A DNA stretch of 44,747 nucleotides from an uncultured Bacteroidota bacterium (GTDB taxonomy: Bacteria; Bacteroidota; Bacteroidia; AKYH767-A; OLB10), in assembly GCA_903847585.1 (NCBI GenBank), contig CAINEC010000189.1, positions 1-44,747 on the forward strand. The letters are read 5' to 3'. Below, piece by piece: positions 1 to 44,747 of this stretch. Within the stretch, counting starts at the first letter, position 1; each line of letters opens with the position of its first letter. The position numbers and the translations under genes were made by a program. The notes under the pieces were generated by a model. That model was not told the origin of the DNA, did not search any database, and saw nothing but the letters and a program-made list of their open reading frames with translations.

Positions 1-1
1 G

Positions 2-1790
2 AATACATCATCCATAACAGTAAACTCTTCAGGAACGTATACGCTTACCGTTAGTGACAATGGGTGTTTTGCAAATTCATCTGTTAATGTTATTGTAAAT
101 CCTAACCCTACACCATTAATTACAGGTCCGATTAATTCATGCCCTGGATTTAATGTGCAATTATCGGCTGGTGCTTATTCTAATTATTTATGGTCGACAG
201 GTGTTAATACATCAACATTAAACACAAATACAAGCGGAACTTTTACAGTTACTGTAACGGATGCAAACGGATGTACAGGTCAGGATTCACATGCAGTGAA
301 TATTTTCAACGCTCCTACTCCATCAATTACTGGAACACTTCAAATATGTGCAGGCAATAGCAGCAACCTTAATTCGGCAGGGAGTTATTCGCAGTACTTA
401 TGGAGTAATGGAAACAATACCTCTTCCATCAATGTAAATACTTCTGGAACTTATACACTAACTGTAACTGACATCAATAATTGCACAGCCTCAACGAGCG
501 TAAATTTTACTGTTAATCCTTTACCAATCGCAAGCATTACAGGATCGGCTGTTATTTGTAATGGCACTACTACAACTTATACGGCTAATCCCGCAGGTAT
601 AAATTATTTATGGAATACAGGAGCTACAAGCAACACCATCAATATATCAAACGCTGGAACCTATACTGTAACAGCAACCGATAATAATGGTTGTAGCAAT
701 CAAGCCAGTCAACAACTAACGGTTACGAATAACCCCACTCCAGTAATTACAGGAGCGACAAGTGCTTGCCAAGGACAAAATCTTACACTTGATGCCGGAA
801 GCTATTCAAGTTATTTATGGTCGAATGGTGCAACAACTCAAACAGTAAATGTAAATAGTAGCGGTACTTACTCAGTGACTGTTACTATCAATGGTGGCTG
901 TACTGGATCTGCTTCGCAACAAATTACGATTAATCCTTTACCTACTCCTAGCATTAATGGTACACTTGCCATTTGTGCAGGACTATCAACACAATTATCA
1001 TCCAACGGAAATTACAGCAGTTATCAATGGAGTACGGGTGCTAGCGGTAATAGCATCACTGCAGCAACACCAGGAAATTATGCATTAACTGTTACAGATA
1101 ACAATGGTTGCGTTGGAAGCACATCCGTTCAGTTAAATAATTATCCGCTACCAACACCAACATTGCCTGCAAGTGTTAGTATATGCGCAGGCGATAGTGC
1201 AAGTATAACACCAGGGAATTATTCTAATTATGTTTGGAACAACGGACAGACCAGTCCGAGTATATACATCAACACCGCTGGAACTTACACTGTTGAAGTT
1301 ACAGATATAAATGGCTGTAAAAACAACGACACTACCAATCTTATAGTAAATAATTTACCACTACCAATTATCAGTGGACCAGCAACCACTTGTGTAAATA
1401 TTCCAGCAGTGTTAAATGCAGGAAGTGGTTTTTCTCAGTATTTATGGTCAACGGGAGAGCCAACAGCGACTATTCAAACAACTATTGGTGGGAATTATAC
1501 TGTAACTGTTACGGATATACGCGGTTGTAAGAATACCGCTAACTTTAACTTAGTTGTTTATCCACTAGCTGATCCAAGCATAACAGGCGATAAAGATATC
1601 TGCGAAGGTGAAACAACATCGATTACAGGAATTGCAGGACAAGGAACCTATTTATGGTCGACGGGAGGAACGAGTTCGGCAATTACAGTTAATCAAACAG
1701 GCATTTACACATTATCAATCACAACAAACAACGGATGTATCAGCACATCGAGTTATAGTGTTAATGTACATGCAAATCCAAAAGTCAACT
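2..1790 (+). repeat. Tandem ~70-residue (about 210 bp) Ig-like coding repeats
   Basis: Eight complete and one partial unit lie head to tail in frame. They are clearly diverged from each other: the Cys pair, the LWS/LWN-x-G and the GTYT-V-V motifs persist while the rest varies. They form a stalk-like array ahead of the PKD and T9SS sorting domains. Confidence 0.8.
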
Positions 1791-2545
1791 ATTCCTATTT
1801 TCAGAAAATAAGCTGTGAGTCGATAGGAATACAAATTGTGAACTCCTCTATTTTTGATCAAGGATCAGTATTTACATGGACCTTTGGCGATGGTACTGGC
1901 GGAAATGGAGCTAGTCCTTCGCATGTATATGCAGACACTGGCAGCTACATGACGACATGTTTAATTACTAGTCCTTGGGGATGTATTGGTATTGATTCAT
2001 TAATTGTACAACTAAATACACCTCCATTACCAGAGGCAAGGTTTATCAAATCGGATGCTGTTGTAAGCATCTTCAATTCAGAAGTTCAATTCTTGAACAA
2101 ATCGAAAAATGCAACAAATTATAAATGGAGCTTTGGGGATGACCAATCATCTACCGACGCAAATCCAACTCATAAATATGATCGTGTAGGAACACATGTA
2201 GTTAAACTAATAGCATACAACGAAGCTTCCTGCTATGATGAATATGAAGAGACGATAGAAGTTGTTCAGTTTTTTGTACCGAATAGCTTTACACCTAATA
2301 ACGATGGTAAGAATGATGTGTTTTTTGATGGCACACCTGCTATTAATGTGAATTCTTATAATATGAAAGTCATTAATCGATTAGGTGGGGTTATCTACGA
2401 AACGGACTCGTATTACCAGCCATGGGATGGCAACATGCCAGACGGAACTCAGGCCCCAGAAGGTGTATTTGCCTATGTAATTCGCATTCTTTCGGAGAAC
2501 AATAAGGTGTACGATTTTAAAGGTACATTTAGTTTGATTCGTTAA
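2..2545 (+). CDS. Repeat-rich T9SS type B (gliding-motility C-terminal) surface protein, 5' end missing
   Basis: The reading frame is open to the left edge, so this is the C-terminal 847 residues of a larger protein; a GTG at 155 is only an internal codon. Seen: eight full and one partial tandem repeats of about 70 residues, each with a C-x-G start, a YLWSTG or YLWSNG core and a GTYTVTVTD-x-NGC end (about 1-1790). Two PKD-like domains follow (FTWTFGDGT near 1875 and YKWSFGDD near 2120). The last 90 residues begin FFVPNSFTPNNDGKNDVF and match the CHU_C / gliding-motility-associated C-terminal domain, which is the type B signal for T9SS export and surface attachment. It is probably a large adhesin-like or matrix protein; its ligand cannot be told. 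No clear terminator follows it. Confidence 0.9.
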   Translation, partial: NTSSITVNSSGTYTLTVSDNGCFANSSVNVIVNPNPTPLITGPINSCPGFNVQLSAGAYSNYLWSTGVNTSTLNTNTSGTFTVTVTDANGCTGQDSHAVNIFNAPTPSITGTLQICAGNSSNLNSAGSYSQYLWSNGNNTSSINVNTSGTYTLTVTDINNCTASTSVNFTVNPLPIASITGSAVICNGTTTTYTANPAGINYLWNTGATSNTINISNAGTYTVTATDNNGCSNQASQQLTVTNNPTPVITGATSACQGQNLTLDAGSYSSYLWSNGATTQTVNVNSSGTYSVTVTINGGCTGSASQQITINPLPTPSINGTLAICAGLSTQLSSNGNYSSYQWSTGASGNSITAATPGNYALTVTDNNGCVGSTSVQLNNYPLPTPTLPASVSICAGDSASITPGNYSNYVWNNGQTSPSIYINTAGTYTVEVTDINGCKNNDTTNLIVNNLPLPIISGPATTCVNIPAVLNAGSGFSQYLWSTGEPTATIQTTIGGNYTVTVTDIRGCKNTANFNLVVYPLADPSITGDKDICEGETTSITGIAGQGTYLWSTGGTSSAITVNQTGIYTLSITTNNGCISTSSYSVNVHANPKVNYSYFQKISCESIGIQIVNSSIFDQGSVFTWTFGDGTGGNGASPSHVYADTGSYMTTCLITSPWGCIGIDSLIVQLNTPPLPEARFIKSDAVVSIFNSEVQFLNKSKNATNYKWSFGDDQSSTDANPTHKYDRVGTHVVKLIAYNEASCYDEYEETIEVVQFFVPNSFTPNNDGKNDVFFDGTPAINVNSYNMKVINRLGGVIYETDSYYQPWDGNMPDGTQAPEGVFAYVIRILSENNKVYDFKGTFSLIR

Positions 2546-2641
2546 TCTTCTTAGTCAGTTGCGATTTTACCTTTTTCAGATAAACTTGTTATTTAAATAA
2601 TCTGAATTTTGTTTCTTTAGAGTCAGATAAAAATATTAACC

Positions 2642-3883
2642 ATGAAAAGAAAATTACTTTTAGTTGTTTTTTGCTTTGTAAGTTTTGCGAGTTACTCGCA
2701 AACTATCAAGATATTATTTGATGCGAAGAAGGCAGAGATGGCAGCGAACACCGATTGGATTATTGATTCTGATTTATACAACATTGGTACTGGAACTGGA
2801 GGAGCAATGACAGTAGGAGCTGGAAATGAAGCTAACCCACAACGCTACCCTACTCCTGCTCAAAGTGGAATAACATCAACCACTGCTGAAACATACTGGA
2901 AAGGTGGATTATCATCGTGGGGTGTTGCATGTGCTAAGTTGGGTTACATCGTAGAAACACTACCTAACAACGGAACTATTTCTTATGGAAATACTGCCAA
3001 CACACAAGATTTATCGAACTATAAAGTTTACGTAGTTTGTGAACCAAACATAAAGTACACAACAGCAGAAAAAACAGCATTAATGCAATTCGTTCAAAAT
3101 GGAGGCGGATTATTCATAATAGCAAATCATAATAATTCAGACAGAAATAATGATGGATGGGACGCATTAAAAATCTGGAACGATTTCTTTAGCACGAACG
3201 GAATAAAAGCAAATCCTTTTGGATTCACATTCGACTTAGCAAACTTCTCACAAACAACCACCAATTTCGCAAATCTCCCCACTAATACTATTCTTCATGG
3301 CTCTGCTGGGAATCCATACAGAATGAAATTTTCAAGTGGAACCTCTATGACCCTAAATAAAACAGCAAATTCAAACGTGTTAGGATTAGTTTATAAAACA
3401 GGTTCTTCTACAACTGGCTTAACAGGATGTATGTTTGCAAGTTCTAAATACGGAAATGGTAAAGTTGTTGGCATTGGTGATAGCTCACCTCCAGATGATG
3501 GAACAGGTGATACTGGTGATGCCTTATATAAGGGCTGGAGCGTTGATGCAGGTGGAGACCATGCGCGTATCATCATGAATGCAACAATCTGGTTAACAAA
3601 TACAGCACCTCGTATTGGTGATGAAGAAAATAGCACATTTGTAAATGTATGGCCAAATCCTTTTAACGAGGAATTAAATGTGAGTTTTGTAAATGATCAA
3701 ATAGAAACCGCTGTTATTTCATTATATGACTTAAGTGGCAGATTGATTTCGTCTCAGGAATATCAAACGATTGATGGCGTTAACCAAATTACTGTTGCTG
3801 GTAATGAATTATCAAAAGGATCTTATATCGTTACTATTTCAAAAGGTGGTAATATGATTAGCAAGAAAGTGATGAAATTTTAA
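2642..3883 (+). CDS. T9SS type A secreted protein with amidotransferase-like (DUF4350/ThuA-type) fold
   Basis: 413 residues. Residues 1-20 (MKRKLLLVVFCFVSFASYSQ) form a signal peptide. Residues 21-320 contain KILFDAKKAE, DLSNYKVYVVCEPN, FVQNGGGLFIIANHN and GNGKVVGIGDSSPPDDGTGD, a pattern I associate with a secreted glutamine-amidotransferase-like family common in Bacteroidota. No Cys-His-Glu triad is obvious, so a binding role is as likely as catalysis. The C-terminal 80 residues (VWPNPFNEELNV ... SYIVTISKGGNMISKKVMKF) are a type A T9SS sorting domain. The gene stands alone and ends at a good terminator. Start: ATG directly before the signal peptide. Substrate unknown. Confidence 0.85.
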   Translation: MKRKLLLVVFCFVSFASYSQTIKILFDAKKAEMAANTDWIIDSDLYNIGTGTGGAMTVGAGNEANPQRYPTPAQSGITSTTAETYWKGGLSSWGVACAKLGYIVETLPNNGTISYGNTANTQDLSNYKVYVVCEPNIKYTTAEKTALMQFVQNGGGLFIIANHNNSDRNNDGWDALKIWNDFFSTNGIKANPFGFTFDLANFSQTTTNFANLPTNTILHGSAGNPYRMKFSSGTSMTLNKTANSNVLGLVYKTGSSTTGLTGCMFASSKYGNGKVVGIGDSSPPDDGTGDTGDALYKGWSVDAGGDHARIIMNATIWLTNTAPRIGDEENSTFVNVWPNPFNEELNVSFVNDQIETAVISLYDLSGRLISSQEYQTIDGVNQITVAGNELSKGSYIVTISKGGNMISKKVMKF

Positions 3884-3894
3884 TTTCATAAAGG

Positions 3895-3917
3895 AAGGGA
3901 CTTCAGTCCCTTTTTTA
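3895..3917 (+). terminator. Rho-independent terminator
   Basis: Stem AAGGGAC / GTCCCTT with loop TTCA, followed by a T run, 12 bases after the preceding stop codon. Confidence 0.8.
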
Positions 3918-3933
3918 TTCCGAATCTATATCG

Positions 3934-3949
3934 TAATATTGCAATATTA
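3934..3949. promoter_or_regulatory. Probable ArsR operator
   Basis: A perfect 16-base palindrome, TAATATTGCAATATTA, ends 7 bases before the ATG of the ArsR-family gene. ArsR/SmtB repressors bind AT-rich inverted repeats that overlap their own promoters, so autoregulation by arsenite (or another metal) is inferred. Confidence 0.6.
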
Positions 3950-3956
3950 AAATACA

Positions 3957-4289
3957 ATGGGAATTACTAAATCGGAACATTATACTACCAAGCAGAATCA
4001 GATTGCGGTTTTATTAAAAGCAATTGCTCATCCTGCTCGCATTGCAATTATTGAATATCTATTAAAAAAAGAAGAATGTATCTGCAACGATTTAGTCAAT
4101 CATCTTCCATTATCGCAACCTACTGTATCACAACATCTGAAAGAACTTAAAAATGCAGGAATCATCAAAGGAAGTATAGACGGAAACGCCATCTGTTATT
4201 GCCTCGATGAAAAAGCACTTTCAAAAATAGAAGGGTACTTTTCTGAAACCACTAAAAAAATAAAATCAAAAAATATCACCTGTTGCTAA
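3957..4289 (+). CDS. arsR: ArsR/SmtB-family metal-responsive repressor
   Basis: 110 residues, the usual length. The winged helix-turn-helix runs over about residues 15-90, with the recognition region LPLSQPTVSQHLKELKNAG at 50-68. C41 and C43 (EECICNDL) sit where classical ArsR has ELCVCDL, the arsenite or antimonite site; further Cys at 80 and 82 and a C-terminal C109-C110 may add ligands. It is expected to repress the operon through the 16-base palindrome and to release DNA on binding As(III). The first gene of the arsR, DUF6428, small peptide, arsC set; it ends 10 bases before the next ATG. The inducing metal is inferred from arsC and not proven. Confidence 0.88.
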   Translation: MGITKSEHYTTKQNQIAVLLKAIAHPARIAIIEYLLKKEECICNDLVNHLPLSQPTVSQHLKELKNAGIIKGSIDGNAICYCLDEKALSKIEGYFSETTKKIKSKNITCC

Positions 4290-4299
4290 AACATTTTTT

Positions 4300-4764
4300 A
4301 TGAAAATATCTGAATTTCTTTATGCACTATCTGGATTAGAATCGTTGGTTATTACCAATGAAAATGGTCAGCCAATACCTATGCATTTCCATGTGACAGA
4401 AGTTGGACAAACAACCAAGAATTATATTGATTGTGGTGGAACAGTGAGAGAAGATAAATGTATATCCATGCAATTATGGGTTGCTGAAGATGTTGACCAT
4501 CGCTTATCGCCGAAAAAGTTAGCGACCATCATTTTACAATCAGCTAATCTATGGAATCAAGAGGATTTACCAATAGAAATGGAGTATCAAGAAAAGACTA
4601 TTGGAAGGTACGATGTAGCATTTAGCAACGGAACTTTTCAATTAATATCAAAGCAAACAGCCTGTTTAGCTCCAGACCAATGTGGCATACCTCAAGAAAA
4701 AACAAAAGTAAAATTATCAGAACTGAATACAACAACTTGCAAACCTGGCAGTGGTTGCTGCTAA
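4300..4764 (+). CDS. DUF6428 family protein of the ars operon
   Basis: 154 residues, no signal peptide and no membrane segment. It resembles DUF6428 proteins, which I know as companions of arsR in Bacteroidota; function unknown. Seen: an N-terminal MHFHVTEVG strand with two His, a YIDCGGTVREDKC region with two Cys, a LSPKKLATIILQSANLW helix, and a Cys-rich tail (CLAPDQCG, then CKPGSGCC at the end). The terminal Cys pairs would suit thiol chemistry or As(III) binding, which is inference. It lies 10 bases after arsR and is followed 5 bases later by the 40-residue peptide gene. Confidence 0.75.
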   Translation: MKISEFLYALSGLESLVITNENGQPIPMHFHVTEVGQTTKNYIDCGGTVREDKCISMQLWVAEDVDHRLSPKKLATIILQSANLWNQEDLPIEMEYQEKTIGRYDVAFSNGTFQLISKQTACLAPDQCGIPQEKTKVKLSELNTTTCKPGSGCC

Positions 4765-4769
4765 ACAAA

Positions 4770-4892
4770 ATGGAATTAGTAAAAAAATACAAAAAACCTA
4801 TTGTGATTATTGCTGGCCTTATTGCTTTGAATATTGCGTATGGCTTCGACCCTCGATTTACTCTCATTAACCTCTTATGGCTATTGGTATGA
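4770..4892 (+). CDS. 40-residue single-span membrane peptide in the ars operon
   Basis: MELVKKYKKPIVIIAGLIAL opens a 40-residue peptide with a positively charged N-terminus, a hydrophobic stretch (about residues 10-23) and a second apolar end, INLLWLLV. It is short, but the context supports it: it starts 5 bases after the DUF6428 stop, and its TGA overlaps the arsC ATG as ATGA (4889-4892), the usual sign of translational coupling. No family recognised. It could be a membrane anchor or a small regulator of arsenic handling; the function is not known. Confidence 0.65.
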   Translation: MELVKKYKKPIVIIAGLIALNIAYGFDPRFTLINLLWLLV

Positions 4893-5308
4893 AAAAGAAT
4901 ATTCTTGTTTTATGTACTGGAAACAGTTGTCGCAGTCAGATGGCACATGGCTATCTACAACATTTTTATGGCAATGAAATGAATGTATACAGTGCGGGAA
5001 TAGAAACCCATGGAGTTAACTCGAGAGCGATTGCAATTATGAAAGAAGATGATATTGATATTTCGAATCACACTTCTAACAACGTTAATGAGTATTTAGA
5101 AATCCCGTTTGATTTCATCCTTACAGTATGCGATCACGCAGCAGAAAATTGTCCGTATATACCAGGCAATGCTATTCGAATTCATCATTCCTTTTCAGAT
5201 CCATCAAAACTACACGGAACAGAAGATGAAATACATCAAGCCTTTGAGAAAACGCGAAATGAAATAAAAGAATACTGTGCTAATTTGAAAGATAAAATCA
5301 ACGCGTAA
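4889..5308 (+). CDS. arsC: Arsenate reductase, thioredoxin-coupled LMW-phosphatase type
   Basis: 139 residues from the ATG at 4889; the in-frame ATG at 4877 is less likely because 4889 overlaps the preceding stop as ATGA. The low-molecular-weight phosphatase P-loop VLCTGNSCRS carries the nucleophile C9 and R15. C81 and C88 in LTVCDHAAENCPYIPG match the second and third redox cysteines of the Staphylococcus pI258-type ArsC, and HHSFSDPS holds the family Asp. It should reduce As(V) to As(III) using thioredoxin. No arsB or ACR3 efflux gene follows: the next gene is convergent and its stop abuts this one with no spare base. Confidence 0.88.
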   Translation: MKKNILVLCTGNSCRSQMAHGYLQHFYGNEMNVYSAGIETHGVNSRAIAIMKEDDIDISNHTSNNVNEYLEIPFDFILTVCDHAAENCPYIPGNAIRIHHSFSDPSKLHGTEDEIHQAFEKTRNEIKEYCANLKDKINA

Positions 5309-6298
5309 TTAAAATACGATACCGCAGATAACAATCTTACGCATTTTTAATTCTTGTCCTGGAGTTAAAGCAGTACCAGGAACGATATTATTCATCTGAT
5401 AAAGTTTTTTCTGACGAACTCCGTATGCTTGCGCTATGTCATACATGGTTTCACCTTCACGAACGGTATAAGTTTCTACCTCTGCTCTACCCTTTTTAGA
5501 TTTTACGAAAACGATATCACCAATATGTAGAATATCATTTTTCTCAGCTTCATTATACTCTAAAATTTGCCATAACTCAAGATTATATTGCTTGGCGATT
5601 TTTAAATAAGAGTCTGATTTTTCAACGTAAACGAAAGGAATATTATTAATCGTTGCTAAACCATTTAATACTTTCACACGTGGCGTAATTTTTACTTTAA
5701 TCGGTTTATTATCTTCATTCACCACTTCTTTTTTCTTCTCCTTGTGCTTCTCTTCTTTGTTATTGGCAATTGGCAGTGGCGTACCACCCTGATCTAAAAC
5801 CTGCAGATTATAACGCTCGATTATTTCAATTAACTTATCTGCATAAGCCGGATTAGTTGCATATCCTGCTTGCTTTAATCCTTTAGCCCAACCTTTGTAA
5901 TCTTCAATTTGCAAATCAAATAAGAACTTATAACGGTCGCGAGTGCGTAAAAAATTACTGTGATCATCATACGATTCTTCTACTGAGCTATACTTACGAA
6001 AACATTCATTGGGCGCATCATCATCCATGTAGTAGGTATCACCACCCCAATCTTTATGACACTTAACACCAAAATGATTTTTTGCCACTTTCGCAAGTGA
6101 GCTATTTCCATAATCTGACTCAAACATTCCTTGGGCCATGGTTATAGAAGCAGGCACTCCCGTCTTTTTCATATCAGCAATTGCAGCTTCTTTAAACTGT
6201 GCGATGTACTGTTCAGCAGTTAAACGTGGTTCATCTTGAGCAAATGAATAAGAACTAACTAAAGCTATAAGACTTAATAGAAGGGCAAACTTTTTCAT
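5309..6298 (-). CDS. Secreted glucosaminidase with two LysM domains
   Basis: 329 residues. Signal peptide 1-20 (ends SFAQ). Glucosaminidase (FlgJ/AcmA-like) domain at about 30-168, with the likely catalytic E60 in MAQGMFESDYGNS and the KNHFGVKCHKDWGG motif. A Lys/Glu-rich linker (180-195) leads to two LysM peptidoglycan-binding domains at about 222-266 and 276-320. It should cut the N-acetylglucosamine side of glycan strands in the periplasm, for growth, division or turnover. A TAACTTTG -7 box lies 4 bases upstream of the ATG, which implies a leaderless mRNA. Confidence 0.88.
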   Translation of the reverse strand: MKKFALLLSLIALVSSYSFAQDEPRLTAEQYIAQFKEAAIADMKKTGVPASITMAQGMFESDYGNSSLAKVAKNHFGVKCHKDWGGDTYYMDDDAPNECFRKYSSVEESYDDHSNFLRTRDRYKFLFDLQIEDYKGWAKGLKQAGYATNPAYADKLIEIIERYNLQVLDQGGTPLPIANNKEEKHKEKKKEVVNEDNKPIKVKITPRVKVLNGLATINNIPFVYVEKSDSYLKIAKQYNLELWQILEYNEAEKNDILHIGDIVFVKSKKGRAEVETYTVREGETMYDIAQAYGVRQKKLYQMNNIVPGTALTPGQELKMRKIVICGIVF

Positions 6299-6302
6299 AA
6301 CT

Positions 6303-6310
6303 CAAAGTTA
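6303..6310 (-). promoter_or_regulatory. Promoter -7 box (TAACTTTG)
   Basis: Exact match to the Bacteroidota TANNTTTG consensus on the minus strand, with 4 bases between it and the ATG at 6298. An ATTG lies about 22 bases further upstream and may be the -33 element. Confidence 0.55.
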
Positions 6311-6365
6311 CAACAGATTGAAAATGGATTATCAATTGTAAAACGTGTTAATCAACATGGTATTG

Positions 6366-7253
6366 TTAATCGATATGCAGGTATTGTAAACCACCCGTAT
6401 GAATCGCCAAAAGGTTATCATTACTTGAAAAAATTCCATTCGTTACCATATCATAGATAGCCCAAAACATTTTTCCTGTGTAAATTGATTCAATTTTAAA
6501 ATCGTTGAGCTGATTAATATCGCTGACAAATTGCATTAGATTTTCAGGAACCTTAGCATAACCTCCATGATGATAGCCATCGTAAATAGTATAGTTTGTA
6601 TTGGTTGTTTTTTCTCCGTTGGATAAAAACGTTTCGATGTTTTTTTGCAGAAAGTCCTTGCCTTTTAGCACGGCAATACCATGCACCGTTTGATTTGATT
6701 GTTGTCCGCGGATGATACCCGCCATTGTTGCACCCGTTGCGATGGGCAATACTAAATGATTAAATGTTGCTGGAATATAATCGGTGATTGTTTGACAACC
6801 TTTAACCGCTAATTGGTTAGAGCCTCCTTCGGGAAGGATTAATCGATTTTCAAACTGATTAAAAAACTCATGATTAAAATTCTCACACAACTCGCGATAT
6901 AATTGTGAATGCACGAAATTAATTTCTACACCTAATTTATATAAACGCGTTAGCGTTATGCTTTTCTCAACCATACTTACATCACCACGAACAATAGCTA
7001 TGAATCGCTTTTCAGGTAACTGACTTTTTAATGAAGCGAATGCAGCAAGATGATTTGAGTAGGCACCACCAAATGAAATTATAGTTTGATGATTTTCTTT
7101 TTTTAATTCGTCGATATTATACAACAACTTAAAATACTTATTCCCTCCTAAATGTAAATCAATTGCATCCAAACGTAATACAGAAACATTGCTGATGTCT
7201 GAAGCGGGGAATGTTACTTTTTGAATGGGGATTTGATGGGAGTTTTGGAGCAT
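6366..7253 (-). CDS. PLP-dependent ACC deaminase / D-cysteine desulfhydrase family enzyme
   Basis: 295 residues, slightly short for the family (about 300-330). LGGNKYFKLLYNI at about 35-47 carries the likely Schiff-base lysine, and SFGGAYSNHLAAFA at about 60-73 is the family's phosphate and substrate loop. LPEGGSNQLAVKG and LPIATGATMAGI are the conserved PLP-phosphate region. Possible reactions are D-cysteine to pyruvate, sulfide and ammonia, or 1-aminocyclopropane-1-carboxylate deamination; sequence reading does not settle which. It is a single gene. A near-consensus TATTTTTA box is 6 bases before the ATG. Confidence 0.8.
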   Translation of the reverse strand: MLQNSHQIPIQKVTFPASDISNVSVLRLDAIDLHLGGNKYFKLLYNIDELKKENHQTIISFGGAYSNHLAAFASLKSQLPEKRFIAIVRGDVSMVEKSITLTRLYKLGVEINFVHSQLYRELCENFNHEFFNQFENRLILPEGGSNQLAVKGCQTITDYIPATFNHLVLPIATGATMAGIIRGQQSNQTVHGIAVLKGKDFLQKNIETFLSNGEKTTNTNYTIYDGYHHGGYAKVPENLMQFVSDINQLNDFKIESIYTGKMFWAIYDMVTNGIFSSNDNLLAIHTGGLQYLHID

Positions 7254-7297
7254 TGAGGGTAAAAATAAGGGATTGGGTTGAATTTTAATTATTCTCT

Positions 7298-7325
7298 ACA
7301 GGCAAGGGTTTAAACCCTTGCCTGT
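7298..7325. repeat. 28-bp perfect palindrome with GGGTTTAAACCC core
   Basis: Every base from 7298 to 7325 pairs with its mirror position; the arms read ACAGGCAAGGGTTT and its complement. It lies between two divergent genes and has no T tail, so it is not a standard terminator. Its partner at 7370-7393 has the same 12-base core with different outer arms. Confidence 0.85.
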
Positions 7326-7369
7326 TAAAAATTTGATATTTTAATCATCGTATCTTTTTCGTCCCTCAA

Positions 7370-7393
7370 AGCATCGGGTTTAAACCCGATGCT
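7370..7393. repeat. 24-bp perfect palindrome with the same GGGTTTAAACCC core
   Basis: Perfect symmetry over 7370-7393 (arm AGCATCGGGTTT). The centre is 70 bases from that of the first palindrome. The outer arm bases differ between the two copies, yet each copy stays fully self-complementary. Confidence 0.85.
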
Positions 7394-7439
7394 AAATTGA
7401 AATTATTCCCCCAACCCAATTTTCCACTACCTTCACATC

Positions 7440-8237
7440 ATGAATCCAAATAATTACATCGAATTCAACAAAGCATCGTGGAATCAAAAAACACAATTGC
7501 ATTTTGATTCTGAATTTTATAATAACGCTGCATTTATTGATGGAAAGAATTCGTTAAACGAAATTGAATTAAACTTGCTTGGTGATGTTACCGGTAAAAG
7601 TATTCTGCACTTGCAATGTCACTTCGGACAAGATACGCTTTCGCTACAACGGATGGGCGCAAACGTTACTGGGGTCGATTTTTCAGAGGCAGCAATTGAA
7701 AAGGCCAAACTTTTAAATGATCAACTCGGACTTAATGCAAATTTTATTTGTTGTGATTTATACAGCTTGCCCGATTATCTACAAAACGAAAAGTTTGATA
7801 TTGTTTTTACTAGCTACGGAACAATTGGTTGGTTACCCGATATTGATAAATGGGCAAGTATTGTAGCGCAGTATTTAAAGCCAGATGGCAAATTTATTTT
7901 TGCGGAGTTTCATCCTGTGATTTGGATGTACGATAACGACTTTACTAAAATCACTTACTCCTATTTTAAACAGGATGCAATCATAGAAACAGAATCGGGG
8001 TCGTATGCATCGCGTGAAAGTGGCGAGCCATTTACGACCATTACCTGGAACCATTCGATTGGTGAAGTGGTGAGTGCCTTAACTAAACAAGGACTAAAAG
8101 TTAATCACTTGCAGGAATATGATTATTCGCCTTATAATTGTATGTCGTTTTTAACAGAATCGGAGCCTGGAAAATTCAGAATTAAGGAGATGGATAATTT
8201 TGTTCCAATCGTTTATTCGTTAGTGGCTGAACGATAA
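7440..8237 (+). CDS. Class I SAM-dependent methyltransferase
   Basis: 265 residues. Rossmann motif I is ILHLQCHFGQDTLSL (55-69), with the acidic motif II residue D80 in VTGVDFSEAAIEKAK, and FDIVFTSYGTIGWL as the motif IV region. FAEFHPVIWMYD follows motif V. It resembles the small-molecule Methyltransf_25/UbiE-like group; the substrate cannot be named. No partner gene: it sits alone between the twin palindromes and the DUF5522 gene. A degenerate -7 box (TACCTTCA, 7428-7435) is 4 bases before the ATG, the same spacing as in the exact matches elsewhere in the window. Confidence 0.85.
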   Translation: MNPNNYIEFNKASWNQKTQLHFDSEFYNNAAFIDGKNSLNEIELNLLGDVTGKSILHLQCHFGQDTLSLQRMGANVTGVDFSEAAIEKAKLLNDQLGLNANFICCDLYSLPDYLQNEKFDIVFTSYGTIGWLPDIDKWASIVAQYLKPDGKFIFAEFHPVIWMYDNDFTKITYSYFKQDAIIETESGSYASRESGEPFTTITWNHSIGEVVSALTKQGLKVNHLQEYDYSPYNCMSFLTESEPGKFRIKEMDNFVPIVYSLVAER

Positions 8238-8277
8238 TCCTCTATAACCTGAGCTTTAAAATCTGAGCCTGATTCAG

Positions 8278-8285
8278 TACCTTTG
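8278..8285 (+). promoter_or_regulatory. Promoter -7 box (TACCTTTG)
   Basis: Exact TANNTTTG match 4 bases before the ATG at 8290. TTTA at 8255-8258, 19 bases upstream, is a one-mismatch -33 element. Confidence 0.6.
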
Positions 8286-8289
8286 CCCC

Positions 8290-8475
8290 ATGGGATTTGC
8301 GGATAAATTTGATAAGGAAGATTATTACCTTTCGCCGGAAGGGTTTATCGTTTTTACAGAGAAATACCATTTGAAAAGAGGTCATTGTTGTCAGAGTGGT
8401 TGCAAGCACTGCCCGTGGGATTACAAGAATAAAATGCAGAAGAAAAAGAACCCTGATGCAGACGCAAAAGGGTAA
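8290..8475 (+). CDS. DUF5522 small Cys-rich protein
   Basis: 61 residues. It matches the DUF5522 pattern: a YYLSPEGFIVFTEKYHLKRG lead and four cysteines, C33, C34, C38 and C41, in GHCCQSGCKHCPW. These are spaced to bind zinc or an iron-sulfur centre. A basic tail (NKMQKKKNP) follows. Function unknown; it is a frequent short protein in Bacteroidota and Proteobacteria. It has its own promoter box 4 bases before the ATG. Confidence 0.8.
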   Translation: MGFADKFDKEDYYLSPEGFIVFTEKYHLKRGHCCQSGCKHCPWDYKNKMQKKKNPDADAKG

Positions 8476-8512
8476 ATAAATGAACAAGATTTTAAACTTA
8501 AATTAAATACAT

Positions 8513-8623
8513 GCGTTAGGGATTGGAACGGTTATCCTTTTTTGTCCGCAAAAAAGATAAAAGTGGAAAGCCCGCCAATGAAGTAGAGCTTTGCTTTGCA
8601 AGGCACACTTCAGGGGAACGCCC
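8513..8623 (+). ncRNA. Candidate structured RNA or dispersed intergenic element upstream of hutU
   Basis: Conserved-looking blocks GCGTTAGGGATT (8513-8524), AAGCCCGCC (8568-8576) and GGGGAACGCCC (8613-8623) are separated by two hairpins. Hairpin 1 (8533-8559) pairs TATCCTTTTTTG with CAAAAAAGATA across a TCCG loop, with one bulged C. Hairpin 2 (8580-8611) has an outer GAAGT/ACTTC stem and an inner GCTTTGC/GCAAGGC stem (one G-U) around a TTT loop. From memory, elements with this block order recur between genes in Bacteroidota and may correspond to a flavo-1-like motif; that recall is unverified. It ends 19 bases before the hutU ATG, so it could act as a leader or be an unrelated dispersed element. 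Confidence 0.5.
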
Positions 8624-8642
8624 AAAAGAAAATACATAAACT

Positions 8643-10325
8643 ATGATTACTTCAACCAATCAGGAAAAACTGGATTTATCGAAAACGAAAACGCCAACAG
8701 GTACTACTTTGACTTGCAAAGGATGGATTCAAGAGGCCGCTTTACGTATGTTGCACAACAACCTCGATCCCGATGTGGCAGAGCGCCCAGAGGATTTAAT
8801 TGTGTACGGCGGACGTGGTAAAGCAGCTCGTAATGTGGAGTCGTTTAATTTAATTGTGAAAGCACTGAAAGATTTAAATGATGATGAAACATTGGTTGTT
8901 CAGAGTGGAAAGCCTGTAGCGATTCTTCCAACACATAAGGATGCTCCTCGTGTAGTAATCAGTAATTCGCAGCTGGTACCGAAGTGGGCTACTTGGGAAC
9001 ATTTTGATGAGTTAGAGAAGAAAGGGTTGATGATGTACGGACAAATGACTGCTGGCTCTTGGATTTACATTGGCTCGCAAGGAATTGTTCAAGGTACGTA
9101 TGAAACGTTTAATGCTGTTGCAGAAAAACATTTTGGTGGTTCGTTAAAAGGACGCTTATGTGTTACAGCAGGTTTAGGTGGTATGGGTGGAGCTCAGCCA
9201 TTAGCCATCACGATGGCAGAAGGTGTTTGCCTTGCTGCTGAAGTAGAAGAATGGCGCGCACAAAAGCGTATCGAGACGCGTTACTTAGATGTGATTGAAC
9301 ATGATATTGATAAAGCAATTGATTTAGCGTTGGAGTTTAAAGCGAACGGAGAAAATAAATCGATTGGTGTTATTTGTACAGCAGTAAAATTATTACGTCG
9401 CATGAAAGAGCGCGGAATTGTTCCTGATGTTTTAACTGATCAAACATCGGCGCATGACCCATTAGTTGGTTATTTACCGGAAGGTTTATCGAATGAAGAA
9501 GCGAATGTGTTACGTGATAAAGATCCAAAGCATTTAGTAGATCTAAGCTATGATGCAATGGCAGAGCACGTACAGTTGATGTTAGATTTACAGTCGATGG
9601 GAGCAATTACATTTGATTATGGAAATAATTTAAGAGCTCGTGCACAAGAGCGTGGAATTAAAAATGCATTTGATTTCCCTGGTTTCGTACCAGCATATAT
9701 TCGTCCGTTGTTTTGTGAAGGAAAAGGTCCTTTTAGATGGGCTGCATTATCAGGCGACCCAGAAGATATTCGTGTAACGGATGAGGCTATCCTAAATTTA
9801 TTCCCTGATAATGTTGGATTACATCGTTGGATAAAAATGGCACAAGAACGTATTGCGTTTCAAGGATTACCTGCTCGTATTTGCTGGATAGGACAAGGTG
9901 ATAGAGAGAAAGCAGGTTTGTTGTTTAATGAATTAGTGAGAACAGGTAAAGTAAAAGCTCCGATTGTAATTGGTCGTGATCACTTAGATACTGGTTCTGT
10001 GGCTAGCCCTAACCGTGAGACGGAAGCAATGTTAGACGGTTCGGATGCTGTTGCTGACTGGCCAATATTAAATGCATTGATTAATACAGCTGGTGGTGCA
10101 TCGTGGGTTAGCTTACATCATGGTGGTGGTGTTGGAATGGGATATTCGATTCACTCAGGAATGGTGATTGTTGCTGATGGAACTGCTGATGCAGATGCGC
10201 GTTTGAAGCGTGTATTACATAACGATCCAGGTATGGGAGTTATTCGCCATATGGATGCAGGTTATGACATTGCATTAGATACCGCAAGAAAAAATCGTTT
10301 AGATATTCGCGAGCGATTGAAATAA
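8643..10325 (+). CDS. hutU: Urocanate hydratase (urocanase)
   Basis: 560 residues, full length for the family. It converts urocanate to imidazolone propionate, the second step of histidine degradation, with tightly bound NAD+ in the cytoplasm. Signatures: [10 protein letters not shown] (55-64), [17 protein letters not shown] (132-148), [12 protein letters not shown] (177-188), [15 protein letters not shown] and the [13 protein letters not shown] loop near the C-terminus. hutH, hutI and hutG are not in the window, so this hut gene stands apart from its pathway partners. A structured element lies just upstream and a bidirectional terminator just downstream. Confidence 0.97.
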
Positions 10326-10344
10326 AAATTGTTGGATAAAGAAA

Positions 10345-10374
10345 AACCCTGTAGAATGCACTACAGGGTTTTTT
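10345..10374. terminator. Bidirectional terminator between convergent genes
   Basis: Ten-pair stem AACCCTGTAG / CTACAGGGTT with loop AATGCA. An A run precedes it and a T run follows, so it can serve both hutU and the convergent gene. Confidence 0.85.
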
Positions 10375-10391
10375 ATTGGTTTGAAGTTTTA

Positions 10392-12806
10392 CTATTTCAC
10401 TTTGATGATGCGCGTAGAGAGTGTGATATTCTCATTTTTCACTTCTAAGAAATAAACACCTTCGGGAAGATTATTTGTTTCTAGTTGATTATCGCGGCTA
10501 TTAAAATGCTCTACTGATTTTGTCTGAACAATTTGTCCAAGTGGATTAATTAAATTGATTACAACTTGCTTTCCGTTAAATGTTGGACAATTTACCGTGA
10601 TGGTATTTTTAAATGGATTAGGAGCAGCTGTTAGCAAACTACTATTCGACACATATCCGATACCGGTAGTATTGATGGTTACACAACCGTTAACGATAGT
10701 ACAATTTGCTTCTTCATAATCTGCATTTACGGCAGCATAGAAATTATCGATACATACCAACGTTGATGTTGTAGACTGATAATAAATTCTAAACAGTGGA
10801 ACAGCGATGTTCTGCTTAGTTAATGAAACTTCATCGAATGCCAGTGCCACTACTCTACCATTAGCTGGAACAAAGGCAATGTAAGGGTTAAAGAGCGAAC
10901 TAATATTTTTAATTGAATCGATGATTAATCCGGAGATATGAAAATCTACAGCAAGCAATCGTCCATCAGGATTAGCAATAGCTACATCAATAAATTTATC
11001 TTGTGTATTTACACTATCGATGCTGATATAAACAGTTTGCAAAACATTCTTTAAATTTTTCGGGAAATCACAATGTGAATGCGAAATACTTGTTCCATTG
11101 GGATGGGTATGCGTTCCTGCAGAATCGCGAATACAACCATTCAATTTAGCTGCATCGGTTACAGTTAACGTATTGTCACCATTTAAATCGTTGCAAGGAG
11201 CTACACTAGCAAGATTAACAATATCGATACAGTAGTTGACTAAATCAATTGAATCACGATCAGCATCTATGTCCCAATCGCCCGCCAAACGCGAGCCATT
11301 ACAGTCACCAATACAATCCTTCTTTGCTAACCCGAATGTATCACCTAAACAATCGACAATAGGAACACAGAAGGGTGTATTATTAAGTGTTGCTACTACA
11401 CTTCCGGTTGCTCGTGATAAATTAAAGCACATATACGCAGCGTTATTCGAATAATCTGTTTCAACATGCCCTAGTTTATCAGGCGACTCATCCCAATTTA
11501 CTTTAACCACTAACGTGTATTTTCCATCGGGCACATCGGTAATATCTATCCACTGACATTGCAATCCAGAGCTATACTCATCGGCACAACCAGCAGAGAT
11601 ACCCATATCACTACAACCATATTTTGCGGTTCCAGTAAAGCACATTAAATCAAGCACGCAAAATCCATTTTTAAATCCTACCTGCATTTCATTCTGCAAC
11701 GAATCGTATAATTCATATTTCGCATAACCTGCATAATGCCAATGTCCGTGGCAGTTATCAAAAACAAATTGCGAGTTTCCAGTTTGAGGCGGACCGATAT
11801 AATAATCCTGATCACCATCGTTGGAAATACGTGTTGTAAAATTAATAATATCACGTTGACCATATCCTGAAGTACATCCTTCGCCAATCAAACAAACATC
11901 GTTACCATTGATAGAAGAAACATAAAGCGAATTACGTAATACATTTTGATCAACAACTAAATCAGGACCATGATTACAATTTGGATCACCAGGATAAACA
12001 CATGTATTATTATCGATGATTGCAAGCGGATTAAAATTACATGCTGTTGAATCCATACAGCCAACTACAGGTCCGCCATAAGTAATTTGCCAGGTGATAG
12101 TACTATCGATGCAAGAAGAGTCGCCACCTACACGAATGTAATACGTTTGACCAGCCTGCAAACCTGCAGGCAAATACGACTGAATTCCACAGGCATCATC
12201 GTTGTAATAAATCGTTCCGTATTGAAGCGAATCCCAAATCAAACCATTACAATAATCATACACCCACAAACGTGTGTTGCAAGTATTATCAGGAAAACAT
12301 GCGCTGATGTTAAACATACCTGTTGAGTCAGGAATGAATTCGTACCAGGTAGATTGACCAACGGAATTATAGATTGTATCTTGGTAAGCGACGAATGCAT
12401 CGTTGCAATATGAGCCTGGAGGGCAATTTACATACGATGTTGAGGAAAAAGTGAATTGTCCTCCACTATCGGCAACAACACCATTAACTGATAAGGTATA
12501 ATGACCAATACCATAACTACAGCAAATTCCATCACCGTAAGTATCTTGAATGATAAACTTTATACATGTTCCTGTAGGAACACAAATCGAATCAGCATAA
12601 AATGATGAAACCCCCATTGCTGGCTGACTTGAAAGCAAAATAGCTCCAGTATTAGTGTAAAGATTCCAGCTGGTTTCTTGCGGGTAAGCATCCGTTAAAA
12701 GTTCGACTTTTATAACATCATATCCTGCAGGACATTGTGCTTTTAAAGCAGTTGAGAATGTGGAAATCAATAAGATTAAAATGATTGCGCGTAAATATGT
12801 ATTCAT
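10392..12806 (-). CDS. Secreted lysyl-oxidase-like copper amine oxidase with dockerin-like module and T9SS type A signal
   Basis: 804 residues from the ATG at 12806; a TTG nine bases upstream is rejected. Signal peptide about 1-23. An N-terminal beta-rich region (24-250) contains DTYGDGICC. A GCMDSTACNFNP ... DNNTCVYP cysteine motif lies at 249-272. The lysyl oxidase domain spans about 281-465: copper ligands H353, H355 and H357 in NCHGHWHYAGYAKYELYD, the likely LTQ cofactor pair K379 (VGFKNGFC) and Y411 (CADEYSSG), and QCQWIDITDVPDGKY, which closely matches animal LOX. A dockerin-like Ca-binding pair (DIDADRDSIDLVNY, DLNGDNTLTVTD) lies at about 500-560, a cohesin-like beta domain at about 588-705, and the T9SS type A sorting domain at the end. 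It would oxidise peptidyl or small amines to aldehydes outside the cell. The substrate is unknown. Confidence 0.85.
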   Translation of the reverse strand: MNTYLRAIILILLISTFSTALKAQCPAGYDVIKVELLTDAYPQETSWNLYTNTGAILLSSQPAMGVSSFYADSICVPTGTCIKFIIQDTYGDGICCSYGIGHYTLSVNGVVADSGGQFTFSSTSYVNCPPGSYCNDAFVAYQDTIYNSVGQSTWYEFIPDSTGMFNISACFPDNTCNTRLWVYDYCNGLIWDSLQYGTIYYNDDACGIQSYLPAGLQAGQTYYIRVGGDSSCIDSTITWQITYGGPVVGCMDSTACNFNPLAIIDNNTCVYPGDPNCNHGPDLVVDQNVLRNSLYVSSINGNDVCLIGEGCTSGYGQRDIINFTTRISNDGDQDYYIGPPQTGNSQFVFDNCHGHWHYAGYAKYELYDSLQNEMQVGFKNGFCVLDLMCFTGTAKYGCSDMGISAGCADEYSSGLQCQWIDITDVPDGKYTLVVKVNWDESPDKLGHVETDYSNNAAYMCFNLSRATGSVVATLNNTPFCVPIVDCLGDTFGLAKKDCIGDCNGSRLAGDWDIDADRDSIDLVNYCIDIVNLASVAPCNDLNGDNTLTVTDAAKLNGCIRDSAGTHTHPNGTSISHSHCDFPKNLKNVLQTVYISIDSVNTQDKFIDVAIANPDGRLLAVDFHISGLIIDSIKNISSLFNPYIAFVPANGRVVALAFDEVSLTKQNIAVPLFRIYYQSTTSTLVCIDNFYAAVNADYEEANCTIVNGCVTINTTGIGYVSNSSLLTAAPNPFKNTITVNCPTFNGKQVVINLINPLGQIVQTKSVEHFNSRDNQLETNNLPEGVYFLEVKNENITLSTRIIKVK

Positions 12807-12942
12807 GGTTATCAATTAAAGTTCAATATTACGCATTTTTTATTTTCGATGGATGAGTCCACAACCTCGATTTGTTAAAAACTATTTACTAAAAATCAGC
12901 TTTCTGATGCTTGAAAATTCCTTTCATCAGAAAGTGAAGATG

Positions 12943-12950
12943 TATATTTG
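12943..12950 (+). promoter_or_regulatory. Promoter -7 box (TATATTTG)
   Basis: Exact TANNTTTG match 6 bases before the ATG at 12957. Because it overlaps the alternative TTG start at 12948, it also argues for the ATG. Confidence 0.55.
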
Positions 12951-12956
12951 TGGCTT

Positions 12957-15347
12957 ATGTCAGAATATTTACAACAATTAAACGAAGCTCAGTGTGATGC
13001 AGTTGTTCAGACAGAGGGCCCAGTGATGATTATTGCAGGTGCAGGCTCAGGAAAAACAAGAGTATTAACCTTTCGAATAGCCCATTTATTAAATAACGGA
13101 GTTGATGCATTTCAGATATTAGCTTTAACTTTTACAAATAAAGCCGCTCGAGAAATGAAAGAGCGTATTAATAAGGTGGCAGGAACGGAAGCGAAGAACT
13201 TATGGATGGGCACTTTTCACTCGGTGTTTGCAAAAATTTTACGAATTGAAGCGGATAAAATTGGATTCCCAACCAACTTTACCATTTACGATAGCGACGA
13301 TAGTAAAAGTTTAATGCGTGATATTTTGAAGGAGCAAAGTTTAGATGATAAAACTTACAAACCTTCGGTTGTATTAAACCGTATTTCGAGCGCAAAAAAT
13401 AATTTATATAACTGGCAGCAATACGCACATAATCCAGAAGTATTGAGTGAAGATAAAAGTACTGGTCGCCCGCTAACAGCTACACTTTTTGAGATGTATA
13501 GCAAGCGTTGCTTTAATGCATCGGCTATGGACTTTGATGATATTTTGTACTACACCTGGAAATTATTTCAAGATCATCCGGATGTGTTGTATAAATATCA
13601 GAATAAGTTTAAGTACATCATGGTGGATGAGTTTCAAGACACCAACTATGTGCAGTATGTCATCGTAAGAAAATTATCTGCGCAACATCAGAACATCTGT
13701 GTGGTAGGCGACGACGCTCAAAGTATTTATGCATTTCGCGGAGCAAATATTCAGAACATTTTAAATTTTGAAAAAGATTATCCTGAATTAAGAACTTTTA
13801 AGCTTGAGCAGAATTATCGTAGTACAAAAATGATTGTACAAGCTGCGAATAGCATCATTGCAAAAAATAAACATCAATTAAAAAAAGATGTCTGGACCGA
13901 TAATCACTACGGTGAAAAAATTAAAGTAATTAAATCACTCTCCGATAATGAAGAAGGCAATATGGTAGCCAACTCTATTTTTCAGGAGAAGATGAACCAT
14001 CAATTGCACAATAAAGATTTCGCCATTTTATATCGCACCAATGCACAGTCGCGATCGATGGAAGAAGCATTAAGACGATTAAATATTCCTTATCGTGTTT
14101 ATGGTGGCACTTCGTTTTATAATCGAAAAGAGATTAAAGATTTATTAGCTTATTTCCGATTAGCAATTAACCCAAGTGATGAAGAAGCGATCAAGCGAAT
14201 CATCAACTACCCTACTCGAGGAATTGGAAAAACTACGCTCGATAAATTAGTTGCGACAGCAGTCAATGAAGGGAAAAGCCTGTGGGAGATCTTATGCAAT
14301 GTTGAAACAGGAACGACACAATTAAACTCTGGAACTAGAGAGAAAATAAGTGCTTTTGCAACGATGGTAAAGAGTTGGCAAATCATGTTGCCTACGCATA
14401 ACGCTTACGATTTAGCTCATCATATTGCAGGTGCATGCGGATTACTTACCGAATTATATGCTGACAGAACGCCTGAAGGAATTAGTCATTACGAAAACGT
14501 GCAGGAGTTATTAAATGGTATTAAAGAGTTTTGTGATTCAGGAGAAGTGCCATTAGAAGTACCATCTGCTGAAATAGCACAGAATGGAATAAGAACGTTG
14601 GATTTATACTTACAGGATATTGCATTGCTCACGGATGCAGATAATGATAAAGATGATGATGATAATAAAGTCATGCTGATGACTATTCATAGTGCTAAAG
14701 GATTAGAGTTTATGAATGTTTATGTTGTTGGTATGGAGGAAGCTTTATTTCCATCACAACTAGCATTGAATTCACGTACGGAGTTAGAAGAAGAGCGAAG
14801 ATTATTTTATGTAGCTGTTACGCGTGCTGAACGAAAACTGACGTTATCGTATGCGGTGAGTCGTTATAAATGGGGCAACCTCGTTAACTCAGCTCCGAGT
14901 CGTTTTTTAGAGGAGATTGATGAAGATTGCTTAGAAATTATCAATACAGTTCCGAAAGCTAGAACATTTAACGATGATGATACGCGTAGCTCGTGGGGAG
15001 GAGGAAATAACTTCGGCATGAAGCAGCGCTATACGAATCAGAATGGACTTCAGAAAAAGACGGAAACTCCGAAAAACACTGCGCCACCAAAACCAAGTGG
15101 TATTCCTGCAGGATTTAAAAAAGTAACCAATGCCCAACCTGCTTCCAATACAAGCAACAGCGACTTTGTAGCAGATGAACCATCGAAGATTCAGGTGGGT
15201 ATGAATGTGAATCATCAGCGCTTTGGAAATGGCCAAGTCATTAGCATTGAAGGGCGATTCCCAGAGAGCAAGGCCATTATTTTATTTGAGCAAGAAGGCC
15301 AGAAGCAACTCTTACTTAAGTTTGCCAAACTTAAAATTCTGAATTAA
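12957..15347 (+). CDS. pcrA: UvrD/PcrA-type superfamily 1A DNA helicase
   Basis: 796 residues from the ATG; the upstream TTG at 12948 lies inside the promoter box. Helicase motifs in order: Q-motif LNEAQCDAV, Walker A GAGSGKT (28-34), Ia ALTFTNKAAREMKER, II VDEFQDTN, III VGDDAQSIYAFRGA, IV LEQNYRST, V MTIHSAKGLEF and VI LFYVAVTRAE. The C-terminal 55 residues (VGMNVNHQRFGNGQVISIEG) form the Tudor-like RNA-polymerase-binding fold typical of PcrA/UvrD. It is a 3'-5' translocase in nucleotide excision repair, replication-fork repair and transcription-coupled repair. UvrD and PcrA are one family; the name choice is conventional. Confidence 0.95.
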   Translation: MSEYLQQLNEAQCDAVVQTEGPVMIIAGAGSGKTRVLTFRIAHLLNNGVDAFQILALTFTNKAAREMKERINKVAGTEAKNLWMGTFHSVFAKILRIEADKIGFPTNFTIYDSDDSKSLMRDILKEQSLDDKTYKPSVVLNRISSAKNNLYNWQQYAHNPEVLSEDKSTGRPLTATLFEMYSKRCFNASAMDFDDILYYTWKLFQDHPDVLYKYQNKFKYIMVDEFQDTNYVQYVIVRKLSAQHQNICVVGDDAQSIYAFRGANIQNILNFEKDYPELRTFKLEQNYRSTKMIVQAANSIIAKNKHQLKKDVWTDNHYGEKIKVIKSLSDNEEGNMVANSIFQEKMNHQLHNKDFAILYRTNAQSRSMEEALRRLNIPYRVYGGTSFYNRKEIKDLLAYFRLAINPSDEEAIKRIINYPTRGIGKTTLDKLVATAVNEGKSLWEILCNVETGTTQLNSGTREKISAFATMVKSWQIMLPTHNAYDLAHHIAGACGLLTELYADRTPEGISHYENVQELLNGIKEFCDSGEVPLEVPSAEIAQNGIRTLDLYLQDIALLTDADNDKDDDDNKVMLMTIHSAKGLEFMNVYVVGMEEALFPSQLALNSRTELEEERRLFYVAVTRAERKLTLSYAVSRYKWGNLVNSAPSRFLEEIDEDCLEIINTVPKARTFNDDDTRSSWGGGNNFGMKQRYTNQNGLQKKTETPKNTAPPKPSGIPAGFKKVTNAQPASNTSNSDFVADEPSKIQVGMNVNHQRFGNGQVISIEGRFPESKAIILFEQEGQKQLLLKFAKLKILN

Positions 15348-15416
15348 GCAAAATTTATTGTACCTTGCGTGTTGAAATTTAACCAGGATTATTTTCTCTT
15401 TGAAATAATAATCGGT

Positions 15417-15424
15417 TAATTTTG
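15417..15424 (+). promoter_or_regulatory. Possible promoter -7 box (TAATTTTG)
   Basis: TANNTTTG match about 60 bases before the DUF4290 gene. The only TTTG nearby is 14 bases upstream, short of the usual 19-21, so this is a weak call. Confidence 0.35.
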
Positions 15425-15485
15425 TTGTTATGCAGTTATTGTGTTTGATAGCAGACTGCTCTAAAATCAAGAATTATTTTAATTA

Positions 15486-16127
15486 ATGGAATATAATACA
15501 TCCCGAGCATCGCTCATTTTTCCCGAATACGGACGCGCCATTCAAGAAATGGTGAATTATGCAAAAGAATTACCTACTAAAGAAGAAAGGACTGCTGCTG
15601 CGAAAACGATTGTAAATGCGATGGCTGTTTTACATCCTCAGCAAAAAGACATGACAGATTACCGTCAGAAATTATGGGATCATTTGTTTATCATATCGGA
15701 CTTCAATTTAGATTGCGAGTCTCCTTACCCTATGCCTGATCCAGAGATAGTGAGTAAGAAACCTAAAACTATTGCTTATCCGCAAAAGAATATCCGCATG
15801 CGCCACTATGGTAGCATAGTTGAGAAAATGATTGCAGAAGCGAAGAATATGGAAGAAGGCGCAGAGCGCGAAAATGTGATAGAGCAAATTGCGAATTTCA
15901 TGAAGGCGAGTTACCTTACTTGGAATCGTGATACGGTTAGTGATGAATTAATTTTTGATCAATTGAAAGAATTTTCGGGTGGGTTATTATCGGTGAAAGA
16001 AGATACAAAGCTGGCAACTAAGTTTGTCGATTTACAAGACACCAGCAGAAATCGTAATCACCATAACAACAATAACAAAAATCATCGCTCAGGTAAAAAA
16101 CGTAATGGATTTAACCGTGGAAAATAA
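15486..16127 (+). CDS. DUF4290 domain protein
   Basis: 213 residues. It matches DUF4290, a Bacteroidota family that I recall usually sitting directly before murA, as here. Largely helical, with MEYNTSRASLIFPEYGRAIQ at the N-terminus and NIRMRHYGSIVEKMI in the middle; no signal peptide. The last 30 residues are low complexity and strongly basic (Asn/His/Lys/Arg-rich), suggesting nucleic-acid or ribosome contact, which is inference. Function unknown. Its 3' end overlaps the murA start by 23 bases in another frame, so the two genes are likely translated together. Confidence 0.85.
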   Translation: MEYNTSRASLIFPEYGRAIQEMVNYAKELPTKEERTAAAKTIVNAMAVLHPQQKDMTDYRQKLWDHLFIISDFNLDCESPYPMPDPEIVSKKPKTIAYPQKNIRMRHYGSIVEKMIAEAKNMEEGAERENVIEQIANFMKASYLTWNRDTVSDELIFDQLKEFSGGLLSVKEDTKLATKFVDLQDTSRNRNHHNNNNKNHRSGKKRNGFNRGK

Positions 16128-17451
16128 TTTAACAGAAGTGGCTACAGGAACAAGTTTTGAAATTATTGGAGGAACTAAACTATCAGGTAGTATAGAACCT
16201 CAAGGTGCAAAAAACGAAGCATTACAAGTGCTATGTACCGTATTACTCACCAATGAGCGAGTAATCATCGAAAACGTTCCTGAAATCAGAGATGTATTAA
16301 AGCTGATTGAACTCCTTGAAAAAATGGGAGTTGTTGTTGAGCGAATCAAAGCCAACGTTTATTCTTTCGAAGCATCGAATGTAAACATGGACTATCTTCA
16401 AACGAAAGAGTTTTCGAAGTTAGCCTCTGCCCTACGTGGTTCAATTATGATTGTTGGTCCGTTGTTAGCCCGCTTTGGCAAAGCAAGTATTCCGAAGCCA
16501 GGTGGTGATAAAATCGGACGTAGAAGATTAGATACGCACTTTATAGGATTCCAAAGTTTAGGTGCAAAGTTCGACTTCGACGGAACAGAGAACTTTTTTA
16601 CTGTAGAAGCAAAGGAACTGAAAGGTACTTACATGCATTTAGATGAGGCCTCAGTTACTGGAACTGCAAATATTGTGATGGCGGCTGTAATGGCTAAAGG
16701 CACGACTACGATCTATAATGCAGCCTGCGAACCTTACTTGCAACAGCTTTGCAAAATGCTAAATGCAATGGGCGCAAAAATTACTGGTATCGGATCAAAC
16801 ATGCTAGTAATTGAAGGAGTTGAAAAAATGCATGGCACGCAACATCGCATTTTACCTGATATGATTGAAGTGGGTTCCTTCATTGGACTAGCAGCAATGA
16901 CACAGAGTGAGCTGACCATTAAAAATGTAGGATTACAACATTTAGGAATTATTCCAGCTACTTTTCAGCGTTTAGGAATTAAAATGGAATTCAGAGGGGA
17001 TGATATTTACATTCCTGCTCAAGAGAAATACGAAATTGATACTTTCATTGATGGCTCTATCTTAACGATTGCCGATCAGATCTGGCCAGGTTTTACTCCG
17101 GATTTAATCAGTGTTGTTTTAGTAACAGCAACACAGGCGGTAGGTACGGTATTGATTCATCAGAAAATGTTCGAGAGTCGTTTGTTCTTCGTAGATAAGT
17201 TGATTGATATGGGCGCTCAGATCATTTTATGCGACCCACATCGTGCAACAGTTATTGGATTAGGAAGAAAGCATCCATTAAAAGGAATTCAAATGACCTC
17301 TCCTGATATTCGTGCAGGGGTAGCCTTATTGATTGCGGCTATGTCGGCAAAAGGGAAGAGTGTTATTCATAATATTGAACAAATTGACAGAGGGTACGAA
17401 CGCATTGACGAACGATTAAATGCATTAGGTGCTCAAATAAAAAGAATTTAA
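16105..17451 (+). CDS. murA: UDP-N-acetylglucosamine 1-carboxyvinyltransferase, Asp-type active site
   Basis: 448 residues from the ATG at 16105; the longer frame from 16024 reads the DUF4290 tail out of frame and is rejected. It transfers enolpyruvate from PEP to UDP-GlcNAc, the first committed step of peptidoglycan synthesis, in the cytoplasm. Motifs: PQGAKNEALQVL (about 32-43, with the conserved Lys-Asn), SALRGSIMIVGPLLARFG, LPDMIEVGSFIGLAAM and HIDRGYERI-like QIDRGYERIDERL. The active-site loop reads PKPGGDKIGRRRLDTH, so the residue equivalent to E. coli C115 is D135 (codon 16507-16509). Cys-to-Asp at this site is known in other species to abolish fosfomycin alkylation. Confidence 0.95.
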   Translation: MDLTVENNLTEVATGTSFEIIGGTKLSGSIEPQGAKNEALQVLCTVLLTNERVIIENVPEIRDVLKLIELLEKMGVVVERIKANVYSFEASNVNMDYLQTKEFSKLASALRGSIMIVGPLLARFGKASIPKPGGDKIGRRRLDTHFIGFQSLGAKFDFDGTENFFTVEAKELKGTYMHLDEASVTGTANIVMAAVMAKGTTTIYNAACEPYLQQLCKMLNAMGAKITGIGSNMLVIEGVEKMHGTQHRILPDMIEVGSFIGLAAMTQSELTIKNVGLQHLGIIPATFQRLGIKMEFRGDDIYIPAQEKYEIDTFIDGSILTIADQIWPGFTPDLISVVLVTATQAVGTVLIHQKMFESRLFFVDKLIDMGAQIILCDPHRATVIGLGRKHPLKGIQMTSPDIRAGVALLIAAMSAKGKSVIHNIEQIDRGYERIDERLNALGAQIKRI

Positions 17452-17463
17452 TTTCGTTGGTAT

Positions 17464-17471
17464 TATATTTG
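17464..17471 (+). promoter_or_regulatory. Promoter -7 box (TATATTTG)
   Basis: Exact TANNTTTG match 31 bases before the ATG of the thioredoxin-like gene. No clear -33 TTTG. Confidence 0.45.
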
Positions 17472-17502
17472 CCAACGGGCCGCGACTAAAAAAAACAGAC
17501 AT

Positions 17503-18039
17503 ATGAAAAAACTTCATTTAATTACACTGATCTCTGCGATTACCATTTCAGCAATTACCTTCATTTATTGCGAGGCGCAGGATGCAAAAACAGGAACAAA
17601 AGTAGGAGACAAAGCAATTGATTTAGCTTTCACTACTCCAGAAGGAAAAACATTAGCCTTATCATCATTAAAAGGCAAAGTAGTATTATTAGATTTTTGG
17701 GCTAGCTGGTGTGGCCCATGCAGAAGAGAAAACCCAAATGTGGTTGCTGCATATAACAAGTACAAAGATTCAAAATTCGTTAACGGAAAAGGATTCACAA
17801 TTTACAATGTATCACTTGATAGCAACAAAGACGCTTGGATGAAAGCTATTCAACAAGATGGTTTAGTATGGCCAAACCATGTAAGTGATTTAGGTGGATG
17901 GCAAAGCCGTGGTGCTCAGATTTACGGCGTAAATTCAATTCCTGCAAACTATCTGATTGATGGTAGAGGTGTAATTGTTGGAACGAACCTTAGAGGACCA
18001 GCCTTAGATCAAAAATTAGAAGAGTTATTGTCAAAATAA
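17503..18039 (+). CDS. TlpA-like periplasmic thioredoxin-fold protein
   Basis: 178 residues. The N-terminal hydrophobic segment (about 5-25, ending IYCEAQ) is a signal peptide; C23 could be a lipoprotein cysteine, but the box is weak. The thioredoxin fold covers about 34-178 with redox pair C70 and C73 (LLDFWASWCGPCRREN) and the cis-proline region SIPANYLID. It probably reduces or shuffles disulfides or serves cytochrome maturation in the periplasm. Single gene with its own promoter box and terminator. The AhpC/TSA-TlpA family assignment is firm; the partner is unknown. Confidence 0.88.
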   Translation: MKKLHLITLISAITISAITFIYCEAQDAKTGTKVGDKAIDLAFTTPEGKTLALSSLKGKVVLLDFWASWCGPCRRENPNVVAAYNKYKDSKFVNGKGFTIYNVSLDSNKDAWMKAIQQDGLVWPNHVSDLGGWQSRGAQIYGVNSIPANYLIDGRGVIVGTNLRGPALDQKLEELLSK

Positions 18040-18058
18040 CCGAATTCAACAGCATTTT

Positions 18059-18087
18059 AAAAGCTCCGTATTTCACGGGGCTTTTTT
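18059..18087 (+). terminator. Rho-independent terminator
   Basis: Stem AAAAGCTCCGT / ACGGGGCTTTT (one G-U) with a five-base ATTTC loop and a T run, 20 bases after the stop. Confidence 0.85.
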
Positions 18088-18144
18088 ATTTAATTTTGTC
18101 TGCCAATTTGACCTCATTTATTGAGTGGCAAAAAAATTGACTGC

Positions 18145-18154
18145 GGCGCGCGCC
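18145..18154. promoter_or_regulatory. All-GC palindrome upstream of grpE, possible control site
   Basis: GGCGCGCGCC is a perfect ten-base all-GC palindrome 19 bases before the grpE ATG, in otherwise AT-rich DNA. TGCCAATTTGAC (18101-18112) and TGGCAAAAAAATTGAC (18126-18141) lie just upstream as similar half-sites. Regulation of the chaperone operon is inferred only. Confidence 0.3.
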
Positions 18155-18173
18155 AAAAATTTATCAATCAACC

Positions 18174-18722
18174 ATGAATAACGAAAATAATCAACCACAA
18201 AACGAGCAGCAGGACCAGCTAGCAGAAGAACTAAAAATGCAGTCCGAAGCGGAAGCATCAGAGCAGGCACCAATTGAAGAGATGAACGAGCTTGACAGCT
18301 TAAAAAAATCATTACAGGAAAGTAACGAAAAGCATATCCGCCTTTATGCTGATTTTGAAAATTACAAAAGAAAAATGCAGAAGGACAGAATTGAATTGAT
18401 TTCTTCAGCAAGTAAAGAAGTAATTACTAATCTACTTCCTGTTTTAGATGATTTTGATAGAGCAATTCAAGCAGATAAAGACAAACAATTAAGCGAAGGT
18501 GTTTTATTGATTCATCAAAAGCTAGTTAGGACATTAACCGCAAAAGGTCTAAAAGAAATGGAATGCATGGGCAAGGAATTCGACTCTGATTTTCACGAAG
18601 CAATAACCATGATCCCAGTAGAAGATGAATCGATGAAAGGGAAAATTGTAGATGTATTAGAGAAAGGATATTCTATCAATGACAATGTAATTCGAAACCC
18701 TAAAGTAGTAGTAGGAAATTAA
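18174..18722 (+). CDS. grpE: Nucleotide exchange factor GrpE
   Basis: 182 residues. An acidic, Gln/Glu-rich N-terminus (1-45) is followed by a long coiled coil (about 45-95, [20 protein letters not shown]) and the C-terminal beta domain ([27 protein letters not shown], then RNPKVVVG). It releases ADP from DnaK in the Hsp70 cycle. It precedes dnaJ by 4 bases, so the two form an operon; dnaK is not in the window. Confidence 0.96.
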
Positions 18723-18726
18723 TTTT

Positions 18727-19887
18727 ATGGCAAAGAGAGATTTTTACGAGGTATTGGGCGTTTCGAAGTCGGCCTCAGAATCAGAAATAAAGAAAGCCTA
18801 TCGTCAGATGGCTTTAAAATATCATCCCGACAAAAATCCTGATGATAAAGAAGCAGAAGAGAAATTCAAAGAGGCGGCAGAAGCATATGAAGTATTGAGC
18901 AGCCCCGAGAAAAAATCACGTTATGATCAATATGGTCATGCTGGAATGGGTGGCGCAGGAAATGGTGGCTATGGCGGCGGAATGAACATGGATGATATCT
19001 TCAGTCAGTTTGGAGATATTTTCGGAAATGGTGGCGGCAATCCGTTTGAAAGTTTTTTTGGAGGTGGCGGAAGAGGAAGGTCACGTACTGTTAATAGAGG
19101 AAGTAACCTTCGTATCAAAGTAAAGTTGACACTTGAAGAAGTATTGAATGGTGTTGAGAAGAAGATAAAAGTCAACAAAGCAATTTCATGTAATACATGT
19201 GGTGGCTCAGGTGCGCAAGCCGGAAGTGGTTCATTTAATACTTGCGGTACTTGTAAGGGTGCGGGACAAGTGAAACGTGTTACGAGTAGCTTCCTTGGTC
19301 AGATGCAAACGATTACTACCTGCCCTACTTGTAATGGCGAAGGACAAACAATCGTAAATAAATGTAAGGCTTGTACTGGTATTGGCACACAGCAATCAGA
19401 AGAGGTTATTAGTATACAGATTCCTGCGGGAGTTGCTGAAGGTATGCAACTGAACGTGCAAGGTAAAGGAAATGCCGCTGAGCGTGGTGGAATTCCCGGC
19501 GATTTATTAGTTATTATTGAAGAAGTGGAGCATCCAAATCTTGTGAGAGATGGAGATCATTTGATTCATGATTTATACATTAGTTTTATTGATGCTACTT
19601 TAGGTACATCGGTAGAAATTCCAACGTTGGATGGAAAAGCAAAAATTAAAATTGATGCAGGTACGCAAGGTGGAAAAGTGTTACGATTAAAGGGCAAAGG
19701 CTTACCATCAGTAAATTCTCATTACAAAGGAGATATATTAGTAAACATAAATGTTTGGACACCTCAACAATTAAGCTCAGAAGAGAAAAAGACTTTAGAA
19801 AAATTACGTGAGAGTGAAAACTTCAAACCGAATCCTGGTAAAGGCGACAAAAGTTTCTTTGAACGGATGAAAGAATATTTTCATTAA
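18727..19887 (+). CDS. dnaJ: Chaperone protein DnaJ
   Basis: 386 residues, a full type I DnaJ. J domain 1-70 with HPD at 33-35 ([10 protein letters not shown]), a Gly/Phe-rich linker (about 75-120), and a zinc region with four CxxCxGxG-type repeats: [24 protein letters not shown] and CKACTGIG. The C-terminal substrate-binding domains follow ([20 protein letters not shown]). It delivers unfolded clients to DnaK and stimulates its ATPase. Second gene of the grpE-dnaJ operon, ending at a hairpin terminator. Confidence 0.97.
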
Positions 19888-19893
19888 GAACAG

Positions 19894-19923
19894 AAAGCGA
19901 AGACTAACCCTCTTCGCTTTTTT
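19894..19923. terminator. Terminator between dnaJ and the convergent acetyltransferase gene
   Basis: Ten-pair stem AAAGCGAAGA / TCTTCGCTTT with loop CTAACCC, then a T run that touches the stop codon of the minus-strand gene. Confidence 0.8.
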
Positions 19924-20395
19924 ATTTACGTTCGTATAGCGGAAGATTTAATTTCTTTGCTATTGCTTGTGCTGTATGTAATCCTCCCTCCGTAAATGGC
20001 CAATAAAAAAGTGCTTTTATAGGATGTTGCTTTCTTATTTCTTCAATGGCTTGAATAGTTACCTCTTGCGCATAACCCTTATGACGATATTCTTCTAATA
20101 CAAGCGCAGAGCAGAGATAAACAGCATCGTATCTCTGATTGGGCTCTGTTAATTCATACAATTCCTTTTCGTTTATTTCTTGATGAATGAATTTATTCAT
20201 TAAGTCAGTGGTGGTTGGAATCAATAGTATCCATAACACTGGTCCATCACCAAAATCTTTATCGCTTAAAGTAGCAGGATGAATCGACTGCAATTTTTCA
20301 ATTACTTCTTCATTGACGTCGAGTTGTTCGGGATCTTGACGAACAGCAAATACTTCATCTGCCAACGCAATTAATCGTTCATAGTTTGATTTCAC
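19922..20395 (-). CDS. GNAT-family N-acetyltransferase-like protein
   Basis: 157 residues from a GTG start; no in-frame ATG lies nearby. The GTG is supported by an exact TAGCTTTG promoter box 4 bases upstream. The GNAT acetyl-CoA motif A is ALVLEEYRHKGYAQEVTIQAI at about 97-117 (R/H-x-x-G-x-A), after the strand RYDAVYLCS; the C-terminal part FYWPFTEGGLHTAQAIAKKL is a motif B-like end. Cytoplasmic; substrate unknown. It converges on dnaJ. Confidence 0.72.
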   Translation of the reverse strand: MKSNYERLIALADEVFAVRQDPEQLDVNEEVIEKLQSIHPATLSDKDFGDGPVLWILLIPTTTDLMNKFIHQEINEKELYELTEPNQRYDAVYLCSALVLEEYRHKGYAQEVTIQAIEEIRKQHPIKALFYWPFTEGGLHTAQAIAKKLNLPLYERK

Positions 20396-20399
20396 CTTT

Positions 20400-20407
20400 C
20401 AAAGCTA
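20400..20407 (-). promoter_or_regulatory. Promoter -7 box (TAGCTTTG)
   Basis: Exact TANNTTTG match on the minus strand, 4 bases before the GTG start at 20395. It decides that start. Confidence 0.55.
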
Positions 20408-20546
20408 ATACTAAAAGAGCAATAAGAGCATAAGATTATTAGTTGTATCAGAATAAATAAAAGCCGTTATCAAAAGTTTTGCGACAACTAAAGTCAAAAC
20501 CTTGCAGGAGTAATGGCAAGTGAGTTACTTTGAAATAAAAACAAAT

Positions 20547-20939
20547 ATGAGCACATATCAGGAAAAATTATTCAAGGCAAAAGCAGATACTTTACTACTT
20601 ACGCTTATTGCAATTACTGGGTTTAATATATCTATGTTTTATTTTTTTGATGTTTCAACAATATTAAATATTAAGTCCTCGTTATTTTACCAGATTCTAG
20701 TTTTTAACATTATTGCAATTTATATATTATTTCAGTTATTCAGAAAATGTAATTTAATTAATTTAATCTACCGATACCAAAATGCTATTCTTGCTAATCT
20801 CCTTGTTTTTCTATCATTCCAAATCTGGAAAAAGATATATATAGGAAACAGCGTAAACAATTTCATTTTGATTATTTGTATCATAAGTACATTACTAACC
20901 TTCCTACAGATCAAATCCATTTTATCAACCAAAAAATAA
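20547..20939 (+). CDS. Small polytopic membrane protein of unknown function
   Basis: 130 residues from the ATG at 20547. A GTG at 20520 in the same frame has AGGAG 9 bases upstream and would add nine residues, so the start is uncertain. About four hydrophobic helices are visible (TLLLTLIAITGFNISMFYFF, YQILVFNIIAIYILFQLF, AILANLLVFLSFQIW and FILIICIISTLLTFLQI). No family recognised. Its stop overlaps the next ATG as TAATG, so the two genes form an operon. Confidence 0.65.
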   Translation: MSTYQEKLFKAKADTLLLTLIAITGFNISMFYFFDVSTILNIKSSLFYQILVFNIIAIYILFQLFRKCNLINLIYRYQNAILANLLVFLSFQIWKKIYIGNSVNNFILIICIISTLLTFLQIKSILSTKK

Positions 20940-21151
20940 TGATCGAAGAATCGAAAATCAAATCAGAACTAAAATTTTTAAAGACTATTCAAAAGAAAGC
21001 ACCCAAAGCGATAGACCATTACGTGCAATGTCAGGAGGACTTGACAGGAATTGTAAATTTAAAAAGAGCCAAAAAGATGATTAAGGAAACCTTCCAAACC
21101 GAAATCGATCTTTTATTGAGCAACCCAGAACAGTATTTCAAAACCAAATAA
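20939..21151 (+). CDS. Small charged helical protein, partner of the preceding membrane protein
   Basis: 70 residues: MIEESKIKSELKFLKTIQKK, then KAIDHYVQCQEDLTGIVNLK. It is Lys/Glu-rich and predicted to be all helical, with no signal peptide. The ATG overlaps the stop of the membrane-protein gene as TAATG, so it is probably co-translated. The longer frame from 20876 runs inside the upstream gene and is rejected. No family recognised. Confidence 0.6.
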   Translation: MIEESKIKSELKFLKTIQKKAPKAIDHYVQCQEDLTGIVNLKRAKKMIKETFQTEIDLLLSNPEQYFKTK

Positions 21152-21563
21152 GCTAAAAAAGCCTTGGCTTGCCTACACTTAATTCCGTTAATTCATAGAG
21201 TCGGGGGTTTTTGATTAAAAAAAGGATTCGGCCAATAAGAAAAGATATAACCGGGTAAGCAAGCCATGAACTTCTGAATCAAAAATATCACGGTATAAGG
21301 CCCAAAACAATAAGTAATTTTACTTATTTTTCATTTTTCTTTTTTTGGTCAAAAATCATCTAAAAATCTACTTTAAATTACTGTAATTCAACAATTTAAA
21401 GTGTAAAACAAAGCTTATTTTCGTCAAAATTTCAGAAAACTGACCTTTCAAAATTTATTTTTTCAGGCAAAAATTCGGCGTAAAAACTACTTAGCCTAAG
21501 TCATTTTACTTATTTGCAAATAATGCCTGGTTTTTTCGTACATTCAACCTCTAATAATTAACT
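21152..21563. other. 412-base intergenic region with two related direct repeats
   Basis: No convincing gene. It holds TAAGTAATTTTACTTATTT (21311-21329) and a one-mismatch copy (TAAGTCATTTTACTTATTT, 21497-21515) 186 bases apart, each with an inverted TAAGT..ACTTA core. TTTG (21513-21516) followed 22 bases later by TACATTCA (21539-21546) is a possible weak promoter for cdd. Several poly-T tracts lie near 21335-21350. Confidence 0.5.
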
Positions 21564-22052
21564 ATGAAGAAAATTAAACTGGATAGTGTTTTTGAAGAAT
21601 ACGATAACTTCGACCAATTACCAAAGGATGATCAGTTTTTGTTGAACAATGCCATTGAAGCTGCAAAATCCGCTTACGCCCCCTATTCTCACTTTCATGT
21701 GGGTGCTGCGGTGATGCTTGATAATGGAGAAATTGTTCAAGGCAACAATCAGGAAAATGCCGCTTACCCCTCTGGATTATGCGCTGAGCGTGTAGCTTTT
21801 TTCTCGACGGGCGCTCAACATCCCAACGAAAAAATTAAATCGATTGCTGTAGTAGCCTATCCCGAAGGCAGTGAAGCCGGGCGAGTTTCGGTAAGTCCTT
21901 GTGGCGATTGCCGTCAGGTAATGGCTGAATATGAGCATCGCTATGGACAAAAAATTCGCTTGATTATGCAGTCGGGAGCTGGGAAATACATTGTTTCTGA
22001 AAGCGTAAGCAGCCTATTGCCATTCGCCTTTGATGCCGAAAGCATGAAATAG
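21564..22052 (+). CDS. cdd: Cytidine deaminase
   Basis: 162 residues, a single-domain tetrameric-type enzyme with a somewhat long N-terminus. HFHVGAAVMLDNGEIVQGNN is the nucleoside-binding strand, AAYPSGLCAERVAFF carries the zinc Cys and catalytic Glu (C-A-E), and SPCGDCRQVMAEY carries the other two zinc cysteines. It deaminates cytidine and deoxycytidine to uridine and deoxyuridine for pyrimidine salvage in the cytoplasm. It stands alone after a long intergenic region. Confidence 0.93.
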   Translation: MKKIKLDSVFEEYDNFDQLPKDDQFLLNNAIEAAKSAYAPYSHFHVGAAVMLDNGEIVQGNNQENAAYPSGLCAERVAFFSTGAQHPNEKIKSIAVVAYPEGSEAGRVSVSPCGDCRQVMAEYEHRYGQKIRLIMQSGAGKYIVSESVSSLLPFAFDAESMK

Positions 22053-22097
22053 GGATTTTTCGCTCTTATTTTCGATGGTTTATATTCTCGTTTAACT

Positions 22098-22105
22098 TAT
22101 TTTTG
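22098..22105 (+). promoter_or_regulatory. Promoter -7 box (TATTTTTG)
   Basis: Exact TANNTTTG match 7 bases before the pdhA ATG at 22113. Confidence 0.55.
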
Positions 22106-22112
22106 CGGCATC

Positions 22113-23135
22113 ATGGAAACAACCGCTACAAAAGGTAAAAAGAGTAAACCTAAATACAGTAAAGATTTATACCTGCAATGGTATGAGCAAATGCAATTGA
22201 TGCGTCGCTTTGAAGAACGCGCAGGTCAGTTGTACGGTATGCAAAAAATCAAAGGATTTTGCCACTTATACAACGGACAAGAAGCTGTTGTGGCAGGAGC
22301 TATTTCTGTTATGACAAAAGAAGATGCAATGATTACCGCGTATCGTGATCATGCACATGCACTTGGCAAAGGCGTTAGCGCTCGTGAAGTAATGGCCGAA
22401 CTTTATGGTAAAATTACTGGCTGCTCGAAAGGTAAAGGTGGCTCTATGCATATGTTCAGTAAAGAGCATCGCTTCTTCGGTGGACATGGAATCGTGGGAG
22501 GACAAATACCATTAGGAGCAGGAATCGCTTTCGCGGAGCAATATAACGGAACAAAAAATATTTGCGTTTGCTACATGGGTGATGGCGCGGTTCGTCAAGG
22601 AGCCTTACACGAAGCTTATAACATGGCCATGCTTTGGAAGCTGCCAGTTGTATTTGTTGTAGAGAATAACTCTTATGCAATGGGTACTAGTGTTGAAAGA
22701 ACATCAAACGTAACTGAACTTTATAAATTGGGTTCTGCTTACGATATGCCTTCTTATCAGGTAGACGGAATGAGTGTTGAAGCTGTTCACGAAGCTATGC
22801 AAAATGCTTGCGATCATGCTCGCTCAGGTAAAGGTCCTGTGTTTTTAGAAATGAAAACGTATCGTTACAAAGGACACTCGATGAGTGATCCTGCTAAATA
22901 CCGTTCGAAGGATGAAGTAGAAGAATACAAATCGAAGGACCCGATTGAAGTAACGAAACAAATTTTATTAGATAATAAATTTGCGACTGAAGCAGACATC
23001 GAAGCAATTGATAACCGCATTGCAGAGATTGTTGAAGACAGTGTGAAATTTGCGGAAGAGTCGCCATATCCAGATGCTTCTGAACTTTACAAAGATGTAT
23101 ACGATCAATCGGATTATCCTTACATCATTGAATAA
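22113..23135 (+). CDS. pdhA: Pyruvate dehydrogenase E1 component, alpha subunit
   Basis: 340 residues. RRFEERAGQLYGMQKIKGFCHLY is the E1-alpha N-terminal signature. The thiamine-diphosphate motif runs from GDGAVRQGALHEAYNMA to VVFVVENN (GDG ... NN), and YRYKGHSMSDPAKYRSKDEV is the phosphorylation-loop region typical of the family. With E1 beta it decarboxylates pyruvate and acetylates the E2 lipoyl group. The following gene is E2; the E1 beta gene is absent here and must lie elsewhere, an arrangement I recall from other Bacteroidota. Confidence 0.94.
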   Translation: METTATKGKKSKPKYSKDLYLQWYEQMQLMRRFEERAGQLYGMQKIKGFCHLYNGQEAVVAGAISVMTKEDAMITAYRDHAHALGKGVSAREVMAELYGKITGCSKGKGGSMHMFSKEHRFFGGHGIVGGQIPLGAGIAFAEQYNGTKNICVCYMGDGAVRQGALHEAYNMAMLWKLPVVFVVENNSYAMGTSVERTSNVTELYKLGSAYDMPSYQVDGMSVEAVHEAMQNACDHARSGKGPVFLEMKTYRYKGHSMSDPAKYRSKDEVEEYKSKDPIEVTKQILLDNKFATEADIEAIDNRIAEIVEDSVKFAEESPYPDASELYKDVYDQSDYPYIIE

Positions 23136-23179
23136 TTAAACTATAACGATTACGAATTACCGAAAATATAAAAAGCAAG

Positions 23180-24463
23180 ATGGCTGAAATAGTAAGAATG
23201 CCGAAAATGAGTGATACTATGACCGAAGGTGTTGTAGTAAAATGGCATAAGAAAGTGGGTGACAAAGTGAAGAGTGGTGAATTAGTGGCGGAGGTTGAAA
23301 CTGACAAAGCAACCATGGAATATGAATCGTATCATAACGGTACTGTTCTTTATTTAGGTGTGGAAGAAGGGAAAGCAATTGCAATCGATGGTGTATTAGC
23401 TATTGTAGGTAAAGAAGGCGAAGATTATAAATCATTATTAGATGCAGAACTTTCAAAAGCCCCTGCATCAAAACCAGTTGAAGCAGCTACTGCTCCAAAA
23501 CCAGAAGCTCCAAAACCAGCACCTGCTCCCGCACCAGTAGTGGCAGCTCCTGCCCCTGCTCCAATAGCTCAACCTGTTGCTGCATCATCTTCTGACGATC
23601 GCGCTAAGGCATCACCGTTAGCAAAGCGTTTAGCAAGTGAAAAAGGCATTGATCTAAGCATGTTAAAAGGCAGTGGCGACCATGGACGAATTGTAAAACG
23701 CGATATCGAGTGGTTTAAGCCAGGTACGTTTGTACAAACAGCTGCTTTTGCTCCTAATGCGGTGACATCAGAAAGTTATAGTGAAGTTGCAGTATCACAA
23801 ATGCGCAAAACAATTGCACGTCGTTTATCAGAAAGTATGTTTACGGCTCCGCATTTTTATTTAACCATGGACATTGACATGGATGCATTAATTGCAGCGC
23901 GTGACAGTGTGAATCAGGTAGCGTCAGTGAAGATTTCATTTAATGATTTTATCGTTAAAGCAGTAGCGAGTTCATTACGTCAGCACCCAACAGTTAACTC
24001 TTCTTGGTTAGACGATAGAATCCGTTATAACAACCATATTAATATTGGAGTTGCAGTTGCAGTTGACGAAGGTTTATTAGTACCTGTTGTTCGTTATGCT
24101 GATAGCAAAACATTAACACAGATTTCTACGGAAGTAAAAGGCTTTTCACAGAAAGCAAAAGATAAAAAATTACAGCCAGCAGATTGGGAAGGAAACACCT
24201 TCACTATTTCTAACCTAGGCATGTTTAACATCGAAGAATTCACTGCGATTATTAATCCGCCAGATGCTTGCATTTTAGCTGTTGGAGGTATTAAGCAAGT
24301 ACCTGTTGTGAAAAACGGAATCGTACAGCCAGGCAACGTAATGAAAGTAACATTAAGCTGCGACCATCGCGTTGTAGATGGTGTTGTAGGATCTAAATTC
24401 CTGAATACATTAAAAGCTTTATTGGAAAATCCGATTGTGCTATTAGGACAAGGGAATATTTAA
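23180..24463 (+). CDS. pdhC: Pyruvate dehydrogenase E2, dihydrolipoyl acetyltransferase
   Basis: 427 residues. One lipoyl domain (1-80) with the modified lysine K43 in VETDKATMEYES. An Ala/Pro-rich swinging linker follows (about 95-135). The peripheral subunit-binding domain (ASPLAKRLASEKGIDLSMLK) is at about 148-185, then the catalytic core (about 200-427) with the active-site DHRVVDG near the C-terminus and TISNLGMFNIEEFTAI. It moves the acetyl group to CoA. It begins 44 bases after pdhA and ends at a strong terminator. No E3 gene is nearby. Confidence 0.94.
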   Translation: MAEIVRMPKMSDTMTEGVVVKWHKKVGDKVKSGELVAEVETDKATMEYESYHNGTVLYLGVEEGKAIAIDGVLAIVGKEGEDYKSLLDAELSKAPASKPVEAATAPKPEAPKPAPAPAPVVAAPAPAPIAQPVAASSSDDRAKASPLAKRLASEKGIDLSMLKGSGDHGRIVKRDIEWFKPGTFVQTAAFAPNAVTSESYSEVAVSQMRKTIARRLSESMFTAPHFYLTMDIDMDALIAARDSVNQVASVKISFNDFIVKAVASSLRQHPTVNSSWLDDRIRYNNHINIGVAVAVDEGLLVPVVRYADSKTLTQISTEVKGFSQKAKDKKLQPADWEGNTFTISNLGMFNIEEFTAIINPPDACILAVGGIKQVPVVKNGIVQPGNVMKVTLSCDHRVVDGVVGSKFLNTLKALLENPIVLLGQGNI

Positions 24464-24483
24464 TTTATAAAAAGTTAATTGTT

Positions 24484-24517
24484 AAAAGCATCTCGTAAAT
24501 TCACGGGATGCTTTTTT
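24484..24517 (+). terminator. Terminator of the pdhA-pdhC operon
   Basis: Thirteen-pair stem AAAAGCATCTCGT / ACGGGATGCTTTT (one G-U) with an AAATTC loop and a T run. Confidence 0.88.
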
Positions 24518-24652
24518 GTTTTATGATTAAATTAATAAAGTAATTTATAAACCTGGATAAAGTCTAGAGCTCATTTTAATTGAAACATCAACAAATAGGT
24601 TTACACAGACTAAAAGAGTGTTAATTTATTAAGAACTAAATTAATTGTTAGT
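24518..24652 (+). ncRNA. Candidate small RNA (weak)
   Basis: About 135 bases lie between the pdhC terminator and a second strong terminator at 24653-24686, with no open reading frame of note. A terminator without a gene in front of it suggests an independent short transcript. No promoter box could be fixed, so this is a suggestion only. Confidence 0.25.
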
Positions 24653-24686
24653 AAAAGGCATTCAGGGGCAACCTGAATGCCTTTTT
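24653..24686 (+). terminator. Strong terminator with no preceding gene
   Basis: Stem AAAAGGCATTCAGG / CCTGAATGCCTTTT with loop GGCAA and a T run. It lies 45 bases before the next ATG. A T-rich end on the other strand is also possible. Confidence 0.8.
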
Positions 24687-24730
24687 AATTTATATAAAAC
24701 TTTATAATTTTACGACTTAATACATTTCTT

Positions 24731-27700
24731 ATGAAAAAAATTATTCTTTTATTCACATTAGCAACTAGCTTTTGCTTTGCACAAAACAACAGCGTTCCAC
24801 TTCGATGTGCAACCAACTTAAATGTTGCCAGTCCGATTTTAACCGATGTGGACTTACCCAATTTCGCTCCGTATAGAAGAACAGGTCTTCCAGGAAGCAA
24901 TACAAGAACTTCTAACCTAGGACCAATTAGTACAACATCCATAACTGAGTTTGTAATTGGAAACACATTGTATGATTTACAATCTAACCGCGGACCAGCT
25001 CGTCGAATTGTAAACAACGGCGACGGAACTATCTCTGCAGCTTTTACATTCTCAGCTAACCAATCAGGCTACCCTGATCGTGGTACTGGTTACAACTATT
25101 ATAATGGAGCATCTTGGGGGGCAATCCCAACAACTAGAATTGAAGGTATTCGTACTGGATTTTCTAACATATCAGTTTCTGGTGGCAAAGAATTTACATT
25201 AGCCCATAATGGTTCTGGCGCCGGTGTATTATTATCTAGAAATAAAGGTTCAGGTAGTTGGACAACATACACTCCAGTAGGAGGAACATCTCCAGGAGCT
25301 GACGTTTGGTGGAGATTAGCAACTGGTGGAGCTAATGGCAACACGGTCCATGCTATCGTTAACTCTCAAGGTTCAGGAACAACTCCAGTATTAGGTCAAA
25401 ATGGACCTTTAACTTACTCTCGTTCTCAAAATGGCGGTACAACTTGGGATATTCAACACGCTGTATTACCTGGTTGCGATTCTTCCTACTATGAAGGATT
25501 TAGCACAGAAAACTATAGCATTGATTGCAGTGGAAATACGGTAGTTATCGCTTCAAGTGACCTTATGCGTGATGTTGTAATGTGGAAATCTACTGACAAC
25601 GGAACAACTTGGACAAAAACTATTATCGAAGCTGCTCCTATTGCTGCTTACAATACAGCTAAAGATTATGCTCCACTTGTTTCTGACTTAAATGGAGATG
25701 GTATTGCAGATACAATAAATTCAAATGCAGGCGATATAAACGTAACATTAGATAACAACGGCATGGTTCACGCGACATGGAGCAAAATGCGATGCTTAGA
25801 TGATGATACAACTGCTGGGACTACAATAGGAGGAATATTCTTAACTACAGCAGGTATCAAATACTGGAACGAAGGCATGTCAGCGCCAGCTGAAGTTGCT
25901 GGATTAGTTGATCAAAATGGTGATGGTCAATTTACATTACCAATTGGCAATGGAACAGACAACCCCTTTGGACGGTACGGTAATGGTGGTTTGACAATAC
26001 ACCCGCAAATTGGCTTTGATAATAGCAACAATGTTTTTTTAGCATATTCTGCAGTTTCTGAAATTACTGATACAATTAACTACAATGCCGCACTACGACA
26101 TGTTTTCTTAACATACTCTACTGATATGGGAACCACCTGGTCTACACCAGAAGATTTAGTCCCTCCTGCTGCGCAAGGCGGTGACGGCGAATACCAGGAG
26201 TGTGTTTGGCCTTCTATTGCAAAAAGAAATGATAATAAAGTTCACATCGTTTATCATCGAGATCCAACCCCTGAGTATTTTGTAAACAATACTTCAATTT
26301 ATGGTCCTCAAAACACATCAACTAACGACATTGTATATGTGGCATGGAATAATCTATCACCGCAAGCTACTATTACAACTAGTGGCCCAACTACTTTTTG
26401 TCAAGGAGGAAGTGTTATATTATCTGCAAGTGGCAGCATGGGAAATCAATATTTATGGTCAAATGGAGCCACATCCCAATCAATAACTGTAAACTCAACG
26501 GGCATTTACTTATGTACAATTACAAATGGTACGAATTCTTACACAACCACACCAATTGCTGTTTCCGTAATTCAACCACCTAATTCCCCAACCGTCACTG
26601 CAAGTGGCCCTACAACATTTTGTAATGGAGGTTTTGTAACTTTAACTTCAAGCAGTGCGTCAGGAAATACTTGGTCAAATGGTGCAATCACACAATCGAT
26701 AATTGTATCGTCCTCTGGTAACTACTTCGTTACTGTATCAAACGGGACATGTTCTGCTACTTCAGCGCCAAAAACAATTGTAGTTAACCCAACACCAACT
26801 ACTCCAACTATTTCAACAACAGGCCCAACTACCTTCTGCGCTGGAGGGACTGTTACTTTAATATCCAGTATAACTGCAGGTAACACTTGGTCCAATGGTG
26901 GAACTTCCCAATTCATCAATGTTTCAACTCCTGGTAATTATACAGTATCTGTTACTGATGGTACTTGCACTGCAACTTCAAACCCAACAACAATTATTGT
27001 AAACAATGCCCCACCTACTCCAACTATAAGCAGCAATGGCCCAACTAGTTTTTGTGTAGGGGGTTCAGTTACTTTAATATCGAGTAGTGCAACTGGTAAC
27101 ACATGGTCTAATGGCTCAACAAATCAATTTATAAGTGTTACATCTTCCGGAAACTATTCTGTAACCGTTTCAAATGGTTTGTGCAGCTCCACATCTTCGC
27201 AAACACCTGTTCTTGTAAGTTCCATACCTACAACCCCGACTATCACTAATACCGGGGCAACTACTTTTTGTGCTGGTGGTTCAGTTACACTAACTTCAAG
27301 CAGTTCAACTGGCAACTTATGGTCAACAGGTGCTACATCTCAATCCATCATTGTAACAACAGCTGGTACATATTCGGTTAGCGTTTCCAATGGTTCTTGT
27401 ACGAGTGGTACTTCTGTCCCTAAAACAGTTGTTGTAAATCCTATTCCAGCTACTCCAACTGTTACTGCCAATGGACCCACTACATTTTGTGTTGGAGGTT
27501 CTGTTACTTTATCTTCAAGTAGTACAACTGGAAACACATGGTCTAATGGCTCCAATACTCAATCCATAACTGTAACAAACACTGGGAATTATTCAGTCAC
27601 AGTTTCTAATGGAACTTGCACAGCTACTTCTACTGCAGTAACAGTAACTAGATTAAATAATCCAACTATAAACTCTCAACCTGCATCACAATCGGTTAAT

Positions 27701-29968
27701 CCAAATACTACAATTCAATTTACTGTTGGATCCTCTTCGGCTGGAATTAGTTATCAATGGCAAATTGATAATGGAACTGGATTTACGAATATTGTTAATG
27801 GCGGACAGTATGCAGGAGCCAATTCTCCTACATTAACCATTTCAGGTGTTCTTAATTCTCAAAATAACTATCAATACCGCTGCGTGATTTCTAATGCTTC
27901 GTGCAACGTAAATTCCAATGCTGCCACCTTAACGGTTTTTTGTTTAAATCCTGCTGTGAACTTAGCTGGTTCAAACACCTTCTGCCAAGGAACTCCAGTC
28001 AATTTATTTGCCGCTAACGGAAGTGGATATACGTATCAATGGTATCGTAACGGAAGTGTAATTGCTGGCGCTACCGCTGCAAATTATGCAGCAACAACTG
28101 CAGGTAATTATTCTGTTCGTATTGATAGTGGAGGTTGTTATGGGATTTCTCCTTCGCAAGCTGTTTCTTTTTATGGTTTACCAAATGTAGGTATCAGTAA
28201 TTCTGCAGGAACAGTGGTTTGTAGTGGTAGTCCAGTTACTTTAAATGGTACGGGAGCTATTTCATACTCATGGAATAATGGTGTGGTTAATAATACTACC
28301 ATCTATCCTACCAGTACAAATACTTATCAGGTGATTGGTACCGATAATAACGGTTGTACAAATGTTAGTAGCACTACAATTTCTGTAAATGGATTACCTT
28401 CGGTTCAATCGATTATTGGCAATCCTTCTATTGTTCCTTTTCAGAATTATATTTATGGCGTTAATTCAACCCCTGGCGTTTCTTTCAATTGGTTAATACA
28501 AGGTGGTTTTATTCAAAGTGGACAAGGAACTAATAGTGTAAACGTTATCTGGGGTTCTAATGGACCTTATTTACTTCAATTAGTTCAGTCGAATACAAAT
28601 GGATGTAGTGATACCTCTTCCCTTGCTGTCATTAATAGTAATTGTAGTATCACTTATACTGTTCAGCAAGTGGGAACGGCTCCTTATTGTCAAGGCGATT
28701 CAATTACGTTATCTGTTGCTACTGCACCTGGAACGCAGTTTCAGTGGTTATTAAATGGAGCTCCTATTAATAATGCTGTTGGTTCATCTTTTGTTGCAAC
28801 TCAATCGGGGGTTTATCAAGTACAAATGACACAAGCGGGTTGTACTGCATTAAGTAATGGTAATTCTATTACATTCTTACAAGCTCCTGCTACTCCTGTT
28901 ATCACTGCAAGTGGCGCAGGTTCAGGTTGCTTAGGTGGAACTCAATCATTGTCGTGCCCTGCTGGTTATGCAAGCTACTTATGGAATAATGGTACTACTA
29001 CTACTTCTACTATTGCTAATAATTCTGGCAACTATGTAGTAACAGTTACGGGTGCTAACGGATGCGAAGCTACGTCATCGCCTTTCTTTGTTAACCTTTC
29101 CCTTCTATCTTCTGCTGATATTTGTTTAGTATCGGTAGATGATGTCACAAATAAAAATGTTGTTATCTGGGAAAAGCCTGTTCTTACAGGTGTAGATAGT
29201 TTTTATGTTTATAAAGAATCTACTTCAAGTAATGTTTATACAAAAATTGGTAGTGTAGCAGCAAATGTATTTAGTACGTTCACTGATATTAGTTCTAATC
29301 CATTACAACGAGCTGATCGCTACAAGATTTCTATCTTAGATACTTGCGGATTTGAGTCTTCTCCAAGTACAATCCATAAGTCCATTCACTTATCCATTAA
29401 TCAAGGTGTAGGTAACACTTATAATTTAATTTGGGATGCATATGAAGGTTTTGTATTTGGTACTTATTATATACTAAGAGGTACAACACCTAATAATTTA
29501 CTTACCATCGATAGTATTCAATCGAATTTACTTTCTTATACTGATTTAAATCCTCCTGCAGGAAATGTTTATTATGCGATTGAAGTAAGAAAGTCGATAC
29601 AATGCAATCCAACTGCAAGAACTAGTAGCTTAGGATATGCAAGTTCACGTTCTAATATAAAGGACAATGCCCTTAGCAGTTTAAATGATTATACGAATCC
29701 ATTTAATAGCTTTACAATTGTCCCTAACCCTGCAACCGAAAACACTTCTGTTAATTTAAATCTTAGCAATAAGAGTTTAACCAACATCAGTGTATTTGAT
29801 ATGACAGGTCGTTTAGTGCAAATTCTAAACAACTCTACATTAACAGCAGGTAGCCATTCCTTTACTTGGGATTTAAACGAAAACAATGCGAAAGCAAAGG
29901 CTGGTGTCTATTTAATAAAAATAGCTGCAAATGGATATACACAAACTAAAAGAGTGGTGGTTTTGTAA
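24731..29968 (+). CDS. Giant T9SS type A secreted protein with Asp-box propeller and tandem Ig-like repeats
   Basis: 1745 residues. Signal peptide 1-18 (ends CFAQ). Residues about 30-540 look like a sialidase-type beta-propeller: Asp-boxes SQNGGTTW (near 234), STDNGTTW (near 289) and STDMGTTW (near 464), and a calcium-like DLNGDGIADT. No catalytic Arg triad could be assigned, so sialidase activity is not claimed. Next come six close tandem repeats of about 72 residues (26368-27660; GPTTFC-x-GGSVTL core), an Ig-like domain (YQWQIDNGTGF), four more distant repeats, and a fibronectin III-like region (about 1460-1640). The end (FTIVPNPATENTSVNL ... NGYTQTKRVVVL) is a type A sorting domain. Probably a surface or secreted adhesin-like protein, ligand unknown. 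Confidence 0.88.
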   Translation: MKKIILLFTLATSFCFAQNNSVPLRCATNLNVASPILTDVDLPNFAPYRRTGLPGSNTRTSNLGPISTTSITEFVIGNTLYDLQSNRGPARRIVNNGDGTISAAFTFSANQSGYPDRGTGYNYYNGASWGAIPTTRIEGIRTGFSNISVSGGKEFTLAHNGSGAGVLLSRNKGSGSWTTYTPVGGTSPGADVWWRLATGGANGNTVHAIVNSQGSGTTPVLGQNGPLTYSRSQNGGTTWDIQHAVLPGCDSSYYEGFSTENYSIDCSGNTVVIASSDLMRDVVMWKSTDNGTTWTKTIIEAAPIAAYNTAKDYAPLVSDLNGDGIADTINSNAGDINVTLDNNGMVHATWSKMRCLDDDTTAGTTIGGIFLTTAGIKYWNEGMSAPAEVAGLVDQNGDGQFTLPIGNGTDNPFGRYGNGGLTIHPQIGFDNSNNVFLAYSAVSEITDTINYNAALRHVFLTYSTDMGTTWSTPEDLVPPAAQGGDGEYQECVWPSIAKRNDNKVHIVYHRDPTPEYFVNNTSIYGPQNTSTNDIVYVAWNNLSPQATITTSGPTTFCQGGSVILSASGSMGNQYLWSNGATSQSITVNSTGIYLCTITNGTNSYTTTPIAVSVIQPPNSPTVTASGPTTFCNGGFVTLTSSSASGNTWSNGAITQSIIVSSSGNYFVTVSNGTCSATSAPKTIVVNPTPTTPTISTTGPTTFCAGGTVTLISSITAGNTWSNGGTSQFINVSTPGNYTVSVTDGTCTATSNPTTIIVNNAPPTPTISSNGPTSFCVGGSVTLISSSATGNTWSNGSTNQFISVTSSGNYSVTVSNGLCSSTSSQTPVLVSSIPTTPTITNTGATTFCAGGSVTLTSSSSTGNLWSTGATSQSIIVTTAGTYSVSVSNGSCTSGTSVPKTVVVNPIPATPTVTANGPTTFCVGGSVTLSSSSTTGNTWSNGSNTQSITVTNTGNYSVTVSNGTCTATSTAVTVTRLNNPTINSQPASQSVNPNTTIQFTVGSSSAGISYQWQIDNGTGFTNIVNGGQYAGANSPTLTISGVLNSQNNYQYRCVISNASCNVNSNAATLTVFCLNPAVNLAGSNTFCQGTPVNLFAANGSGYTYQWYRNGSVIAGATAANYAATTAGNYSVRIDSGGCYGISPSQAVSFYGLPNVGISNSAGTVVCSGSPVTLNGTGAISYSWNNGVVNNTTIYPTSTNTYQVIGTDNNGCTNVSSTTISVNGLPSVQSIIGNPSIVPFQNYIYGVNSTPGVSFNWLIQGGFIQSGQGTNSVNVIWGSNGPYLLQLVQSNTNGCSDTSSLAVINSNCSITYTVQQVGTAPYCQGDSITLSVATAPGTQFQWLLNGAPINNAVGSSFVATQSGVYQVQMTQAGCTALSNGNSITFLQAPATPVITASGAGSGCLGGTQSLSCPAGYASYLWNNGTTTTSTIANNSGNYVVTVTGANGCEATSSPFFVNLSLLSSADICLVSVDDVTNKNVVIWEKPVLTGVDSFYVYKESTSSNVYTKIGSVAANVFSTFTDISSNPLQRADRYKISILDTCGFESSPSTIHKSIHLSINQGVGNTYNLIWDAYEGFVFGTYYILRGTTPNNLLTIDSIQSNLLSYTDLNPPAGNVYYAIEVRKSIQCNPTARTSSLGYASSRSNIKDNALSSLNDYTNPFNSFTIVPNPATENTSVNLNLSNKSLTNISVFDMTGRLVQILNNSTLTAGSHSFTWDLNENNAKAKAGVYLIKIAANGYTQTKRVVVL
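26368..27660 (+). repeat. Six near-identical tandem coding repeats of about 216 bp
   Basis: Each unit encodes SGPTTFC-x-GGSVTL ... GNTWSNG ... GNYSVTVSNGTC. These units resemble each other much more than the later repeats of the same protein, which suggests recent duplication or gene conversion and possible length variation. Confidence 0.8.
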
Positions 29969-29990
29969 AGGATAAAAGAACAATATATTG

Positions 29991-30022
29991 AAGGCAGTCG
30001 ATGTAAGTCGATTGCCTTTTTT
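29991..30022 (+). terminator. Terminator of the giant T9SS gene
   Basis: Stem AAGGCAGTCGA / TCGATTGCCTT (one G-U) with loop TGTAAG and a T run, 23 bases after the stop. Confidence 0.85.
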
Positions 30023-30043
30023 CATTTTAATGCTTCAAATTTT

Positions 30044-30051
30044 TATTTTTG
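30044..30051 (+). promoter_or_regulatory. Promoter -7 box (TATTTTTG)
   Basis: Exact TANNTTTG match 16 bases before the ATG at 30068. Confidence 0.45.
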
Positions 30052-30067
30052 GGAATAATCTAAGCCA

Positions 30068-32149
30068 ATGCAAAAGCAATCACCACCATCAAAAAATAAA
30101 AACAATATTAGTGATAATACATCCACTATTAAATGGATTCGCATTGCGCTCGTTATTTTAGGGTTTGTGTTGTATGGTGCTAGTGTTGGGTTTGATTATA
30201 CGCTCGATGATGATTTATTTGTAGTGAAGAATGAAAAAGTACAAAATGGAATTTCAGCTATCCCCTCAATTTTTACCAGCGGCACGAAGAGTTTAATTGG
30301 CACACTCCCCTACCGTCCTGTTGTATTGAGTTCATTCGCAATTGAACAAACCTTTTTTGACAACAACCCTGCAGTGCGACATTTTTTCAATATTGTAATT
30401 TACATTGTGTTGTTACAAGTATTGTTAAGTCTATTATTGAAATTATTTAAAAGCTATTCGAGCATTTTTATTGCTTGCATTGTATTGCTTTATGCAACAC
30501 ACCCTATCCATACCGAAGTTGTTTCCAGCGTTAAAGGAAGAGATGAATTACTAGCAGCTTTATTCGGATTTTTAGCCTGGAAAACGTTAATCGATTTTAA
30601 TACAGAGAATATCATTAACTATAAAAAACTAATCCTTGGAAGTTTGTTTTTTATATTAAGTTGCTTGTCGAAAGAAAGTGGAATTGTATTCTTGGCACTC
30701 ATTCCTTTGTGGAATTTTATGGTTTTGGATAAATCGATTAAGAATAATCTGATTTTAACATTACCATTATTGCTTTCGGCTATATTCTATTTAGGTGCGC
30801 GACATATTACTTCTGTCGATGGCGTAATTGTGCGCGACGTACCTGAGTTAACTAATATCTTGAATGCAACGCAAAGTATTGGAGAATTAACTGCAACCAA
30901 AGTGGCTATCCTATTTTACTATGTTAAGTTATTAGTTATGCCATGGCCGTTAGTATGGGACTATTCCTTTAATCAGATTCCTGTTACTAATTGGTCGAGT
31001 GTATTACCGTGGGCATCTGGCTTGATTTATCTTTTTCTAAGTGTATTTAGTATTTATCAGTGGAAGAAAAACCCAATTATCTCCTTCTTCATTTTATTCT
31101 TCTTGATAAGTATCCTTCCAACAAGTAATTTATTATTTACTACTGGCTGTACCATGGGAGAACGTTTTTTATTTGTACCCTCACTCACATTTGCAGTTTT
31201 ACTGACGTATGCGCTCGCCTATTTTTTAAACAAAAGTGATGTAAAGAACTTAAGCATAAAATCATCCAACGTAGTAAAAATAATTGCAGGAATAACCATT
31301 CTGTTTTCAGGAATGACCATCGCAAGATCCAATGATTGGAAAAACAATTTTACTTTGTTTGATAGCAGTGTCAAAGCATCACCAAATAGCGCACGCACGC
31401 ATTACAGTTTAGCCTCGGAGTATTTAAGCTTATCGAATAAAAGCTCCGATTTAAATCAACGCAGAGATTACCTACAAAAAGCGATTGAACATTTCGAACG
31501 TAGTTTGACTATTTTACCTGGCAATTTTCAAACGCTTTATAATACCGGTCTTTGTTATTCACTAAATGGAGATACATCAAAAGCTATTGAAGCTTATCGC
31601 AAGGCTATTCAGATGAATAATATTTATACCAATGCAATGAATAATCTTGCTGTGATTTATGAAGGACAAAAACAATATGATTCTGCCTTTTACTATTATC
31701 AGATGGCTTATAAGATTTCACCGAATGAAAAATCGTTGAAGCAAAATATCTCTAATCTGTTTTACAATAAAGGACTTCAAGAAGCTTTTAACAACAATAA
31801 AAATTTAGCAATTGAAGAATACAGAAAGAGCATTGAATATGGACCTGAAAATATAATGGCCATCAACAACATCGCTTCATTGCATGCAGGAAATAATCAA
31901 CTGGACTCTTGCTTGTATTACTTAAAAATGGGATACAGCATTGAACCCAGTAATATGATGATATTAGAGAATATTGCGGCCATTAGTTATCTCAATAAAA
32001 ACTATTCGCAAGCCATTGAATTCGCAAATAAAGCAATAGCCTTAAATCCGAATGCACGAAAAAGCATCGGTGTATTAGCAGACACTTATCAAGCACAAGG
32101 CAATACAGCGGAAGCAGCTCGCTATCGTGCTATGCAAAACAGTAAATAA
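30068..32149 (+). CDS. TMTC-like polytopic membrane protein with TPR domain (putative GT-C glycosyltransferase)
   Basis: 693 residues. An N-terminal polytopic part (about 22-425, roughly ten or more helices) opens with an acidic first loop, FDYTLDDDLFVVKN (D47-D49), and carries HPIHTEVVSSVKGRDELLAALF in a later loop. This is close in form to the HPIHTE-x-GR-DLL motif of animal TMTC proteins (O-mannosyltransferases). The second half (about 440-690) holds some six TPR units (AIEAYRKAIQMNNIYTNAMN, AIEFANKAIALNPNARKS). By analogy the acidic loop would bind a lipid-linked sugar and the TPRs an acceptor protein; this activity is inferred. It converges on the acyl-CoA synthetase gene with one base between stops. 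Confidence 0.75.
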   Translation: MQKQSPPSKNKNNISDNTSTIKWIRIALVILGFVLYGASVGFDYTLDDDLFVVKNEKVQNGISAIPSIFTSGTKSLIGTLPYRPVVLSSFAIEQTFFDNNPAVRHFFNIVIYIVLLQVLLSLLLKLFKSYSSIFIACIVLLYATHPIHTEVVSSVKGRDELLAALFGFLAWKTLIDFNTENIINYKKLILGSLFFILSCLSKESGIVFLALIPLWNFMVLDKSIKNNLILTLPLLLSAIFYLGARHITSVDGVIVRDVPELTNILNATQSIGELTATKVAILFYYVKLLVMPWPLVWDYSFNQIPVTNWSSVLPWASGLIYLFLSVFSIYQWKKNPIISFFILFFLISILPTSNLLFTTGCTMGERFLFVPSLTFAVLLTYALAYFLNKSDVKNLSIKSSNVVKIIAGITILFSGMTIARSNDWKNNFTLFDSSVKASPNSARTHYSLASEYLSLSNKSSDLNQRRDYLQKAIEHFERSLTILPGNFQTLYNTGLCYSLNGDTSKAIEAYRKAIQMNNIYTNAMNNLAVIYEGQKQYDSAFYYYQMAYKISPNEKSLKQNISNLFYNKGLQEAFNNNKNLAIEEYRKSIEYGPENIMAINNIASLHAGNNQLDSCLYYLKMGYSIEPSNMMILENIAAISYLNKNYSQAIEFANKAIALNPNARKSIGVLADTYQAQGNTAEAARYRAMQNSK

Positions 32150-32150
32150 A

Positions 32151-33923
32151 TTATTCGCTGTAAATTTGATTAAACGCATTCTGATTTTCACTTAGAATCA
32201 CTCGACGTTTCAAACTTAACTTTGGAGATAGTTCCCCTCCTTCTACTGTCCATTCACGAGATAAAAGAGCAAACTTTTTAATTGCCTCAAAGTTTCCAAG
32301 TGTAGCATTTACAGCATCAATTTCTTTTTGCATTCGCTGAATAACCAACTCGTTTTTACAAATCTCTTCACGACTTGCTGGTAATGTAATTCCTTTTCGT
32401 GTTGCCCATTCATTGATGAATGCAAAAGCAGGAACGATGAAAGCAGAAGCAAATTTTTGTGCTTCCCCAATTACCATCACTTGCTCAATAAAACGCGATT
32501 CTTTCAACTTGTTTTCTGTCGCCTGCGGGACGATATATTTCCCTCCTGATGTTTTAAAAATTTCTTTTTTACGATCAGTGATTTTTAAATAAACATTCTC
32601 CTCAAACATCCCAATATCACCGGTATGAAACCATCCATCTGAATCAATCACCTCCGCTGTTAAATCCGGGCGATTGTAATAACCCAACATCAAATTAGGA
32701 CCTTTACACAAGATTTCTCCATCTTCGGCTATGCGTACCGTTACCTTATCTAATAACTTTCCAACCGTTCCGAATTTTAGTCCACCAGGATCTAGCGTAT
32801 TCACTGCTACCACAGGACTTGTCTCTGTTAATCCGTAGCCTTCTAAAATCGGAATTTGCGCAGCCCAGAACACACGTGCTAATCGCGGTTGTAAAGCAGC
32901 ACCGCCAGAAATAGCCGCTTTTACTTTACCTCCTAACGCTTCCTGCCACTTACTGAAAATTAATTTTCTAGCAATGCCTAGTTGAAACTCATACCACCAA
33001 CCATTTTTACCATTGGTTTCATATTTCAATCCGAGTTCAAGCGCCCAATAAAATAATTTGCGTTTTATTCCAGTTAAATCATTTCCTTTCGCTACAATTT
33101 TATCATACACCTTTTCAAACAAGCGAGGAACACAACCAAAAATTTCTGGTTGCACTTCCTTTAAATTATCGGCTACCTTTTCAATACTTTCAGCATACCA
33201 AACAGAAACTCCTAAATAAAAATACAAGTACGTTAGTACACGTTCGTAAACGTGATTAAGAGGCAAAAAACTTAGTGCGCGACTATGTTCATTTACAGGC
33301 GCTAGAAATTGCGCTGCGATTAACTGACTTACGATATTATTATGAGAAAGCATTACGCCTTTAGGAACACCGGTAGTTCCACTTGTATAAAGCAATGTTG
33401 CTAAATCATTCGCATGAATCGTTGCTTTGATTTCATTTACCTTTTCCGAATTTGGATTATTTTTTCCGCCTTCCACAATTTCTTTCCAGTTTCGAACACC
33501 ACTTAACTCATCAAACGAAAATACCGCTTGCACTTGATTAAGATCTTTAATGGCTTCTTGCACCTTATCATACATTTCCTGATTAGAAACGAAGATGAAT
33601 TTAATACCTGCATCTTTGATGATAAATTGCAAATCGGTAGCAGAAAGATTGGTATACACTGGAACATGAATTCCTCCGATACACATAGCGCCTAAATCAA
33701 CAAAATTCCATTCAGGACGGTTATTGCTAAGCGTGGCGAACGTATCGCCTTTTTGCATTCCGATATTAAGTAATCCGTAGCTAACATTACGCACACTATT
33801 GATAAAATCGGTAGCAGAATGCTTTACCCATTCGCCGTTAATTTTATTCACCAAAGCATCGTCTTTAAACGCATAGCGCGCCTCATAACGATCAATTAAA
33901 TCAAACAAACGAGTTACTTCCAT
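32151..33923 (-). CDS. Long-chain acyl-CoA synthetase (AMP-forming)
   Basis: 590 residues from the ATG at 33923; the frame extends 38 codons further but those residues are not family-like. ANL-superfamily motifs: LLYTSGTTGVPKGVMLSHNN (P-loop), FLPLNHVYERV, EGYGLTETSPVVAVNTL (A5), GWFHTGDIGMFEENVYLKITDRKKE (hinge) and GGKYIVPQ near the C-terminal lysine region. It activates fatty acids to acyl-CoA at the membrane, feeding beta-oxidation or lipid synthesis. It is close to FadD15-type enzymes. The promoter region is shared with the divergent nitronate monooxygenase gene. Confidence 0.92.
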   Translation of the reverse strand: MEVTRLFDLIDRYEARYAFKDDALVNKINGEWVKHSATDFINSVRNVSYGLLNIGMQKGDTFATLSNNRPEWNFVDLGAMCIGGIHVPVYTNLSATDLQFIIKDAGIKFIFVSNQEMYDKVQEAIKDLNQVQAVFSFDELSGVRNWKEIVEGGKNNPNSEKVNEIKATIHANDLATLLYTSGTTGVPKGVMLSHNNIVSQLIAAQFLAPVNEHSRALSFLPLNHVYERVLTYLYFYLGVSVWYAESIEKVADNLKEVQPEIFGCVPRLFEKVYDKIVAKGNDLTGIKRKLFYWALELGLKYETNGKNGWWYEFQLGIARKLIFSKWQEALGGKVKAAISGGAALQPRLARVFWAAQIPILEGYGLTETSPVVAVNTLDPGGLKFGTVGKLLDKVTVRIAEDGEILCKGPNLMLGYYNRPDLTAEVIDSDGWFHTGDIGMFEENVYLKITDRKKEIFKTSGGKYIVPQATENKLKESRFIEQVMVIGEAQKFASAFIVPAFAFINEWATRKGITLPASREEICKNELVIQRMQKEIDAVNATLGNFEAIKKFALLSREWTVEGGELSPKLSLKRRVILSENQNAFNQIYSE

Positions 33924-33946
33924 CGGTATTTTTTTTAGCTTTATGT

Positions 33947-33954
33947 CAAATATA
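33947..33954 (-). promoter_or_regulatory. Promoter -7 box (TATATTTG) for the acyl-CoA synthetase gene
   Basis: Exact TANNTTTG on the minus strand, with a TTG 20 bases upstream as a partial -33. It sits before the ATG at 33923 and inside the longer reading frame, supporting the shorter start. Confidence 0.55.
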
Positions 33955-33982
33955 GCAGACAAACACCAATAAGCCAATACAC

Positions 33983-34996
33983 GTGATAAAGAAATTGAAT
34001 ACAACACTTTGTGAGCAGACAGGAATTGACTTCCCAATCATCATGGCTCCCATGTTTTTAGTCTCGAATGAGGCCATGATAAAAGCAGCTATTCACAATG
34101 GAATAATGGGTGTTTTTCCGAGTTTGAACTATCGTAAAGAAGGTGAGTTAAAAGCACTACTTACCAAATTAAAAAATTACAAATCTGAGACAAACGGCTT
34201 AGGCAATTATGGCGTAAATTTAATCGTACAGCAAACAAACATACTATACAAAAAACATCTTACTATTTGCTTGGAAGAGGAAGTCCCTTTTTTCATTACG
34301 AGCTTAGGAAATCCGAAGGAGGTGATTGAAGGAGCACATCGTTATGGAGGAAAAGTGTATTGTGATGTTACCAATATGGAGCATGCACGTAAATGCGCAT
34401 CGTTAGGAGCAGATGGATTTATTGCAGTTTGTTCGGGCGCAGGAGGACATGCAGGTCCACATCCTGCTACGGTTTTAATTCCTGTTTTGCGAAAAGAATT
34501 TCCGAATATTCCGGTCGTGATGGCGGGAGGAATTGCTGATGGTCAAGGTATAGTAGCTGCATTAAGCTTAGGTGCTGCGGGTGTTAGTATTGGAACTCAT
34601 TTTATCACTTGTGATGAAGCTACGGTGAGTAATGAATACAAACAAGCAATTATCGATGCTGATATAGACGATATCGTTATGACGGAGCGTTTATCAGGCA
34701 CACCTTGTTCAGTCATTAATACAGACTATGTAAAGCGCATTGGATTAAAACAAAATTTCATTGAACGTTGGATGAATAAAAATCCGACGACGAAGAAATG
34801 GTTCAAGATGATTACGCAACTTAGAGGAATGAAAAAGTTAGAGAAAGCAATACAACCGGGTAATTACAATTCCATTTGGAGTGCGGGACAAAGCAGTGCA
34901 TTAATTGACAAAACTGCATCCTGCGAAGAAATCATCAATGAATTAAAAAAGGAAACAAACGACGCTTATCAAAAACTACATACCTTGTTTGAATAA
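33983..34996 (+). CDS. Nitronate monooxygenase-like FMN enzyme (NPD/2-nitropropane dioxygenase family)
   Basis: 337 residues from a GTG start; an in-frame stop lies just upstream and no ATG precedes the conserved FPIIMAPMFLVSNEAM strand. TIM-barrel FMN motifs: APMFLVSN, YCDVTNMEHARKCASLGADG, GAGGHAGPHPATVLIPVL, VVMAGGIADGQGIVAALSLGA and GVSIGTHFITCDEA. The AGGHAG loop and the GTHF phosphate site fit class II nitronate monooxygenases. Likely role: FMN-dependent oxidation of nitronates such as propionate-3-nitronate to protect the cell; other FMN reductase activities in the family remain possible. Confidence 0.85.
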   Translation: MIKKLNTTLCEQTGIDFPIIMAPMFLVSNEAMIKAAIHNGIMGVFPSLNYRKEGELKALLTKLKNYKSETNGLGNYGVNLIVQQTNILYKKHLTICLEEEVPFFITSLGNPKEVIEGAHRYGGKVYCDVTNMEHARKCASLGADGFIAVCSGAGGHAGPHPATVLIPVLRKEFPNIPVVMAGGIADGQGIVAALSLGAAGVSIGTHFITCDEATVSNEYKQAIIDADIDDIVMTERLSGTPCSVINTDYVKRIGLKQNFIERWMNKNPTTKKWFKMITQLRGMKKLEKAIQPGNYNSIWSAGQSSALIDKTASCEEIINELKKETNDAYQKLHTLFE

Positions 34997-35023
34997 AATG
35001 CGTTAATACTAAAACTGAATTAT

Positions 35024-35031
35024 TAAATTTG
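35024..35031 (+). promoter_or_regulatory. Promoter -7 box (TAAATTTG)
   Basis: Exact TANNTTTG match 16 bases before the ATG at 35048; the first promoter candidate for the three-gene secreted cluster. Confidence 0.5.
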
Positions 35032-35047
35032 TAACAAATAAAATCCA

Positions 35048-35479
35048 ATGAAAAAGTTATTATTTCTATTCGCACTCATCATCCTGTCTTTTCAAGGAAT
35101 AAGTCAGAGTACTAGTCCAACAACTGAAGAAGAATTCAACATGGCCACTACTGGATACAAAATGTATTTACAGATGGGTTTACCAATGAAGCCTGGCTAT
35201 CGAATTGTCGACTTGAAAGAATATGAATACGGAGAGCGCAAAATGGTTTTAAAGGGATTATATCGTCCGACAGAATTAAAACCATGTGCAATGATTATTG
35301 CTTATTCGAGATTAAGAGGAGCACCAGAGTACTATTGTATTCCTTCGCCAGATGCTGATGAATTACTTTGGGATCGTTTCAGAGTAAGTTTAACAGGCGA
35401 AATAGATAATAAACAAGAGCAATTACAATTTTTATCGTTTGCCTTAGGGAAAGCACTTTCTTTCTACGCTGCTAAATGA
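35048..35479 (+). CDS. Small exported protein of unknown function
   Basis: 143 residues. Signal peptide about 1-19 (MKKLLFLFALIILSFQGISQ). The mature part includes MATTGYKMYLQMGLPMKPGY, a VLKGLYRP strand and YYCIPSPDADELLWDRFR, with two Cys (C80 region and C99 region) that could form a disulfide. No family recognised. Its TGA overlaps the next ATG as ATGA, so it is co-translated with the DUF6973 protein. Confidence 0.75.
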   Translation: MKKLLFLFALIILSFQGISQSTSPTTEEEFNMATTGYKMYLQMGLPMKPGYRIVDLKEYEYGERKMVLKGLYRPTELKPCAMIIAYSRLRGAPEYYCIPSPDADELLWDRFRVSLTGEIDNKQEQLQFLSFALGKALSFYAAK

Positions 35480-36120
35480 GAATTGTAATCCTACTACTAT
35501 TTGTTACTGTATTTTGTTTACGTGTAGCCGCACAAAGTAATAATGTGCACTATGGTGATTTGTCGGGTAAAGAAAAACGTTGGGCAATGTTTCATCCACG
35601 AGCTGCAAAAAAAGTAAAAAAGATTATTCCAGAAGTAAGAACAGATGTTCGTCAGAAGATTGCTGACAATAAAATTGATAGTTTAATTCACGGAGGACAA
35701 GCCGATGCTTATCGTCATGCTTTATGGATGGCTTTAACTGCAAAACATATTGGTGATAAGAAAGCGAGAAGAGTTGGACAAATGCATGAAGAAAGCAATA
35801 AAGAACATTTTTACAAGAGCGAAAAAGAAGACAATGCGCTTCAAGATTCGATATCTTGTCAAATGGATTTATTAAATAATGATTTAGGTATTGCCTATGG
35901 CATAGGATACAAAGACAAATCAGACGATGAATTAAAAGAGTTAGTTTTAAATGGAATTTTAGCAGGAGAGTTTTTTATGCTCTTCAGAAATAGTAAAAAT
36001 GAATTTTTAGATTGTGAAGGGAATGTGGTTGACAATAAAAACAGATTAGAAGAAAAAAAATGGTATCTACCCTATTGCTTAGTTCCTACGAATAACACAT
36101 CAGAAGTACCAACACATTAA
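35476..36120 (+). CDS. Exported DUF6973-type protein
   Basis: 214 residues. Signal peptide about 1-20 (MRIVILLLFVTVFCLRVAAQ). The core HGGQADAYRHALWMALTAKH and the downstream GQMHEESNKEHFYKS are the conserved His-rich stretch I associate with DUF6973. RHALW and HEE could form a metal or catalytic site. Function unknown. It overlaps the preceding gene by four bases and is followed 10 bases later by a periplasmic thioredoxin, so all three probably act in the envelope together. Confidence 0.75.
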   Translation: MRIVILLLFVTVFCLRVAAQSNNVHYGDLSGKEKRWAMFHPRAAKKVKKIIPEVRTDVRQKIADNKIDSLIHGGQADAYRHALWMALTAKHIGDKKARRVGQMHEESNKEHFYKSEKEDNALQDSISCQMDLLNNDLGIAYGIGYKDKSDDELKELVLNGILAGEFFMLFRNSKNEFLDCEGNVVDNKNRLEEKKWYLPYCLVPTNNTSEVPTH

Positions 36121-36130
36121 TTAGAAAAAA

Positions 36131-37315
36131 ATGAAGAATAGTATCGCGTTTTTATTTTTGATCTTACTATTTAATAATGCGTTTGCGCAAGATAAAGGAT
36201 TGAAGTTTCAGGATATTACTTACGAGCAAGCATTACAAAAAAGTGCTGCTGAAAAGAAGCCTGTGTTCTTATTTGGTTTTGCTACGTGGTGTCACTTTTG
36301 CGAATACATGAAAGATAGCGTTTTACCAACTGAAGCAGTAGGTGATTTTTATAATCAGAATTTCATTTGCATTAAAATGGATTTAGAGAAAGAAGGAAAA
36401 AATCTAAATCAAAAAACTATTCGTGCGAAGAGCTTTCCTGTATTATTATTCATGAACGGACAAGGTGAAATGCTTCATCGAATAACAGGAAAAAAAGATG
36501 CGCAGGACTTTTTGCAAATTGGAAGTGATGCGTTGGATAGCACTAAACAACTTCGAACATTTGTTTACAAATACCGAGATGGAAAATTATCTCCACAGCA
36601 AACCTACGAGTACTTTAAAATGGTCGATCGAGCTGGAATGGATAATCAATCGCTGATCAACAACTATCTAACTTTAATTTCCGAAGACAAACTGACGGCG
36701 ACGTATAGCTGGAAGATCATGTATGAATTATTCAAGGATATTGAGCAACCGTGTATGAAGCTTGTATTAGACCACAGAGCGAATTATTCTGCTAAATATA
36801 CCAGCGATTCTATCGATAATAAAATCATGGGACTTTACATCAATGCATTGATGAATAAAGTTCAGCTATTAGATAGTAATGGTTATGTTTCCATTCAAGA
36901 AAAATTAAGAGCGAGCAAACTCGATTTGGCAGAGAAAATTATTGCCTTTGCTGATTTAAATAAAATGAAAATGAAAGGCGAATGGGAAGCTTACTTTAGA
37001 AACGCTGTTCTGTTTGTAGATCAATATGCAAAGAATGATTATCGCCGATTAAATGATATTGCTTACAATGTTTTTGAGAAAGCCTATGATAAAGATTTAC
37101 TTCGCAAGGCAGAAGGATGGTCGAAGACAGCGGTAACATTGATGGACACTTATAAAAACAATTACACACTTGCTTGCTTGTATTATCGAAATGAAAAATA
37201 CGACGAAGCAAGAACTGTTTTATACCATGCCATAGACCTTGCAACAAAACAAGGAATGGAACCGAAACAAGCGCTGCAATTGATTAGTCGTTTACCAGGA
37301 CCAACAAAGAAATAG
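36131..37315 (+). CDS. Exported thioredoxin-like protein with helical C-terminal domain
   Basis: 394 residues. Signal peptide 1-20 (ends NAFAQ). Thioredoxin_7/DUF255-like fold at about 28-135 with the redox pair C54 and C57 (FATWCHFCEYMKDS) and cis-proline KSFPVLLFMNG. Residues about 140-394 are helical and TPR-like (NYTLACLYYRNEKYDEARTV), which could bind partner proteins. Likely a periplasmic disulfide reductase or isomerase; partner unknown. Third gene of the secreted cluster, and its stop lies one base from that of the convergent dehydrogenase. Confidence 0.82.
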   Translation: MKNSIAFLFLILLFNNAFAQDKGLKFQDITYEQALQKSAAEKKPVFLFGFATWCHFCEYMKDSVLPTEAVGDFYNQNFICIKMDLEKEGKNLNQKTIRAKSFPVLLFMNGQGEMLHRITGKKDAQDFLQIGSDALDSTKQLRTFVYKYRDGKLSPQQTYEYFKMVDRAGMDNQSLINNYLTLISEDKLTATYSWKIMYELFKDIEQPCMKLVLDHRANYSAKYTSDSIDNKIMGLYINALMNKVQLLDSNGYVSIQEKLRASKLDLAEKIIAFADLNKMKMKGEWEAYFRNAVLFVDQYAKNDYRRLNDIAYNVFEKAYDKDLLRKAEGWSKTAVTLMDTYKNNYTLACLYYRNEKYDEARTVLYHAIDLATKQGMEPKQALQLISRLPGPTKK

Positions 37316-37316
37316 T

Positions 37317-38075
37317 TTATATGTTTTTGTGCCAGTAAGGAGGAGCCGCCTGCGCTGTAGGCGTAACTACAATTTCATTTAACACAACATGAGCAGGACG
37401 ACTAGCTGCGAAGTACGCGATGTCGGCAATATCATCAGCTATTAAAGGTTCGTAACCTGCGTACACACTTTTTGCTTTTTCGGCATCACCATGATAACGA
37501 ACCAATGAAAATTCTGTTTCTGCTGCACCAGGATGAATTGCTGTCACACGAATTCCGTGAGGCAACATATCAATGCGCATCGCCTGACTCAATGCATCCA
37601 CTGCGAACTTTGTTGCGCAATACACATTTCCTTTCGGATAAACTTCCTTACCTGCTATTGATCCGATGTTAATGATATGTCCTTTGTTGTTTTTAATCAT
37701 CCAAGGAGAAACAGTACGGGTTACGTAAAGCAAACCTTTTAGATTTGTATCAATCATTGTTTCCCAATCATCAATATCTCCATCTTGAATAGTTGAAAGC
37801 CCTGCAGCTAGTCCTGCGTTATTGACAAGCACCGTAACATCTTTCCATTCATGTGGGATTGCATTAAGCTCGTTGATGGTTTCTTCACGATTACGCACAT
37901 CGAAACAAAGCGTAAGCACATCGACTTCAAAATTTTCCTTGATATAATCTTCGAGTTCATTCAAGCGCTCCTCTCTCCTACCTGTAATTATTACATTGTA
38001 TCCATGCTCTGCAAAACGTATTGCAGTTGCTTTTCCAAAACCTGAAGTTGCTCCAGTAATTAATGCGATTGACAT
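37317..38075 (-). CDS. Short-chain dehydrogenase/reductase (YdfG-like)
   Basis: 252 residues, classical SDR. Cofactor motif TGATSGFG (7-14), with R33-R34 in TGRREERLNE favouring NADP; NNAG (85-88); catalytic S139, Y152 and K156 (INIGSIAGKEV, VYCATKFAVDAL). It resembles YdfG-type serine/3-hydroxy acid dehydrogenases, but the substrate is not fixed. Last gene of the minus-strand operon: it starts 11 bases after the APC permease stop. Confidence 0.9.
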   Translation of the reverse strand: MSIALITGATSGFGKATAIRFAEHGYNVIITGRREERLNELEDYIKENFEVDVLTLCFDVRNREETINELNAIPHEWKDVTVLVNNAGLAAGLSTIQDGDIDDWETMIDTNLKGLLYVTRTVSPWMIKNNKGHIINIGSIAGKEVYPKGNVYCATKFAVDALSQAMRIDMLPHGIRVTAIHPGAAETEFSLVRYHGDAEKAKSVYAGYEPLIADDIADIAYFAASRPAHVVLNEIVVTPTAQAAPPYWHKNI

Positions 38076-38086
38076 ATTCTTAAAAA

Positions 38087-39793
38087 TTATTTTGTAAAAG
38101 TAGTTTCATTTAATTTGCTGTGACGATAGCTATAAGAAAAATAAATGACCAATCCGATAACTAACCAAATTGTAAAGCCGATCCAGTTTTTGATATGTAT
38201 TTGTGCCATCAAATAAAGACAAGTCAACATTCCTAAAACAGGTATCAATGAAAGATTTTTTAGGATTGATGCGATAGCCATTACTAAAAATACCAGAAAG
38301 AAAATAAACATTGGAATTGCGTCTGTATTTACTAATGGGTTAACATTTTCATTAAACCAACCTGCTTGATATTTGAAAAGATAAGCAGTAAGAACAATAA
38401 ATAATGTAGGAACAATTAATTTTCCGTTGATATATGGCACTTTAAATTTACGAGGCAAATCTTTGTTATTTTGAAGCATCAGAACACCACCACAAACTAG
38501 AATAAATGCGAAGAGCGTTCCGATAGAACATAAATCAACTACCGTATTCAAATCGATAAATAAAATAGGAACACCAACTAATACACCCGTAATAATTGTA
38601 GAAAATCCTGGAGTACCAAATTTAGGATGAATAGATGCAAAACGTTTTGGTAATAAACCATCGCGACTCATGCTCATCCATATACGCGGCTGACCCATTT
38701 GAAATACAAGAAGCACGCTTGCCATTGCTACAACTGCACTGATTGCAATGATTCCGCTAATCCAATTTAATCCTGCTTCACTGAAAGCAAATGCGAGCGG
38801 ATCATCAACAGCTAAATTTTTATAGTTTACCATTCCTGTTAATACCAATGCAATGAGGACGTACAACACCGTACAGATTATAATCGAATACATCATTCCT
38901 CGAGGAAGATCTCGTTGCGGATCATGGCATTCTTCTGCAGTTGTTGAAATTGCATCAAATCCAATGTAGGCAAAGAAAACAGCAGAAACACCAGCTAAAA
39001 TTCCCGCTACACCCTCGGGCATAAACGGCGACCAATTAGCAGTATTGACATAAAAAAATCCGCAGCCAATTACCAGAGCAACAACCGCCAACTTAATTAC
39101 GACCATTATATTTGATGCGTTACGCGTTTCTTTAATACCACGATAAACCAGCCAGGTGATTAGAACATTGATTACTAAAGCAGGAATATCTAAAATAAAC
39201 TTAATGCCTGCTATAACAGGTGCGCCTATCCATGCAAGATATCCTTCGCTTTGAAATAACGATGCATCAGCAGGATTTGCAATAGCTGCTTCATAAGCGC
39301 GTTGAGCAGAGAAATAATCGATACCCGACCATTCAGGAAGATGAATGCCATTTTGCAATCCTAGAAATGGAAGATGAATATGATCGAGTAATGAAGCAAA
39401 ATAACCAGACCATGAAATTGCTACCACAATATTCCCAATAGCATATTCCATAATGAGAGCCCATCCAATTATCCAGGCAAACAATTCTCCGAAGGCCACA
39501 TAAGAATACGTATAAGCAGATCCACTCACGGGAACCATACTAGCAAACTCGGCATAGCAGAAAGCTGCAAAGCCACAAGCTATTGCAGTAAACACAAATA
39601 GGAAAATCACTCCTGGTCCACCAGCTGCCGAAGCTTGTCCGATAGTACTAAAAATTCCAGCACCGATGATAGCAGCTATTCCGAAAGCTGTTAAATCACG
39701 AACACGCAAATGCTTCTTAAGTGAAGATCCATTTTCATTCGCTTCAACAGTTTTTAAAATCTGATGAATATTTTTCTTTCTGAATAAACTCAT
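38087..39793 (-). CDS. APC-family amino acid permease (cationic amino acid transporter type)
   Basis: 568 residues. LTAFGIAAIIGAGIFSTIGQ is the APC substrate-binding GAGIF loop in helix 1, and AYTYSYVAFGELFAWIIGWAL is the family's helix 3 region. VFFAYIGFDAISTTAEECHDPQRDLP in helix 6 is the usual cationic amino acid transporter/YfnA signature. About 13-14 membrane segments; cytoplasmic N-terminus. It should import amino acids by proton symport or exchange; specificity unknown. Its ATG overlaps the TGA of the upstream membrane gene. Confidence 0.92.
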   Translation of the reverse strand: MSLFRKKNIHQILKTVEANENGSSLKKHLRVRDLTAFGIAAIIGAGIFSTIGQASAAGGPGVIFLFVFTAIACGFAAFCYAEFASMVPVSGSAYTYSYVAFGELFAWIIGWALIMEYAIGNIVVAISWSGYFASLLDHIHLPFLGLQNGIHLPEWSGIDYFSAQRAYEAAIANPADASLFQSEGYLAWIGAPVIAGIKFILDIPALVINVLITWLVYRGIKETRNASNIMVVIKLAVVALVIGCGFFYVNTANWSPFMPEGVAGILAGVSAVFFAYIGFDAISTTAEECHDPQRDLPRGMMYSIIICTVLYVLIALVLTGMVNYKNLAVDDPLAFAFSEAGLNWISGIIAISAVVAMASVLLVFQMGQPRIWMSMSRDGLLPKRFASIHPKFGTPGFSTIITGVLVGVPILFIDLNTVVDLCSIGTLFAFILVCGGVLMLQNNKDLPRKFKVPYINGKLIVPTLFIVLTAYLFKYQAGWFNENVNPLVNTDAIPMFIFFLVFLVMAIASILKNLSLIPVLGMLTCLYLMAQIHIKNWIGFTIWLVIGLVIYFSYSYRHSKLNETTFTK

Positions 39794-41103
39794 AAATCAT
39801 TTTTTTCTTTTGGTTGAGATGAATATTTCTGATTAAGCAACTTAATTAACGTTGAACCAGAAGAAAGTATTAAAATGAGCATTGCAATCATTCGGTAGCG
39901 AACAATATTTCCTAAAACAGGATTTGTGAAACCTACTAATGCAAGCAACATAACTGCAATGAATAATGATAAAACACAAAACGATGAAGTAAAATAACTT
40001 TTGCCTTTATCTAAAACAATGTTCAATATAAAAAAGAAAATGATAATCCACGATTCAACTGAAAAAGGAAAGAACCACCATTCTTTTAATTCCGATAAAG
40101 TGGGATGAAAAAATGCATACCATGAAGCTTCCGGAAAATGTTTTAAGAAACTACTCACATTAGGTGCAAAAGAAATTGGTTGCACTAAGCTGCCTGCATT
40201 CATAAAAACAGCAAAACGATAAGTATTTAATTGCTTACCAAACATCAATGCTGGCAAATCGAACGAAGGATAATAGCTTCCTAAGAATAAAACAATCGAG
40301 GCTGTTATTGCATAAAACAAAACAATGAATATAATTTGCTTAAGCGGTTTCTTAAATCGGAAAAGATAAATACCTAAAATACCTGGGAGCATTATTAGGA
40401 GTAAGTAAATTTTTACAAAGCAAAATAATGCGACAATAGAAACGAAGTAAATGATATACCTCACTCGCATTTGCTCCGTAGACAAATAGGTAATATACAT
40501 CAGCAAGGCAAATACGAATAAGATTAATGGTTCTTTCATTAATCCTGAGCTCCAAATAAAATGAGACGGAATTGTAAATACTAATAAAGCAATTATCCAA
40601 CTCCATTTATTATTTGGAACAAGTTCATCAAGAAAAATACGATAAAGCAATATCAATCCGAAGTAAGCCAGAAATGCCATAAACACTACATGCACTTCAT
40701 AATATCCGAAAGAAAGAAAACGAAACAACGTATTTAACTTAACTAATGTTTTTGCGTCGTTGTAATACTCATCGAAACCACTATCCACCCACATATGCAA
40801 TGAAGCAACATTGCGTGCCGTATCAGGGCTTTCTAAATGATAACCGAGCATGATTTTAAAAAACTGCTTTGGCTCGTTGAATAATACAGAGAATAAATGT
40901 CCTGAATCACTAAAGTAACCGTAAGTATCACCTGCTCCGTAATACTTCAAATAAAAAATCCCTAGTCCAACTCCTACAATACACTTTGCCAAAAAATAAA
41001 CTGCTGGAATTTCCCAATGCATATTTTTTGGCTTTAGGAAATCGAAACGATAAATGCAATAAGCAATTATCAACGCATAAAATAAGGCGAGCAATATTCC
41101 CAT
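39790..41103 (-). CDS. Polytopic membrane protein of unknown function, paralog A
   Basis: 437 residues with roughly ten hydrophobic helices. The signature TIPSHFIWSSGLMKEPLILF (about 185) is shared with the neighbour at 41103-42413 (MPSTLIWTSGLIKEAFLMF), as are a YYGAGDTYGYFSD loop near the N-terminus and a helix-bounded LVGFTNPVLGNIVRYRM end. The two are about the same length and clearly related, so they arose by tandem duplication. Acidic early loops and many helices suggest a GT-C glycosyltransferase or Wzy/EpsG-like envelope enzyme; this is inference and no catalytic residue is assigned. Overlaps both neighbours. Confidence 0.7.
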   Translation of the reverse strand: MGILLALFYALIIAYCIYRFDFLKPKNMHWEIPAVYFLAKCIVGVGLGIFYLKYYGAGDTYGYFSDSGHLFSVLFNEPKQFFKIMLGYHLESPDTARNVASLHMWVDSGFDEYYNDAKTLVKLNTLFRFLSFGYYEVHVVFMAFLAYFGLILLYRIFLDELVPNNKWSWIIALLVFTIPSHFIWSSGLMKEPLILFVFALLMYITYLSTEQMRVRYIIYFVSIVALFCFVKIYLLLIMLPGILGIYLFRFKKPLKQIIFIVLFYAITASIVLFLGSYYPSFDLPALMFGKQLNTYRFAVFMNAGSLVQPISFAPNVSSFLKHFPEASWYAFFHPTLSELKEWWFFPFSVESWIIIFFFILNIVLDKGKSYFTSSFCVLSLFIAVMLLALVGFTNPVLGNIVRYRMIAMLILILSSGSTLIKLLNQKYSSQPKEKNDL

Positions 41104-42413
41104 TAGTTCTTTCTTATTAAGTTATTGAAATATTTACCAAAACTTAATTCTGGTAAATAATTAATCATGACAAATAGAAAAAACGGTAATGCAGGAACTT
41201 TATATCGAACAATAGCACCTAATATCGGAGTTACTAATCCTGTGAGGATAAAAATCGTCATACAGAAAAAGAAAGCTAAAAGAATCCAATAAGTGCCAAT
41301 TTGAAATTTCGATTTGAAAACAAAATACAAACTAAGCAAAAGGGCAATAGTGATAATTAAATTTTCTATTGCTGCTAGAAGCATCAGCGGATTTTTCACT
41401 TCAAGTATCGTTGGTCGAAAAACAACATTCTTGATAGCATTAGGCGAATTTATAATTAACGAAGTATATGAATTTGTTAAAACTGGAATATCTATTAAAC
41501 TATTCGCATGATCACGATTGGCAACATGAAAAAATTCAGCTTGCTTACTAGTTAATAATTGAGGTATTCTCTTACCAAATAAAAATTCAGAAGCAAAAAG
41601 CACAATGCATCCGTAAATAAAATAAACGGCAATCAACTTCAATAATTGTGAGTGTGAATTATGTTTTAAAAGCATCCAACCCGCAACACATGGAATCAAC
41701 AGAAAAATGATATAGGGTTTTATCAAAAACAAACAGAATAAAAATACGAACAACTGAATATAATTGCGGCTAATACGTTCTTTCTTTTCGACTAGGTGGT
41801 ATAATGTATTTAGCAACATCCCGAGTGAAAACATCAAGAAGGCTTCTTTGATTAATCCGCTTGTCCAGATCAAAGTAGATGGCATTAAAAACACTGCGAT
41901 CAATAAAAGATTTTCTTTACCACTTACAAACGAAGTAAAAAAACGATAAATAGCAGTTAATCCACATAAAGAAAGAAAACACATGATAACAGCATGAGGA
42001 TAATACGTTCCCAATGAAAACAATTTTAGTACTGCGCTAAATCGAATCATAGTTCGTGTATCATTAAAAATCATGTCGGTATTATACCAATTACGCATTG
42101 CATCGTAATAGTGCTGCAAATCTGGACTAGCTGAATCGTAACCAGTAAACATCCTTAAAAAATCATAGGGATGTGTGAAGAGTGACTGGTACATAATATT
42201 CGCATCATCAAAATATCGGAAGATATCAGCTGTAGCCCGATCAGTATAGTAACGTGTATAGATCAAGTAAAGAAAAAATCCTGCAACCAACTTAATCAGG
42301 AACATCAATTTGAAGGTCCCGACTTTTAAAACAGGATGCTTAAAAACAGGCAACCTATCTATCAAGAAGATGCAAAATGCAATGACTGCGAACGACAATA
42401 CAAATTCGAGCAT
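41103..42413 (-). CDS. Polytopic membrane protein of unknown function, paralog B
   Basis: 436 residues, about ten membrane segments, first gene of the operon. It shares with paralog A the LIWTSGLIKEAFLMFSLGML block, the early RYYTDRATADIFRYFDDANI loop (compare YYGAGDTYGYFSD) and the LVTPILGAIVRYKVPALPF C-terminal block. The loop DSASPDLQHYYDAMRNWYNT resembles the ESPDTARNVASLHMWVDSG region of A. Its stop overlaps the A start as TAATG. An exact -7 box lies 4 bases before the ATG. A glycan-related function is possible but unproven. Confidence 0.7.
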   Translation of the reverse strand: MLEFVLSFAVIAFCIFLIDRLPVFKHPVLKVGTFKLMFLIKLVAGFFLYLIYTRYYTDRATADIFRYFDDANIMYQSLFTHPYDFLRMFTGYDSASPDLQHYYDAMRNWYNTDMIFNDTRTMIRFSAVLKLFSLGTYYPHAVIMCFLSLCGLTAIYRFFTSFVSGKENLLLIAVFLMPSTLIWTSGLIKEAFLMFSLGMLLNTLYHLVEKKERISRNYIQLFVFLFCLFLIKPYIIFLLIPCVAGWMLLKHNSHSQLLKLIAVYFIYGCIVLFASEFLFGKRIPQLLTSKQAEFFHVANRDHANSLIDIPVLTNSYTSLIINSPNAIKNVVFRPTILEVKNPLMLLAAIENLIITIALLLSLYFVFKSKFQIGTYWILLAFFFCMTIFILTGLVTPILGAIVRYKVPALPFFLFVMINYLPELSFGKYFNNLIRKN

Positions 42414-42417
42414 CCGT

Positions 42418-42425
42418 CAAAAATA
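42418..42425 (-). promoter_or_regulatory. Promoter -7 box (TATTTTTG) of the membrane-protein operon
   Basis: Exact TANNTTTG on the minus strand with 4 bases before the ATG at 42413. Confidence 0.55.
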
Positions 42426-42566
42426 AAAAAAGGAAGCAGGTTATAAGAATTATCTATGAATTTTATTGGATATTTACGAATATAGTTGTGAACAATCTGA
42501 TATTATTTTTTTGATAAATCATACTCAAAACGATTCAATAATCTTCAAAAAGAAAGATGACTTTGC

Positions 42567-42574
42567 TACTTTTG
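42567..42574 (+). promoter_or_regulatory. Promoter -7 box (TACTTTTG) of purL
   Basis: Exact TANNTTTG match 32 bases before the purL ATG at 42607. No clear -33 TTTG at the standard distance. Confidence 0.5.
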
Positions 42575-42606
42575 CGACATAATTATTCAACTTAAAAAAT
42601 TAGCAT

Positions 42607-44747
42607 ATGTCAGCTACCTCAGAAGATCAAGTAAGTGTAAAAACAGCTCAAAATCTTGGTTTATTACCAGAAGAATTTGAGAAAATTAAGAGTATTTTAG
42701 GACGTACGCCGAACTTTACTGAGTTAAGTATTTTCTCAGTGATGTGGTCGGAGCATTGCTCTTATAAAAACTCTATCGTTTGGCTTAAAACACTTCCGAA
42801 AGATGGTCCGCATATGTTGGCAAAAGCAGGAGAAGAAAATGCGGGATTAGTAGCCATTGGAGATGGATTAGCATGTGCGTTTAAGATTGAATCTCACAAT
42901 CACCCTTCGGCAATTGAACCTTATCAGGGAGCCGCAACAGGTGTTGGTGGAATTAACCGCGATATTTTCACGATGGGCGCTCGTCCGATAGCTCAATTAA
43001 ACTCATTACGCTTTGGCAATCCGAATTTAGCTCGTACAAAATGGTTAATGAAAGGAGTTGTGAAAGGAATTGGTAATTATGGTAATGCGTTTGGAATTCC
43101 GACTGTTGGTGGTGAAGTATTTTTTGATGATTCCTTCAACGTAAACATTTTAGTAAATGCCATGTCGGTTGGACTTGTAAAAGAAGGAGAAACGGTTTCT
43201 GCAATTTCTTATGGCGCAGGAAATCCTGTTTATATCGTAGGTTCATCTACGGGCAAAGATGGAATTCACGGAGCTACGTTTGCGTCGGGCGATTTGCACG
43301 AAGATTCTCATGAGGATTTACCATCAGTTCAAGTAGGTGATCCATTCATGGAAAAATTATTATTAGAAGCTTCATTAGAAATCATCAAGACAGGTGCTGT
43401 AGTTGGAATGCAAGACATGGGAGCAGCAGGTATTATCTGTTCTACTTCGGAAATGTCGGCGAAAGGAAAGCACGGAATGATTATTCACTTAGAAAAATGT
43501 CCTACTCGACAAAGTAATATGAAAGGATGGGAAATTCTATTAAGTGAAAGTCAAGAGCGAATGTTAGTAGTAGTTCAAAAAGGAAGAGAAGAAGAAGTAG
43601 AAACTATTTTCAAGAAGTGGGATTTGAACTGTACTCAGATTGGAGAAGTAACGGAAGGCGACCGATTAAAATTCATGATGAAAGGAGAATTATTGGCTGA
43701 CGTACCTGCGGAAGCGTTAGTACTAGGCGGTGGAGCTCCAATTTATGAGCGTGAATATAAAGAGCCAGCATATTTATCAAAGAACAATGCATTTACCATT
43801 GATTCAGTTAATGAGCCTTCGGATATTCAGCCAATCATTAATCATTTAGTGAGTCACCCGAATATTGCTTCTAAGCGTTGGGTAACTACGCAATACGACT
43901 CAATGGTTGGAACCATTAACATGACAACTAACTCGCCATCTGATGCAGCTATTGTTGATGTTCGTAATACAAATAAAGCCTTAGCATTAACAGTAGATTG
44001 CAACTCACGTTACGTGTATGCGCATGCAGAAGAAGGATGTAAGATTGCTGTGGCTGAAGCTGCGAGAAATATTGTTTGTGCAGGAGGACAACCATCAGCA
44101 GTAACAAACTGTTTGAACTTTGGTAATCCTTACAATCCTGAAGTATATTGGCAATTTGTGCATGCAATTAAAGGAATGAGTGCAGCATGCAGAAGATTTG
44201 AAACACCAGTTACTGGAGGGAATGTAAGTTTCTATAATCAATCGAAATCAGAGCAAGGTGAAGTGCCTGTATTCCCTACTCCAACAATTGGGATGGTTGG
44301 AATTATTCCTGATAAACGTAAGCGCATGAGTTTAGATTTCAAAAATGCGGGTGATGCTATTTTCTTAATTGGAACATCACGCAATGATATCAACTCATCG
44401 GAGTATTTATATTCTTATTGCAACGTAAAAAATTCTCCTGCACCATTCATCGATTTAGATGAAGAATTAGCAGTACAGAATGTGGTTAAGTCGTTGATTG
44501 AAGAAAACCTAATTGAAAGTGCGCATGATGTTTCTGATGGTGGTTTATTCATCACGTTATTAGAATCAGCAATGCCTAAGAACTTAGGATTTAAGATTGA
44601 ATGCGATGAAGACCTTCGTAAAGATGCCTTCTTATTTGGTGAATCACAGAGCAGAATTGTTGTAAGCGTTAATGAAGAAAAGTTAGATGTATTTGTTGCG
44701 TTGTTAGCAGAAATGGATGTTGACTTTATGAACTTAGGTGAAGTAAC
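42607..44747 (+). CDS. purL: Phosphoribosylformylglycinamidine synthase subunit PurL, 3' end missing
   Basis: The frame is open to the right edge: 713 codons are present, and the small bacterial PurL is about 740 residues, so only a few tens are missing. It makes FGAM from FGAR, ATP and ammonia in de novo purine synthesis, with PurQ and PurS as partners. Motifs: [14 protein letters not shown] (48-61), [20 protein letters not shown] with the catalytic His, [16 protein letters not shown], and [20 protein letters not shown]. The second half includes [10 protein letters not shown]. Start: ATG followed by [19 protein letters not shown]. No pur neighbour lies in the window. Confidence 0.97.

Follow-up and report, generated by a model that had tools for sequence, protein, structure and literature searches.

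A lysyl oxidase domain joined to dockerin-like, cohesin-fold and type IX secretion modules in a conserved protein family of uncultured Bacteroidia

Animal lysyl oxidase (LOX) cross-links collagen. What might a catalytic domain of the same kind do in a secreted protein of a freshwater-type Bacteroidota bacterium, where it is found beside dockerin-like and cohesin-like modules? The question is raised by a gene in the window, by which we mean the whole stretch of 44,747 nucleotides that was analysed. The open reading frame occupies positions 10392-12806 of the minus strand and runs uninterrupted from ATG to stop over 804 amino acids, with an alternative TTG 9 bases upstream. Its product consists, in order, of a Sec signal, two N-terminal beta-sandwich modules, a Cys-rich repeat, the LOX domain, a dockerin-like pair, a cohesin fold and a type A tail of the type IX secretion system (T9SS); the AlphaFold2 model of the whole protein has a mean pLDDT of 75.9. 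The features are as follows.

12735..12806, minus strand: Sec-type signal peptide, residues 1-24 (hydrophobic helix 2-20 before AQC)
12426..12734, minus strand: N-terminal beta module with a DxYGDGICC motif, residues 25-127 (strands in the model)
12072..12425, minus strand: PPC / GBD_T9SS-associated-like beta-sandwich, residues 128-245 (fold match)
11982..12062, minus strand: Cys-rich repeat GCMDSTACNFNPLA..NNTC, residues 249-275 (sequence)
11412..11969, minus strand: lysyl oxidase catalytic domain, residues 280-465 (PF01186 and LOXL2 fold match)
11736..11750, minus strand: copper-ligand triad H353-x-H355-x-H357, equivalent to LOXL2 H626/H628/H630 (alignment, invariant in 22 of 22)
11670..11672, minus strand: K379, the LTQ precursor lysine, LOXL2 K653 (alignment, invariant in 22 of 22)
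11574..11576, minus strand: Y411, the LTQ precursor tyrosine, LOXL2 Y689 (alignment, invariant in 22 of 22)
11127..11285, minus strand: type I dockerin-like pair, residues 508-560 (profile matches, calcium loops, predicted helices)
11061..11126, minus strand: His-rich linker HTHPNG..SHSHC, residues 561-582 (sequence; disordered in the models)
10665..11051, minus strand: cohesin-fold module, residues 586-714 (predicted fold)
10395..10643, minus strand: T9SS type A C-terminal sorting domain, residues 722-804 (PF18962, TIGR04183, fold match)

The protein shares with human LOXL2 (5ze3) and animal LOX the catalytic fold, the His triad, the Lys and Tyr precursors of LTQ and the cysteine pattern. The Pfam family Lysyl_oxidase (PF01186) matches residues 314-459 with 101.5 bits and an E-value of 6.4e-29 (cut-off 20.4). 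The sole solved sequence relative of the catalytic domain is LOXL2 5ze3 (phmmer E 2.4e-19), and the match reaches E 1.3e-32 when the family profile is used instead of the single sequence. An overlay on animal LOX, proposed as a check in the initial annotation, was borne out: in a structure search the LOX region of the AlphaFold2 model matched 5ze3_B with Z 19.1, rmsd 2.8, 192 aligned residues and 30% identity. The copper triad H353/H355/H357, K379 and Y411 are where that annotation placed them, correspond one-to-one with LOXL2 and are invariant in all 22 homologues.

Pairwise alignment with LOXL2 also pairs eight cysteines (C305/573, C311/579, C352/625, C383/657, C389/663, C398/673, C407/685 and C417/695); on the LOXL2 side they account for four of its five mapped disulfides (PMC9180022). 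The invariant C460 and C480 lie beyond the aligned stretch and probably match LOXL2 C732-C746. Nine of the ten LOX-family cysteines are invariant among the 22 homologues, the exception being C389, missing in 7 of them. The bacterial protein differs from LOXL2 in having no His at the positions of H623, H637 and H652, which are taken by D350, a lysine and F378; the first of these histidines is missing from bacterial LOX generally (Grau-Bove et al. 2015, PMC4448552). In LOXL2 the residues H626, H628 and H630 are essential, while H623Q and H652Q cut LTQ formation to less than 50% (PMC9694262), so the yield of cofactor could be low in a protein where D350 and F378 replace H623 and H652. Model confidence is low in the loop that separates K379 from Y411 (pLDDT about 50). 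A large separation of the His triad and the K379-Y411 pair had been offered beforehand as grounds for rejecting the assignment, but this reasoning is unsound: the equivalent Lys and Tyr are 16.6 Å apart in the crystal of the LOXL2 precursor (PMC9694262), and a long predicted K379-Y411 distance is therefore no refutation.

The initial annotation had regarded the combination of modules as unusual. The modules themselves stand, by sequence, fold or both, but they do not make up an isolated fusion; they belong instead to a conserved protein family. The architecture is common to 22 homologues, with the T9SS tail in 21 of them. Of 42 genomes from the order, 19 by our count encode the full-length LOX-dockerin-cohesin type, and it occurs in other Bacteroidia as well. 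Independently assembled genomes also contain the gene, so that chance matching and misassembly are both excluded as explanations. It is single-copy and conserved across one genus. When 395 genomes were drawn evenly from across the phylum, just 4 gave any PF01186 match and, besides the window's own genome, one of these was of the LOX-dockerin-cohesin type. Contigs labelled Flavobacteriales, Saprospiraceae and Cytophagaceae carry additional homologues that are 37-42% identical over almost the whole length. In the LOX tree the genus and close genera fall together; one genus of the same family (L012) is placed with the sister family, and transfer may therefore have contributed to the distribution.

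Purifying selection on the LOX domain is strong, with dN/dS of 0.023-0.036 against the three nearest homologues, compared with 0.081-0.141 for the T9SS tail. It is the most conserved part of the protein (mean column identity 65%, versus 50% in the dockerin-cohesin part). Against two homologues (L025 and L028) the dS of the cohesin part (10665-11051) is 0.35-0.41, far below the value of about 1.3 in the LOX part (11412-11969), which hints at recombination within the gene.

A divergent second LOX-like subfamily occurs in the same order (L014, L015, L016, L019, L020, L041, L042, L043 and L045; also L022 and L023), mostly as frames of 700-1500 amino acids in which the Pfam match is confined to profile positions 128-198. 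The subfamily, which keeps the H-x-H-x-H motif, the Lys and the Tyr, appears to be a further family of possible LTQ enzymes. Three further members (L017, L018 and L044) have lost the His triad and kept the Lys and Tyr positions; they are probably non-copper relatives.

The protein carries signals for export at both ends. The signal peptide is helical in the model and is also present in the full-length homologues. At the C-terminus both Por_Secre_tail PF18962 (residues 729-801, E 8.8e-12) and NCBIfam TIGR04183, the T9SS type A model (E 4.4e-9), match above their cut-offs, in agreement with the T9SS signal noted at the outset, and residues 722-804 match the folds of the mirolase CTD (8qb1) and the NucA CTD (8glk). 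The same genome encodes a full-length SprA, a T9SS core gene (2639 bits), and so the tail is likely to be used.

The modules ahead of the LOX domain are less readily named. Residues 25-127 have no Pfam match and no confident PDB sequence match; the tandem domains of ColG (5iku) cover residues 28-243 with Z 10.9 but an rmsd of 14.3, a weak match for this module. Residues 128-245 match the collagen-binding domain 3B of ColG (2o8o) with Z 11.1, rmsd 2.7 and 98 aligned residues. PF23759 is weakly matched here in 12 of the 22 family members, and PF04151 (PPC) gives only weak matches, none above the cut-off. The nearest solved sequence relatives of this module are the HA-70 hemagglutinin domains of botulinum (E about 0.001). 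A collagen-binding role, as the ColG match might suggest, was dropped because the fold is common and the nearest sequence relatives are the HA-70 domains. The Cys-rich repeat at 249-275 has pLDDT below 50 in the AlphaFold2 model and is mostly conserved among the homologues.

A domain search for LOX, dockerin and cohesin, also proposed at the outset, recovered only the first by Pfam: PF01186 is clear, but Dockerin_1 (PF00404) has no match in the 804-residue sequence by itself, and cohesin PF00963 is absent from profile scans of the protein and its relatives. The dockerin-like pair is nevertheless supported at the level of the family. Of the 22 homologues, 11 match PF00404 (E up to 1). Built from the same 22, a profile covering residues 476-714 finds cellulosomal dockerins as its best PDB matches (1daq at E 0.006, 2mte and 2vn6; range 0.006-0.009). 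The pair has two F-hand repeats, both complete and conserved, with putative calcium loops D510/D512/D514/D521 and D540/N542/D544/D551, helices 519-530 and 549-560 in the model, and the extra invariant cysteines C538 and C558. The cohesin-like domain was upheld by its predicted fold: residues 586-714, which have no sequence match, align with cohesin 6kgf at a VIA-align Z of 11.9 in the full-length model (pLDDT about 90), and a separate model of the domain gives Z 12.2, rmsd 2.7 and 122 aligned residues, with cohesin-containing entries making up all of the top 27 matches. Between dockerin and cohesin lies the His-rich linker 561-582, which could bind metal, perhaps copper; 15 of the 22 homologues retain one of its His residues.

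Modelled separately, the dockerin-cohesin segment forms one confident unit (pTM 0.81), a hint that the two may be in fixed contact in cis. A search of the same genome with the dockerin-cohesin profile matched only the LOX-dockerin-cohesin gene and found no dedicated partner. Other T9SS proteins with Dockerin_1 or Cohesin matches exist, and nothing ties them to this protein. Among them, in the same genome, a T9SS-tailed protein of 1134 amino acids with a dockerin match (L049:2773-6177, plus strand) adjoins a T9SS-tailed protein of 245 amino acids with a cohesin match (L049:6255-6992, plus strand); these neighbours are a possible trans pair. A Pfam scan of the 804-residue protein showed neither a glycoside hydrolase nor a cellulose-binding module, and the protein is thus not classed as a cellulosome component. 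Cohesin folds are also known in secreted enzymes that are not cellulosome scaffoldins (Clostridium perfringens 2jh2, 2w1n and 2vo8; Archaeoglobus 2xdh), as here; the bacterial LOX protein differs from these non-cellulosomal cohesins in having cohesin and dockerin adjoining in one polypeptide, beside an amine oxidase domain.

The surroundings of the gene were also considered. A profile search of the genome for a collagen-like substrate returned no collagen-repeat (PF01391) protein. In the three neighbourhoods compared, no gene partner is shared between genera. Urocanase and UvrD genes accompany the LOX gene only within the genus, urocanase being missing from two more distant loci, and both were rejected as operon partners since their conservation ends at genus level. 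Elsewhere in the window, at 39790-42413 of the minus strand, two adjoining open reading frames of 437 and 436 amino acids, without a Pfam match at E 1e-5, are possibly a duplicated pair.

What, then, might the protein do? Known LOX chemistry and the active LOX of the haloarchaeon Haloterrigena turkmenica (HTU-LOX; PMC6452851) make it likely that it is an amine oxidase. HTU-LOX, which is promiscuous toward substrates, has measured Cu-dependent, BAPN-sensitive activity that extends to lysine polypeptides (PMC6452851). We propose a surface-displayed Cu/lysine-tyrosylquinone amine oxidase that probably acts on lysines in surface or matrix proteins and whose presumed role is cross-linking, the last point being drawn from the attached modules; we regard this full reading as about evenly balanced. 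The protein would cross the outer membrane via the T9SS and be displayed or released, would take up Cu(II) outside the cytoplasm and would build LTQ from K379 and Y411. Primary amines, with the lysine side chains of nearby surface or matrix proteins as the likeliest targets, would then be oxidised to aldehydes, NH3 and H2O2 being released; these aldehydes would condense with further amines and reinforce the surface or matrix by covalent bonds. The N-terminal beta-sandwiches may hold the substrate, and the cohesin-dockerin pair may either close on itself in cis or join molecules head to tail and so make the enzyme part of an assembly. Against this reading, neither the search for collagen repeats in the genome nor the comparison of the three loci yielded a substrate candidate, two LOXL2 histidines that promote LTQ formation are replaced, HTU-LOX is promiscuous, and substrates of the human type have been shown for no bacterial LOX in the literature searched. 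That a bacterial matrix or surface layer is matured by allysine cross-links of the LOX type, with the oxidase embedded through its own head-to-tail cohesin-dockerin contacts, is a bolder proposal and an unlikely one; it would amount to a bacterial equivalent of matrix cross-linking in animals.

The same enzyme could serve nutrition, deaminating environmental primary amines or lysine-rich polymers to yield ammonium without cross-linking anything. HTU-LOX oxidises many small amines and a nitrogen-supply role has been proposed for it (PMC6452851), and the genus-level neighbour urocanase is a catabolic gene, but its absence from the two more distant loci examined, and the presence of docking modules and cell-surface sorting that exceed the needs of a scavenger, leave this explanation improbable. 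An active LOX might also be directed at competitors, its extracellular H2O2 and aldehydes harming or modifying other microbes, or its oxidase activity inactivating antimicrobials that bear amines. Aminoglycosides and polymyxin are acted on by HTU-LOX (PMC6452851), and the chemistry always yields H2O2; set against this are a window in which no immunity or defence genes were recognised beside the gene, and a single-copy, strongly constrained gene conserved across a genus, and we give the proposal only a slim chance.

A quite different possibility is that catalysis has been given up and that the LOX fold is an adhesive or copper-binding module of a beta-sandwich surface protein. Relatives of the same clade (L017, L018 and L044) have lost the His triad, so non-catalytic use of the fold may occur. 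The LOX-dockerin-cohesin family, however, keeps the triad, the Lys and the Tyr in all 22 members and is best conserved in precisely this domain, and non-catalytic use is improbable here. The cross-linking amine oxidase is the reading that we prefer.

Bacterial LOX, those of Bacteroidetes included, were reported by Grau-Bove et al. 2015 (PMC4448552), who describe prokaryotic LOX of the same enzyme family with the triad and LTQ residues and likewise without the first His, mostly as the LOX domain alone, with three multi-domain exceptions. Compared with most of these, the 804-residue protein carries several further modules that are conserved together; the archaeal HTU-LOX, with 308 residues (PMC6452851), has none of them, and LOXL2 has SRCR domains where the bacterial protein has PPC-like modules, dockerin, cohesin and a T9SS tail instead. 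No paper on such a family, or on a lysyl oxidase relevantly joined to T9SS, was found in the open-licence literature searched. The architecture appears to be undescribed, though the three multi-domain LOX of PMC4448552 may overlap with this family.

Bacterial LOX have so far been mostly single-domain sequences without a known role. Here an order of uncultured Bacteroidia combines a complete LOX active site with a constant set of modules for binding, docking and secretion, so that a defined extracellular function becomes open to test. Protein cross-linking is also a practical use of secreted quinone amine oxidases. The protein could reveal whether animal-type chemistry serves bacteria to stiffen a surface or matrix of their own; if surface proteins are indeed cross-linked in this way, hardening of a matrix by LOX would not be special to animals.
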